This document shows positions 1 to 47,967 of a stretch of DNA of 47,967 nt, in pieces. The stretch comes from Candidatus Acidiferrum typicum (GTDB taxonomy: Bacteria > Acidobacteriota > Terriglobia > Acidiferrales > UBA7541): the NCBI GenBank assembly GCA_025463055.1, contig JAOAPV010000012.1:1-47967 (forward strand), in the 5' to 3' direction. Made by a program: the position numbers and the translations under genes. The stretch's first letter is position 1. The number at the start of each line of letters is the position of its first letter. The notes beneath the pieces are model-generated. The model was not told where the DNA came from. It did not search any database and saw nothing but the letters and a program-made list of their open reading frames with translations.

Positions 1-167
1 GGTCCAGCGCGTACAGACCGGTCGCTTCCAAGACCACTCTCACCCGCTGCCCTCCGCGGGTGAGAGTGCGCAGCAATTGCCGATGCCCAGCGGGTGTGTT
101 GGCAAAACGCTTCAGCCTTACACTCCCGGGGGAGGGGGGTTACCTCGCTCAATGGGCGCTTCTTCAC
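1..167 (-). pseudogene. IS110-family transposase, N-terminal part, frameshifted and cut by window edge
   Basis: Read on the minus strand, positions 1 to about 108 encode FANTPAGHRQLL, then RVRVVLEATGLYALD. This is the pattern of the IS110 DEDD transposase N-terminal half, where an Asn-Thr-x-x-Gly-His stretch precedes a Val-Val-x-Glu-Ala-Thr-Gly strand. Upstream of the A-run at 104-107 the family-like reading moves to another frame (PLPRECKAEAF, from a possible GTG at 167). One extra base in that run would explain the break. No intact N-terminus with the first catalytic Asp was found, and the C-terminal half lies outside the window. It is probably a decayed insertion sequence. The family call rests on a short stretch. 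Confidence 0.5.
35..68. repeat. 13-bp perfect inverted repeat inside the transposase remnant
   Basis: CACTCTCACCCGC at 35-47 is repeated as its exact reverse complement at 56-68, with an 8-base loop between. It lies within the transposase-like reading frame and has no T-run, so it is not an obvious terminator. Confidence 0.8.
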
Positions 168-320
168 ACAAGCGTTGTACGCGGTGGGCCGTATCCTTTC
201 CGCTACCTCAGTACCGCGAGCCTATTGCGCCAACCGCACCTGCATTCCACCATTGCCCAGACGCACCCAATCGATTCTTTCGTGCGCTGCCCGTCTCTCT
301 AGCGGACAGGTGAAACCGTC

Positions 321-1088
321 ATGGCGACCATCAACCGTCAAGAACTCGACCAACTCGAACGCCGCGAACTCCAGCTCACCATTTTCGCGTCCGTCTTCGT
401 CTTCGTGCTGGCCAGCGGCCTCGCCGTTTTCATGTACCCGATGGTCTTCGTCCACGCCGATACAGCCAACAAGTGGACTCTTCGCGTCGCCTTCTTCGGA
501 TTCTGCGCGCTCACGCTTCTCTTCATCGGCTACCTCCTCGACCGCCAGCGCACCGTCCGCAAGCTCAAGCAGCAAATCCTTGAAGAGCTCGAGCGCAATA
601 TCGAACTCCACCTCCAAGCCAGCGCCGACCTGCTCCACACCATGCCGGACATCAACCATTTCTGGGATCGCCTCACCATGGAGTATCGCCGCGCCATGAC
701 CATGCAGCGCAATCTCTCGCTGCTGATCGTCAAGGCCAAGCTCGGCGCTTCCCCCACCGGCGACAACACTTCCGCGCTCGGCGACGCCGCCAAAGCCATG
801 TCCCGCAAGCTGCGCCCCACCGACTCGATCTATCGCCTGGCTCCCGAAATTTTTGGACTCGTGCTTCCCGAGACCGACACGCTAAATGCCAAGCGCATCG
901 CCGTCCGCCTGCAAGAAGAGCTGCAAGCCGTCCGCGCCAAACACGGCGGCGTCTTCGAGACTAGCGTCCACAATTACCCCGAAAACGCCCAAAGCTCCCA
1001 CGAACTGGAAGACATAGTGAAGTCCCTGCTCCCAGTAAAAGAAGATTACGCCGTCCCAGTCGCCACGCCAGTCTCGGCCAAAGCGTAG
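321..1088 (+). CDS. Membrane protein with degenerate GGDEF-like domain
   Basis: The 255-residue protein has two membrane helices near residues 20-42 and 51-72, then a short coiled-coil linker rich in Leu, Lys and Glu. The C-terminal region keeps the layout of a diguanylate cyclase: RKLRPTDSIYRLAPEIFGLVLP aligns by eye with the R-x-x-D-x-x-x-R-x-GGDEF segment. The signature GGDEF has become APEIF and the metal-binding Asp of the first strand is not evident. Cyclase activity is therefore unlikely, and a sensory, scaffolding or GTP-binding role is more plausible. It stands alone, followed by a strong terminator. The start fits, with a weak upstream GACAGG. The fold assignment is inference from spacing. 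Confidence 0.75.
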   Translation: MATINRQELDQLERRELQLTIFASVFVFVLASGLAVFMYPMVFVHADTANKWTLRVAFFGFCALTLLFIGYLLDRQRTVRKLKQQILEELERNIELHLQASADLLHTMPDINHFWDRLTMEYRRAMTMQRNLSLLIVKAKLGASPTGDNTSALGDAAKAMSRKLRPTDSIYRLAPEIFGLVLPETDTLNAKRIAVRLQEELQAVRAKHGGVFETSVHNYPENAQSSHELEDIVKSLLPVKEDYAVPVATPVSAKA

Positions 1089-1123
1089 TGACGTTTTGGG
1101 GCTTTTGAATTTGATTTTGTAGC

Positions 1124-1150
1124 GCCCGCTTTCTGAAGCGGGCGTTTTTG
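1124..1150 (+). terminator. Rho-independent terminator
   Basis: CGCCCGCTT and AAGCGGGCG form a 9-bp stem around a 4-base loop, followed by TTTTT. It ends the gene at 321-1088. Because the stem has A-runs on the other side it may also act weakly on the convergent minus-strand gene. Confidence 0.85.
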
Positions 1151-1181
1151 ACTTTAGTATTTAAGAAAAGCAGGAGGAAAA

Positions 1182-2420
1182 CTAAGCCAGCGCCTGCTGC
1201 AAATCAGCAATGAGATCCTCAGAATCTTCAATACCGATGGACACGCGCACCATGCCCGGACTCACGCCCGCCCGCGTCAGCTCTTCCGCCGTCATGTTGT
1301 AGTGCGAGGTATAAATCGGCAAAACCACCAGCGATTCCACGCCGCCCAGGCTAGCCGCCAACAAAAACAATTGCACGCGATCGCAAACGCGCCGCGCGGC
1401 CGGCAGGCCGCCCTTCAAATCAAACGCGAGCATCGAGCCGAATCCGCGCATTTGCCGCTTCGCCAGTTTGTAATCCGGATGCGAAGGCAACCCCGGATAA
1501 AATACGCGCGCCACTTTCGGATGCTTCTCCAAAAATTTCGCCACCGCCATCGCGTTCTCGCACTGTTTTCGCACGCGCAGTCCCAGCGTCTTGATCCCGC
1601 GATTCAACAAATACGCCGCTTCGGGATCCATCGAGCCGCCCAGATAAATCACCATGTGCTGCACGCGCTCCATCCATTTCTTATCCCCCACCGCCACTCC
1701 CGCAATCACATCGGAGTGCCCCGCCAGCGCTTTCGTTGCGCTGTGCACCACCATGTCGTATCCGAGTTTGATGGGCTGCTGCAGCACCGGCGTGGCAAAC
1801 GTGTTGTCGATAATCGAAACCAAATTGTGCTTCTTCGCAAACTGCGCAGCTTTCGCAACATCCACCAAGCGGACAGTCGGATTCGTCGGACTTTCCACAT
1901 ACAAAACACGCGTACGCGAATTCACCAGCTCGTCAATTCCAGCGAGGTCAGTCCCCACATGATGCACTTTGATTCCGAGATCTCCGAACACATCGCGCAT
2001 CAGCCGGTACGTTCCGCCGTAAAGTTGCGCGGTTGAAATTAATTCGTCGCCGCATTTCAGCGCGCCAAGCAACGCGCTGGAAATCGCCGCCATTCCTGAA
2101 GCGGTGACCACCGCGGCTTCCGCACCTTCCAGCGCCGCAATTTTCTGTTCCGCGATCGCCAGCGTAGGGTTTCCGTAGCGCGTATAGATGTAAGCTTTGC
2201 TCTTACCCTCTGCCCACAACTTCATCTCCGCCGTCGACGAAAAGGTGAACGTGCTCGTGCGTGCGATCGGCGTGCCCACTCCCACGCCAATGCCGTGCTT
2301 GTTCCCTTCTCCCGCATGAACCGCATTCGTCTGCGCGCCGCGCACGGGCGAATTCTTGCCGGCGCGCAATTTCCTCGTTCTGGGCGAACCTGTTTTTGTG
2401 GACGAAGACTTTGTTTTCAT
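1182..2420 (-). CDS. Cys/Met-metabolism PLP-dependent enzyme (cystathionine gamma-synthase/lyase family)
   Basis: This 412-residue protein is a fold-type I PLP enzyme of the trans-sulfuration family. Family landmarks are YTRYGNPT (substrate/PLP contact), the ESPTNP strand, DNTFATP with the cofactor-binding Asp near residue 205, and VHSATKALAGH with the Schiff-base Lys near residue 230. Its length of about 400 residues is normal for the family. The sequence alone does not separate cystathionine gamma-synthase, cystathionine or methionine gamma-lyase, and O-acetylhomoserine sulfhydrylase. I chose the ATG at 2420 because GGCAGGG lies just upstream; a longer frame reaches 2507. The N-terminal 30 residues are basic and low in complexity. 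No pathway partners are adjacent. Confidence 0.9.
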   Translation of the reverse strand: MKTKSSSTKTGSPRTRKLRAGKNSPVRGAQTNAVHAGEGNKHGIGVGVGTPIARTSTFTFSSTAEMKLWAEGKSKAYIYTRYGNPTLAIAEQKIAALEGAEAAVVTASGMAAISSALLGALKCGDELISTAQLYGGTYRLMRDVFGDLGIKVHHVGTDLAGIDELVNSRTRVLYVESPTNPTVRLVDVAKAAQFAKKHNLVSIIDNTFATPVLQQPIKLGYDMVVHSATKALAGHSDVIAGVAVGDKKWMERVQHMVIYLGGSMDPEAAYLLNRGIKTLGLRVRKQCENAMAVAKFLEKHPKVARVFYPGLPSHPDYKLAKRQMRGFGSMLAFDLKGGLPAARRVCDRVQLFLLAASLGGVESLVVLPIYTSHYNMTAEELTRAGVSPGMVRVSIGIEDSEDLIADLQQALA

Positions 2421-2662
2421 GGCCCTGCCATTTTGAGTGCGCATTTCTCCGCAGCAAGCACCAATTTGGGCTGACAGGAAACGCAGGGTGCTCTTTAGGA
2501 AAAACACGCTTACTTAACCGCTATACGCCCGGCGTTTGAGCGAAAATAAATACTAGGCAGCTAACTCACACTCGGGACCAGCTAAGTTTACGTTTTTGAC
2601 ATTTAAGGCCATGAAACCAGACGTGCTGTTAGCGCCACCGACGAATGGACAGGAGGTAGCTC

Positions 2663-3370
2663 GTGACAACGAAAAAGTTAGAGTTGGAGCTACCCGTCTC
2701 CAAGGGGAAAAACCGGCGAAGCGACCGCTACCCTGTCGTTGTGCCGGTGAGAGTGAAATGGCTCGAGCCTAGCGGCGCAGGCGTCATCGAGTTTGCGGAA
2801 GCCAAAGAAGTGAACATGCATGGCGGGCTGCTCGAAATGAAAGGCCGCCCGGCTATCAACAGCGTTGTCGAGCTGACCAATCTCAGCTCAACTCGAACAG
2901 CCTCCGCGCAAGTGATCTCCCACCGCCTCTCCAAAAAGGGCGACATTTTGGGAATAGCCATCGAGCTTCTTACTCCCAGCGAAAGCTTTTGGGGCGTGAC
3001 CTTCCGCCTGAAGGTGGCAATTGACGACCTGCTGAAACTGGAAAAGGACATGAAGGACAGCCGGTCGGGGGGAATGGATCCTCGGGTCCTTCGCGAGTTT
3101 CGCGACGCGGTCGATTATGTGCGCAAGACCGCCTGGGCTCTTCAAGAATTGCAGGAACGCCAGGCCCATCAACGCGACATCGCCACAGTGCGCTCTTTGC
3201 TCACCGACGAACGCGTCCGCCGCGCCACGCAGCTTAGCAAAGCACTGGCCTCCGATTTGGAGTCCCATGAAGTTGGCGACGCAACGCCCGGGACCGCCGA
3301 ACTTTTCCGCGCGATTGAAATCCTGCATCAGCGGCTGGCAGATTTGTTCAAGGTCAGAGAATCTCAGTAG
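2663..3370 (+). CDS. PilZ-domain protein with C-terminal helical region
   Basis: The GTG start at 2663 is set by a perfect AGGAGGT at 2651-2657. Residues 17-110 look like a PilZ c-di-GMP-binding domain. RRSDR supplies the R-x-x-x-R loop, and VNMHGGLLEM sits where the usual D/N-x-S-x-x-G motif falls, with His replacing Ser and the Gly one position early. Binding may therefore be altered. Residues 120-235 are predicted helical and charged, with no recognised domain, and could mediate dimerisation or partner contacts. The gene stands alone on the plus strand. The PilZ call is by motif order and strand pattern. Confidence 0.75.
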   Translation: MTTKKLELELPVSKGKNRRSDRYPVVVPVRVKWLEPSGAGVIEFAEAKEVNMHGGLLEMKGRPAINSVVELTNLSSTRTASAQVISHRLSKKGDILGIAIELLTPSESFWGVTFRLKVAIDDLLKLEKDMKDSRSGGMDPRVLREFRDAVDYVRKTAWALQELQERQAHQRDIATVRSLLTDERVRRATQLSKALASDLESHEVGDATPGTAELFRAIEILHQRLADLFKVRESQ

Positions 3371-3471
3371 CCGCTCCACAGAGGATTCCCTAAAAACCGC
3401 GCTCGACTTCTGACGGACTTTTACTTTGATCCTTCCCGCTGGCGTGACCTGTATAGTGTTATGAAAGGCTT

Positions 3472-3942
3472 ATGCCGCGTCTGCTCGCTTCCAACGAACA
3501 TCTCGATTACATTGCCGCGCTCCTGGATGATATCTTCCGCATCCCTGGAACCAAGATTCGCTTTGGCCTCGACGCGCTGATCGGATGGATACCGGGTATT
3601 GGCGATGCGATGACAGGCATCGCCTCCTTTCTCATTGTGTTCGCGTCCTGGCGTCGCGGCGCGAAAGGAGTGACGCTCGCGCGCATGATCGCGAACGTGC
3701 TCCTCGAAACAGCCATCGGAGCCATACCCGTAGCAGGCGACGTCTTCCACGTGATTTGGAAGGCCAATCGGCGCAACTACCGGCTGCTGCTTCGAGAAAG
3801 GGAACAACCTGGGGCCAGCACCTCCCGGGACTGGACGTTCCTCGCTGTTCTTCTACTAGCTGTGATTGCGGCGGCCGCGATTCCGATTGCCATCTTGATT
3901 TGGCTGCTTCGCTCGCAAGTCACAATCCCGCTGCCCAGCTAA
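3472..3942 (+). CDS. DUF4112 membrane protein
   Basis: The 156-residue protein has the DUF4112 pattern. An amphipathic N-terminus is followed by a DIFRIPGTKIRFGLDALIG stretch, a WIPGIGDAMTG turn and a second IPVAGDVFHVIWKANRRN segment. A C-terminal hydrophobic helix lies at about residues 122-147. The paired Pro-x-x-Gly-Asp turns are the hallmark of the family, whose function is unknown. AAAGG lies only a few bases before the ATG, so translation initiation is probably modest. The gene lies between a PilZ protein and a DUF885 peptidase, with no operon logic visible. Confidence 0.85.
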   Translation: MPRLLASNEHLDYIAALLDDIFRIPGTKIRFGLDALIGWIPGIGDAMTGIASFLIVFASWRRGAKGVTLARMIANVLLETAIGAIPVAGDVFHVIWKANRRNYRLLLREREQPGASTSRDWTFLAVLLLAVIAAAAIPIAILIWLLRSQVTIPLPS

Positions 3943-4089
3943 CCCAGCGTTGGAAGTTGGCCGCCGTTGGCAGCGTCCTCACGTCCGGCACACCGGCATG
4001 TTCCTCGCGCGCCTCTCCTGAAGCTCAAAATTCAAAGGCAGGACAATTTTTCGTGCAACGATTTCCGACCTCTGCTACGCTCACGCCCC

Positions 4090-5841
4090 ATGCGACTTTA
4101 CCAAAGCCTCTTTTTCGTGCTACTCCTGGGCCGCTGCGCGCTTGCCCAGGATCTCAAACCCGTTGCTGAGCGTCTGGCCGCGCAGAACGCCCTGTTCGAC
4201 GAGCAGTACGAGTCTGACCTGCGAAACTTCCCCACTCGCGCGACTTCGTTCGGCGACTACCGCTACAACGACCAGCTCCCCGACTACTCACTCGCCGCCA
4301 TCGCCCGGCACAACGAGACCGACCACGCCTTCTTGAGCCGGCTCAATGCCATCGGCACCACCGGCTTTTCCGACCAGGATCAACTCTCCCACGATCTACT
4401 TGTTCGCGTGCTTCAGCAGCGCATTGCGGACTTCGATTTGAAGGAATACGAGATGCCGGTCAACCAGTTCAACGGCATCCACACTTTTCTTGCGGATCTG
4501 CCGCTGTCCGTTCCTCTCGATTCCGTGAAGCATTATGAAGACTACATAGCTCGCCTTCACCAGATTCCGCGTGCCCTGAACCAGACAATCGAGGCTCTCC
4601 GCGCCGGCATGAAGGACAACCTGATGCCCGTGCGTTTTCTTCTGGAGAAAATTCCTGCTCAGTGCCAGGGCATTGTAGATTCGGATCCCTTTCTGCTTCC
4701 GACCAAGAAGTACCCCGCCATCATCTCTCTGGAAGATCAGAAGCGTCTGACACAGCAGATCGGCGCCACTACAGAGACCGAAGTGATCCCCGCCTACAAG
4801 ACCTTCGCTGCCTTCGTTCGCACGGAGTATGCCCCACGCGGCCGCACCACACTTGCTGTTGTCTCTCTGTCAGACGGCGAGAAGCGCTACCAAAACGACA
4901 TCTACGGCCGCACGACCACACACAAGACGGCGGATGAGATCCATCAGCTCGGTCTCCGCGAAATCGATCGCATTGAGGCCGAGATGACGACCATCGCGAA
5001 AAAAGAGGGCTTCTCGGACCTCGCCTCTTTCCGCGCATCGCTCAAAACCAATCCAAAATACAAACCCACTTCATCGGAGCAAATTCTCGATGATTTTCGC
5101 CACTACATAGCGCAAATGGAGCCCAAACTGCCCGGGCTCTTTACGCTGCTTCCTAAGTCGCCTGTAACCGTCGAGGCAATTCCTGCCTTCCAGGCCGCGG
5201 CGGCAACTCACTATGTCACCGGAACTCCGGATGGTAAGCGGCCCGGCCGCGTCGTAGTCGCCACCTCTAACTTTGCGGAGCGTTCACTAATCGACGACGA
5301 AGCGGTCGCTTACCACGAAGGCGTGCCCGGCCACCATATGCAACTATCCGTGCAGCAGCAGCTCACGGGTTTGCCTAAGTTCCGTCTCCACGGTCTCGGA
5401 TTCAACGCATACAGCGAAGGCTGGGCCTTGTACGCAGAGCAGCTTGGAAAAGAGGTTGGCTTTTATCAGGATCCCGTTTCGGACTACGGCCGCCTTTCCT
5501 CCGAACTCTTCCGCGCCGTCCGCTTGGTCGTCGATACGGGCATCCATTCCAAAGGCTGGACTCGCGATCAAGTTGTGGATTTCATGCGCAAGTCGGGCGC
5601 GGTCGACGAGCCTACCATTCAATCCGAAACCGACCGCTACATAGCGTGGCCCGCGCAGGCGCTGAGTTACAAGCTTGGCCAGCTCAAGTTCCGCGAGCTC
5701 CGTGACCGCGCGCAGAAAGAATTAGGCTCCAAGTTCGACATCCGCACCTTCCACGATGAGATGATTAATGGCGGAACCCTGCCCCTCGACATGCTCGAGG
5801 CGCGCACGGACAAATGGATCGCCCAGCAGAAATCAAAATAA
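4090..5841 (+). CDS. DUF885 family protein, putative secreted metallopeptidase
   Basis: From the ATG at 4090 the protein is 583 residues, beginning with a signal peptide (MRLYQSLFFVLLLGRCALA, cleavage before QDLK). A longer frame to 3967 adds a basic leader that hides the signal, so it was rejected. The family hallmark is YHEGVPGHH at residues 408-416, an HExxxxHH metal-site motif, followed by a YSEGWALYAE segment that supplies a further Glu ligand. Length and domain coverage are normal for DUF885 proteins, which are common in Acidobacteriota and resemble M32/M3-like zinc peptidases. It is expected to act in the periplasm or outside the cell. Substrate is unknown. Confidence 0.9.
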   Translation: MRLYQSLFFVLLLGRCALAQDLKPVAERLAAQNALFDEQYESDLRNFPTRATSFGDYRYNDQLPDYSLAAIARHNETDHAFLSRLNAIGTTGFSDQDQLSHDLLVRVLQQRIADFDLKEYEMPVNQFNGIHTFLADLPLSVPLDSVKHYEDYIARLHQIPRALNQTIEALRAGMKDNLMPVRFLLEKIPAQCQGIVDSDPFLLPTKKYPAIISLEDQKRLTQQIGATTETEVIPAYKTFAAFVRTEYAPRGRTTLAVVSLSDGEKRYQNDIYGRTTTHKTADEIHQLGLREIDRIEAEMTTIAKKEGFSDLASFRASLKTNPKYKPTSSEQILDDFRHYIAQMEPKLPGLFTLLPKSPVTVEAIPAFQAAAATHYVTGTPDGKRPGRVVVATSNFAERSLIDDEAVAYHEGVPGHHMQLSVQQQLTGLPKFRLHGLGFNAYSEGWALYAEQLGKEVGFYQDPVSDYGRLSSELFRAVRLVVDTGIHSKGWTRDQVVDFMRKSGAVDEPTIQSETDRYIAWPAQALSYKLGQLKFRELRDRAQKELGSKFDIRTFHDEMINGGTLPLDMLEARTDKWIAQQKSK

Positions 5842-6013
5842 CCTGTTTGACTGCCGCAATCCCGCAATCCATTCGGCCTCTAGCTCGTCAAGAATGTTTT
5901 GCACAGTTTAGGCGGCGATGATTCAACCGAATCTTCAACGAACCCAGCTAAGCGTGCGCAGTTTACACAGGTGATTTTGCCTGCTGCGGCTTGTGTGCTA
6001 GTTTTCTTTGTTT

Positions 6014-6622
6014 ATGGCTAAGCGGATTGGCGTGCTGTTGAGTGGGCGCGGGTCGAACTTTGAGGCGCTGGCGGACAGCGTTGCGGCGGGGCGCATCCCG
6101 GGTGCGGAGATCGCCGTGGTGATCAGCAATCGTGAGGGCGCGCCGGGAATTGATAAGGCGAAAGAACGGAAAATTGCGGCTCGCGTGATTCCCTCGAAAG
6201 GGCTGGAGCGCGAGGCGTACGACCGGCAGGTTGTTGCCGTCTTGAACGAGCACAAAGTGGATTTGGTCTGCCTGGCCGGATATATGCGGCTGCTTTCGCC
6301 TTTTTTCGTGGCTTCATTTCCGAATCGCATCCTTAATATTCATCCTTCGCTGCTGCCGTCGTTCCCGGGGCTCGAATCGCAGCGGCAGGCGCTCGAATAT
6401 GGCGTGAAATTTGCCGGCTGCACCGTGCACTTTGTGGACGAGAATCTGGATGCTGGGCCGATTGTGCTGCAAGCGACCGTTCCCGTTCGTGATGACGACA
6501 CGGAAGAGTCGCTTTCCACGCGCATTTTGGCCGAAGAGCACCGCATTTACACGGAGGCGGTGCGCATCGTGCTCGAAGGAAAATACAAGATCGTTGGTAG
6601 GCAAGTGATCAGGACAAACTGA
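6014..6622 (+). CDS. purN: Phosphoribosylglycinamide formyltransferase
   Basis: This 202-residue GAR transformylase moves a formyl group from 10-formyltetrahydrofolate to glycinamide ribonucleotide in purine synthesis. The N-terminal phosphate loop is VLLSGRGSNFEAL. The catalytic triad is intact as N108 and H110 in LNIHPSLLPSFPG and D146 in NLDAGPI, at the same spacing as in E. coli PurN. I chose the ATG at 6014 because it starts the family-like MAKRIGVLL; a TTG two codons upstream is less likely. tyrS follows 22 bases downstream, so the two housekeeping genes may share a transcript. Confidence 0.97.
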   Translation: MAKRIGVLLSGRGSNFEALADSVAAGRIPGAEIAVVISNREGAPGIDKAKERKIAARVIPSKGLEREAYDRQVVAVLNEHKVDLVCLAGYMRLLSPFFVASFPNRILNIHPSLLPSFPGLESQRQALEYGVKFAGCTVHFVDENLDAGPIVLQATVPVRDDDTEESLSTRILAEEHRIYTEAVRIVLEGKYKIVGRQVIRTN

Positions 6623-6644
6623 AAGGCCAAAACTGAAAGACTAA

Positions 6645-7949
6645 ATGAGCGAAGCACAATTCAAACCCGTGGAAGAGCAGCTCGCCTACTTGAAAAAAGG
6701 CGTAGCGGAGATTATTCGCGAGAGCGAGCTGAAGGCGAAACTGGAAGAGTCGCTGAAAACAGGCAAGCCGCTGCGCGCAAAACTCGGAGTGGACCCGACC
6801 GCCCCCGATTTGCATCTCGGCCATACCGTCGTCATTCGCAAGCTGAAGCATTTTCAGGATATGGGCCATACCGCCGTGTTTCTTATCGGCGATTTCACGG
6901 CGCTGGTCGGCGATCCCACCGGGCAATCGGAAACGCGACCGCCGCTTTCACGCGAGCAAGTGCAAGCCAACGCTAAAACGTATCTGGAGCAAGTGTTCAA
7001 GATTTTGGACCCGAAAAAAACGGAGGTCCGCTACAACAGCGAATGGCTGGATAAGCTCTCCAGCTACGACATCGTGCACCTGTGCGCGAAATATCGCGTA
7101 GCGCGCATGCTGGAGCGCGAAGATTTTCGCACACGCCTGGAAAATGAGCAGCCCATCTCCATGCACGAGCTGCTATACCCGCTCATCGTGGCCTATGACT
7201 CGGTGGTGCTGAAAGCCGACGTCGAGCTGGGCGCTACGGAGCAAAAATTCAACTTGCTGATGGGCCGCGAAATCCAGCGCGAGTACGGCCTCGAATCGCA
7301 AGTGTGCATGACCATGCCGATCCTGGTGGGGACCGACGGTCAGCGCAAAATGTCCAAGAGCCTCGGAAACTATGTGGGCATCACGGAAGCGCCGGGAGAA
7401 ATGTTCGGCAAGCTGATGTCTATCTCTGATGAGCTCATGTGGAGCTATTGGGATCTGGTGACCGACCGTACCGAATCGTGGATTGCGGAGATACGCAAAA
7501 CGATCAAAGAAGGCACAACGCATCCGATGGATGTGAAGATGCGGCTTGCGCAGGAAATCATCGCCCAGTTTCACGGCAGAGATGCGGCGAAGCAGGCGGC
7601 AGACAACTTCCAGCGCGTGTTTCGCAATCGTGAAGCCCCAGAGGAAATACCGGAGATTCGATTGAAGCGGGTTCCGGGCGGAGTCTTTGCGACGCTGCCA
7701 AAATCGGGAGTGGTTGCGGAGGAAATCACGCTGCCGCTTTCCAGCGGCTCGGAAAAGTGGTCGAGAATTTTGGCGGGATTGGAACAGGTGCCTTCGGCGT
7801 CGGAAGCAGAACGCGTGATGAAGCAGGGCGGATTTGAGATCGACGGGCTGCCGACGAGCGACCCGACCGTCAAACTCAATCTAGAGCAGCCCGGCTCGTA
7901 TCGGGTGCGATTCGGGAAAAAGAAATTTCTGCGAATCGTGGTCGAGTAG
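6645..7949 (+). CDS. tyrS: Tyrosyl-tRNA synthetase
   Basis: This class I synthetase has 434 residues and charges tRNA-Tyr in the cytoplasm. The nucleotide-binding HIGH motif appears as HLGH at residues 57-60 and the second motif as KMSKS at 235-239. A C-terminal S4-type RNA-binding domain covers roughly residues 370-434 ([14 protein letters not shown] and following). The long form with a distinct linker resembles the TyrZ-type subgroup more than the E. coli TyrS subgroup, judged by the [14 protein letters not shown] opening. It directly follows purN and converges with the subtilase gene, whose stop is 20 bases beyond. Confidence 0.97.
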
Positions 7950-7969
7950 CGGTTCAGTCCATCCTCTCT

Positions 7970-9877
7970 TCAGTTGACCTTCAGCATGACATTGGTCGCA
8001 TGGCTGAGGTTGGCAGACGTACCGGTCACGGTGATGGTGAAGGCTCCTTGCGGTGTGCCGCCCGATTGCGTGGGAGGCGGGGTAGTTGTAGTTAAACTGG
8101 TCGTACTTGAGCTGCTACCTCCACACGAAGTGCACAGCAATGCAATCGGCAGGGCAACCGCCGCGGTCAGGAGAAGACGCTTACGTGGAATACGAGCGAG
8201 TCTCCAAAGCAGCGCACAAACGAGAAGATAGGCGAAGAACCTTGCGAGGAGTTTGGCAAGAAGCCGCGGCGGATCAAATCGGCGCTGCGCAATGGGCGGC
8301 AAGAAGGAACGCGCGGCCGTCGTAATCATCACGCTCGCAATTACGGGATCGTTGCCGTCAAGATTTACCTGTGAGGGCGAAATCGAGCAGGTGCTCGCAG
8401 TGGGCGCGCCGCTGCAGGTCAGTGTCACGATCCCTTTGAATCCGGCGACAGGAGTAACAGAAGCGGTATAGCTGGCGGACTGTCCGGCAGTGATCGAGGC
8501 GTCCGGCGGCGCCGCCGAAATAACGAAGTCAGAAGACGTTGCCGGAGTTAGCGAACCAAGCGCAAGAAGCAGGTTCAGCCGACCGTGTCCCAAGTCCGGC
8601 CCAACGACGTCCGCATTGGCGATCGCGGTGGCAGCCGCGGAATGGGTAATGCTTGGCTGCCTGTTCACCAACAAAGAGGCTCCGCCGGAAACGAACGGGG
8701 CACTAAACGAGGTGCCCCATCCGGCCGCATACGTGGCGAACGGATAAGTGGTGATGATGGCTTCGCCCGGAGCGGCCACAAAAACGATCGCATTCCCATA
8801 GTTGGAGAACGAGGAACGCGTGTCCAGGTCTGAGGTGGAGGCAATGCCCATGACCGCGGTGGTGAACCCGGCTGGATACACGGTAGGGTTCAACTGCGCG
8901 TCGTTCCCCACCGAGGCCGAGCAAACCACCCCGAGCTGATTGGCATAATCGATTGCGGTTTGCAATTCGGGGTCAGGCGAGCTTACTTTGAACTCAAAGC
9001 TCGTATTCACGATTTTCGCGTTGTTCTGGACGGCGTAGTAAATGGCTCGCAGGATATCGGAGAGATAGCCGGTGCCGTCCGAATTGAAAGCCTTCAGTGG
9101 AAGCAGTTTCGCTTGCGGAGCCACCAGGTGGATCACACCCATCACCATGGTGCCGTGGCCAAAGGCGGCGTACTTCGTGTTTTGATCCAGGATGGCTGCT
9201 GAAGACTGGTCCAAAATCGCGGCACTGGACTGGTTTACGATGGCCGGTTGAGGGCAAGTCGAGCCAGAACATGCGGAAGGCGGAAAAGCGGGAAAATCCG
9301 TTGGAGTCAAATCGTTGATCTCGGAAGCACCTTGCTGATTTCGAGTGAAGTCGTAGCCCGGAAGCAGGACGCTCTGCAGCGCCGGGTGGTTAGGATCGAC
9401 GCCCGTATCGATGTCGGCCACGATCCCGGCGCCAGTCACGCTGAACGTATTTTGTGCCTTTGCGACTTGCACGAGTGCCGCCGCCGGTTGATTGACGTAG
9501 CCTTGCTGCACCGACGCGCCGTAATAGATCACAAGGGTAGTGTTCGAGAGTCCGGACGGTACGGCGGTTACCTTGTTTAGTCCGCCGACAATCGAAAGAA
9601 GCTGATCAAGCTCCGCGGCGACAATTCCAGGCGTAGCGCGCAAAGTTGTCAAAAAGAGCGTCGGATCCACGATTGACGGAGTTGTGAGGAGGAAGAGTTG
9701 ATTCAGGCTCCCGTCCAGCCCGCCGACTACCGTACACCCCAACGTCGGCAGCGCGCATAGCTGAGTCAGCGACTGCAGACTAAGAGTCGTGCGGATAATG
9801 AAGCGGTTCTGAGTTGCCGCAGGCGTAAGCTGTGGAAGGGCCAATACCAGACTGAGAACAAATATTCGCCACTTCAT
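7970..9877 (-). CDS. Secreted S8 (subtilisin-like) serine peptidase with Ig-like tail and C-terminal membrane segment
   Basis: The 635-residue protein starts at the ATG at 9877, preceded by GGAGGGAGAG, and has a signal peptide (residues 1-21). A propeptide-like region runs to about 145. The subtilase catalytic domain is complete: Asp157 in DIDTG, His241 in GHGT, oxyanion Asn325 in VGND and Ser390 in GTSFSAP. Just before the His motif lies an exact octapeptide repeat, QSSAAILD twice (216-231). Residues 490-560 form an Ig-like repeat typical of acidobacterial secreted proteins. A hydrophobic basic segment, a lipobox-like LCTSCGG and a Ser/Thr-rich linker follow. It is probably exported and tethered to the envelope. 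Confidence 0.93.
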   Translation of the reverse strand: MKWRIFVLSLVLALPQLTPAATQNRFIIRTTLSLQSLTQLCALPTLGCTVVGGLDGSLNQLFLLTTPSIVDPTLFLTTLRATPGIVAAELDQLLSIVGGLNKVTAVPSGLSNTTLVIYYGASVQQGYVNQPAAALVQVAKAQNTFSVTGAGIVADIDTGVDPNHPALQSVLLPGYDFTRNQQGASEINDLTPTDFPAFPPSACSGSTCPQPAIVNQSSAAILDQSSAAILDQNTKYAAFGHGTMVMGVIHLVAPQAKLLPLKAFNSDGTGYLSDILRAIYYAVQNNAKIVNTSFEFKVSSPDPELQTAIDYANQLGVVCSASVGNDAQLNPTVYPAGFTTAVMGIASTSDLDTRSSFSNYGNAIVFVAAPGEAIITTYPFATYAAGWGTSFSAPFVSGGASLLVNRQPSITHSAAATAIANADVVGPDLGHGRLNLLLALGSLTPATSSDFVISAAPPDASITAGQSASYTASVTPVAGFKGIVTLTCSGAPTASTCSISPSQVNLDGNDPVIASVMITTAARSFLPPIAQRRFDPPRLLAKLLARFFAYLLVCALLWRLARIPRKRLLLTAAVALPIALLCTSCGGSSSSTTSLTTTTPPPTQSGGTPQGAFTITVTGTSANLSHATNVMLKVN

Positions 9878-10206
9878 CGCTCTCCCTCCACATCCTCCAT
9901 GTCGTCCGGTAACGGGCTCACAACTACCGGAATGACGAATCGAATCGGCAGGGAGGGCTGCCCGCCGATTCGCTACAGCTAATAAGGGAAGAAAGGCCAC
10001 CGAAAAATAGATACATTGATTTCCCTACGGACTGAATAAGGTAAAGCCCGGATACTGCGGTCAGGCGATTCCCGGATGCAGGAGAGTGTGCTTTTGGGAT
10101 CGCAGCTTGGCCCTCGTACCCGGGCTTCCGCTGAGAGTTCGCCTAGTTCTGTCACTTTAGCGCAAATGACCTGCCCTCAATGTGTTGGTTCATCGCTCTC
10201 CCTTTT
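9878..10206. other. Intergenic region between small gene and subtilase
   Basis: These 329 bases hold the upstream region of the subtilase gene and the end of the small gene at 10207-10434. Overlapping short frames show no family resemblance or ribosome binding site. No terminator hairpin or repeat was seen. Confidence 0.5.
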
Positions 10207-10434
10207 TCACCCTCTCTGGAACTGGCCACTCGCCTTCGCAACGACGCGGCCGGTATTTCGGACGAAAACGACATAGTCTCCGGGCCAAGACTCGCTCAGT
10301 TTTTCGATACGAGCCTTGGCCGCTCGCAGGCCGCGCGTAGCTCCGATCGTTAACAGCCCGAACTTGGTGACCATTCGACCGATACAGAATTCGTTTGTCC
10401 CTGAATTCAACGGGACAACCCGGCTAGATTCCAT
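10207..10434 (-). CDS. Small conserved protein of unknown function (75 aa)
   Basis: An excellent ribosome binding site, GGGAGGT, sits 8 bases before the ATG at 10434. The C-terminal half, AAKARIEKLSESWPGDYVVF followed by a Thr-Gly turn, resembles a recurrent acidobacterial small-protein pattern. In that pattern a helix with Ala-Lys-x-Arg-Ile is followed by a Pro-Gly-x-Tyr-x-Val-Phe strand and a short hairpin. This is my recollection of the pattern and was not searched. No catalytic motif is visible. The small peptides at 25374-25445 and 44418-44486 look like the N-terminal part of the same type of protein. Function unknown. Confidence 0.65.
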   Translation of the reverse strand: MESSRVVPLNSGTNEFCIGRMVTKFGLLTIGATRGLRAAKARIEKLSESWPGDYVVFVRNTGRVVAKASGQFQRG

Positions 10435-10616
10435 TGAGCGTTACCTCCCTGAGGGCCAGGTCAGATATGCGCTCCGCGCAATCAACGCAAATGGGCCGGG
10501 ACGGTACGCGAAAATATATACACTCTTTACTGTATGCGTGAGCTGCCTAACGACCCGCTGTGCTGTTTGGTTTATTCCACTTACTAGTTGGGTTTACGAC
10601 CGATACTCTGGCCATT

Positions 10617-11744
10617 TCAGTCCATCATTTCTTCGACCATTTTGGCGACGTGAACGGCCACTGCTGGGGCGGCGGTTAGGCCTGGCGACTCCATGCCAAC
10701 TAAGTGGATGGCTTGCGGGACGGCGGGATCGCGGGTGATTACGAAATCGGCGTAGCCTTTGCCTCCTGGCGGGACTAGCTTTGGGCGGAGGCCGGAATAG
10801 CCTAGCTGCAGGTCGGATTCCTGCACTTCTGGCAAGAGCGGTTTTGCGCCTTGGACAAAGTCCGGAATGCTCAGCCGGTCGCGTTCGTAATTGTCTTTCG
10901 CGTCGACGTATCTCGCCGTTGGTCCCAGTAGAACTGTTCCCCACAAGGTCTTTGTGAAATGTACGCCGAGGCTTAACGCGTCCGCGTGCGGTAGGGGATA
11001 AACAAGATTGTTGATCAGCGTACGGCGCGGGCCGCGAATCTCGCAGTATTCGCCGCGCACCGGATAAATTTTCCACGACATGTTCCCGAGCAGGGCGGCG
11101 ACTTCGTCGGCGTATAGCCCGGCGGCGTTGATTATGCAGCGCGCTTCTATTGTTTCGTCTTGCGAGTCCTGTTCATCACCGATCCGGAGGCCGACGCGGA
11201 TGGCGCCAGGGCTAGGTTCGAGCGAAATTACTTTGGCGCGCTGGACGATATTGGCGCCTTGGTCGGCGGCGAGGCGGCCGTAGGTGCGCACGAGATCTTC
11301 GGCGGAGACAATTCCAGTTGAGGGCACGTCGAGGGCAGCCACGCCCGTGATGTGTGGTTCGCGCGCGCGAATTTCGTCAGGCCCGATGAGGCGGAGGCCT
11401 TCGACACCGTTGTCTTCGCCATTCTTCTTTAGCGCGAGTAGCGCGGGCTCTTCGTGCGCGTCTGCGGCTACGACGAGCTTGCCCGTGTGGCGGAAGGGCA
11501 CATTGTGCTTGGCGCAGAATTCGTACATCAAGCGATTGCCTTCGATGCAGAGCCGCGCCTTCAGGGAATTTTTCGGGTAATAGATGCCGGAATGAATCAC
11601 GCCGCTGTTGCGCGTGCTGGTGGCCATGCCGAGCTTCGGATTTTGCTCGACGAGGAAAACGTCGTCAGAGCGCTGCGAAACCGCGTGGGCGATGGCGCTG
11701 CCGATTACGCCGCCGCCGATGATGAGGATGTTGGCCTGGTCCAT
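10617..11744 (-). CDS. FAD-dependent oxidoreductase, L-2-hydroxyglutarate oxidase-like
   Basis: The 375-residue protein opens with a Rossmann dinucleotide motif, IIGGGVIGSAIA (residues 7-18), and has the DAO-family architecture. The segments NSGVIHSGIYYP, LCIEGNRLMYEFC, TGKLVVA and PVRGEYCEI match the L-2-hydroxyglutarate dehydrogenase/oxidase (LhgO/L2HGDH) branch. At 375 residues it is shorter than E. coli LhgO, so a related 2-hydroxyacid or amino-acid substrate is possible. The C-terminal GMESPGLTAAPAVA segment contacts the flavin in the family. It lies downstream of the Tat-exported hydrolase gene, separated by a hairpin. No electron-acceptor gene is adjacent. Confidence 0.85.
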   Translation of the reverse strand: MDQANILIIGGGVIGSAIAHAVSQRSDDVFLVEQNPKLGMATSTRNSGVIHSGIYYPKNSLKARLCIEGNRLMYEFCAKHNVPFRHTGKLVVAADAHEEPALLALKKNGEDNGVEGLRLIGPDEIRAREPHITGVAALDVPSTGIVSAEDLVRTYGRLAADQGANIVQRAKVISLEPSPGAIRVGLRIGDEQDSQDETIEARCIINAAGLYADEVAALLGNMSWKIYPVRGEYCEIRGPRRTLINNLVYPLPHADALSLGVHFTKTLWGTVLLGPTARYVDAKDNYERDRLSIPDFVQGAKPLLPEVQESDLQLGYSGLRPKLVPPGGKGYADFVITRDPAVPQAIHLVGMESPGLTAAPAVAVHVAKMVEEMMD

Positions 11745-11834
11745 GGGAACTCGACGGTAGACAGTTTACAGTCGAAGGCCAGAGAAGAAAAAGAGCTAAC
11801 CTAAGCGCGCGACTAAAGCGTGCGTGGGAAAAGC

Positions 11835-11862
11835 CGCAGGGCTACGAAGACTTCGCCCTGCG
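11835..11862 (-). terminator. Hairpin between hydrolase and oxidoreductase genes
   Basis: CGCAGGGC at 35-42 pairs with GCCCTGCG at 55-62 (offsets from 11800). On the minus strand the stem is followed by GCTTTTCC, a weak T-tract, so it may terminate the gene ending at 11885. It could instead be a REP-like palindrome. Confidence 0.45.
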
Positions 11863-11884
11863 CTACAGGTCTTCGCGCTCGGGG

Positions 11885-13066
11885 TTAGTCGCTGGTTCCG
11901 ATTTCGTCGAGGTAGGGAGCGCACTCGACGAGTTTGGATTCGGTGCCGTCGTGCACGGCGTACATGGCGCGCTTGCTCGGCTCATATCCATTGCGCCACA
12001 GAGAGGCGGCGCCGTGCTGGCCGTCTTTATTTATCGCATAGAAGTAGATGTGAAAGGTGGCGAGCTTCTTTTTGTCGTTGCTGTAATTGCGCGCGACGCG
12101 GGCCATGGCTTCGAGGCAGGCGTCCTTCGGAGACATGCCTTTGCGCATCATTTCCACAATGGTGTGGCCGCCGCAGATCTTGATGTTTTCTTCGCCTTTG
12201 CCCGTGGAGCCGGCGGCGCCTACTTCATTATCGACGTAGCAGCCGGCGCCGATGATGGGAGAATCGCCAACGCGGCCAGGAATTTTCCAGGCGAGGCCAG
12301 AGGTCGTAGTGGTCGCGGAGATGTCGCCTTTTTCGTTTACGGCCATGCACGGGATCGTGCCGGTCGGCGGATCCGTGATAACTCGCTGCGCGTAAGCGAG
12401 CAATGCCTGATCTTCCGGCGTGTCCTCGAAGATACTGGACATTTTGTCTTTCCACTCCGGGCTGTCGATGCCCGGCCGCCAGTTGAACGAAGTGGACGCT
12501 TTCCAGGCGAGCCAAATTTTGCGCGAGTGTTCGGTGAGGAGATTCATCTCTTCAAATCCTTCGTCCACCGCGAAGCGCCGCGCGCCATCGCCCACGATCA
12601 TCACGTGGTTGGTGCGCTCCATCACCGTTTTCGCAAGGCGCGAAACATTTTTGATGCGACGCACGGATGCTACGGAACCGGCGCGGTGCGTGGGCCCGTG
12701 CATCACGCTGGCGTCGAGTTCCACTTCGCCCTGCTCGTTGGGCAGACCGCCGTATCCGACGGAGTCGTCGTTGGGATCGTCTTCGACTATGGTGACCGCC
12801 GCAACAACGGCGTCCAGCGTGTCGCCGCCCTTCTTGAGAATGTCCATGCCTCGGCCGAGTGCGTTCACTCCGTTGGCACTGGAGATGATGAGCGGCCGTT
12901 TACCCTGCGCGGCGGGTGCAGCAGGGCGAACCCCATTGCCGACGCTTGGCGTAAGACCGCTAGCCGCCGCTGCAGGCGTCGTACGTTCGAACAAGTTGGC
13001 TATGCCCGCGGCAGCGCTGCCGGCAAGCGAAGTAAGAAAGAATTTACGGCGTGACCACAAACTCAT
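11885..13066 (-). CDS. Tat-exported N(4)-(beta-N-acetylglucosaminyl)-L-asparaginase/isoaspartyl peptidase family (Ntn hydrolase)
   Basis: The ATG at 13066 has GGAGG upstream and opens MSLWSRRKFFLTS, a twin-arginine signal ending near AAAASG (residue 36). The 393-residue protein follows the glycosylasparaginase order: GVNALGRGMDILKKGGDTLDAVVAAV, DDSVGYGGLPNEQGEVELDA, then the processing region and GLAWKIPGRVGDSPIIGAG. The expected nucleophile is Thr237 in PTGTIPCMAVN. Classical glycosylasparaginases cleave at Asp-Thr (HDT), but here the preceding residues are Thr-Gly. The site is therefore Gly-Thr, as in isoaspartyl aminopeptidases. It should cleave itself into two chains and hydrolyse asparagine-linked amides outside the cytoplasm. 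Confidence 0.9.
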   Translation of the reverse strand: MSLWSRRKFFLTSLAGSAAAGIANLFERTTPAAAASGLTPSVGNGVRPAAPAAQGKRPLIISSANGVNALGRGMDILKKGGDTLDAVVAAVTIVEDDPNDDSVGYGGLPNEQGEVELDASVMHGPTHRAGSVASVRRIKNVSRLAKTVMERTNHVMIVGDGARRFAVDEGFEEMNLLTEHSRKIWLAWKASTSFNWRPGIDSPEWKDKMSSIFEDTPEDQALLAYAQRVITDPPTGTIPCMAVNEKGDISATTTTSGLAWKIPGRVGDSPIIGAGCYVDNEVGAAGSTGKGEENIKICGGHTIVEMMRKGMSPKDACLEAMARVARNYSNDKKKLATFHIYFYAINKDGQHGAASLWRNGYEPSKRAMYAVHDGTESKLVECAPYLDEIGTSD

Positions 13067-13248
13067 AGCGCCTCCATTTTTACGTGCGCGCCAATATACA
13101 ACAACCACGCCGGTGTACACATTCGAGCTTGCAGCTTCGCGGCTGGAAATGAAGTTGGAGTTGGAACTTTCGAGTTGGGAGTTTGCAGTTCGAGGTTCGA
13201 ACGGTGGGAGTTCAAAAAACAGAACGGTCTTGCGCGAGGCTTCTTGAA

Positions 13249-14229
13249 CTAAGCGAAGAGCACGCCTTTGGGCGAGCGGGGTTTCTGGTTCGAATCGTGA
13301 TGCGCCCACCACTGCTGCCAAGCCTGCGCATTGTTGCCCAGCACCTCGCCGGTGATCAGCCTGAGCGCGCCGTAGACCCAGCCGCGCGTATCCGAATCGA
13401 GCGCATCATCATCAAGAAAATTCAGCAGATCAGGCACAGCCGCAAAACGCTGTTGATGCGTGAGCATTCCAGACTCGGCGATGCCGACGGCAGCACGCTG
13501 CCGCACTCGCGGAGAAGGATCATGCGCGAAGCGATCCAGCAGCGGATCGACCGCGCCATCCGTACCGAGCATCGCGAGACCTTCGACGGCCCAGAAGCGG
13601 GTTTGCTCGTCGCGGTCACGCGCGAAGGCGAGCAGGTAGGTCAGCACAAGTTTCGGCTGCACGCCGCGATTGCCTAACGCGCCGAGCCGCCACAGGCCGA
13701 ATGGGCGCTCGGCGGGATCTTTGCGAATTAGTTTCACGAGGCGCGCTACCGTTCGCGGCGATTTGCTGAGATTGTTTGCGGCAAGATCGACTTCGATGGC
13801 GGCGCCGCGGACGCGCAGGTCTTCGGATTTCAGCGCGGTGAGCACGAGGTCAAATAGGCGATCGGTATTTTGCAGGCGGCCGCGCCAGCTTTCTGCGTTT
13901 TGGCCGATCAGATCCAGGGAGCCTTGCTGCCTGCGGATCGCAAGTGCTAGCAATTGCTCGGCTTGCTGCTGCGGCGTCATGCGCGTGAGCTCGGCGAATT
14001 CGGCGTTCACGGCGTCGGCGGTGGGCTGGGATACGGCTGCACTTGCCTTTGCGAGGTCGCCGGCTCGGAGTGCGGCCCAGACGGCCTTGAGGTGGCCGAG
14101 TTCGAAACCGGCTAAGCCGGAAAGTACGGCCAAGACCAGGAACGCCAGGGCGTACCAGCGCAGGATGCTGAGCGTGAGTGGGCGGGAGTCGCCTTTGTGC
14201 AGATTCTGCGGATTGTGCGGAGCTGCCAC
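13249..14229 (-). CDS. Membrane-anchored HEAT-repeat protein
   Basis: The 326-residue protein has one membrane helix near residues 24-44 (LRWYALAFLVLAVLSGLAGF), leaving a long soluble part. Residues 125-290 contain HEAT/PBS-lyase-like helical repeats, seen as DLRVRGAAIEVDLA, DEQTRFWAVEGLAMLG, SPRVRQRAAVGIAESG and DSDTRGWVYGALRLITG. Each pairs an Arg-rich turn with an Ala-rich helix. Such repeats make protein-binding scaffolds. No enzymatic motif is seen. The C-terminus ends WQQWWAHHDSN, an aromatic pattern often found at the end of acidobacterial HEAT proteins. It shares direction with the upstream and downstream minus-strand genes, but gaps of over 100 bases argue against tight coupling. Confidence 0.8.
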   Translation of the reverse strand: MAAPHNPQNLHKGDSRPLTLSILRWYALAFLVLAVLSGLAGFELGHLKAVWAALRAGDLAKASAAVSQPTADAVNAEFAELTRMTPQQQAEQLLALAIRRQQGSLDLIGQNAESWRGRLQNTDRLFDLVLTALKSEDLRVRGAAIEVDLAANNLSKSPRTVARLVKLIRKDPAERPFGLWRLGALGNRGVQPKLVLTYLLAFARDRDEQTRFWAVEGLAMLGTDGAVDPLLDRFAHDPSPRVRQRAAVGIAESGMLTHQQRFAAVPDLLNFLDDDALDSDTRGWVYGALRLITGEVLGNNAQAWQQWWAHHDSNQKPRSPKGVLFA

Positions 14230-14900
14230 GAATTGTGCCTTTGGCCCTCAGTACAGCGGCGTGCAGGCACAAGGTAGAGGTGGCGGCGGACCGCAACAAT
14301 GGTACGGGAAGCCAGCCGTCCGGTACGCGAGGGTAAGTCACGTAAGACTTGCATTTGCTTCGACATAGGGGCACGCGGGAGGGGGTAAGAGAGCGCGGAC
14401 TAGAGGCCCGTCCCGATGGGCAGGGTCGTGGGTGGCTCGAAGGATCGGGAGGCTCGCGTCGCGCGGTGCTTTCGCTGCTTGGACGTGCTTGGCGAGCTTG
14501 GGTCTGGCCCCGCCGGGTCCTGCGCATCGGTAAGTCGTCGCGCCGACCGGCGGCGCTTCTGCGTATACCCCACCCCCCTGTTCTGGCAAAAGAGGCTGTA
14601 AGCTGCTGAAAACAAACGGCACGGGTGCGAAAAAGAGAGGCAAGAGAGAATAAGAGGCGGCAGGTTGATGAAAACATAGGGCTTGTGAGTAACGTCGTCC
14701 CATCCAGAGACTTGTGACCGGCTCCCTCGGCTGTGATCGGCATGGGGGGTACCACCCCCGTCGCGATAGAAAGAGTGCGGAAGCTACTGAAAATAGGGGA
14801 GATAGTGGAGTCCCGTTGCGGAAAAGAGTGCGTAACTGCATGAAACTGCTGGGGTTGCAGGGATGTAATAGGGAGGAAAGGACTTGGGCGGTTTCTTCGA
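14230..14900. other. Non-coding stretch with low-complexity palindromes
   Basis: Several open frames cover this region on both strands, but their translations are rich in Arg, Ser and Pro with no family resemblance or ribosome binding site. It contains a GGGGG-TACCA-CCCCC hairpin at 14744-14758 and the degenerate repeats listed separately. I see no gene here. Confidence 0.6.
14586..14855 (+). repeat. Four degenerate copies of an A/G-rich intergenic repeat
   Basis: A shared core of the type AAGAG-x-G-(C)-x-AAGCT-x-CTGAAAA occurs at about 14588-14616, 14646-14679, 14769-14797 and 14820-14854, at spacings that are roughly multiples of 50-62 bases. Examples are AAGCTGCTGAAAAC and AAGCTACTGAAAAT. 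The copies are imperfect and explain the spurious Phe/Ser/Leu-rich translations on the minus strand. Confidence 0.55.
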
Positions 14901-15190
14901 GCTGACATGGAGGAGTGTATCACAGGGCTGGACGTTTAGCAATAGTAAACTTGGGCTTGAGGCCTATGAGTCGTGCCGGTGGCCTTGAAAGATGCAACCG
15001 TGCATTGGTCGCGAGCGCCCTTGCTTCCGCCACCGTTGTTTCTTGGCGTCCGGCACGATACGGAATCTGCGGTATCGATTGAGGCGCTGGGCGAGGACAT
15101 AGACTGCAGGTGCTTTAAAGTGGCGTGCTTGAAGCTTTGGGCGCGCTCAGATCTCCAGGGCGGCTTCTTACGAGGTCGCCCTTTTTATTT
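14900..15190 (+). ncRNA. Candidate structured RNA upstream of an orphan terminator
   Basis: A strong plus-strand terminator at 15157-15190 has no plus-strand gene before it for more than 7 kb. The preceding 200 bases contain strong secondary structure. TCGTGCCGG at 14969-14977 pairs with CCGGCACGA near 15051-15059. Inside this, ATGCA and TGCAT close a 4-base loop near 14990-15004. Just downstream, CGATAC and GTATCG form another stem near 15056-15078. I found no match to tmRNA, RNase P, SRP or an obvious 6S layout. A GTG frame at 14973 crosses the terminator and has no family resemblance. The 5' end is a guess. Confidence 0.35.
15157..15190 (+). terminator. Strong intrinsic terminator on plus strand
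   Basis: AGGGCGGCTTC at 15157-15167 pairs with GAGGTCGCCCT at 15172-15182 (11 pairs including two G-U) around a TTAC loop, followed by TTTTATTT. The other strand lacks a T-tract, so the signal is directional. Confidence 0.85.
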
Positions 15191-15286
15191 GGGGACACCT
15201 TCAGAACGTTTTCAGGAGGTGTCGGATATTGAATTGGACCGGCGACAGCCGCATCTTGAAACGCGCAACGAGGCCCATCACCCCTT

Positions 15287-15907
15287 CTATTCGTTTAGGC
15301 TTTTTAGGGTCGCAATAGTCGCCTCCGCGTTCCTCTTGACGGCGGGGTCGATGGTTTTGTCGCGAACACTCGTGACGTAACGCTTGGCTGTTTCCAGGTT
15401 GACCCACGACGCATTTTCAGTACAGTCGATCAGCCATTGCGCCGGGCCAGTCGATTCTTTGCCCCTCGCTCCGTCGCTGCCGAGTTCCCAGTGCTTATCT
15501 GTAAGCACAAGAGCGAACCTGACTACAGGGCCTTTCAAAAGTAACACTCCGTGCTCGCCACGCTTTAGGGAGGGTCGGAAATGTAGTGACGAATCCAATT
15601 GCCCAACCTCGTTCGTGGTCACGGACACCTCTGTCCAGTTCTCGGCGCGGGCCGTCTCTTCGACACTGTCAGCTTCTCTGCTCCGAATGACATGAACCAC
15701 TTTGTTGAGAGGAGGTGGAGTAGATCGAACGAAAAACTTGCTCGCCTTGTACCAGCCATCGGGAGTCAACCTTCCGCCGTCGGTTTCCATCTTCCAAAAC
15801 TCCGCAACGACGTCCTTCGGCGATCGAGGTGGTGCCGTGGGAACTTGAGCGAATGAAAGTATCGTCAGAAGTCCAAACAGAACCACAAGCTTAAGAGCTC
15901 TCAACAT
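15287..15907 (-). CDS. Secreted protein of unknown function
   Basis: The ATG at 15907 is preceded by GGGGAGG at good spacing and opens a signal peptide (MLRALKLVVLFGLLTILSFAQ). A TTG start 18 bases upstream is possible but lies on the ribosome binding site. The mature part, about 185 residues, begins with a Pro-rich stretch, then PKDVVAEFWKMETDGGRLTPDGW. This recalls a small-molecule-sensing or stress-related 'lumazine/NTF2-like' opening, but I cannot assign a family. It contains a pair of Cys-free beta-rich segments and a C-terminal helical region. It is followed 37 bases upstream by the large IPT protein gene on the same strand, so co-transcription is possible. Confidence 0.8.
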   Translation of the reverse strand: MLRALKLVVLFGLLTILSFAQVPTAPPRSPKDVVAEFWKMETDGGRLTPDGWYKASKFFVRSTPPPLNKVVHVIRSREADSVEETARAENWTEVSVTTNEVGQLDSSLHFRPSLKRGEHGVLLLKGPVVRFALVLTDKHWELGSDGARGKESTGPAQWLIDCTENASWVNLETAKRYVTSVRDKTIDPAVKRNAEATIATLKSLNE

Positions 15908-15944
15908 AGAGGGGTGCCTCCCCAAGTAAAGCGGCGTATCTTTA

Positions 15945-18900
15945 TCATTTTACACCGCCGCATTTCTGAGGCTCGGGCTGGTTTGGTGTGAATGTACAAG
16001 GTGTAACTCCGGTGCCCCCGAGTGGAATCATGTAAATCGGTTTGTTTTGAGGATCGGGTTTCTTAGGAAAGCGCGCGGACGGGTCTTCGCTAAAGAACAT
16101 GCCAACTTTCCATGCATAGACAGGCTTGTTTAACTGGTTCGCAAGCAATTGGGCAATGGAGTGGCCTGCGCCTCGGATCGGGCGCAGACCCGCGTTGCAC
16201 GCGTTCAGGGTAATCGTCGCATTCGATCCCAGGTTTGCACTCGACAATGTCGCGACATTCAATGCTGAAACATTCGTGTCCGTGCCGCCGCTTTGTCCCG
16301 GCGCAAGGATTGAGAGAAGGCTTCCATCTAATTGTGGCTGTTGGGCCGCGTGGCCGAAATACATTACTCCGCCATCGATCAGGCCATTCGCTGTGAGACC
16401 TGCATTAAAGTCCTGAACAGACGACACACGTTTAGGGATTACAGTGTTTAAACCTGACACAGTTAGAGCGTCAGCTTGGGTTGAGGCGGAAAAATTGAAT
16501 AGATTTCCAACATTGTGGCAATGACGAGCGTCATTGACACAGTCCGCCGTGTTAATACCAGGGTCACCAACTAACAGAACGTATGTCCGTGAGCTCCCGC
16601 CGCCGGATTGAGGCGCTGGCGTCCGCAAGGTTGCTAGGCTGGGTCTCGGAGTAGTCAGCCTGAATTCGTTCATCGAGTAACTTGCGAGGCGGAGCCGAGG
16701 GTTTCTGGGGTCTGTTCTCCGCGCCCAGCGGCTCGTGTTCTTAAGGTTCGGAACCCAGTTAGAGGAAGTACTAGGGGCTGACTGCACTAGACAGGGGCAC
16801 AACGGGATGGAGGTTCCGTTTTGAGATGGATCGCCTTCGAGCGTCGGCCAGAAGTTGGCGTCGCCCAAAGACACTGGTAGTGCGATTCCTAAAGGGCCGG
16901 AACCAGAAGCGGCGGAAGTAACCCAATCCCCAGTCCATGAAGGAGTGGGAAGATCCGGAGGCTGGTCAGTTGCGACTGGGGAGGGGTTGCCTGCTTGGTC
17001 GAATTGCATGATGGTTCCAACCGCGTTTTGGTCGAAATCCTCGCCAATTAGAGTGCCATTGCCGGAGGCTACGATGTCTGTCCCAAGGACGGCTGGTGAG
17101 ACGTAGGTCCAGAGGGACTGACCAGAGTTGACGTCGAAGGCTTGGATGGTCTGGCTGTCAGTGGCGTAGGCGGCACCATTGTCTCCGAGAACCATCGAAA
17201 AGATGTCTTGATACAATGAGGGGAACGAGAAGTCGGTCTGTCCGGAGCTAGTGATATGAGTGACCTTTACAAGGGCTGGTTTAACTGACCAGTCAGTCCA
17301 GGCGGCGAGCCATCCGCCGCTGCCGTCGGGGATCACGCGTTCGGGTTGGGGTCTTCCTTGATTACCATAATTACTAAATGCCGTGTCGTATGAGAACGAA
17401 TGGATCGCTATCATAGAGCTCGATCCATCGGCCTTTATCTGAAATAGGGACAAAGCGTTGGTTCGTGGAGAACTGGTCGGCGTACCGTTACATACCGGGC
17501 CTTGGATAGTAGTTTCAACTTCGACTTCTACGGCGAGCGTCCTGTCGGAGTCGATGGCAACATTGCTGAGAACAGGCGCGTCTGTACCGAAGTCAAACGC
17601 ATTGCCGTCGCAATCGAGACTGTGTCTAGTGTTACTGGGTAGAGGCCAGCGTGCCTGCGGCGTGCCTACAAGGGGATCCAGTGCGACCAGCATTGAAGTG
17701 TCGGAACAGACCCCATGGAATACCGGAGCGTTTGAGCAGGTAAAATTTCCGTTAGGGACTAGGGGTGTCAATTCGACGAAAAACAGCGTGCCGTCTTGCC
17801 GTACGGAAGGAAGGCCGTTAATTTGGTTGGGTGAAGCATAGGTCCACACGGCCGACCCGGTAATTCCATCTAGGTCAAGGACCGTGCTGGTCTTGTTGTT
17901 GTTCACGTCGGGTAATGAGTCGGAAAGCATCATATTTCCGCCAAAACCATCTGGCACTGCCGGAAAGTATCGAGTTGCCGGGACGCTTGCTTGCCAAAAC
18001 TGGCGGCCATCGACTGAGAAGCCGCGCACCACGGCGTTGCCGTTAATATCCTCATCAATTGAGTAGAGCCCTGGAGTGTCGCCCGGAGCTGGTACGGCGT
18101 GCACGACCTGATGATTGCGTAGACCGGACAGGGGCGGTGCGGACCAACGGACAGTGCCTGGAGACAGGGAGGAGCCACCGAGGATGTTGACTTGGGTTTG
18201 CGCACTCCGGGAGCCAACATTCGCCGTTAATGTGAGTTGACCTGAAGCAAGAGCGGTTAGTGTCGACGGGCCGTCCGTTGACATGCTTGCGAGGGAGCTA
18301 TCGCTGATGGCCCAAGAAGCGTCCGGTCGCGGGCGCCCGAGTTCGTCAATTGCGGCGAATTGACGACTTTCTCCGATAGCCATTTTGACGTCAATGGGCG
18401 TGATCTGGAGGGCATTCGGAGCTGGAAGTGTCCCTGTCAAGGTTAGGTGAAAATTGGAACCAGCGACGTTGCCGGCCAAGTCGGTTGCGCGGACCGCGAC
18501 TAAATTGATACCGACGTTGGGGGAGATGTTGCAGGAAAATTGCGAGCCGCCGAATGTTGCTGCTACGCCATTGCATGTCACGGAGGCCAGGCCGGATAGC
18601 GCGTCGCTGACGGTTCCAGTGATCGCAACATTTGGAGATGAAAACGTTGTGCCGTCGAGTGGAGAGGTGACCGACAAAGCAGGAGGAGTTTTGTCGATGT
18701 TGAGCGTAACGCTGACAGTTGAGGAGCCAAAACCAAAAACCGTGCCGCTGATGACCTGATTGGCACCTTCGGAGGTGACGGTTTGGGGCGAGGAGCAGTT
18801 TCCTGCGACCGCGCAAAAGGTCACAGTGGCATCCGTATTGTTCCAGCCGTATGCGTTAGGGGCAGGAGAAACGGTAGGAGCGCCGCTGGCCGGGGAAAGC

Positions 18901-20456
18901 ACAGTAAATGAGAATTGATTGCTCGCAGCGCCGTTTTGGAATACCTGGGCCACGCCGGACTGTGCCTGGCCATTCACGTCCGCGACGATCCTGGTGTCCG
19001 TCCACAGCAAGACTGTCCCATACGCATTACCTAGCAGGACTTGGCCGCTGCCTTGGCTGGCGCCGAAGCTGGTGCCGAAAATGGTTACGGGCGCGCCTGG
19101 AACGGCGGATTGCGGCGAGACATTGGTAATTGCAAGAGGAGCCACAACGGTGAAGAAGAAGCTGTTGCTGACGGTGCCGTTTACGGTGATAACGATGTTG
19201 CCTGAAGTGGCCCCACTTGGGACGGCGATCACAATTTGCGTGTCGCTCCAACTGATGACAGGGAGCACGATGCCGTTGAAAGTGACGGTACTGCTTCCTT
19301 GTGTGGCACCGAAGCCGGAGCCCGTGATGGTGACTGTAGTCCCGGGCGCGCCGGTCGTCGGAGAAATCGAGGAGATCATGGGTGGCGGCGTCGCGACCGT
19401 GAACGAGACACCGTTGCTGGGAGTATTGTTTTCGACTACGACGACGTTGCCGGAGGTGGCGTTGTTGGGGACGATGGCGACGATTTGCGTATCGGTCCAA
19501 CTGGAGACGGCTGCGGCGGCACCGTTGAAGGTGACAAGGCTTGTGGTTTGCGTTGCGCCGAAGCCGGAACCGGTGATGGTCACGGTAGTGCCGGGCGCGC
19601 CGGAAGATGGGGAAATGCCGGAGATGTTGAGCGTGCCGATGACGAAGCGGAGGGAGTTGCTGACGCGGCCGTTGACCATGACGCTGACGCGACCGGTAAT
19701 GGCATCGGTGGGAACGGGAACGGTGATGGAGGTGGCGCTCCAGCTTGTGGGGAAGGATGCCGGCGAGCCGTGAAGTCCGGGGAAGAGGACGCGGCTGCTT
19801 CCCTGGGTATCGCCAAAATTTGTGCCTGTAATGGTGACCGAGGTGCCGACGGGGCCGAGGCCGGGAGAGAGGCTGGTGACGGTGGGAGCGGGCGTGGGCA
19901 CGGTGAAATTGACGCTATTGGTGGCGAGGGTGTTGACGGTGACAACGAGCGGGCCGGTGCTGGCGCCCGCGGGAACGGAAGTGACGATGCTGGTATTGCT
20001 CCAAGACGATGCTGGGCTGGCGATGCCGTTGAAGGCGAGGGTGCTGCTGTTTTGCGTGTCGCCGAAGCCGACGCCGGTGATGGTGACTTGCGTTCCGGGC
20101 GATGCCGAGTATGTGGAGAGCTGATAGATGACGGGGATTACGGTGAAGGGCGCGGAATTGCTGGGAACGCCGCCAACGGTCACAGTGATATTCAGATTTC
20201 CTGCGGCCAGACTATTCGGGACGGGAACGACTAGGCTGGTGTCGCTCCACGAAGAGGGCGGCGCGACAGTCGAACCGAAGGTGACAAAGCTCGCGCCTTG
20301 TGTGGCGCCGAAGTTGGCGCCGGAGATAGTTATGGGGGTGGCGCCGGGGCCGAGTGGTTGCGAGAGGCTGCTGATGGAAGGCGCGGATTGAGCTTGCGCG
20401 TACGCAACGAATGCGAATAAAGACAAGAATACAAAAGCGAGGGGACGGGCTCGCAT
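15945..20456 (-). CDS. Secreted IPT/TIG-repeat and beta-propeller protein with caspase/CHAT-like C-terminal domain
   Basis: This 1503-residue protein starts at the ATG at 20456 (GGAGG 6 bases upstream) with a signal peptide to about residue 22. Six IPT/TIG domains follow in tandem to about residue 530, each opening with a Pro-Gly-(T/A)-x-(V/I)-T-I-x-G-x-x-F-G pattern. Next come Ig-like domains, a Big_2-like domain starting near LQITPIDVKMAIG, and a PQQ-propeller-like region (roughly 790-1200) with repeated SLWTY/AVWTY-type strands. The last 200 residues begin TYVLLVGDPG and place His1369 in MYFGH and Cys1420 in ITLNACNAG. This is the His-Cys spacing and context of clan CD (caspase/CHAT) peptidases. 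It is exported and may be surface-exposed. Proteolysis is inferred only. Confidence 0.85.
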   Translation of the reverse strand: MRARPLAFVFLSLFAFVAYAQAQSAPSISSLSQPLGPGATPITISGANFGATQGASFVTFGSTVAPPSSWSDTSLVVPVPNSLAAGNLNITVTVGGVPSNSAPFTVIPVIYQLSTYSASPGTQVTITGVGFGDTQNSSTLAFNGIASPASSWSNTSIVTSVPAGASTGPLVVTVNTLATNSVNFTVPTPAPTVTSLSPGLGPVGTSVTITGTNFGDTQGSSRVLFPGLHGSPASFPTSWSATSITVPVPTDAITGRVSVMVNGRVSNSLRFVIGTLNISGISPSSGAPGTTVTITGSGFGATQTTSLVTFNGAAAAVSSWTDTQIVAIVPNNATSGNVVVVENNTPSNGVSFTVATPPPMISSISPTTGAPGTTVTITGSGFGATQGSSTVTFNGIVLPVISWSDTQIVIAVPSGATSGNIVITVNGTVSNSFFFTVVAPLAITNVSPQSAVPGAPVTIFGTSFGASQGSGQVLLGNAYGTVLLWTDTRIVADVNGQAQSGVAQVFQNGAASNQFSFTVLSPASGAPTVSPAPNAYGWNNTDATVTFCAVAGNCSSPQTVTSEGANQVISGTVFGFGSSTVSVTLNIDKTPPALSVTSPLDGTTFSSPNVAITGTVSDALSGLASVTCNGVAATFGGSQFSCNISPNVGINLVAVRATDLAGNVAGSNFHLTLTGTLPAPNALQITPIDVKMAIGESRQFAAIDELGRPRPDASWAISDSSLASMSTDGPSTLTALASGQLTLTANVGSRSAQTQVNILGGSSLSPGTVRWSAPPLSGLRNHQVVHAVPAPGDTPGLYSIDEDINGNAVVRGFSVDGRQFWQASVPATRYFPAVPDGFGGNMMLSDSLPDVNNNKTSTVLDLDGITGSAVWTYASPNQINGLPSVRQDGTLFFVELTPLVPNGNFTCSNAPVFHGVCSDTSMLVALDPLVGTPQARWPLPSNTRHSLDCDGNAFDFGTDAPVLSNVAIDSDRTLAVEVEVETTIQGPVCNGTPTSSPRTNALSLFQIKADGSSSMIAIHSFSYDTAFSNYGNQGRPQPERVIPDGSGGWLAAWTDWSVKPALVKVTHITSSGQTDFSFPSLYQDIFSMVLGDNGAAYATDSQTIQAFDVNSGQSLWTYVSPAVLGTDIVASGNGTLIGEDFDQNAVGTIMQFDQAGNPSPVATDQPPDLPTPSWTGDWVTSAASGSGPLGIALPVSLGDANFWPTLEGDPSQNGTSIPLCPCLVQSAPSTSSNWVPNLKNTSRWARRTDPRNPRLRLASYSMNEFRLTTPRPSLATLRTPAPQSGGGSSRTYVLLVGDPGINTADCVNDARHCHNVGNLFNFSASTQADALTVSGLNTVIPKRVSSVQDFNAGLTANGLIDGGVMYFGHAAQQPQLDGSLLSILAPGQSGGTDTNVSALNVATLSSANLGSNATITLNACNAGLRPIRGAGHSIAQLLANQLNKPVYAWKVGMFFSEDPSARFPKKPDPQNKPIYMIPLGGTGVTPCTFTPNQPEPQKCGGVK

Positions 20457-20628
20457 CTGATTCCTCCGAGTATCTTTTTGAAAGCGACCCGCCGGTGGAT
20501 TGGCGTGTTGGCGAGAGTTTTAGGGCTTAGGTCACATTTTGTCAAGACAATATTGCGTTATTACATGGCATTGGAAATACCAAAGATGCTATAGGTGAAG
20601 GCTCGGGGGGGAAGCGGCTCGAGTGTTA

Positions 20629-20878
20629 GGAAAAAAATTAAGGGCGCACCGACCTGTGAAGGTTGATGCGCCCTTTTAAACTGAAACCGCAAAACTTTTT
20701 TGCTTTTTGGTTCTAGTCTGGCGGCGCGACTGCCGTTAGGCGGAAGCGCCTTCTAGGCTGAGCCGTAAAGTTTCTAAGCTTTTCGGTTCAATCTGGCGGC
20801 ACGATAATCCTGATGGTTTGGGGCGTCAATGGAAATCGGCGGGAACGTCTGTGCAAAGGTGTGGATGGGTGTGGGAAA
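20629..20878 (-). repeat. 250-bp structured intergenic element, copy 1
   Basis: This segment is closely repeated at 22351-22600. It contains a hairpin at about 20641-20673 (GGGCGCA/TGCGCCC with an inner CGACCT/AGGTTG stem and a GTGA loop). A CCGTAAAG/CTTTTCGG hairpin lies near 20763-20786 and a GGCG-GAAG-CGCC hairpin near 20739-20750. Within the element, CTGAAACCGC at 20681 and CTGAGCCGT at 20758 begin two related units of about 77 bases. Read on the minus strand, the first hairpin is followed by TTAATTTTTTT, suggesting the transcript is minus-strand and ends there. It lies 100 bases downstream of the stop of the gene at 20978-21544. Confidence 0.8.
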
Positions 20879-20977
20879 AACGGGCGGGCGCTAAAGCTAT
20901 GCGACGGCAAGAACAGAGAGGACGACAAGATGCGGCCCTGCGGGCCTGGGTCGCGCTGAAGCGCGGCCCCTACAACG

Positions 20978-21544
20978 TCAATTCAGGACGGCGTCTACCA
21001 TGTGAGTTACACGGCGCCAGAGTTGGGCGGGGTGTCCGGTGCGCGCGTCGCGGCCAAAGCGAAAGCTGAGGCTGAGCCCGGCGAGATGAACCGAACGCGG
21101 CCCGCCGGGGAAAGTTTGTCCGGAGAGAAGAGAGTTCCGCATACCACCACCGCCGACAAGGCCAAGCTGTCCGTTTTGAATGCGAAGCGTGCTCTGAAAG
21201 GCGTCCAGTTGCAGGCGTCCGCCCCAGAATTGGACGAGCGGCAGGCTCGACTGCGAGAGAATTACGGTCCTAACCTCGTTCAGTGGCGAAAGATGCTCCA
21301 GGCGATAGTCGCGCGGGTAAGCACCCGCGAACTGGCGACTGAAATGGGGATTAAATTTTTCGGGGTTCTGGAACAGCAGGAAGGAAAAGGCCGGCAAAGC
21401 GGCTGATACCGTTGGGAGTACCGAGAGGGCTGGCACAATATGTTGTTGGGCTAGAACGATCTGTGGCGTGGGTGTCTGTGCTACGGCCGGGCGGTGGCTA
21501 CCCAGAAATATTCCGAGCAGCAAAATAAATGGCTTGTACGTCAT
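20978..21544 (-). CDS. Secreted protein of unknown function
   Basis: Starting at the ATG at 21544 the protein has 188 residues and a clear signal peptide (MTYKPFILLLGIFLGSHRPAVAQ). A longer frame to 21604 adds a basic extension that masks it. The mature protein is rich in aromatic and Leu residues in its middle (PAFSFLLFQNPEKFNPHF). It ends with beta-like segments, VHLAGLSLSFRFGRDA, reminiscent of a terminal membrane-strand pattern. No recognised domain. A GC-rich hairpin pair lies just downstream near 20930-20970, then the 250-bp element. The ribosome binding site is weak (AAAGAG). Confidence 0.7.
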   Translation of the reverse strand: MTYKPFILLLGIFLGSHRPAVAQTPTPQIVLAQQHIVPALSVLPTVSAALPAFSFLLFQNPEKFNPHFSRQFAGAYPRDYRLEHLSPLNEVRTVILSQSSLPLVQFWGGRLQLDAFQSTLRIQNGQLGLVGGGGMRNSLLSGQTFPGGPRSVHLAGLSLSFRFGRDARTGHPAQLWRRVTHMVDAVLN

Positions 21545-21780
21545 TGGTTGTCTCTTTACTGATTCCTGCTTTTCACGAGTGAAGCGAAGGAATGACACCG
21601 CCACGTCTGGGTCCCCTTCGTTATCACCTGAGAATGAGCGGCCTAGCTTGGAATGGAGAGGAACTAGATTGCGGATGACGAAATGAGATTACTGCGTGGG
21701 GATTCGCAGGTCTGTCCTTTTGCGGACACTTTCGGAGCGTGAATAACTCCAGCGGAATCGCGTGGCGCGGAAGCGGCGGG

Positions 21781-22233
21781 TTAGGGCTTGGCGTCCAGGA
21801 CGGCTTTGCCGGTGTCCAGGTCTACCGGCACGGAAATGTGGTCGTGGATGGCTAGCCAGCGGCCGTTCGTTTTGCGGTAGCACTCTGTGAAGCGGACCCA
21901 GGTGTCGAACTTCTGGCCATTTTTCAACGTGCCGGTCATGCGCTCGAGCCCGCGGCTGAACGCGACGGTGTCTCCGGCGACGATTTTCAAGTCGCGATAT
22001 TCGATTTCTACAGGTCCTTGAAACTGGTCGAGAAATTCCTGGTAATCCTTTTTGTAGGCTTCATAGCCAGAGTATTGCAGGGGCGGCACGATGTCGTAGG
22101 AGACGAGAGCGTCTCCGGGTTCGTAGATGGACATAATTCCGTTGAGATCCCTGGCGTGAAAGGCCTTGGCCCATCGATCCAAGACTCTGCGAATCTCCGT
22201 TTCGTTGTTAGCGGCGGTCTGCGCTTTAGCCAT
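21781..22233 (-). CDS. NTF2-like (SnoaL/DUF4440 type) protein
   Basis: From the ATG at 22233 (MAKAQTAANN) the protein is 150 residues, the usual size of one NTF2-like cone-shaped domain. The pattern is characteristic: ETEIRRVLDRWAKAFHARDLNGIMSIYEPGDALVSYD, then YKKDYQEFLDQFQGPVEIEY, and strands ending WLAIHDHISVPVD. Proteins of this family act as small-molecule isomerases, hydrolases or ligand binders, and the pocket cannot be read here. An upstream open extension to 22362 overlaps the edge of the 250-bp element and was rejected. No signal peptide, so cytoplasmic. Confidence 0.85.
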   Translation of the reverse strand: MAKAQTAANNETEIRRVLDRWAKAFHARDLNGIMSIYEPGDALVSYDIVPPLQYSGYEAYKKDYQEFLDQFQGPVEIEYRDLKIVAGDTVAFSRGLERMTGTLKNGQKFDTWVRFTECYRKTNGRWLAIHDHISVPVDLDTGKAVLDAKP

Positions 22234-22350
22234 AGCGGGTCGATTGCGCAGAATGATCAGCGCCGGGTAGAAATTGCGGTGGATTATCTGGCGGAAGTTT
22301 GGCGGCGTCAAGGGGATGCGACTGAATCGGCTGTGCGGAGCGGAGCTGGC

Positions 22351-22600
22351 GGAAAATATCAAGGGCGCAACTACCGGTTAAGGTTGTTGCGCCCCTTTTA
22401 AACTGAAACCGCAAAACTTTTTTGCTTCTTGGTTCTAGTCTGGCGGCGCAACTGCCGTTAAGCGGAAGCGCCCTCTAGGCTGAGCCGTAAAGTTTCTAAG
22501 CTTTTCGGTTCAATCTGGAGGGACGATAATCCTGATGGTTTGAGGCGTCAATGGAATTCGGCGCGGGAAGCTGTGCAAAGGTGTGGATGGGTGTGGGAAA
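22351..22600 (-). repeat. 250-bp structured intergenic element, copy 2
   Basis: Close copy of 20629-20878 in the same orientation, with substitutions that keep the main hairpin (GGGCGCAA/TTGCGCCC near 22362-22393) while the loop changes to GGTTAA. In copy 1 the corresponding pair is a C-A mismatch, and here it is A-T. The two internal units and the terminal segment ending TGTGGGAAA are conserved. It lies 70 bases downstream of the stop of the copper-monooxygenase-like gene and upstream of the NTF2-like gene, mirroring copy 1. Confidence 0.8.
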
Positions 22601-22670
22601 CGGTGCCGAGTGTACTGTGCTGTCCGACTGCCACGCGGAACGTGTGTCGCACCTATGGCGCTGAAATGAT

Positions 22671-23786
22671 TTATTCGTGGGTGGCGGCGGTTACTTGATG
22701 GGTGGCGGATTTGGATTTGCGACGTAGGGCGGACATGGCGTTATCGTCGGAAGGCAGGAAGTAGCCTACTACTATGCCCATGGCGCCGGCGGGTAGGGGC
22801 TTGCCGGTTGTGTTGTCGTAGGTGGCGGTGATGCGGAGCTCGTCGCCGGCGGCGAATTTGTAGCCACCGCGATCGAAGAAGGTGACTACGGGCATGCTGA
22901 GGAGCTGACCCTTTTCATCGACATTGGCGTTGAGGGTGGCGACGGTTTCTTTGCGCGTGGTGTCTTCGAGCGTGAGTTGCTTGGCGTAATCGTGCATGTG
23001 GCCGCCGACGCCGAGGAGGATGCCGCTGTATCGCACGGTGACGGTGCCGGTGCTTTCGTTTTTGCCGGCGTGGAGATCGTAGCCGGAGTTACCGCAGGAC
23101 TGGACGTCCATCCAGGTGGGGTAAACGCTTTTCGTGGGGGTGGCCGGGTCGGCGTAGGGAATTTTTACTTCGAGGTAGACGTTGTTGTACGAGGTGGTAG
23201 TGGGATTATGGACCATGGTTTCGATGCGGATTTTGTCTCCCTTTTGCACGCGGTAGGCGTAGCCGGGGACTTCCATCCAGTCGGTAAGCTCGCTGCCGGC
23301 GCCAAAAATGTGCTCTTCCTTGTTGGGGCAGAGAAAATCGGGGCGATTGGTGTTCCAGAAGGCGGTGTGATGGAGGACGGTTCCGGGGACGGCGTTGCCG
23401 TTGGCGTCGACGAGGCGCGGAGTGTAGGCGCGGAGAAAGGCGTCGAGCGGAATGGTCCAGAAGACGTCAGGAGGCTGCGGCATCTTCCTGTGATCGGTGT
23501 TGGCGGGTAGGGTGAGCGGGCCTTCGCGAAGGGTGATGGTGTGAGTGGCGGCGTCGACTTGCTGGTCGAGCTTGATGCCTTTGGCGACGGCGTGGTGCAT
23601 GCCTTGTTGCATGAAGCCGCCGTGATTGTGCTGCATGTGGGCCATGTCGTGAGCGGGCGCGGCCGGCTGCTCTTGTTGCTGTTGCTGCGCGGCGCCGGCG
23701 GTGATGAACGGGAATGCCAGGCCGATGCTGAGGAGCGCGATTGTCGACACGCTTGGGAGATGCTTTTGCAGTACGAGAGGATTCAT
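22671..23786 (-). CDS. Secreted copper type II monooxygenase-like protein with His/Met-rich N-terminus
   Basis: The ATG at 23786 has GAGGTG upstream. A signal peptide ends near residue 34, followed by a poly-Gln tract and a His/Met-rich stretch (HDMAHMQHNHGG, then MQQGMHHAV) likely to bind copper. The 371-residue protein then shows two beta-rich halves. The first has VLHHTAFWNTNRPDFLC and YRVQKGDKIRIETMVHNPT; the second has GVGGHMHDYAKQLTLED. This layout recalls the PHM/DBM ascorbate-dependent copper monooxygenase fold, where His pairs in the two halves bind copper. Not all canonical ligands can be placed, so enzymatic activity is uncertain. It should lie in the periplasm or outside the cell. 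Confidence 0.7.
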   Translation of the reverse strand: MNPLVLQKHLPSVSTIALLSIGLAFPFITAGAAQQQQQEQPAAPAHDMAHMQHNHGGFMQQGMHHAVAKGIKLDQQVDAATHTITLREGPLTLPANTDHRKMPQPPDVFWTIPLDAFLRAYTPRLVDANGNAVPGTVLHHTAFWNTNRPDFLCPNKEEHIFGAGSELTDWMEVPGYAYRVQKGDKIRIETMVHNPTTTSYNNVYLEVKIPYADPATPTKSVYPTWMDVQSCGNSGYDLHAGKNESTGTVTVRYSGILLGVGGHMHDYAKQLTLEDTTRKETVATLNANVDEKGQLLSMPVVTFFDRGGYKFAAGDELRITATYDNTTGKPLPAGAMGIVVGYFLPSDDNAMSALRRKSKSATHQVTAATHE

Positions 23787-24030
23787 ATTGCACCTCGCTG
23801 ATGCAGCGATGGCAGGGCTAGTGACATGTCTATGATATGCCTCTGACAGCGCGAGTGAGAGAATCCCGCCGCTTGTTGTGCCAAAGAGTGAGCGGAGGAT
23901 TCGCGGGGACCTGCTGGTTGTTTGATGCGGATGGCGAGCGCGGCGTTTGCGTTTCGCGAGTGTCGCGGCTATGCAGGCGGGCGTGCACCAGCGATTGGCC
24001 TCGACCTGTATATCCGTATATAGGAGTGCA

Positions 24031-24513
24031 GTGACACAGAAGACCAACGCGGCTCGGCTATTGGACCAGATGGGAATCGGCTACGAACTGCGTGAGTATG
24101 AAGTGGACCCGGAGGATCTTGCGGCAGAAGCGGTTGCTGCCAAGATCGGGCTGCCAGCGGGGCAACTGTTCAAAACACTGGTCGCGCAGGGTGATCGGCA
24201 CAGCATTTGTATGGCGGTCATTCCGGGTGATACAGAATTGGACCTGAAGACGCTGGCTGCCGCCTCTGGTGATCGCAAAATTCATCTCGTTCCTGTGAAG
24301 GATTTGCAGAAACTCACTGGGTACATTCGTGGCGGAGTAACGGCGCTAGCAGCAAAGAGGGCGTACCCGGTCTATGCCGACTTTAGTATCGAGCGGTTCG
24401 ATGTGATTTCGATTTCCGCGGGCGTACGGGGATTGCAGATACTCCTTGCACCTGCGGACTATCTCAGGGCGGCGAAGGCGACGCTAGGATCAATTGCCAT
24501 GAGCAAGGGATAA
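24031..24513 (+). CDS. ybaK: Cys-tRNA(Pro)/tRNA deacylase, YbaK/EbsC family
   Basis: A GTG start at 24031 is set by AGGAG five bases upstream and gives the family-like opening MTQKTNAARLLDQMGIGYE. The 160-residue protein is a single YbaK domain, with AAKIGLPAGQLFKTLV, the strand CMAVIPGDTELDLKTLA, and GYIRGGVTALAAKRAYPVYAD, in which the conserved Gly-Gly loop binds the tRNA 3' end. The enzyme removes misacylated amino acids, usually Cys from tRNA-Pro, in the cytoplasm. It diverges from the copper-monooxygenase-like gene across a 244-base shared upstream region. Confidence 0.95.
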   Translation: MTQKTNAARLLDQMGIGYELREYEVDPEDLAAEAVAAKIGLPAGQLFKTLVAQGDRHSICMAVIPGDTELDLKTLAAASGDRKIHLVPVKDLQKLTGYIRGGVTALAAKRAYPVYADFSIERFDVISISAGVRGLQILLAPADYLRAAKATLGSIAMSKG

Positions 24514-24594
24514 GCTGACCGCGAGCAGCGAAACCGTCACAGCCAGGGGTTCACTCCATCGTACGAAAATGTCACGGAGTGGATTTTGGAATCG

Positions 24595-25295
24595 CTGTGT
24601 AAATGCTTGTTGCGCTGTTTGGACAGCGGCGTACGCTGCACGGTGTTCGCCGAACTCTTCTCTGCCCCGCACAGCCCGCAATAACTAATGGCTTTTTGAT
24701 CGAGGAAAAGCGCTTCGCATCCCCGACCTCGAGCGCCCAGGTCAACGCGGTGATCGGACCCACAGCAGGAATGGTCATCAATCTCTCCACACGATCCATC
24801 AGCAACGAATCACCCTCCAGCGATAGCACCACGGCACTCTCTGTTTTCTGCAGACGCACTACCGTCTCGCGGCATAGTCGCAGCAGCGAACACAGCCCTT
24901 CATCGATACCGGAGTTTGTCGCTAGCAGTTCGCGGAAGTAGCCGGCTCTATGCAGTCGCTGCTTGTTGTAGCTCACTCCCGCTTCCATCAGCAGTCCGCT
25001 AATCTTGTTCTTCATCTGCACCATCTGCCGGACCAGCAGGTTGCGGTACCGCAGCGTGCGTCGACGTTCGCGAATCGCGGTCGAGGCCATGTAGCACTCC
25101 GGCAGAAAATCGCACCGCAGACAGTCGCAAATCTTGCTCGCGTCAATGCGATCGTTCTTCTTTTTCGCCGCCGCAATGGCCCGCAGCATCAGCGGGTGCG
25201 CCACCTTCAGCACGGCGGCATGGGGCTGCAAGTGATCGTAGATCCATCCGGTGACCCAGCGGTCCAGGTCAAATCGTGTGGCGGGAAGAGGACCT
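24595..25295 (-). pseudogene. IS110-family transposase, truncated and frameshifted
   Basis: On the minus strand, the frame FDLDRWVTGWIYDHLQPH, then MLRAIAAAKKKNDRIDASK, gives the second half of the DEDD domain. MTIPAVGPITALTWALEVG is the Transposase_20 helix-hairpin-helix. After RFSSIKK the frame is lost. A single-base change near 24688-24696 restores ISYCGLCGAEKSS and TPLSKQRNKHLHS, the usual IS110 C-terminal part with its Ser region. The protein then diverges and stops. The N-terminal third and the extreme C-terminus are missing. Its upstream edge at 25295 falls exactly where the duplicated cassette loses similarity to the intact copy at 44306-44568. Confidence 0.85.
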
Positions 25296-25367
25296 TTCTT
25301 CGGGAGTGCAGGGAACCATGAAAGTCAGATGAATGGGGCAAACTGGAACTGGCGCGGACTCTGGCAT
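25295..25367 (-). pseudogene. Zinc-ribbon small protein, N-terminal remnant cut by IS110 DNA
   Basis: ATG at 25367 opens MPESAPVPVCPIHLTFMVPC, nearly the same as the intact protein at 44493-44705. All codon differences in the aligned part after the Pro-rich start are synonymous. Similarity ends at 25295 in the middle of the gene and transposase sequence begins. Confidence 0.8.
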
Positions 25368-25373
25368 TGCCGA

Positions 25374-25445
25374 TTACGCCGCCGCTGCCTTCCACACGTA
25401 CGTGCCATTTTCCATTTTGACGAATATATCCAAGGATGCGAGCAT
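25374..25445 (-). CDS. Short conserved peptide, LDIF type (23 aa), copy 1
   Basis: ATG at 25445 with AGAAGG upstream encodes MLASLDIFVKMENGTYVWKA followed by Ala residues and a stop. The partner copy at 44418-44486 encodes LDIFIKTEDGTYVWKAAA. Between the copies, several changes are synonymous (Leu, Asp, Ile, Gly codons) and one Ala codon is inserted in frame before the stop. It could be a functional micro-peptide, a leader, or the surviving N-terminus of a longer 'LDIF...W' small protein common in Acidobacteriota (recollection, not searched). Confidence 0.5.
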   Translation of the reverse strand: MLASLDIFVKMENGTYVWKAAAA

Positions 25446-25558
25446 GGGCTGACCTTCTTTCAGGGGACTTCGACTCTACATACCACAAATGTGATTTAGC
25501 AAAATGTATCAGGTTGAACGGCATCCGTCTGTTCGGTGCCATACCAACGCTCAAGATC

Positions 25559-25884
25559 GTGCGTGTGTCGGGGCTTCTGGGGCGTGCTGGTGGCCTGTTT
25601 GTCGCGGCATTCGCGGAAAATAGTTTTTGATCGATGTGAAAACAGTTCGGGAATTTCGCTCATTTGGCCCGTGATGAACGACTCACCCGGTTGACGTTAT
25701 ATCGTGCGGGCATGTTCTCAGCCGTTTGACAAAGATCGCTCGGTGACGGCTGGATTAGAGTCGGATGCATGTCCGCTCGGATTTATAGCTATACGCTTAC
25801 GCATTGTTTTGGATAGACAAACAGCGTACGTTGGATGGATAGGGATTCCAGTCCCCTCCCTCGTATTCCTTAGGGGAGGCGGAA
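25559..25884. other. Intergenic region
   Basis: These 326 bases separate the cassette from the small gene at 25885. Overlapping short frames have no family resemblance. TTGACA at 25727-25732 could be part of a promoter for the downstream gene, but no convincing -10 partner was found. Confidence 0.4.
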
Positions 25885-26139
25885 ATGAAAAGCAAGCCAA
25901 AAACAACCAAGCATGGAACCGTCAAAAAGATCATCAAGTCCCCCCATCCGAGCGTGCCCGAGAAGGCAGAGGTCCAAGTTCACGAAGCCGACGAACTCTA
26001 CAGAGAGATTCGTATCGACAATGAATTAGAGGACGAGCGGGGCGACAAGGTGAAGCTCAAGGAAGATGCCGATGTGGATATAACCTTCGAAGCCGAGACG
26101 AACGCGACAACGCCACATGCTGAAAAAGATAAAGACTAA
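25885..26139 (+). CDS. Small conserved charged protein of unknown function (84 aa)
   Basis: GGGGAGGCGG lies just before the ATG at 25885. The 84-residue protein is Lys/Glu-rich with HGTVKKIIKSPHPSVPEKAEV, ADELYREIRIDNELEDERGD and VDITFEAETNATT. I recall this HGTV-x-K-I-I-K / ADELYREIRI pattern from a widespread bacterial hypothetical family, without known function. The beta-strand-rich middle with a Lys-rich N-terminus could bind nucleic acid, but this is speculation. The longer overlapping frame starting at 25704 is a shadow. No operon partner. Confidence 0.8.
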   Translation: MKSKPKTTKHGTVKKIIKSPHPSVPEKAEVQVHEADELYREIRIDNELEDERGDKVKLKEDADVDITFEAETNATTPHAEKDKD

Positions 26140-26321
26140 TCACTCTTGCAGAGTGCGACGGAACCTACCGAGTCGATGGCCTCAGAGCAGGCCACTATGA
26201 AATTGTCGAAGGAGGTCCTCACAATGCTGTCAGGAAGCTCTCCGCTTCGGACGGCCAGGACTCGGTTTCGGGCATGTTGCGAAAATTGTTTTGGAACATC
26301 CCTATCTTCGACGAGGATTAG
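26133..26321 (+). pseudogene. Possible remnant frame: DGTYRVDGLRAGHYEIVEGG
   Basis: An open frame without a start codon contains G-x-Y-x-V-x-G-L-x-x-G-x-Y-x-I, the pattern of carboxypeptidase-regulatory-like domains, then KLSASDGQDSVSGMLRKLFW and a stop at 26319-26321. An AAGGAGG at 26209 precedes another, 34-codon frame that looks random. This may be a decayed tail of an older gene or chance. Confidence 0.2.
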
Positions 26322-27357
26322 CTAAAAACTGTACAGTTACCCTCAGACCAATAGGCAGTGGCCTCGAGTTGTCGTCTAGGTCGATCACGGCTTCCAGGAT
26401 ATCCCGGTCGCTTTTATCGGAGGGCTCGCCGGTGCTGATGCTTTTCCTACCCATCATTGCAGAAATCCTGGCCACCGAACCGCGGAGCTTCTTTCCCTCC
26501 AAGGCATCGGCTTGGATAATCACATTCTGCCCTACCGAGAGCTTGTCTATGTCTCTTTCATCTACTTCCGCCTTAATGTGTCGAGTGGAAGTATCGGCGA
26601 TACTGAACAATGGGCGGGGAGTAACTGTGCTAAAGGACTCGCCGCGCCTCGCGTAAACCCTCAAAACGGTTCCATTGATTGGTGCCACAATTGAGCACTT
26701 CCCGATGCGTTCTTGGACGGTGCGCACACGGCTCTCCGCCGCAAGCACATCGGCATCGGCTCGTGCCGTATCTTCCTGCAAGGGAGGGGCGGCGACTAAC
26801 TCTTCTGTACGAAGGGCGGCTCGAAGATTAGCATCGGCCACGCCGAGATCGCGGACGGCCTGGTCATACGTGGCCCGAGAGACTTGCTCCTTTTGGTAGA
26901 GCGCACGCTGCATGTTCAGGCGTGATTTAGCTTCTTCAAAAGTGGCCCGGGCGGCGGCTGTCTTTTCACTCGCTATTTTCTTCTCCTCATCACGCGCGCC
27001 TCGCAAGAGCCGTGCGCGTGCCTGCCGGGCGGAATCCGCTTCCGCCCTTGCAGTTTGCAACGTCGGCTGCAGGTCGTCACAGGCGATCTCGCCAAGCAAT
27101 GTCCCTCGTTTTACAAACTGACCTTCTTTCACGTAGACGGCTTTTAGAATGCCGTCGGCCGCTGCTCCTACCTGAGTGGTTTCCGAGGCGCCTTCAACCC
27201 TACCTGGAGAGGCGAAGACAACGAGCCCGATCGTGTTATTCGCGGTTCCACGCGCCTGCACCGAGTTGCGGCTCCTCGAAGTCCCGAAGAACGCCACAGC
27301 GGCGATCACTAGTAGAGCCGCTACCCCACCAAGTATCGATCGGCGCTGGGCGGTCAT
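26302..27357 (-). CDS. HlyD-type periplasmic adaptor of ABC exporter (DevB-like)
   Basis: The 351-residue protein has one N-terminal membrane anchor (residues 9-27) and the membrane-fusion-protein order. A barrel-sandwich half, AADGILKAVYVKEGQFVKRGTLLGEI, is followed by a long alpha-hairpin (residues 100-205) rich in Ala, Glu and Arg. The second lipoyl half is CSIVAPINGTVLRVYARRGE, followed by a beta-barrel. It would link an inner-membrane ABC exporter to the outer membrane. Its ATG overlaps the stop of the ATPase gene by four bases, so the two are translationally coupled. It is the last gene of a three-gene operon; no outer-membrane channel gene is adjacent. Confidence 0.9.
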   Translation of the reverse strand: MTAQRRSILGGVAALLVIAAVAFFGTSRSRNSVQARGTANNTIGLVVFASPGRVEGASETTQVGAAADGILKAVYVKEGQFVKRGTLLGEIACDDLQPTLQTARAEADSARQARARLLRGARDEEKKIASEKTAAARATFEEAKSRLNMQRALYQKEQVSRATYDQAVRDLGVADANLRAALRTEELVAAPPLQEDTARADADVLAAESRVRTVQERIGKCSIVAPINGTVLRVYARRGESFSTVTPRPLFSIADTSTRHIKAEVDERDIDKLSVGQNVIIQADALEGKKLRGSVARISAMMGRKSISTGEPSDKSDRDILEAVIDLDDNSRPLPIGLRVTVQFLANPRRR

Positions 27358-28046
27358 GAGTTTTTTACCTCTTGATCAACCTGGCCATCGCAGAGGGTGA
27401 TCGTGCGGTCGGCGAACTCCCGCCAGCGCGGATCGTGGCTCACAACGACAACGGTTCTCCCATGCTCACTAACTTGATTCCGAAGGATTTCACAAATGTT
27501 TCTTCCCGCCTTTACGTCCAGAGAGGCAGTTGGCTCGTCGGCGAGAAGGATCGGAGGATTTCCTGCCAAAGCGCGCGCAATGGCGACTCGCTGCTTCTCT
27601 CCAGGGCTAAGTTCGTTAGGCTCTTGATGAAGCTTGTCGCCCAAGCCGAATTGAAGGAGCAGATCACGGGCCATTTCCATACGTTGAGGCTTGTCAGGAT
27701 CGCGAATTTCAAATCCCACGGCCACGTTGTCGAGCGCTGTAAGGGAGTGAAAGAGGCGGAACGCCTGGAATACAAAGCTAATTTTCTTTTGGCGAATTGC
27801 CGTCTTTTCCGGCTCAGTCAGCTGGTTTACCGTGACACCGTCCACGAACACCGTTCCTTCATCCGGTGATAAGAGACAACCGAGCATGGATAACAGTGTG
27901 GTTTTCCCGCTGCCGGAGGGGCCCATAACCAGCGCGAGCGTTCCGCGCTCGAAGCTTAGTGAAACGGAGCGCAGAGCAGGCACACGCGCCTCTCCCTTGC
28001 CGAAAGAAATGCTCGCCTGCTGAACTCCCAAGAAATGATCAGGCAC
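27354..28046 (-). CDS. ABC transporter ATP-binding protein (MacB/DevA/LolD type)
   Basis: I chose the GTG at 28046 (MPDHFLGVQQASISFG), preceded by GGGGAG; a longer frame to 28094 lacks a ribosome binding site. The 230-residue protein has Walker A GPSGSGKTT, Q-loop FVFQAFRLF, signature LSPGEKQR (the family usually shows LSGGQ/E-x-QR), Walker B ILLADEPTASLD and the switch His in VVVSHD. It belongs to the subfamily that drives FtsX-like permeases rather than importers. Its start overlaps the end of the permease gene by eight bases. It probably works with the adjacent permease and adaptor to export a lipid, peptide or drug. Confidence 0.93.
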   Translation of the reverse strand: MPDHFLGVQQASISFGKGEARVPALRSVSLSFERGTLALVMGPSGSGKTTLLSMLGCLLSPDEGTVFVDGVTVNQLTEPEKTAIRQKKISFVFQAFRLFHSLTALDNVAVGFEIRDPDKPQRMEMARDLLLQFGLGDKLHQEPNELSPGEKQRVAIARALAGNPPILLADEPTASLDVKAGRNICEILRNQVSEHGRTVVVVSHDPRWREFADRTITLCDGQVDQEVKNS

Positions 28047-29157
28047 GGAACACTCTCCCCGGCTCGACCGTGAGGGCGCCGCGGACCGACGCAATAGATG
28101 CCAATGAGCACATGAATAAGCTGGGTATGACCATGACTGCCGGCAACCACCAGGGTGCGTAGATCCAAGGAATCAAGGATTTTGCGTAACCAATGCTCGG
28201 GATGGCGGCCAAGAGTCCGAGAATACTGCCGAGCACTCCGCAAATGAGAGCCTGCGCAAGCACAATACGCGCCACGAAGGTTTGAGACGCTCCAAGAGCC
28301 TTCAACGTGGCGTACTCCTCGATGTTTTCCATCGTGTTGGCGTAAATGGTTTGCGAGACAACCACAAGACCTATAAGAAACGCCAAAACGGCAGCGGTCA
28401 GAATCGCGCCGCCTGCCCCAGTTTTCATGGTCCAGTACATTCGGGACTTGTGCGCAAACTCGCCTTGAGTGAGTACGTCGACCTCCGGCAGCCGCTGTTT
28501 AAGGGTCTGCTGGACATCGGAAACGGCGTGTCCATCGCTGACTCGCAGAAGAATGTACATGGCGTCTTCCGGTCCGAAACCCATGTCCCGGGTGGCATTC
28601 CGGTAGGAGGTGAACAGAAAAGGGACGCCCAGGAAAGCCCCGTAGCCTTCGATCTCGCGCTCGATGCTGGCGCGGTGGCGATTTATCTCGACTTCTGCGG
28701 GCAGCGAGCTGACTTCCATTTGTTTGCGATCGCTTACGTCGTAGAGAACCGCTTCCGGTGATGTCTCTCCGGCCGACTCTGGGGCGTTGGGCACGGGGAA
28801 ACGCTTGCCGACATTGGGGTCCGCGCCAACCAAAGCGACCACTTGCTGCGTGCCGTTGGGTGTGCGGTAGACAGCAAATGCCATGCACACTCGACCGGTT
28901 TCCACGACACCCGGTACGCCGGCAGCCATTTCCCGCACTCGGCTTTCCAAGATTGTTCCAAACTCGAAAGCTTGCACACCCCGAGAAGTGATCCAGATGT
29001 CGGAATCGCTGGCGTCGATAAGCCGGGATGCTGCTCGCAGAAAGCCGGCCAAGAGACTGCCCTGAAAGATCATCAAGAACACGGCAAAACATACGCCCAG
29101 TACAGTCACCGAGAAGCGTGCTCGATCGTGAATGATGTTCTGCCAAGCGAGTTTCAT
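28039..29157 (-). CDS. FtsX-like ABC permease (DevC/MacB type)
   Basis: The 372-residue protein has the MacB-permease layout. One helix lies near residues 15-38 (ARFSVTVLGVCFAVFLMIF), a large periplasmic domain (about 40-245) follows, then three helices at about 255-280, 300-325 and 335-358. The first cytoplasmic stretch, ENIEEYATLKALGASQ, is the ATPase-coupling helix of the family. It is the first gene of the exporter operon. A 124-base gap separates it from the GGDEF-EAL gene upstream, so the exporter may be co-transcribed with, or regulated by, the signalling block. Substrate not predictable. Confidence 0.9.
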   Translation of the reverse strand: MKLAWQNIIHDRARFSVTVLGVCFAVFLMIFQGSLLAGFLRAASRLIDASDSDIWITSRGVQAFEFGTILESRVREMAAGVPGVVETGRVCMAFAVYRTPNGTQQVVALVGADPNVGKRFPVPNAPESAGETSPEAVLYDVSDRKQMEVSSLPAEVEINRHRASIEREIEGYGAFLGVPFLFTSYRNATRDMGFGPEDAMYILLRVSDGHAVSDVQQTLKQRLPEVDVLTQGEFAHKSRMYWTMKTGAGGAILTAAVLAFLIGLVVVSQTIYANTMENIEEYATLKALGASQTFVARIVLAQALICGVLGSILGLLAAIPSIGYAKSLIPWIYAPWWLPAVMVIPSLFMCSLASIASVRGALTVEPGRVFRA

Positions 29158-29281
29158 AAAAATTCAGCAATCAACAAATTTGAAGAGTGGAACAGCCTAT
29201 AGAACTCAGCAGGCAAGGCTTTTGCGCTGCGGCCGAGGCGGGCAGCCGGCTTCAGGTCTCCCAAAGCAGACATCAGTTGAC

Positions 29282-31393
29282 CTATCTGGTTGGCTCGCAC
29301 GCTTGCCACGTCAAGTCTCCTGCCAATAATGCAGCGGTTCCCTCGGCGGATAGTGGTCGTGAAAAATAAAATCCCTGACCATATTTGCAGTGCAATTTTT
29401 TCAGCATAGCGACCTGTTGAATTGTCTCTACTCCTTCGGCAACAACGTCTAAGCGAAGATTGTTGGCCATGGGCAGAATAGTTCGGGCAATCTCCATGCC
29501 CTCTCCGTCATCTCCCATACTGCTGATGAAAGAGCGGTCGATCTTCAGTGTGTCGAGGGGAAAACGGTGGAGGTAACTCAGTGAAGAATAACCCGTACCG
29601 AAATCATCGATAGCCAACTGGATGCCCAGGGATTTGATGTGTTGCAACATCTCCACCGCTGCCGTTGGGTCTACCATCACGGTGCTTTCCGTGATTTCCA
29701 ACTTCAAAGCTTCCGGTGGAAGAGCAAGGTCACTCAGCAACTTTCCAATGTCTTCAACAAGCTTCGGCTGTAGAAATTGCTTGGCGGACAGGTTGACGCT
29801 AATTGTCAGATGACGGTGGGCCCCTGCTCGCCATTCGCTAATTTGCCGGCAAGCTTCGCGTAAGTTCCACCAACCAAGCTCGCGGATCAACCCGGTCTCT
29901 TCAGCAACAGGGATAAATTCACTCGGCCCCAGCAGGCCGCGAGTGGGATGCTGCCAACGCAACAGAGCCTCAAAGCCGGCAATTTCTCCAGAAACCAGTG
30001 CGACAATCGGTTGATAGAAATTGCGAAATTCCCCGCGTTCGAGTGCGCGACGCAGGTCCGTCTCCAATTGCAATCGAGCCATCACACTGGCTCGCATATC
30101 GGCATCGAAGACCTCAAAACGGGCCTTGCCCAGAGATTTTGCCCGATACATGGCGGTGTCGGCGTCTCGCAAAATTTCGTCTGGTTGAGTGTAGGCTGGA
30201 TTGCTCAAAGCAATTCCGATGCTCACGGAAGTGAACACCTCTTTCCCGCCCAAAATAAACGGCGACGCCAAAGCCTTCATCATGCGGTCCGCCGCGCGCT
30301 TGGCATCATCCGGATCTTTAATGTCGTCGAGCAGGACTGTAAATTCGTCTCCGCCCAGGCGCGCGACCGTAAAGGCTTCCGCTTCGCCTAGACGCGCGAC
30401 GGTATCCGTGGAGCGCAAACACTTCTCCAGCCGATTGGCTACTCCAAGCAGCAACTGGTCGCCAATCAGATGCCCCATGCTGTCGTTGATCATCTTGAAC
30501 CCGTCGAGGTCCATGAATAGCACGGCGAACAGTTGGTCTTTGCGGCGCTTACCGTGCTTAATTAGGCGACCTACTCGGTCAATAAACAGCAGCCGATTGG
30601 GTAAGCCCGTCAGTGGGTCGGAGACCTTTCCTTCGGTAATGTCAGTCTGTGATCCGGCCATACGCGAGGCGTTTCCGGTACTGTCGTGAACCGCGACCCC
30701 GCGGCTCAGCATCCAACGAAAACTGCCATCCTTGTGCAGCACGCGGTGTTCACTCTCGAAGTGCGGAGTCAGGCCTTTTTGATGGGCCGCAATTTCTTCT
30801 TTGACACGCTCTCGATCTGCATCATGTATCCGGTCAAACCATTCCTCAGGTTTGTTTCCAATTCCCCCTTCCTGATGGCCCAACATGGCCTTCCAACGGG
30901 GCGAGAAATGCACGACGTTAGCCGACAAATTCCAGTCCCACAGCCCATCGTTCGAGCCGCGAGCCGCTAGGGCATAGCGCTCTTCACTTTCCTTCAACGC
31001 TTCCTGGGCATGTTTGTGCGACAGCTGAGTACCTATGCGAGCCACCGCAACTGGAAAATCAATTGGCTTCGTCAAATAATCGTTAGCCCCCAGGTCCAGT
31101 GCTTTGACGATATCGTCGCTCTGGGCTTTTGCCGTGACCATGATGATCGGCAACTCGGCCGCAGAGTAGTGGTTACGCAGCTTTTGCAATGCATCGAGAC
31201 CGCTGACCTCGGGCATTTCAATGTCCAACAACACCAGGTCCACGGGATCTTCTTTGACACGTTCCAGCAATTCCTTCGCATTCTCCGCCAGTTTGACAAC
31301 ATAGCCCTTGCGCAGCAGTCGGCGAGCGAGCATGTCCCGGTTCATTTCATTGTCGTCTACGATAAGCAACCTGCTCGGCCGGGAATTGGTCAC
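29282..31393 (-). CDS. Response regulator with PAS, GGDEF and EAL domains
   Basis: This 703-residue protein combines a receiver domain (phospho-Asp57 in LLDIEMP, Lys109), a PAS domain (about 130-252), GGDEF (255-425) and EAL (435-690). The cyclase signature GGDEF at 347-351 is intact but is preceded by an 11-residue insertion that duplicates VARLG, moving it away from the RSTD I-site-like motif. The phosphodiesterase residues look complete: FEALLRW, VNLSAKQF, EITES, IDDFGTGYSSL, KIDRSF and AEGVET. It may make or degrade c-di-GMP under control of phosphorylation. Its ATG overlaps the stop of the preceding receiver gene by four bases, making it the output end of the operon. Confidence 0.95.
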   Translation of the reverse strand: MTNSRPSRLLIVDDNEMNRDMLARRLLRKGYVVKLAENAKELLERVKEDPVDLVLLDIEMPEVSGLDALQKLRNHYSAAELPIIMVTAKAQSDDIVKALDLGANDYLTKPIDFPVAVARIGTQLSHKHAQEALKESEERYALAARGSNDGLWDWNLSANVVHFSPRWKAMLGHQEGGIGNKPEEWFDRIHDADRERVKEEIAAHQKGLTPHFESEHRVLHKDGSFRWMLSRGVAVHDSTGNASRMAGSQTDITEGKVSDPLTGLPNRLLFIDRVGRLIKHGKRRKDQLFAVLFMDLDGFKMINDSMGHLIGDQLLLGVANRLEKCLRSTDTVARLGEAEAFTVARLGGDEFTVLLDDIKDPDDAKRAADRMMKALASPFILGGKEVFTSVSIGIALSNPAYTQPDEILRDADTAMYRAKSLGKARFEVFDADMRASVMARLQLETDLRRALERGEFRNFYQPIVALVSGEIAGFEALLRWQHPTRGLLGPSEFIPVAEETGLIRELGWWNLREACRQISEWRAGAHRHLTISVNLSAKQFLQPKLVEDIGKLLSDLALPPEALKLEITESTVMVDPTAAVEMLQHIKSLGIQLAIDDFGTGYSSLSYLHRFPLDTLKIDRSFISSMGDDGEGMEIARTILPMANNLRLDVVAEGVETIQQVAMLKKLHCKYGQGFYFSRPLSAEGTAALLAGDLTWQACEPTR

Positions 31394-31764
31394 GATTTTT
31401 TCACCGTCAGCAAGTTGTCAATCTTCTCGCTCAGACGTCCGAATTCAACGGGTTTTGTGTCGTAGTCATCGCAGCCTGCTTCAAAGGCTTTATCTCGATC
31501 CGTTACTAACGCGTGCGCAGTCAGCGCGATAACGGGGATGTGCCGAGTTAACTCATTACTCTTCAGCAGGCGAGTCACTTCCCATCCGTTCATCAATGGA
31601 AGACTTATATCCATCAGAATCAGATCGGGTATCTCGGAGCAGGCCAGCAAGTGTCCTTGCTCGCCGTCATGAGCGGAGACTACGGAGTAGCCCTTGCGCT
31701 GCAAGCGCCGGGAGAGCATGTCCCGATTCATTTCGTTATCTTCGACTAACAAGATCTTCGGCAT
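31390..31764 (-). CDS. Single-domain response regulator (CheY-like)
   Basis: The 124-residue protein is one receiver domain: acidic pocket VEDN, phospho-Asp52 in LMDISLP, Thr82 in ALTAHA and Lys105 in DTKPVE. Its N-terminus (DNEMNRDMLSRRLQRKGY) is nearly the same as the receiver of the next gene, suggesting duplication or shared kinase specificity. AGGAAAGG precedes the ATG. It overlaps the kinase gene by 29 bases and the GGDEF-EAL gene by four. With a receiver also on the kinase, it may take part in a multi-step phosphorelay. Confidence 0.95.
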   Translation of the reverse strand: MPKILLVEDNEMNRDMLSRRLQRKGYSVVSAHDGEQGHLLACSEIPDLILMDISLPLMNGWEVTRLLKSNELTRHIPVIALTAHALVTDRDKAFEAGCDDYDTKPVEFGRLSEKIDNLLTVKKS

Positions 31765-33814
31765 GACCGACCTTTCCTGAGGTTCGCCGTTCCGACTCCC
31801 TCCGACGTTGCGGAGGGGTTGTTATAAAGGGGGTCGCAGGAACCTCGGTGATAGAGGCCGGACGACCAGTACGGTGCTTCTCAATAAGGACCGCAAGACG
31901 GTCGCGGTCGACCGGCTTGATAAGATAATTGGAGGCCCCCAAATCAAGGCCCATGGCTTCATTGTCGACAATGGTGACCATGATGACCGGAATCTCCGCT
32001 AACGCGGAATCGCTCTTCAGCTTCTTTAGCACGGTCCAACCATCACACCCGGGCATAACCACGTCGAGTGTGATAACCAGCGGGCGAACTTGCCGCGCAA
32101 GTCGCACACCTTCTTCGCCATTCGCCGCGGCAACTACATGAAATCCTAATTTGCTGAGAAAACGCGACATAAGGTCGCGAACCGAAGCGTCATCGTCTAT
32201 GACTAGGATCGTGTCCCTGCGGCTTTTGGATTCGTCGGATGTGGGCGTGACATCGCTACTTGGCGTTGACCGCGCGGATTCCGATGCTTCCGCAACTTGG
32301 GCGGGCAAATGCACCGTGAAGGTCGCACCCTTGCCAGGCTCGCTCTCGACTGAGATACGCCCCTTCATCAACTGCACGAACCGATAGGTAATCGCGAGTC
32401 CCAAGCCGGTTCCTCCATACTTTCGTGCGATCGAGGCATCCGCTTGGGAAAATTCATGGAACAGGTTCTCTTTCTGCTTGGCCGTAATTCCAATTCCCGT
32501 GTCGCTGACGCGGAATCGAATCCAATCGCGGCCCTCGACTTTGCTTTCATCGACGTCCACGGAGATCGTGCCATGATCGGTAAACTTGCAGGCATTACTC
32601 AACAGATTGAACAAGATCTGTCTGACTTTGGTGACATCCGCGTGCATAGCACCGAGACTGTTCGCGACATGCACGTGAATCGTGTTGCCGTTTTTAGCCG
32701 CCGCGGGCTGCAATGTGTGGGTCATTTCGTCGATCAACGGCGCCACGTCAAAATTCTCCAGGTGCAAACCCATCTTTCCGGCTTCGATTTTCGACAGGTC
32801 CAGAACATCATTGATGAGCGATAACAAATGTTTCCCCGCCGATTGGATCTTGCGGAGATCCTGGACGCTGTCTGACTTTCCGGATTCCCGCGTCTCCTCT
32901 TCCAACATTTCGCTGTATCCGATGATGGCGTTGAGCGGGGTGCGCAATTCGTGGCTCATGTTCGCGAGAAACGTGCTCTTTGCGCGGCTGGCTTCCTCCG
33001 CTGTGTGCTTGGCCTTCAGCAGTTCTTCCTGCGTCTCCTTTCGATACAGGATCTCTTTCTCCAGTTCGCCTGTCCTGGATTTCAGTTCCTCGTTCGCACC
33101 CCGCAGAGCCGTATCCCTTTGCTGGATTTCGGACAACATGGTGTTAAAGCCGTCAATCAACCTTCCAATTTCGTCGCCGTAGGACTTTGTAGCCCGCACT
33201 CCGTAGTTGCGGTTGGCCGAAACCATTCTCATGGTGTCTTCCAAGTGCAGAATGGGCCGGGAAATCAACCGTTGAAGTCTCGAAGAAACCAAAAACGCAA
33301 ACAAACCCGAGATCAACACAAAAATGCCGAGAATACCCGCGTAGCGCTTGGCCCTTAAGCTCCACTGCCGCATGTCCGATTGCAAGAATAGGGTCCCGAG
33401 GCGTTCCCCATTTAGGGTCACGTCATGAAAGACCTGCAGATATCCGCTCTCAAACCGATAGCCTTTATCTTGCGAATGGGCTGGAAGCAGCGAGGGTATG
33501 ACGTTGTTGTTGCGAGAATAGTGCGCAAACATCTTGTTGTCGCGACCGTACAGGCCCGCGGCCACGACGTCTTCCTTGGCCGTCAACGCCGAGAGGGTTG
33601 CGGTCGCGGCGGGCACGTCCTTGAATTCCATCGCGCCCGCGCTGTTGTACCCGATAATTTCGGCCTGCGTCATCAGATCCTGAATCAGCAAATGCCGGAA
33701 AGAAACAAGATCGTAGATCAGGAAACTCAACGCAGACAGAACCAGCGCAGCGCTGCTGGTTAACATCGTTATCAGCGTCAGTTTGCGCTTAATGGAAAGA
33801 TTCTGAAAAATCAT
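31736..33814 (-). CDS. Hybrid sensor histidine kinase with CHASE8-like periplasmic domain
   Basis: The 692-residue protein has a helix at residues 12-33, a periplasmic domain (about 35-150), a second helix (158-178), HAMP (180-232) and a coiled coil. HisKA follows with His288 in MSHELRTP, then HATPase (N407 in LLSNACKF, DTGIG and GTGLGL boxes), then a receiver with Asp584 in TLDVVMP. The sensor part matches CHASE8 by eye: a hydrophobic first helix, AEIIGYNSAGAMEFKD, ATLSALTAKEDVVAAGLY and YLQVFHDVTLNGERLGTLFL. CHASE8 is the sensor of the YfiN diguanylate cyclase, which YfiR represses. A YfiR gene sits directly upstream, overlapping by four bases. The 45-residue C-terminal tail is of low complexity. 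Confidence 0.92.
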   Translation of the reverse strand: MIFQNLSIKRKLTLITMLTSSAALVLSALSFLIYDLVSFRHLLIQDLMTQAEIIGYNSAGAMEFKDVPAATATLSALTAKEDVVAAGLYGRDNKMFAHYSRNNNVIPSLLPAHSQDKGYRFESGYLQVFHDVTLNGERLGTLFLQSDMRQWSLRAKRYAGILGIFVLISGLFAFLVSSRLQRLISRPILHLEDTMRMVSANRNYGVRATKSYGDEIGRLIDGFNTMLSEIQQRDTALRGANEELKSRTGELEKEILYRKETQEELLKAKHTAEEASRAKSTFLANMSHELRTPLNAIIGYSEMLEEETRESGKSDSVQDLRKIQSAGKHLLSLINDVLDLSKIEAGKMGLHLENFDVAPLIDEMTHTLQPAAAKNGNTIHVHVANSLGAMHADVTKVRQILFNLLSNACKFTDHGTISVDVDESKVEGRDWIRFRVSDTGIGITAKQKENLFHEFSQADASIARKYGGTGLGLAITYRFVQLMKGRISVESEPGKGATFTVHLPAQVAEASESARSTPSSDVTPTSDESKSRRDTILVIDDDASVRDLMSRFLSKLGFHVVAAANGEEGVRLARQVRPLVITLDVVMPGCDGWTVLKKLKSDSALAEIPVIMVTIVDNEAMGLDLGASNYLIKPVDRDRLAVLIEKHRTGRPASITEVPATPFITTPPQRRRESERRTSGKVGHAEDLVSRR

Positions 33815-34398
33815 CCCGGATTCCTTCCGGTGGCGGCGGTTTGCGGGATGATTTTCGCCAGCGTCAGCAGCCGTGAGCTAATATTCAAGTCCGCCTGATG
33901 CGCTGCATCGACATTGACTTCAAAGCGCACACGGTTGTCTTCCAAAGTGAATCGGATCACCCCGCCGCGTTCGGCAAAGCCAGGCGTCTCCCCGACCGTG
34001 AGGATCGGCAAACCCTTAACGCCCTGCAAGATTTCGTCGATATGTGCTTTTTCCGACGCGCTTACAAACAGGATTTTGCAGTCTTTGAAGTCCTTGAGAT
34101 CTTTTCCCCACTTATAGCGCCTGACAACAAATCCCCTTGGGCCAATTTTTTTGTCTTCCACGATGCGATCGAGAACGTTTCCGAAAGGATCGGTTCCTAA
34201 AACGCCGATCACAATCGGAGAATCTGCCTGGGAAAAGGCGGCGGACGGCCACTCCACGAATTTTGCGAAGTTGTAAATAAAACCCGCCTTGATCAGGTAC
34301 TCCGAAGAATCGGCGTCCCCGGCTTGTGCATCTGCCGTTGACGCCACATTCAACGTCATACCAAGTATTGCGATCAAGATTCCCAGTCGTCTCAACAT
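33811..34398 (-). CDS. yfiR: YfiR-family periplasmic protein
   Basis: The 195-residue protein has a signal peptide (residues 1-24, MLRRLGILIAILGMTLNVAS) and the YfiR core: SEYLIKAGFIYNFAKFVEWP, IVIGVLGTDPFG, CKILFVSASEKAHIDEIL, PILTVGETPGFAERGGVIRF and VNVDAAHQADLNISSRLLTLAKI. In Pseudomonas, YfiR binds the CHASE8 domain of YfiN in the periplasm and represses it. Redox or envelope stress relieves this. Only one Cys is visible in the core, so the disulfide control known there may not apply. It precedes the CHASE8 kinase with an ATGA overlap and follows a TonB-dependent receptor by about 50 bases. Confidence 0.95.
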   Translation of the reverse strand: MLRRLGILIAILGMTLNVASTADAQAGDADSSEYLIKAGFIYNFAKFVEWPSAAFSQADSPIVIGVLGTDPFGNVLDRIVEDKKIGPRGFVVRRYKWGKDLKDFKDCKILFVSASEKAHIDEILQGVKGLPILTVGETPGFAERGGVIRFTLEDNRVRFEVNVDAAHQADLNISSRLLTLAKIIPQTAATGRNPG

Positions 34399-34450
34399 TA
34401 CATTTTCCGCCCGTAGGTGCTCATCGTTGAGAGGTCAGTCGCCAATCTAA

Positions 34451-36508
34451 TTAAAACTTGAACGTCATACTGCCGTAGACCGTGCGTTTGACCACAGTAG
34501 GAGCGGTATTGATGAAATCTGGAATAAATTCCAAATGCTGGTTGTCCAACAGGTTCTGTCCGCCAATCGAAAACTCCACTCGGGGAACCGGTCGCCAGCC
34601 AAGATGAGCGTCCAGTGAGTAATAGCTGGGGATGCTCAAACTCGGCAGATGGTCGACGAAACGTAGAGTGGTATCGTGCTCGAAGTGCTTAGGCAAATCG
34701 ATCGAGGATCTCAGATACCACTGATGGCGCGGACTCGACCCGTTGGGATTGTCTGGCGTCGGATCCAGGCTGTCAGAATTCTTTTGTATGTTCATTTGCA
34801 GATAGCTATAGGAACCCACCAACCGCCATTTGGGAGCGACTCTCCAATCTGCAAATAGCTCGGCACCGTACGTGCCGCCGCTCATCTTATTGGAGGCCAC
34901 GAAGGGAATGACGATGTCGGTGGGTGCCGGACTTCCTTCGATAAAGGGTGCTCCCGGCTCGGCCGTTCGGAGGTTGGAGTATCTGTTATAGAACGTAGCG
35001 ATGTCTGCTGACAACGAGCTGGTTACCTGAACTCGATAGCCCAACTCATAGGCAAGCAAGTCTTCGGACTGAAATTGATGGCTGCCAAAAACCGTTACGA
35101 CTGCTGGAAAGGGAGTTGGATTTGTGGGTGTCGCCGGAGGTATGACGGCCGAATTCAGCCGCAGGCCCTCCTCGGTTAGAGCCGGCGTGCGCACGGCGCG
35201 CGACACCGCTGTCCAGACCGACTGATTTGGCGTCAGTGTCCACAGTAATCTTGCATTTGGCTGCACTTCAAACCCAGTGAAATCGTTATGCTCGAATTTC
35301 GAGCCAAACGTAAGGCGCAGGCGGTTATTGACCAGACTGATCTCGTCCTGAACGAATGCGCTGAAATGATTCAGCGTAACCTGATTTGGCTGAAGGGAAA
35401 CCGAGAAGCTTGAATCGTTCCGGTCACGGATTGACCGGTAACCTAGTCCCCATACAAACTGCTGTGAGTCGCCGACATGAAATCCATGCTGGAAATCCAT
35501 GTCGAAAATATTCTGGTGGTCTACGAACAGCGAATTGTCGGCGATGGTGGTGTTGTCGTAGTACATCTGCAGCGACATGGACGAACCCTCTGAGCTGTGA
35601 TTCCACCGGCCCAGAATGTTTCCCCCGCTGTAGTTTCCGTTGTTAGGAAACGTGCTCGAATAGGGTGCATTTAGGGACGGGACTGTGAGCGTTTCCCCAT
35701 ACTTGCTGTGATAGATATCGCCTTGCAAAGTCAAAGAATTGGCACCAGCCGGTGTCCAATCCGCGCGAAACCCGCCGCGCATCGCGTCCCATCCGTCATG
35801 GGCCGTCATGCCGGTCGGATACAGCGATGGCCCCCAATTGAAGTATTTCCCGTAAGCCCGGTACGAGGTATCGCCGATCTTACTTCCGTAGCGTACTCCG
35901 CCGGAGCCGCGCTCTTCGCTTCCCGCCCCTGCGGTCACCACACCGGACTGTGTGTCTTTGGCCTTCTTGCTAATGATGTTGATTACGCCGTTCACAGCGT
36001 TCGCGCCCCACAAGGTCGCGCCCGGACCCCGGATAACTTCAATGCGATCGATGTCCTCGAGCATCACGTCTTGGACATTCCAGTACACACCAGAAAACAA
36101 AGGCGTATACACGCTCCGGCCGTCGATGAGGACCAATAGCTTGTTGTCGAACCGGCCATTAAATCCTCGAGAAGCAATCGCCCATTTGTTCTCGTCGATG
36201 CGTGCCACTTCCAGACCTGGGACAAGTCGCAACGCTTCCGGAATACTCGTGGCACCCGATCGTCGAATATCTTCTTGAGTAATCACAAAAACAGCGGCCG
36301 CCGCGTCCGCCACCTTCTGCGTTCGCTTGGACACCGAGGTGACCTGCATGTTCATCAGGTCTTCCATACTCAGCGTCGTAACGTCCGGCACGCTCTGATG
36401 ACTTTGCGCCCCCAAGTTAGCAGCCAAAAGCACCGCCGCGAAACTGGCAAGCATGGTTCGTCCGGCAGATCTTGCCGCGCCGCCACTGTGTTTCCCAATC
36501 GACCGCAT
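34451..36508 (-). CDS. TonB-dependent outer-membrane receptor
   Basis: The 685-residue protein has a signal peptide (to about residue 35), a short motif SMEDLMNMQVTSVSKRTQK typical of receptors that accompany YfiR genes, and a plug domain. The plug contains VFVITQEDIRRSG, EALRLVPGLEVARI, DRIEVIRGPGATLWGANAVNGVINII. The rest is a beta-barrel of alternating aromatic strands, ending in Phe (GSMTFKF), the outer-membrane assembly signal. The substrate is unknown; family members import siderophores, vitamins or sugars. It is the first gene of the signalling operon, so uptake or ligand status could be read by the YfiR-kinase pair. Confidence 0.95.
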   Translation of the reverse strand: MRSIGKHSGGAARSAGRTMLASFAAVLLAANLGAQSHQSVPDVTTLSMEDLMNMQVTSVSKRTQKVADAAAAVFVITQEDIRRSGATSIPEALRLVPGLEVARIDENKWAIASRGFNGRFDNKLLVLIDGRSVYTPLFSGVYWNVQDVMLEDIDRIEVIRGPGATLWGANAVNGVINIISKKAKDTQSGVVTAGAGSEERGSGGVRYGSKIGDTSYRAYGKYFNWGPSLYPTGMTAHDGWDAMRGGFRADWTPAGANSLTLQGDIYHSKYGETLTVPSLNAPYSSTFPNNGNYSGGNILGRWNHSSEGSSMSLQMYYDNTTIADNSLFVDHQNIFDMDFQHGFHVGDSQQFVWGLGYRSIRDRNDSSFSVSLQPNQVTLNHFSAFVQDEISLVNNRLRLTFGSKFEHNDFTGFEVQPNARLLWTLTPNQSVWTAVSRAVRTPALTEEGLRLNSAVIPPATPTNPTPFPAVVTVFGSHQFQSEDLLAYELGYRVQVTSSLSADIATFYNRYSNLRTAEPGAPFIEGSPAPTDIVIPFVASNKMSGGTYGAELFADWRVAPKWRLVGSYSYLQMNIQKNSDSLDPTPDNPNGSSPRHQWYLRSSIDLPKHFEHDTTLRFVDHLPSLSIPSYYSLDAHLGWRPVPRVEFSIGGQNLLDNQHLEFIPDFINTAPTVVKRTVYGSMTFKF

Positions 36509-36698
36509 ATTTAGCGTCCCTTCTATGAAGAACTCGTCAGCAAAGCTGGCGTACCATTCCCCACTGTGAATTTGGCCCTGACTTCCGATACCTTGTCTTC
36601 CCCCACTGTTTCAGCTTGTTCCCGTAGCGATTTGTCCTGATAAATTCGCTTTGGAGCCCGCCCTAGCGCTTTCCTGAGCGGCACAGTTTCAGGCCTTC

Positions 36699-37505
36699 TC
36701 AAACCTTCTCCCCTGCCACGGTAAACACCGTCGAGTAAGTCAGTGTGTCCGGCCGCCGCAGATACTCCAGGAATCTCCGGCTCTGCTCTTGCGCTTCCCT
36801 TTCGCTGCCCAACAACCGCGCCAGTTGCGGTTCCGCGATCTCTAACTTGAGCTCCCACTGCTCCCGGATCGCCGGCTCAACTTCCCCAGCAATTAAGTGG
36901 TAGCACTCCACCTGCACGTCGATGTTTCTCAGCCCCGCCTGGTGCGCCAGCGAAAAAAGCTTCCGTCCGACGAAGGGATCGAACCCTGTCACAGCCAGCG
37001 CGCCCACGACCTTTTCGACCGTGCCCTGCACCACCGGATCTTCCGGGTAATGCCACAGGAGCTGCCCGTCCAGGTCTTGCAGCAGGACCGCGCCACCCCG
37101 CTTGCAAACTCTCAACATTTCCTTGACGGCGCCTGCTTTGTCCTTCAGGTATTCCAGCAACATGCGCGAATACACCAAGTCGAAACTGTTTGAAGCGAAG
37201 TCCATTGCCTGGGCGTCGCCACGAACGAAGTTTGCTTGCGCATTCTGGCGATTCTTCTGTTTGGCCTCCTGCAGCCGGTCATCGCTTATGTCCAAGCCGG
37301 TCGCTCGGATGGAAGGGTCCAATGCGCACAGCTCGCGCAGAATCACTCCTGGACCGCACCCGACCGACAGAACGTGCGCGCCCGCGGGTATTCGGCGCGC
37401 CAGATATTTTTGTACCCACGCGTGCGGATCCACTTTCAACTCGAGGCGCATCGCCTCGCGCGGATCTTCCATGATGTAGTCGGCGGTCGCCGTGCCTCTA
37501 TTCAT
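36699..37505 (-). CDS. SAM-dependent methyltransferase (class I)
   Basis: From the ATG at 37505 the protein is 268 residues. Motif I is VLSVGCGPGVILREL, motif II ends TGLDISDDRLQEAK, with a DAQAMDFASNSFDLVYSRMLLEYLKD motif and a post-motif strand AVLLQDLDGQLLW. This is the UbiE/Methyltransf_11 layout, in the cytoplasm. Its start codon shares a base with the stop of the upstream gene (TGATG), so translation is coupled. A longer frame to 37634 reads back into that gene and was rejected. The substrate is not evident; small-molecule or lipid targets are typical. Confidence 0.9.
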   Translation of the reverse strand: MNRGTATADYIMEDPREAMRLELKVDPHAWVQKYLARRIPAGAHVLSVGCGPGVILRELCALDPSIRATGLDISDDRLQEAKQKNRQNAQANFVRGDAQAMDFASNSFDLVYSRMLLEYLKDKAGAVKEMLRVCKRGGAVLLQDLDGQLLWHYPEDPVVQGTVEKVVGALAVTGFDPFVGRKLFSLAHQAGLRNIDVQVECYHLIAGEVEPAIREQWELKLEIAEPQLARLLGSEREAQEQSRRFLEYLRRPDTLTYSTVFTVAGEKV

Positions 37506-38626
37506 CACCGTTCCTGACCTATGAGCGCCGCTTGGAGCTCCTGCCTTTCCATGCGCGCTAATAACTTTGCGTAGAAACCATCCACATGACGGTAGAAGCG
37601 GGGGTGCCCGGCTTGCAGCCAGATTCCCTGGCAATAGTGGCGGAGAAACTCCACTCCCAACTTGAAAAGGACATGCGTCGCCATTTCCTCAGCAATCACC
37701 GGAATCTCTTCCAGTTCGAAATCGCTGTACGCGCTCGAGCACGCGGTCAGCAGCGCGGAAGCTGCCTCGGATACCTCCGCTTCAGGAAGCGTTGGGTGCA
37801 ACAGCAAGTCGCAACGATTTTCCAGATAGCTGAAATTCACGCCCAGAGGCCCGCGGTAGGCGATCACCGCTCCGATGGGCTCTTCTTTGTTAGCTCGGTA
37901 GGCAAGCCAGATTTGCCGCGTTCGTCGCAGCCCCACCCGGCGGTAGAGTTCATCCACGGCGGCGAATTCGGCATCTTGTTCCAATTCTTCCGCCAGTACG
38001 TAAATGCTTCCGCGCGCCGCTGCTGCGATCTCCAACAGTGCGTCCTGATGAAAAGGGGTGTAGCGCACAACGCGAATTCGCTTTTGCGTCGGCAGCGAGA
38101 GTGCTCTCGGTAGCGCAAAATACGCATGTCTTTGAACCGACGAAAGACGTTCGCCAATGGTCTGCACCATCGAACCGAACACTCGCGCCGGAAAACGGTT
38201 TTCCGGCCGAAACCAATTCTGCGCCGAGAGATCGCACCCTTTGCGAATCCGCGCCGCTGCGGCTGCCAACATGACCGCGCGGGATGCGTGTGGGTTGTTT
38301 TCTGAGACCAAGTGCTGCGACATCCAGCCATTTCGCGTGCTGCGCCAAACGGCAAGCGATGCGCGCCCACGCTTTTTGTCTCCGGCGGTTAGCACATAAA
38401 GGAGAGATTCACCGGCGCTCAACATTCGCCGCCAGTTTTCCCTCACCTGCGGGAGATGCGGGAAAAGACGCGCGGCTTTATCCGGATACAGAAAGCCGGT
38501 ATGCTCATAGAGGGCAAAAATCTCCTCGACCGACAGCGCATTGACCTCAACGTCGTACGCGTCGTAGACGTCCGCCAAGCGCGGAAGGCTGTCCACGGTC
38601 TCCTGATCAAGCCGGCCTATCAACAT
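37505..38626 (-). CDS. Unknown protein, possibly GNAT-fold acyltransferase-like
   Basis: The ATG at 38626 has GGAGG four bases upstream; an ATG 21 bases earlier has none. The 373-residue protein begins MLIGRLDQETVDSLPRLADVYDAYD. The part after RVVRYTPFHQDALLEIAAAA has a helix-strand pattern, with EPIGAVIAYRGPLGVNF and a late segment ATHVLFKLGVEFLRHYCQGIW. This recalls an N-acetyltransferase-like half, but no acetyl-CoA P-loop (Q/R-x-x-G-x-G/A) is clear. It is translationally coupled to the methyltransferase, so both probably modify the same molecule. A perfect 14-bp palindrome lies about 38 bases upstream. Function unknown. Confidence 0.75.
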   Translation of the reverse strand: MLIGRLDQETVDSLPRLADVYDAYDVEVNALSVEEIFALYEHTGFLYPDKAARLFPHLPQVRENWRRMLSAGESLLYVLTAGDKKRGRASLAVWRSTRNGWMSQHLVSENNPHASRAVMLAAAAARIRKGCDLSAQNWFRPENRFPARVFGSMVQTIGERLSSVQRHAYFALPRALSLPTQKRIRVVRYTPFHQDALLEIAAAARGSIYVLAEELEQDAEFAAVDELYRRVGLRRTRQIWLAYRANKEEPIGAVIAYRGPLGVNFSYLENRCDLLLHPTLPEAEVSEAASALLTACSSAYSDFELEEIPVIAEEMATHVLFKLGVEFLRHYCQGIWLQAGHPRFYRHVDGFYAKLLARMERQELQAALIGQER

Positions 38627-38663
38627 ATCGTCGCCTCCGCGACACACGTAGGACGCATCGGGC

Positions 38664-38677
38664 TAGTTCTAGAACTA
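38664..38677. promoter_or_regulatory. 14-bp perfect palindrome upstream of the GNAT-like/methyltransferase pair
   Basis: TAGTTCTAGAACTA at 38664-38677 is its own reverse complement. It lies 38 bases before the start codon at 38626, where a repressor or activator dimer could act. A second short palindrome, AGTACT, follows at once. The rest of 38678-38970 holds no gene I can support. Confidence 0.45.
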
Positions 38678-38970
38678 TTAGTACTTGCTCATTTGTGCCG
38701 GAACATCGCGTGTTTCTAAATGGGACATTCGTACTGTTTTGCAGGAAGGGGCCGACGGATTATTACCCTGTTGGATACAAACCGTCGCTCTCTTGGAGTT
38801 CTGTTAGAAAGGGGCAGATCGAGGCAGGAACATATATCCCGTTAACGTACACATTGTGAAGGACTTAACAAAGCGATACCACCGGTCCGGGAACTACAGT
38901 CACAGTCCGGCTTGGTCAGGAACACGCCTGAATATCCTGAATGCAAGGAAGGCCGGTTGGCTCTGTGCGA

Positions 38971-39357
38971 TTAGATTCTGCTTTGACAAAAGGAGTCCTT
39001 CGCTGAATCTTTGCCAGGACGCCCAGCGAGTCCGCGCAGCCACGCCTCAATTGCAGACTGCTGATCGGCATCCATCTCTTCAAACACTACGCCCATGCCG
39101 AAAATTCCAAAGCCGCCGCCAGAATGTAAGTAGAGTACCTTTCCGTGTAGTTCGCAGGTGTTCATCCCATCGCAGATGCGGAGGCGCAATTTCGTGTGAC
39201 TGGGAATCGGTTCGAGCGTATCGATATAGCAACCACGCGAGCTCAATTCGGCAAGCTGTGCGCGAACCCCCGTTCCATCGCGAAGGGTAACCTCGGCATC
39301 TGCGAAAAACGAGAACCGCGGATTGACGCGCCTTACAGCGTAGGGACCATCAGCCAT
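38971..39357 (-). CDS. PilZ-domain protein
   Basis: The ATG at 39357 has GGAGA upstream and gives a 128-residue protein. RRVNPR carries the R-x-x-x-R c-di-GMP motif in RR-x-x-x-R form, and ELSSRGCYID fits the D/N-x-S-x-x-G motif with Glu in place of Asp. The beta-barrel strands KLRLRICDGMNTCELHGKVLYL and GMGVVFEEM complete the domain. It should bind c-di-GMP in the cytoplasm and pass the signal to an unknown partner. A longer frame reaching 39534 was rejected because its first 59 residues do not fit the fold. It stands about 345 bases from the next minus-strand gene. Confidence 0.88.
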   Translation of the reverse strand: MADGPYAVRRVNPRFSFFADAEVTLRDGTGVRAQLAELSSRGCYIDTLEPIPSHTKLRLRICDGMNTCELHGKVLYLHSGGGFGIFGMGVVFEEMDADQQSAIEAWLRGLAGRPGKDSAKDSFCQSRI

Positions 39358-39641
39358 GGCGTTTCTCCAGTCCGTGAACAGTCGCAATTCCCGTCCATTG
39401 TATAGAACGGCAGCGCGGTACACCCTGTCGTTTGTGTGCTCCCGTCGCCGAAAGAGGTAACTGGCTGTCCGTACGGGTCCCCGAGCGAAGGCCGGAAATC
39501 GCCAGCACCGGCGAAGCGGGGCAGCGAGCGGCACAATCGGGCACCTGTCCTAAATCCCAGGTAATGCGCAGAACACGTATGTGGGTCAGTCTGTCATTTG
39601 TTTGGATGGGCGGGATATCCTTGTAGAGAGAGGTTGGACTC

Positions 39642-39962
39642 ATGGCGACGCTTACGACTCCAGACGTAATGTTGAACAAAGTGGTGGTTGCCTATCTGGA
39701 TGGCCGCTGGTCGCGTGGGTGCGTATATGACTTCTCGCTGCTCAAAGATACTTTTCGCCTAGTGTCCGAGAGCGGTTTGCCGCAGCAGAAAGCTACGGAA
39801 GTAGCGCTAAAGGAGTTGAAGGCGGTGTTCTTCGTCAAAGACTTCAGAGGAGACAGCAAGTACAAAGAGTCCAAGAAAATGGAAGACGGGAAGCCGGGGC
39901 GAAAGAGGGTTCCTGCCCCATCGGTCCAAGCAGAGGGAATCCGCAAGCTAGGCAGAATGTGA
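39642..39962 (+). pseudogene. DUF6982-type protein, C-terminus replaced at a rearrangement junction
   Basis: GAGG precedes the ATG at 39642. Residues 12-88 match, from memory, a conserved acidobacterial domain: NKVVVAYLDGRW, VYDFSLLKDTFRL, VALKELKAVFFVKDFRGDSKYKESK and then GRK. Family members continue with a second beta-hairpin repeat (V-x-F-x-D-G-E). Here the sequence changes abruptly after GRKRV to an unrelated 16-residue tail, at about 39905-39915. The opposite-strand zinc-ribbon gene is truncated at the same place. The gene is therefore probably a fragment, although it may still be translated. Confidence 0.65.
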
Positions 39963-40083
39963 TAACCGCCGACCCGCAATCAGGGCAGTTCTCCGGCGTA
40001 GGGATACTAATGCCGTTCACACGATCCTGAAGCTGCACCACATAAGAGCAAGCTGTCGATGAACAGATCGCGTGCATTGGCAT
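39844..40083 (-). CDS. Zinc-ribbon small protein, C-terminus lost at junction
   Basis: GTGAGGG precedes the ATG at 40083. Residues 1-53 contain Cys7 and Cys12, then ENCPDCGSAVITFCLACGFPLLG, with Cys33/Cys36 and Cys44/Cys47 forming a classic paired CxxC zinc ribbon. After Gly53 the frame runs into the reverse of the DUF6982-like gene to its stop at 39844. That tail looks like a junction artefact. Proteins of this type usually carry further CxxC pairs after GFPLLG. It overlaps the neighbouring gene tail to tail, which supports a recombination event. Confidence 0.65.
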   Translation of the reverse strand: MPMHAICSSTACSYVVQLQDRVNGISIPTPENCPDCGSAVITFCLACGFPLLGPMGQEPSFAPASRLPFSWTLCTCCLL

Positions 40084-40485
40084 TGGCCCTCACATTCCCG
40101 GAGCAATCATTAAACCGCGAGCGACAATCCCAGGATCAGGCATACAAATGCGCAGATCAGCAGAGACGACCGTTCAGAGTACGAAACGAGCAAATATTCT
40201 TTCACGACCTTTACTCCAAGCTAAAAGATGAAGGGCGCGTCACCATGCGTGGGGTCATCCATCCTTGCTTCCCTCTCAGAAGCGGTGGAAAGAGCGCACG
40301 CCCTTATTTGTAGGGAGCCCTGCTATTCCTATTACCTACTGTAATAATTTAGATAATAATTATTCCCGGCTCGTTCCGAAGGGCATTCCGGCGAGTCGTG
40401 GGGTCCGATAGGTTCACAAACCAAGTTTCAAGGTAATATTGAACCGACGAAGTGACGTGCCAAGTCGAGAATCTGGGAGACCATC
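40084..40485. other. Upstream region of the XRE regulator
   Basis: This 402-base stretch holds no gene I can support; the frame at 40059-40313 lacks a ribosome binding site and family features. An A/T-rich patch at about 40338-40364 stands out, including the 10-base palindrome AATAATTATT at 40355-40364. It could be part of an operator or promoter for the regulator at 40486. Confidence 0.4.
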
Positions 40486-40848
40486 ATGGTGATTGGGAAT
40501 CGCTTGAGAGAATTGCGTGAATCAAAAGAACTCTCGCAAGGTGACATTGAAAAACGGACAGGCTTGCTGCGGTGTTACATTTCTCGCGTTGAAAACGGTC
40601 ATACAGTTCCAGCGGTTTCGACGCTCGAAAAGATGGCACGGGCCTTAGAAGTGCCAATGTACCGCCTCTTTCATGATGGCGAAGCAGCGGCATCATTGCG
40701 CAAGCTGAAACCTTCGAAGGATGAGGAATTCGGAAGCACAGACGGGGAAGCCGATTACCTCTCCAAACTGCGCAGGCTACTTGCAAAAATGAAACCTCAC
40801 GACCAAAACCTCTTGCTGCACATGGCGCAAAAAGCCGCAAGAGGCTAG
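40486..40848 (+). CDS. XRE-family transcriptional regulator
   Basis: GGGAG sits six bases before the ATG. The 120-residue protein has a Cro/C1-type HTH at residues 4-60: IGNRLRELRESKELSQGDIEKRTGLLRCYISRVENGHTVPAVSTLEKMARALEVP, with the recognition helix around CYISRVENG. The C-terminal 50 residues are charged and predicted helical (LSKLRRLLAKMKPHDQNLLLHMAQKA), a frequent tail in acidobacterial stand-alone regulators. It probably binds DNA as a dimer and may regulate its own A/T-rich upstream region. Two receiver genes flank it downstream but no direct link is visible. Confidence 0.92.
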   Translation: MVIGNRLRELRESKELSQGDIEKRTGLLRCYISRVENGHTVPAVSTLEKMARALEVPMYRLFHDGEAAASLRKLKPSKDEEFGSTDGEADYLSKLRRLLAKMKPHDQNLLLHMAQKAARG

Positions 40849-40902
40849 CCCCGACTTTGCATCGTTCCTGTCTATCCAATGTCGTACGGGCGGGGCCGGG
40901 AA

Positions 40903-41295
40903 TCAGTCCCCTTGCCTGGCGAGCGCGTCTTCTTCTTCGAGCAGGGTTTTGATGCGACGGAGTAGTTCTGCCACGCCATCGCTCTTTGAAACCAGTGCGG
41001 CTGCGCCGAGGATTTTGGCCAGAGAGCCACGAACGAGGTCCCCATACATCGTATAGATAACGACTGGCGTACGGGGCATCCGACTGTGAAGCAGCGCAGC
41101 GACCTCCACACCATTGGCGGTGGGCATGGAAAGGTCGAGCACGATCAGATCGGGATGGAGGGCACCCGGTTGTTGGAGTGCTTCGTTACCGTTAGCGGCC
41201 TCGCAAACTTCAAATTGAGAACGATGCTCGATGAACGTCCGGACCGCGTGCCTTACAGAACTGTCGTCATCAGCGATAAGAATTCGCTTGGGCAT
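40903..41295 (-). CDS. Single-domain response regulator
   Basis: The 130-residue protein is a receiver domain (IADDD acidic pocket, phospho-Asp54 in IVLDLSMP, Thr and Lys in TMYG and VSKSDG), with no DNA-binding or enzymatic output. The motif SDGVAELLRRIKTLL matches the NarL/FixJ-type receivers of Acidobacteriota. It faces away from the XRE gene and is divergent from the similar receiver at 41538, about 240 bases apart. It may be a phosphate sink or protein-interaction regulator. No cognate kinase is next to it. Confidence 0.92.
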   Translation of the reverse strand: MPKRILIADDDSSVRHAVRTFIEHRSQFEVCEAANGNEALQQPGALHPDLIVLDLSMPTANGVEVAALLHSRMPRTPVVIYTMYGDLVRGSLAKILGAAALVSKSDGVAELLRRIKTLLEEEDALARQGD

Positions 41296-41537
41296 GGGAA
41301 ACTGAAAACACGGGTTGCGCTTGCGATTTTAGCGACAGCACAAGTTGCGGCCCATCCGGCAAAGTTCGGCATTTTGAATAGGGTCTTTACCTGCATTAAT
41401 GATTGAATTTGTAGTAATCTACCGGATGATCTCGATAGTAGTGTGGGTGCCAGTATGATGTGATTTGAGTAGGTGAACTACCCCCACAGCGAGGTTCCAC
41501 TCTCCCGCGCTGCGTCCGGCTCATCGGAGGCGCAGAA

Positions 41538-41924
41538 ATGTCATCCTTTGTCACAGATTTACGAATCCTGATTGTCGATGATTCCGACACCACTCGGCGT
41601 ATTCTTGGGACTATCGTGCGTTCCCACGACTGGGTTGTTTGCGGCGAAGCCGAGGACGGATGGTCGGGCGTCAAGAAATTTAAGGAACTAAAACCCGATT
41701 TGGTCTTACTGGACTTGTCAATGCCCGACATCAATGGCCTCGAAGCCGCACGAATGATGTCCGGCTCCGATCCAACCGTGCCAATTATTCTCTTCACCGC
41801 TGTGGTTGCGGACGGCCTCGAAGATGCCGCTCGAAATGCAGGCATTTGTGCCGTCGTTCCAAAAACGCAGAGTTGGAATCTGGTCAAGACTATCGAGACG
41901 GCGGTCACAAAGTCGAGCCAATGA
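41538..41924 (+). CDS. Single-domain response regulator
   Basis: GGAGGCGC precedes the ATG. The 128-residue receiver has VDDSD, phospho-Asp59 in LLDLSMP, LFTAV and VPKTQSW. It shares the same architecture as the divergent gene at 40903, suggesting that the two are old paralogs. It also lacks an output domain. The next gene on this strand, ppa, starts about 300 bases downstream and is probably in a separate transcript. The region between (41925-42232) shows no gene or terminator I can support. Confidence 0.92.
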   Translation: MSSFVTDLRILIVDDSDTTRRILGTIVRSHDWVVCGEAEDGWSGVKKFKELKPDLVLLDLSMPDINGLEAARMMSGSDPTVPIILFTAVVADGLEDAARNAGICAVVPKTQSWNLVKTIETAVTKSSQ

Positions 41925-42232
41925 GCGAAGCGGCGGATCGTTAAATCTGATCGCTCGATTGTTGGACCAGCCGGAAAAGAGTCGTGAGGGACCGCAAATA
42001 CCTAAAGAATAGTCTGCACAACTTCGATATTCGATTGGATGTTCGTATCCGGTCGGAGCCACGCCTCGTATCGAATCACAATGCGGGTGCTTGGGCATCA
42101 GCAAATCAAACGAAAACCGTAGCACTCCCAACAAGGGTGCGCTACATACATTTTTTGGCTTGCGCCCTGTCAACGCCCGATTTTGAACCCACTTCCGTTT
42201 ACCAGACATTAAAAATAATACACGGAGGACGT

Positions 42233-42796
42233 ATGGCGAAAAATGGAAATAGGAACGGGCTCGCTAATCCGTCACGGCTCAAGCCCGTTGATGAAGATGA
42301 CGATGAAATCATCAAAGTCGTGATCGAAACGCCCAAGGGAAGCCGGAACAAATATGCATTCGATCCAGATGAGAAGGCATTCACTCTGAAAAAGGTGCTT
42401 CCCGCAGGTATGGCTTTCCCTTATGACTTTGGGTTTGTGCCCTCAACCGAAGCAGAGGATGGCGATCCACTGGATGTGTTGGTCCTTATGGACGAACCCG
42501 CGTTCCCTGGCTGTCTCGTGAAGTGCCGCGTGGTTGGAGTAATCGAGGGCGAACAGGGCAATGGCAAAAAGACGGAACGCAATGATCGAGTTGTTGCCGT
42601 GGAGATCGCAAACCATCAGTGGGAACACATCGACCACATTGATAATCTGGGCAAACAGTTTGTGAAGGAACTGTGCGAGTTCTCTGTGAACTACCACGAT
42701 CTGACGGGCAAAGAATATCGGATTCTCGACATTAAGGGACCGGGTGGTGCGCGGAAGTCCGTCGAGCAGGCGATGAAAGCAGTGAAAAAAGGCTGA
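42233..42796 (+). CDS. ppa: Inorganic pyrophosphatase (family I)
   Basis: CGGAGG lies four bases before the ATG at 42233. The 187-residue enzyme hydrolyses pyrophosphate to phosphate in the cytoplasm. The metal-binding signature DGDPLDVLV is at residues 76-84, with the preceding FPYDFGFVP loop and upstream Lys and Glu residues (VVIETPKGSRNKYAFD) also conserved. An N-terminal extension of about 25 acidic residues is unusual but small. A longer frame from 41984 has no ribosome binding site. Two DUF3147 genes follow after 11 bases, indicating an operon that might link pyrophosphate use with a membrane function. Confidence 0.95.
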   Translation: MAKNGNRNGLANPSRLKPVDEDDDEIIKVVIETPKGSRNKYAFDPDEKAFTLKKVLPAGMAFPYDFGFVPSTEAEDGDPLDVLVLMDEPAFPGCLVKCRVVGVIEGEQGNGKKTERNDRVVAVEIANHQWEHIDHIDNLGKQFVKELCEFSVNYHDLTGKEYRILDIKGPGGARKSVEQAMKAVKKG

Positions 42797-42807
42797 TTCC
42801 GTCTTCG

Positions 42808-43149
42808 ATGAAAGAAATTCTCCTCCGCATGGTGCTAGGGGGCTCGCTCGTTTCGGCTTTCGCGGCTCTTGGTGACATTTTCAAACCCAAACGGTTTGCA
42901 GGTCTTTTCGGTGCGGCACCCTCCGTTGCACTGGCAACGTTGGCACTGACAGCCGACACGCAGGGCAAGTTATACGCTTCGATTGAAGCCCGTTCAATGG
43001 TCGGCGGTGCGATTGCCTTCTTTGTTTATTCCTCTTGTGTTTGCGGGTTGCTGTTCCGCTACAAATGGCCCGCGCTTCTGGTGACATTGCTTTTGATACC
43101 TGTATGGATTGTTACCGCGTTCGGTATTTGGCTCGCATTCCTCCGGTGA
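42808..43149 (+). CDS. DUF3147-family membrane protein (first of pair)
   Basis: The 113-residue protein has about four hydrophobic helices: residues 7-24, 37-50, 62-82 and 88-110. It belongs to the DUF3147 type by eye: LGGSLVSAFAALGDIFKPKRFAGLFGAAPSVALATLAL, where a Lys-Pro-Lys turn is followed by a Gly-Ala-rich helix. Function is unknown; members often occur as tandem genes. It starts 11 bases after ppa and four bases before the next family member, so all three are probably one transcript. Confidence 0.85.
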   Translation: MKEILLRMVLGGSLVSAFAALGDIFKPKRFAGLFGAAPSVALATLALTADTQGKLYASIEARSMVGGAIAFFVYSSCVCGLLFRYKWPALLVTLLLIPVWIVTAFGIWLAFLR

Positions 43150-43153
43150 GAAC

Positions 43154-43573
43154 ATGAAAGTCAAAGCGAGCCTATCGGCGCTGAAGCAAACGAAATGGTA
43201 TGAGTATGCAACCCGTTTCCTCATTGGAGGAGCGATCACCGTGTTCGCCGGGCTCGTTGCCAAGAAGTTCGGTCCCACGGTCGGCGGATTGTTCTTGGCG
43301 TTTCCCGCGATCTTTCCTGCCAGTGCGACGTTAATTGAGAAACATGAGAAACAGAGGAAGGAACGAGCAGGAATGCACGCGGGGCATCGTGGGCAAGACG
43401 CGGCTGCGCTCGACGCGGCAGGTGCCGCAATGGGAAGCATCGGTCTGATCGCCTTTGCGATACTTGTTTGGTTTTCTTTGCCCCGTTTCCCAACATGGGC
43501 CGTGCTCGCTGGAAGCGCTCTGGCATGGTTGGTTGTTTCCGTATGTGTTTGGATCGTTTGCGAACGTATATGA
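43154..43573 (+). CDS. DUF3147-family membrane protein (second of pair)
   Basis: The ATG at 43154 follows GGTGAG and the previous stop by four bases. The 139-residue protein repeats the family pattern, RFLIGGAITVFAGLVAKKFGPTVGGLFLAFPAIFPASATLIEKHE. A cytoplasmic-type charged loop with GMHAGHRGQDAAALDAAGAAMGS and two more helices (GLIAFAILVWFSL and AWLVVSVCVWIV) complete it. The two proteins probably form a heteromeric integral membrane complex. Function not known. Confidence 0.85.
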   Translation: MKVKASLSALKQTKWYEYATRFLIGGAITVFAGLVAKKFGPTVGGLFLAFPAIFPASATLIEKHEKQRKERAGMHAGHRGQDAAALDAAGAAMGSIGLIAFAILVWFSLPRFPTWAVLAGSALAWLVVSVCVWIVCERI

Positions 43574-43904
43574 ACATGCGGCGATGTGACAAGTCGGGTC
43601 CGTTATCGTCGGCGTGCATCGTTGGGATGTTTGACCTTACGGAATCCTCCGCCTATTCTCCAGTTTCCGACTGTTTCTTAGCCGATTGTTTCAGCGATGG
43701 ACCGTATCGCCTGTCTTTAATTGTGTTGACGATTTCCAAAACAACTTGGTTTATGTCCGGCAATTGAAATGCCCCTGGCCGAGCACGTTTTTGGTTTTGT
43801 GTTTTGATTTTTCTCACAAGTCCAATGGTCGGCGTGCTCCGCGACAATAGACATACCCCATACGGGGTAGGATCGCCTTTCAAACTGACTACCGCGGATG
43901 TGTT

Positions 43905-44171
43905 TGATGGCGCACCGTTTGAGAACTACTGACGCTATGCTATGAAATCGCTCCTTTATTAACCGCAAACGATCAAGCTCCACGGTGCATCTATAAAGCG
44001 GGCGCGACAATCTCCAGAATGCGGTTCCGAGCGGGCGGACGCCGAGATGTTTGCGCCCTTATTGCCCGCAAACGATCAAGCTTCCACGGCGCATCTAAGC
44101 TTGGGCGCGAGAACTCATTGACGCTCCGCTTCCCCCAAGAGCGACGGATGACGTTGAGATGTCGCGCCCAA
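43905..44171 (+). repeat. Tandem palindromic repeats, about 102-base period
   Basis: CGCAAACGATCAAGCT at 43965 and again at 44067 begins two related units. Each is followed by a hairpin: GGGCGCGACAATCTC with GAGATGTTTGCGCCC in the first, and TTGGGCGCGA with TCGCGCCCAA (10 bp) in the second, near 44102-44170. A partial third unit with GAGAACT and TGACGCT precedes them near 43919. No coding sequence fits the region 43574-44190. The function is unknown. The second hairpin ends in GCCCAAC, discussed in the rejected list as a possible attC. Confidence 0.65.
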
Positions 44172-44190
44172 CTTTCGGATGGTGCCGCCA

Positions 44191-44295
44191 ATGAATGTCA
44201 TCGCATTAATTACGGTTGCTTTGATCGGTGACGGGTTCATGCTCTACGCCCTGTTTCAGTGGACGCGGGAAACGGTGCGCAACAGCAACCAATAG
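44191..44295 (+). CDS. Small single-pass membrane protein (34 aa)
   Basis: ATG at 44191 encodes MNVIALITVALIGDGFMLYA followed by LFQWTRETVRNSNQ and a stop. One hydrophobic helix of about 20 residues with a basic C-terminal tail suggests an inner-membrane micro-protein. GGATGGTG lies a few bases upstream, a modest ribosome binding site. It ends 10 bases before the duplicated cassette at 44306. Too short to be certain; the hydrophobic pattern and position argue for a real gene. Confidence 0.45.
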   Translation: MNVIALITVALIGDGFMLYALFQWTRETVRNSNQ

Positions 44296-44305
44296 GGTTT
44301 ACGCA

Positions 44306-44568
44306 ATCTTGAGCGTTGGTGTGGGATCGAACAGACGGATGCTGTCCAACTTGATACATTTTGTAAATCACATCTGTGGTATATCCGGTCGGAAATCCCC
44401 TGAAAGAAGGCCAGCCCATGATTGCACCTCTCGACATTTTCATCAAAACCGAAGATGGAACGTACGTGTGGAAGGCAGCGGCGTAATCGGCAATGCCCAC
44501 GTCCACGCCTCCAGTTCCGGTTTGTCCCATTCATCTGACTTTCATGGTGCCCTGCACTCCTGAAGAAA
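44306..44568 (+). repeat. Small-gene cassette, copy 2 (homologous to 25295-25558)
   Basis: ATCTTGAGCGTTGG at 44306 starts similarity to the minus strand of 25295-25558. It includes a conserved upstream segment (TGATACATTTTG, then TAAATCACAT), an AGAAGG ribosome binding site, the LDIF peptide and the beginning of the zinc-ribbon gene. The non-coding part is conserved about as well as the coding part, so it may hold regulatory signals. Confidence 0.85.
44418..44486 (+). CDS. Short conserved peptide, LDIF type (22 aa), copy 2
   Basis: ATG at 44418 after AGAAGGCC encodes MIAPLDIFIKTEDGTYVWKA followed by two Ala and a stop. Its counterpart at 25374-25445 has the same reading frame with an extra Ala codon. 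Synonymous changes at Leu, Asp, Ile and Gly codons support translation. It ends six bases before the zinc-ribbon start, so it could act as a leader or coupled peptide. It is also possible that both copies descend from a longer gene truncated before the duplication. Confidence 0.5.
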   Translation: MIAPLDIFIKTEDGTYVWKAAA

Positions 44569-44705
44569 CAATAAAAACTTTGCCCGGACTCACAAGCTGT
44601 TCCCGATGCGCCAATCTCAGTTGCAAACTCTTCTACGTGTACGGTGGCAGGGCAACGGAGGGCTATTACAAGCTCGAACCGACCGGGGAGTTGAAGCGGC
44701 GTTAG
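44493..44705 (+). CDS. Zinc-ribbon-like small protein (70 aa)
   Basis: The 70-residue protein has Cys11 and His14 in VCPIHLTFM and Cys36, Cys39 and Cys44 in SCSRCANLSCKLF, giving four or more possible zinc ligands. It ends with GYYKLEPTGELKRR. The layout resembles small acidobacterial zinc-binding proteins. Between the two copies of this cassette the aligned codons after the Pro-rich start differ only at synonymous positions, which supports selection on the protein. Its start lies six bases after the LDIF peptide, suggesting coupled translation. Function unknown; DNA, RNA or protein binding is possible. Confidence 0.7.
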   Translation: MPTSTPPVPVCPIHLTFMVPCTPEETIKTLPGLTSCSRCANLSCKLFYVYGGRATEGYYKLEPTGELKRR

Positions 44706-44855
44706 TACGGCGCACCCAAGCGATTACAGCCACGGTTGAGGTTCGCGGATTCAAGTGTCGGGAGACTGCTTGCCGGATAATTTACAGCGAAGAACTGGGG
44801 AGTTTTGCAAGCTGGATAAGTCAGGCAAGCCGATCCCGGTTTAGGTTTAAAAGAA

Positions 44856-44886
44856 AAGGCCACCGGAAAGTTTCTTCAATGGCCTT
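44856..44886 (-). terminator. Rho-independent terminator on minus strand
   Basis: AAGGCCA and TGGCCTT form a 7-bp stem. On the minus strand it is followed by TTCTTTT. It would end the small membrane-protein gene at 44968-45126. Confidence 0.65.
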
Positions 44887-44967
44887 GTTGGTTGGCTTGA
44901 GCCAGAGCGGGAACTAGCCAGATACGATTGCCAATCGCTTCCCGCTCTTATTAGGCTGGCGAGACCG

Positions 44968-45126
44968 CTACTCTTCGAACCTCCATTCTCCCGTGCGTAC
45001 GCGTCCGATGACAAGACGCCACATCCGAGGGTCCGCGATGGTTGCAACACAGCGTATTAAAAAGTAGCGCACGAACACGACGGCTCCAAGTACTCCGAAC
45101 ACATACTGCATTGCGTGAAAGTTCAT
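44968..45126 (-). CDS. Small membrane protein (52 aa)
   Basis: AGGAG sits five bases before the ATG at 45126, a strong site. The protein, MNFHAMQYVFGVLGAVVFVR then YFLIRCVATIADPRMWRLVIGRVRTGEWRFEE, has one hydrophobic helix at residues 6-27. Its tail is short and contains Arg and Trp. A longer frame to 45198 lacks a good site. A terminator lies about 80 bases downstream. Function unknown. Confidence 0.65.
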   Translation of the reverse strand: MNFHAMQYVFGVLGAVVFVRYFLIRCVATIADPRMWRLVIGRVRTGEWRFEE

Positions 45127-45298
45127 TCTTTCTCCTTTTGCTTTTTGATTTTTCCTCACTGCCGCTGTAAGTATGCCCACGTCTATACGTAGAACCAATA
45201 GTACAGACGTACTACCCTATGGATGGTTATAACCAGCGTGTGAACTCTACGGATGTCTATCTCTGGACATACGCACCCACCCGTGATAGTTTCGGATC

Positions 45299-45469
45299 AT
45301 GGCAGGAAAGAAACCCAAAGCGACTAGCACGGGGCAACGGGAGAAAGTTGCCGTCTGGGTGGACCATCACCTGATGGCCGCGTTGCGCGAGTATCAGCAA
45401 AAAGTCGGCGTGCCTGTTTCGGAATCGATCAGGCGAGCTATTGCAGAGTACATTCGGAAATTAATCTAG
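45299..45469 (+). CDS. Ribbon-helix-helix protein (56 aa)
   Basis: This small gene encodes a 56-residue protein with a basic N-terminus and the RHH pattern. The strand EKVAVWVDHHLMAALREYQ is followed by the second helix GVPVSESIRRAIAEYIRKL. Such proteins bind DNA as dimers through the N-terminal strand and are typical CopG/antitoxin-like repressors. No toxin gene is evident next to it. No clear ribosome binding site lies directly upstream (GGATC at best). A remnant resembling its second helix lies just downstream. Confidence 0.75.
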   Translation: MAGKKPKATSTGQREKVAVWVDHHLMAALREYQQKVGVPVSESIRRAIAEYIRKLI

Positions 45470-45482
45470 AGAGGGCCGAGAT

Positions 45483-45554
45483 CATGGCGTGCCGGTATCG
45501 GAATTTGTGCGGCGGGCGATTGTTCAAGCGTTAAAGGCAGTCAAGGTCAGATGA
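45483..45554 (+). pseudogene. Remnant of a second ribbon-helix-helix gene
   Basis: The frame HGVPVSEFVRRAIVQALKAV, then a stop at 45552-45554, closely matches VGVPVSESIRRAIAEYIRKL of the gene ending at 45469. Only the C-terminal helix survives, about 15 bases after that stop. It is likely a decayed tandem duplicate. Confidence 0.65.
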
Positions 45555-45638
45555 CAGGACGGTTGCGAGTGTCCCGACAAGAGGAACACACAACCTGCTT
45601 CTCGTTCAGAATAAATTGCTCTTTTTCTTGTCCATCAA

Positions 45639-46040
45639 TCACTCCAATTCGAAAGTACGAATCTTACTGAGCTTGTCTTTAACTTCTTGCACGGTCTTAC
45701 CGTCGATGATGTTGCCGTCGTGGTCTCGTACAGCGGTCTCCTGCTCTGCACTCGGCGGATTCATAGGCACCGGATTGTTGTTACTCTCGCGCATTTCATA
45801 CGTGTACGCGCTATAACGAGTTCGCGACCGCTTGATATAGATGCGGTTCCTATCGATGACCGTTTGAAAACCGGATGGCATCCGCTGCGCGATTTGCTTT
45901 TCGATTTTTGCAAGCACACGCCCCACTTGCCCAGGTCGGAACGCATGCACATCAATCAAGTGCGATACGAACTTCGTCTCAGACATCGTAGAAAATCCGC
46001 AGTCCTGCTCCTGGCATTCGAATGTGATTTTATCGGCCAT
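45639..46040 (-). CDS. C2H2-type zinc-finger-containing protein of unknown function
   Basis: From the ATG at 46040 the protein has 133 residues. Residues 7-32, FECQEQDCGFSTMSETKFVSHLIDVH, place Cys9, Cys14, His27 and His32 in a C-x4-C-x12-H-x4-H arrangement, which is the classical C2H2 finger. This is uncommon in bacteria. Next comes IEKQIAQRMPSGFQTVIDRNRIYI and a Pro-rich, acidic C-terminus. The start overlaps the upstream gene by 11 bases, so the pair is probably an operon. A longer frame to 46106 adds residues not fitting the finger. No signal peptide. Confidence 0.65.
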   Translation of the reverse strand: MADKITFECQEQDCGFSTMSETKFVSHLIDVHAFRPGQVGRVLAKIEKQIAQRMPSGFQTVIDRNRIYIKRSRTRYSAYTYEMRESNNNPVPMNPPSAEQETAVRDHDGNIIDGKTVQEVKDKLSKIRTFELE

Positions 46041-46233
46041 GCTGGAGAGTGCCTTTCGACTCGTTAAGCTGTGCCGCATACGCTTCCATCTTCTCGCGGG
46101 GTCCAAACGCGCAAGGCGAGCCGGGTTCGCTACCGTCGAGCATTACAGTGGCCCAGATTTCGCTCTTGCCAGCCGTTGTCCACAGCTCTGCTTTGAATTG
46201 AGTCGCTGGAATCGCTTGAGCCTTCATGCTCAT
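46030..46233 (-). CDS. Small protein of unknown function (67 aa), coupled to zinc-finger gene
   Basis: The ATG at 46233 follows GAGGAAAG. The protein reads MSMKAQAIPATQFKAELWTTAG, with a conserved-looking beta-strand segment KSEIWATVMLDGSEPGSPCAFG and an acidic helical tail MEAYAAQLNES. The stop lies within the start of the downstream zinc-finger gene (11-base overlap), so they are probably translated together. No domain recognised. Confidence 0.6.
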   Translation of the reverse strand: MSMKAQAIPATQFKAELWTTAGKSEIWATVMLDGSEPGSPCAFGPREKMEAYAAQLNESKGTLQHGR

Positions 46234-46271
46234 GATTTTACTTTCCTCGCGGCCACTAGCGCCAGATTTTC

Positions 46272-46715
46272 TCAGTTGCTCGGGTCCGGATAAAGTGCCG
46301 CAAATGTTTCAAGACAGAGCCAGAGAATGTGGAAGGCAATGCTCACTCTCACAATTCCAAGCGCTCCCATTGACTCAAATACATCTAACGAAGAGAGAGC
46401 GGCGATTAAAGGGGGAACGTGCGCCAGCGCTCCGACCACATTCCATTTCCTCGAATTCGCTTTAGCCGAGCCAAATACGAGTAATACCGCAATAATCGTC
46501 ATCAACATGTAAGCCTGGATCAGCCCAACCCAGACCATGGGGTTCTTCCGCATGAAACCAAATAGTCCGGTGCCAGTCATCCAGCCGATGGTCGTAGCGA
46601 CAGCACTACTCAACGCAACCGATGCCAAAATCGTCCCATGAATCCGCAGTAGCCACCGCCGAAACGTGGCAATCCGCGAAGTAGGTTGCGGAGTCGTCAA
46701 AGCGTAGGTGTTCAT
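46272..46715 (-). CDS. Integral membrane protein of unknown function
   Basis: The 147-residue protein has about four hydrophobic helices: residues 26-47, 62-85, 96-111 and 122-143. Loops contain RKNPMVWVGLIQAYMLM and RKWNVVGALAHVPP. The N-terminus (MNTYALTTPQPTSRIATFRRW) is short and basic, consistent with a cytoplasmic side. The pattern is that of a small four-helix membrane protein, and no family was recognised with confidence. A ribosome binding site is not evident. It is separated by about 40 bases from the small gene below it on the same strand. Confidence 0.7.
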   Translation of the reverse strand: MNTYALTTPQPTSRIATFRRWLLRIHGTILASVALSSAVATTIGWMTGTGLFGFMRKNPMVWVGLIQAYMLMTIIAVLLVFGSAKANSRKWNVVGALAHVPPLIAALSSLDVFESMGALGIVRVSIAFHILWLCLETFAALYPDPSN

Positions 46716-46932
46716 GAGGTTTAATTTATCAAGAATTCACTTTCAGTCTCAACGAACCAGTAACGTTTCTCCACGTCGTAAAGAAAGCGTGAGACAGCTA
46801 ACTCCTGGTTAGTCGGCTTATCGGACAATTGAGCCGAAAAGCTTTGTTATTGACCACGCTCCAAAGTTTTAGTTACCTTTGCGTGCAGCAGAATCCCAGG
46901 TCCGACCCAATCCCCAAAATGGAGGAGCCACG

Positions 46933-47505
46933 ATGAGCCAGAGAATTTTTGCCATTTGCCTCCTTGTTGTTTTCGCGTTCTTTGCAGGCGTTGCGATGAG
47001 TCACGGCAACAAGGACACTCAGCCAGCAGCCCAGGAATCAACCGCCTCGGTGAAAGCATCTCCCGCCGAAGGATACAACGTTCATGTACTCGCACCCCAC
47101 CTGGTAGACGGCAAACAGATGGGACCGTACCATCACTACTGCAAGGTGATCGCGCCCGACCCGCAAATACAGTGCCTGATTTACGACTCGACCGAAACCA
47201 ATGCCAACTTGGTGCAGGTGGAATGGATTTATGCCAAAAAGCTAACGCGGAGTCAGGTGCCGCTGCAGGAATGGAACAAAGACTGGCATGACCACAAGAT
47301 TGAGATCGCTGGCGGAAGAGTCCAAGTGCTTGACTTGCCGCCGGACAAGGCCAAGGACGTCGCCGACCTTGTCGCTACTACCGACGGGATGATCTATCAC
47401 TTCTACTTTGGCAGCATGTTGCCCACAGGCAAAATGAGTGTCGCCCAGGCCGTCGGGCATAAGCCGATGACCTCGGCGGAGTACAAGAATTACGAATCGA
47501 AATAG
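46933..47505 (+). CDS. Secreted DUF1264 (OBAP-like) protein
   Basis: GGAGGAGCC lies six bases before the ATG at 46933. The 190-residue protein has a signal peptide (MSQRIFAICLLVVFAFFAGVAM) and the DUF1264 pattern: VHVLAPHLVDGKQMGPYHHYCKVI, then QCLIYDSTETNANLVQVEWIYAKKL and LQEWNKDWHDHKIEI. DUF1264 is known from plant oil-body-associated proteins and several bacteria. His and Cys residues in HHYCK and the WHDHK motif might bind a metal. It stands alone, and a large shadow frame on the other strand was discarded. Confidence 0.88.
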   Translation: MSQRIFAICLLVVFAFFAGVAMSHGNKDTQPAAQESTASVKASPAEGYNVHVLAPHLVDGKQMGPYHHYCKVIAPDPQIQCLIYDSTETNANLVQVEWIYAKKLTRSQVPLQEWNKDWHDHKIEIAGGRVQVLDLPPDKAKDVADLVATTDGMIYHFYFGSMLPTGKMSVAQAVGHKPMTSAEYKNYESK

Positions 47506-47601
47506 GTTGCCGTTCGGTCTGCGGTGCCCATCTCGTCCTTGACGGACAAGCGGTCGCACCGCATCCCTGGCGCGATCCGCCGACAGGATACAATTTCACC
47601 G

Positions 47602-47772
47602 ATGAGCACTTGGCCCGAACCGAAGCCGTGCAAACGCAAATGGGGAAGAGCGCCTTTTGACCAGATGCTTAGGCACATCCGCGAGGACAAGTGCGAACAA
47701 TGCAGAGCCGTGGTGCTGTATTTTCGCAGGGAAGCCGAATTGGAATTGTTTCTACGAAACAGCCGGAACTGA
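47602..47772 (+). CDS. Possible small protein with CxxC (56 aa)
   Basis: From MSTWPEPKPCKRKWGRAPFD the frame continues to DKCEQCRAVVLYFRREAELELF and a stop. The Cys-x-x-Cys and the Trp/basic N-terminus are suggestive, but the ribosome binding site (AGGAT, weak) and length leave doubt. The frame from 47524 has no site. Confidence 0.35.
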   Translation: MSTWPEPKPCKRKWGRAPFDQMLRHIREDKCEQCRAVVLYFRREAELELFLRNSRN

Positions 47773-47800
47773 ACGGGCGGTAGTGCCCTCATCCTTTAGC

Positions 47801-47967
47801 TCACCGCTTCACGCTTGCTTCCGCAGACCGAGCCTCCCTAACCCACTTTTCTAGCACGGTGAGAAAGGTTGGATCGGTGCTGTGAAACACGAGACCCATA
47901 TCGGTTGGTGTGGAATGCACAACCATTGCCCACGTTTGGAAGTGATCCGTTGGCGTCCGAATTTTTA
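47801..47967 (-). CDS. PilZ-domain protein, C-terminal fragment (cut by window edge)
   Basis: On the minus strand an open frame enters from 47967 and ends at a TGA at 47801-47803. It reads TPTDHFQTWAMVVHSTPTDMGLVF, then TVLEKWVREARSAEAS. The strand ending M-G-L-V-F followed by a short helix with Leu-Glu-Lys-Trp is the usual last part of acidobacterial PilZ proteins. The R-x-x-x-R and D-x-S-x-x-G motifs lie outside the window. Confidence 0.6.
   Translation of the reverse strand, partial: KIRTPTDHFQTWAMVVHSTPTDMGLVFHSTDPTFLTVLEKWVREARSAEASVKR

Follow-up and report, generated by a model that had tools for sequence, protein, structure and literature searches.

The two close copies of a roughly 250-bp element in the window, a 47,967-nt stretch of DNA from Candidatus Acidiferrum typicum (the host), are almost certainly two independent small RNA (sRNA) genes read from the minus strand. 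This conclusion is drawn from comparative sequence evidence. Each gene has a putative promoter preceded by a triple 10-bp box, and the predicted RNA consists of two similar modules. Taken as a whole, the findings are best explained by a multivalent sRNA that is controlled through the box and titrates an RNA-binding protein, a reading to which a probability of about 50% is given. The family is apparently undescribed, as judged from Rfam 15 and a literature search. The features of both copies are as follows.

20849..20878, minus strand: copy 1, triple 10-bp box TTTCCCACAC CCATCCACAC CTTTGCACAG (box survey, alignment)
20801..20829, minus strand: copy 1, putative promoter TTGACG-N17-TATCGT (conserved in relatives; promoter scanner)
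20631..20794, minus strand: copy 1, predicted small RNA of about 164 nt, two modules (start inferred from the -10 box)
20717..20792, minus strand: copy 1, module 1 (hairpin A halves and hairpin B)
20723..20750, minus strand: copy 1, hairpin B of module 1 with a UAAC apical loop (folding)
20637..20716, minus strand: copy 1, module 2
20640..20675, minus strand: copy 1, terminal hairpin B with a UCAC loop, then AATTTTTTT; terminator-like (folding)
22571..22600, minus strand: copy 2, triple 10-bp box
22523..22551, minus strand: copy 2, putative promoter TTGACG-N17-TATCGT (promoter scanner, alignment)
22353..22516, minus strand: copy 2, predicted small RNA of about 164 nt, two modules
22439..22514, minus strand: copy 2, module 1
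22445..22472, minus strand: copy 2, hairpin B of module 1 with a UAAC apical loop (folding)
22359..22438, minus strand: copy 2, module 2
22361..22397, minus strand: copy 2, terminal hairpin B with a weaker tail, GATATTTT (folding)

The first-pass annotation had described positions 20629-20878 and 22351-22600 as close copies in the same orientation. A gapped alignment bears this out, with 227 of 251 columns identical. The copies share 208 nt at 93% according to a repeat finder and are 92% identical across about 248 nt in a whole-genome search. The 30-bp box is the same at all 30 positions. Since the aligned stretch spans everything from the box array to the tail, the duplicated unit is one gene. 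Finer details of the annotation were also reproduced: CTGAAACCGCAAAACTTTTT is unchanged between the copies, the loop reads GTGA in one and GGTTAA in the other (plus strand), and where copy 1 has a C-A mismatch, copy 2 has an A-T pair.

On the minus strand, each gene is ordered as a 30-bp array, a 19-bp spacer, the promoter, the RNA, a strong last hairpin and a tail. The RNA is predicted to start near AGAUUGAACC, at 20794 in copy 1 and 22516 in copy 2. Both putative promoters of the window, which are of the sigma70 type, were flagged by a promoter scanner. A simple terminator scanner reported 0 sites in 20500-22700 and flagged neither terminal hairpin. In a catalogue of 67 family genes from 39 genomes, a hairpin with a T-rich tail was detected in 60 of the 67 genes by motif and in 56 of the 67 by folding, both window copies included. 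The minus-strand RNAs of copies 1 and 2 fold with z scores of -4.51 and -5.25, and 0 of 200 shuffles folded equally well. For copy 1, folding of the plus strand gave a z score of -6.19, and folding energy alone therefore leaves the strand undecided; the assignment to the minus strand is made from the promoter, the box, the T-tail and the relatives. The minimum-energy folds of the two window RNAs differ, being global in copy 1 and local in copy 2. The suggestion of a transcribed structured RNA is supported by the conserved promoter, the terminator-like end, hairpins with some compensatory change and relatives in dozens of genomes. Beyond what the first-pass annotation had described, the analysis added the promoter, the box, the two-module build and the variable number of modules in the family.

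The host genome has four clear copies, namely the two in the window and those at C41:66793-67036 and C138:14898-15012. A fifth (C126:25835-25915) is degenerate and has no recognisable box. Relatives were sought with a sequence model of the box, promoter and first hairpin, which matches 40 of the 89 genomes of the host's taxonomic family. Among the 50 family genomes with completeness of 90% or more and contamination of 5% or less, 25 match; because the other 25 are without a match, the sRNA is not essential to the taxonomic family. Under stricter filters, with which weak matches are lost, 40 of 399 genomes matched in a class sample, every one from the host's family, and the sole match in a phylum sample of 396 genomes was the host's own genome. 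The conserved core was also found in 15 named contigs, all metagenome-assembled and assigned to Acidobacteria or groups within them, with 8 of the 15 labelled gp2. One genome of another family (G086, locus L038) gave a DNA match of 28 nt (E 4.5e-4), which was put down to chance, as no box or promoter was found there by script. The box was likewise absent by script from L037 (G022:C165). At the Rfam 15 gathering score, neither the window nor 12 further loci (two from the host) gave a match; the best sub-threshold matches in the region were S_pombe_snR96 (E 0.03, 23.5 of 100 bits) and Ms_IGR-7 (E 3). The literature search turned up no named acidobacterial sRNA family of this kind. The family thus adds a sizeable group of sRNAs from soil Acidobacteria that has no Rfam 15 match.

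The RNA is a string of modules of about 76 nt, each containing both halves of hairpin A (AUUGAACCGGGAAG...CUUUACGGCUCAAU) together with a hairpin B rich in G+C. Sequence comparison indicates that hairpin B of the last module probably doubles as the terminator. Genes have from one module (about 84-85 nt) to seven (about 535 nt), with two in the window genes, and RNA length stays near 75-76 nt per module; a four-module member (G004) was assigned by length only. The loop of hairpin B is of the UNAC or GNRA type in 56 of 93 modules and of other types in 37. UNAC and GNRA loops are described as similar in fold in passages of two reports (PMC5311481, PMC12550061). In a divergent class of long RNAs (L132, L134, L135 and L143), GGGUAAAACC is repeated 5-7 times per RNA when up to 2 changes are allowed.

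Pairing was analysed within and between modules. Hairpin B and a helix between module 2 and the last module are supported, and hairpin A is moderately supported. In 64 first modules, 88.6% of 747 hairpin A cells are paired, a level reached in 0 of 500 shuffles, and sliding the partner by one to three columns lowers pairing to 48% or less. Of 500 shuffles, 4 attained the covariation score of hairpin A and 70 attained its count of four double-change pairs, so that this count is not unusual. In multi-module RNAs, partition functions often pair the 5' half of one module with the 3' half of another. The clearest of these predicted helices, of about 20 bp, joins the 3' half of hairpin A in module 2 to the 5' half of hairpin A in the last module, and among 12 three- and five-module genes this pairing ranks first in 11. 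One register of the helix has 188 of 220 cells paired, compared to 33-53% in other registers, and five columns have double changes; the register was chosen from the 11 genes on which it was also scored. When the partners were swapped between genomes, cognate duplexes averaged -21.1 kcal/mol versus -18.3 kcal/mol for swapped ones (n=12, printed p 0.0000 with 20000 permutations); by class, p was 0.011 for three-module and 0.052 for five-module genes.

Further pairing was predicted in the five-module RNAs. There, the 3' half of module 4 prefers the 5' half of module 3 in 4 of 6 genes, so that modules 3 and 4 would form a nested insert. Swap tests on this nesting were not significant (p 0.27 and 0.12), and those on the remaining inter-module helices gave p values of 0.21 to 1.0. 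A simple chain, with each module forming its own local A hairpin, was rejected, as inter-module pairing is predicted in most multi-module RNAs. For module 1, little energy separates the local from the closing pairing. According to the first-pass annotation, a lack of covarying pairs among many copies would have pointed to a simple mobile repeat. Covariation does exist, though it is weak in the strictest all-pairs test. That test, which has a tree-based null and covered 90 modules (89 of them distinct), found no pair below E 0.05. When just the 21 proposed pairs are counted (rescaled), pairs 51-80 (about 0.010) and 55-75 (about 0.044) pass, both of them in hairpin B.

The total number of modules per genome lies in a narrow range among carriers. 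Each of the 24 scored genomes that are at least 90% complete has 3-7 modules in total, reached either as several short genes or as one long gene; lengths were taken from the catalogue and from folding, and decayed and weak copies were left out. Across the 24 genomes, copy number falls as the number of modules per gene rises (Spearman -0.82, p 9e-7), with a p-value that overstates the trade-off because the single-module genes group in one clade (of a midpoint-rooted tree without support values) and thus reflect few independent events. The host is intermediate: three of its genes have two modules and one has a single module. A total of only one module was counted in each of three less complete genomes (G016, G022 and G128).

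The repetition of similar hairpins, the recurrence of loop types, the variable valency and the narrow range of total modules among carriers are the reasons for proposing a multivalent titrating RNA. The RNA would act in trans, each module would offer one protein-binding hairpin, and the modules of three- and five-module RNAs may interlock through the module-2/last-module helix. The logic would be that of CsrB with a different protein. CsrB and RsmZ sponges are likewise stand-alone RNAs with several similar hairpins as possible protein sites and a unit number that varies by species. However, membership in CsrB and a role as a CsrA sponge were rejected. GGA is absent from both window RNAs and from the C41 copy and occurs once in the C138 copy, and no CsrA match was obtained at E 0.001 in the host genome, which is 98.9% complete (3 of 14 control genomes were positive). 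The RNAs differ further from these sponges in that their modules of about 76 nt pair mutually and are preceded by a triple TNCACA box. Multi-copy sRNA families include LhrC, RsmX/Y/Z and alpha-r15. The acidobacterial family shares with them the several similar sRNA genes per genome, some of them close together, but here the repeat also grows inside one transcript, and it has no Rfam match at the gathering score. ToxI RNAs of type III toxin-antitoxin systems are tandem-repeat RNAs too; unlike them, the sRNA family has no conserved neighbour gene, and its repeats, which form hairpins, have about twice the length.

Base pairing with mRNAs is the main rival to titration, which is itself preferred only tentatively. 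According to this rival, the RNA is a trans-encoded antisense sRNA whose conserved 5' end and hairpin A loop pair with mRNAs, and extra modules serve as extra sites. First modules are indeed more conserved than modules generally (mean column identity 77%, n=25, versus 62%, n=90), and the T-tailed last hairpin is typical of Hfq-type sRNAs. Yet the predicted folds place most of the conserved 5' segment in helices, and the sole Hfq match in the genome lies below the cut-off (22.5 versus 27 bits). An antisense function is possible but rather unlikely on this evidence. A titrating, multivalent sRNA of a known general kind (stand-alone and possibly a sponge) is retained as the preferred reading. What is unusual is that a triple box almost exclusive to the family occurs together with modular growth and an inter-module helix. 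With one to seven modules under a constant promoter layout, the family also offers a natural series in which valency effects in regulatory RNA could be studied.

The box, promoter and first hairpin align nearly without gaps in 25 genes (132-nt pieces, 135 columns), and a TTGAC-type -35 and a -10 are conserved in this set. The box follows the pattern TTTNCACA-N4-TNCACA-N2-TTTNCACA, with the consensus TTTT[G/C]CACA / CRT[G/C]CACA / NTTT[C/G]CACA, and looks like three phased DnaA boxes. Of the 67 catalogued genes, 60 have a full three-unit box with 10-bp spacing. In 58 of them, the distance from the box start to the first A of the RNA is 84 or 85 bp, and the array lies about 56-85 bp ahead of the predicted start. 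In the other seven genes, the first unit is shifted by one base (three genes: L112, L131, L145) or fewer units are recognisable, the rest being missing or degenerate (four genes: L111, L104 twice, one in L103). The box is also nearly exclusive to the family. With at most one mismatch, TTTNCACANNNNTNCACANNTTTNCACA occurs 53 times in 36 genomes of the genus, compared to once for the reversed control. A coordinate comparison with the family search and the catalogue assigned 52 of the 53 to the sRNA family, and the RNA body of the family lies downstream of 51. Because the box is almost dedicated to the family, its genes are easy to find and its regulator can be tested.

Which protein might bind the box? 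The DnaA box consensus is TTWTNCACA. The outer units of the triple box agree with it, free N included, and the middle unit matches at TNCACA only. The host dnaA promoter itself has CTTTCCACA and TTTTTCACA, 11 bp apart. DnaA-regulated promoters thus share with the sRNA promoter the upstream boxes of the TTTNCACA form, but the sRNA gene differs in having three of them 10 bp apart and almost to itself. MraZ was considered as a second candidate, suggested by the 10-bp period and disfavoured by the core sequence. The MraZ boxes of the dcw cluster are also three direct repeats with a 10-bp period, and the host mraZ promoter (L061, G000:C91) reads CCCAC-N5-CCCAC-N5-TCCAC. In contrast, the cores of the sRNA box are mostly TGCAC or TCCAC rather than CCCAC; the first unit of the window copies is CCCAC. 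The leading reading is DnaA control, because the consensus fits, the dnaA promoter has similar boxes and mraZ differs in the core. DnaA, or a regulator with the same site preference, would bind the box, and transcription would depend on that binding. As a proposal about the sRNA promoter, DnaA-type control is put forward with slightly less than even confidence. If DnaA does bind the box, the sRNA would be tied directly to replication initiation.

A bolder form of the titration reading would combine these elements. In it, a DnaA-switched, 'module-counting' sponge would be kept at about 3-7 modules per genome by gene copying or RNA lengthening, with two-module inserts nested in the inter-module helix. 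This is doubtful as a whole. If true, it would mean that growth of the RNA follows a recursive rule under an unchanging promoter, and that replication initiation is linked to a global RNA-binding regulator.

The resemblance of the boxes to TTWTNCACA could also point to an element that acts as DNA, the triple box being a DnaA titration or regulatory site and the RNA incidental. Two boxes would suit this explanation. The one at G017:C14 is counted in the family and stands beside a decayed RNA, and the one at L182 (G006:C99:55968-55995), a triple box of the form TTTCCACACC-TTTCCACACC-TTTCCACA, has no such RNA after it. The other 51 of the 53 matches are followed by the RNA body of the family in a nearly fixed register, which makes a DNA-level role very improbable as the whole explanation. 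Two loci, L123 (G017:C14) and L125 (G011:C509), have a conserved box and promoter region with a decayed RNA body, each in a genome with an additional five-module gene.

A divergent 6S RNA that binds RNA polymerase was weighed as well. The RNA is stand-alone, highly structured and about 164 nt long in the window genome, as such a molecule might be; however, the 85-nt members seem too short for the 6S layout, and the 6S model (RF00013) had no match in the element region even at E 5. This identity is considered very unlikely. A separate host locus is a 6S candidate: L138 (G000:C124:26244-26457), about 3 kb from dnaA, scores 32.4 bits against a gathering score of 46.4.

The first-pass annotation had further proposed a 3'-UTR element, and its observation on position is correct: the elements lie 99 and 70 bp past the stops of the minus-strand ORFs 20978-21604 and 22671-24047, neither of which has a Pfam match at E 0.01. 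A 3'-UTR, terminator or leader element of neighbouring protein genes is nevertheless highly improbable. The element has its own promoter and a box in fixed register, and the neighbouring genes vary in identity and orientation between genomes. A conserved neighbour gene was sought and rejected, as shared clusters are common to some relatives only.

The position of the genes relative to ORFs also bears on mobility. Of 65 genes, 7 lie inside a mechanical ORF of at least 150 aa, compared to 70% of random stretches from the same loci, and 28 overlap such an ORF by at least 60 nt, compared to 90%. For ORFs of at least 250 aa, 3 of 65 lie inside and 9 of 65 overlap, versus 58% and 72% of random stretches. 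The genes are largely intergenic on account of this depletion, with a few cases that ORFs alone leave undecidable. The least probable explanation, a mobile or REP-like repeat inserted at random and also within genes, could draw on the several copies in some genomes and on seven gene pairs spaced 1.1-1.85 kb apart in six genomes besides the window, but the depletion in ORFs, the maximum of five copies per genome, the 0 viral contigs matching the one exact pattern tried and the extent of the window's duplicated unit from box to T-tail all argue against it.

Two observations concern the surroundings of the sRNA genes. A third promoter-like site, TTGACG-N17-GATAAT, lies at 22283-22311 on the minus strand, near the start of a SnoaL-like ORF (21781-22362). 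Downstream of copy 1, 15945-20456 on the minus strand encodes a 1503-aa protein with six TIG domains and a glucodextranase-B domain.
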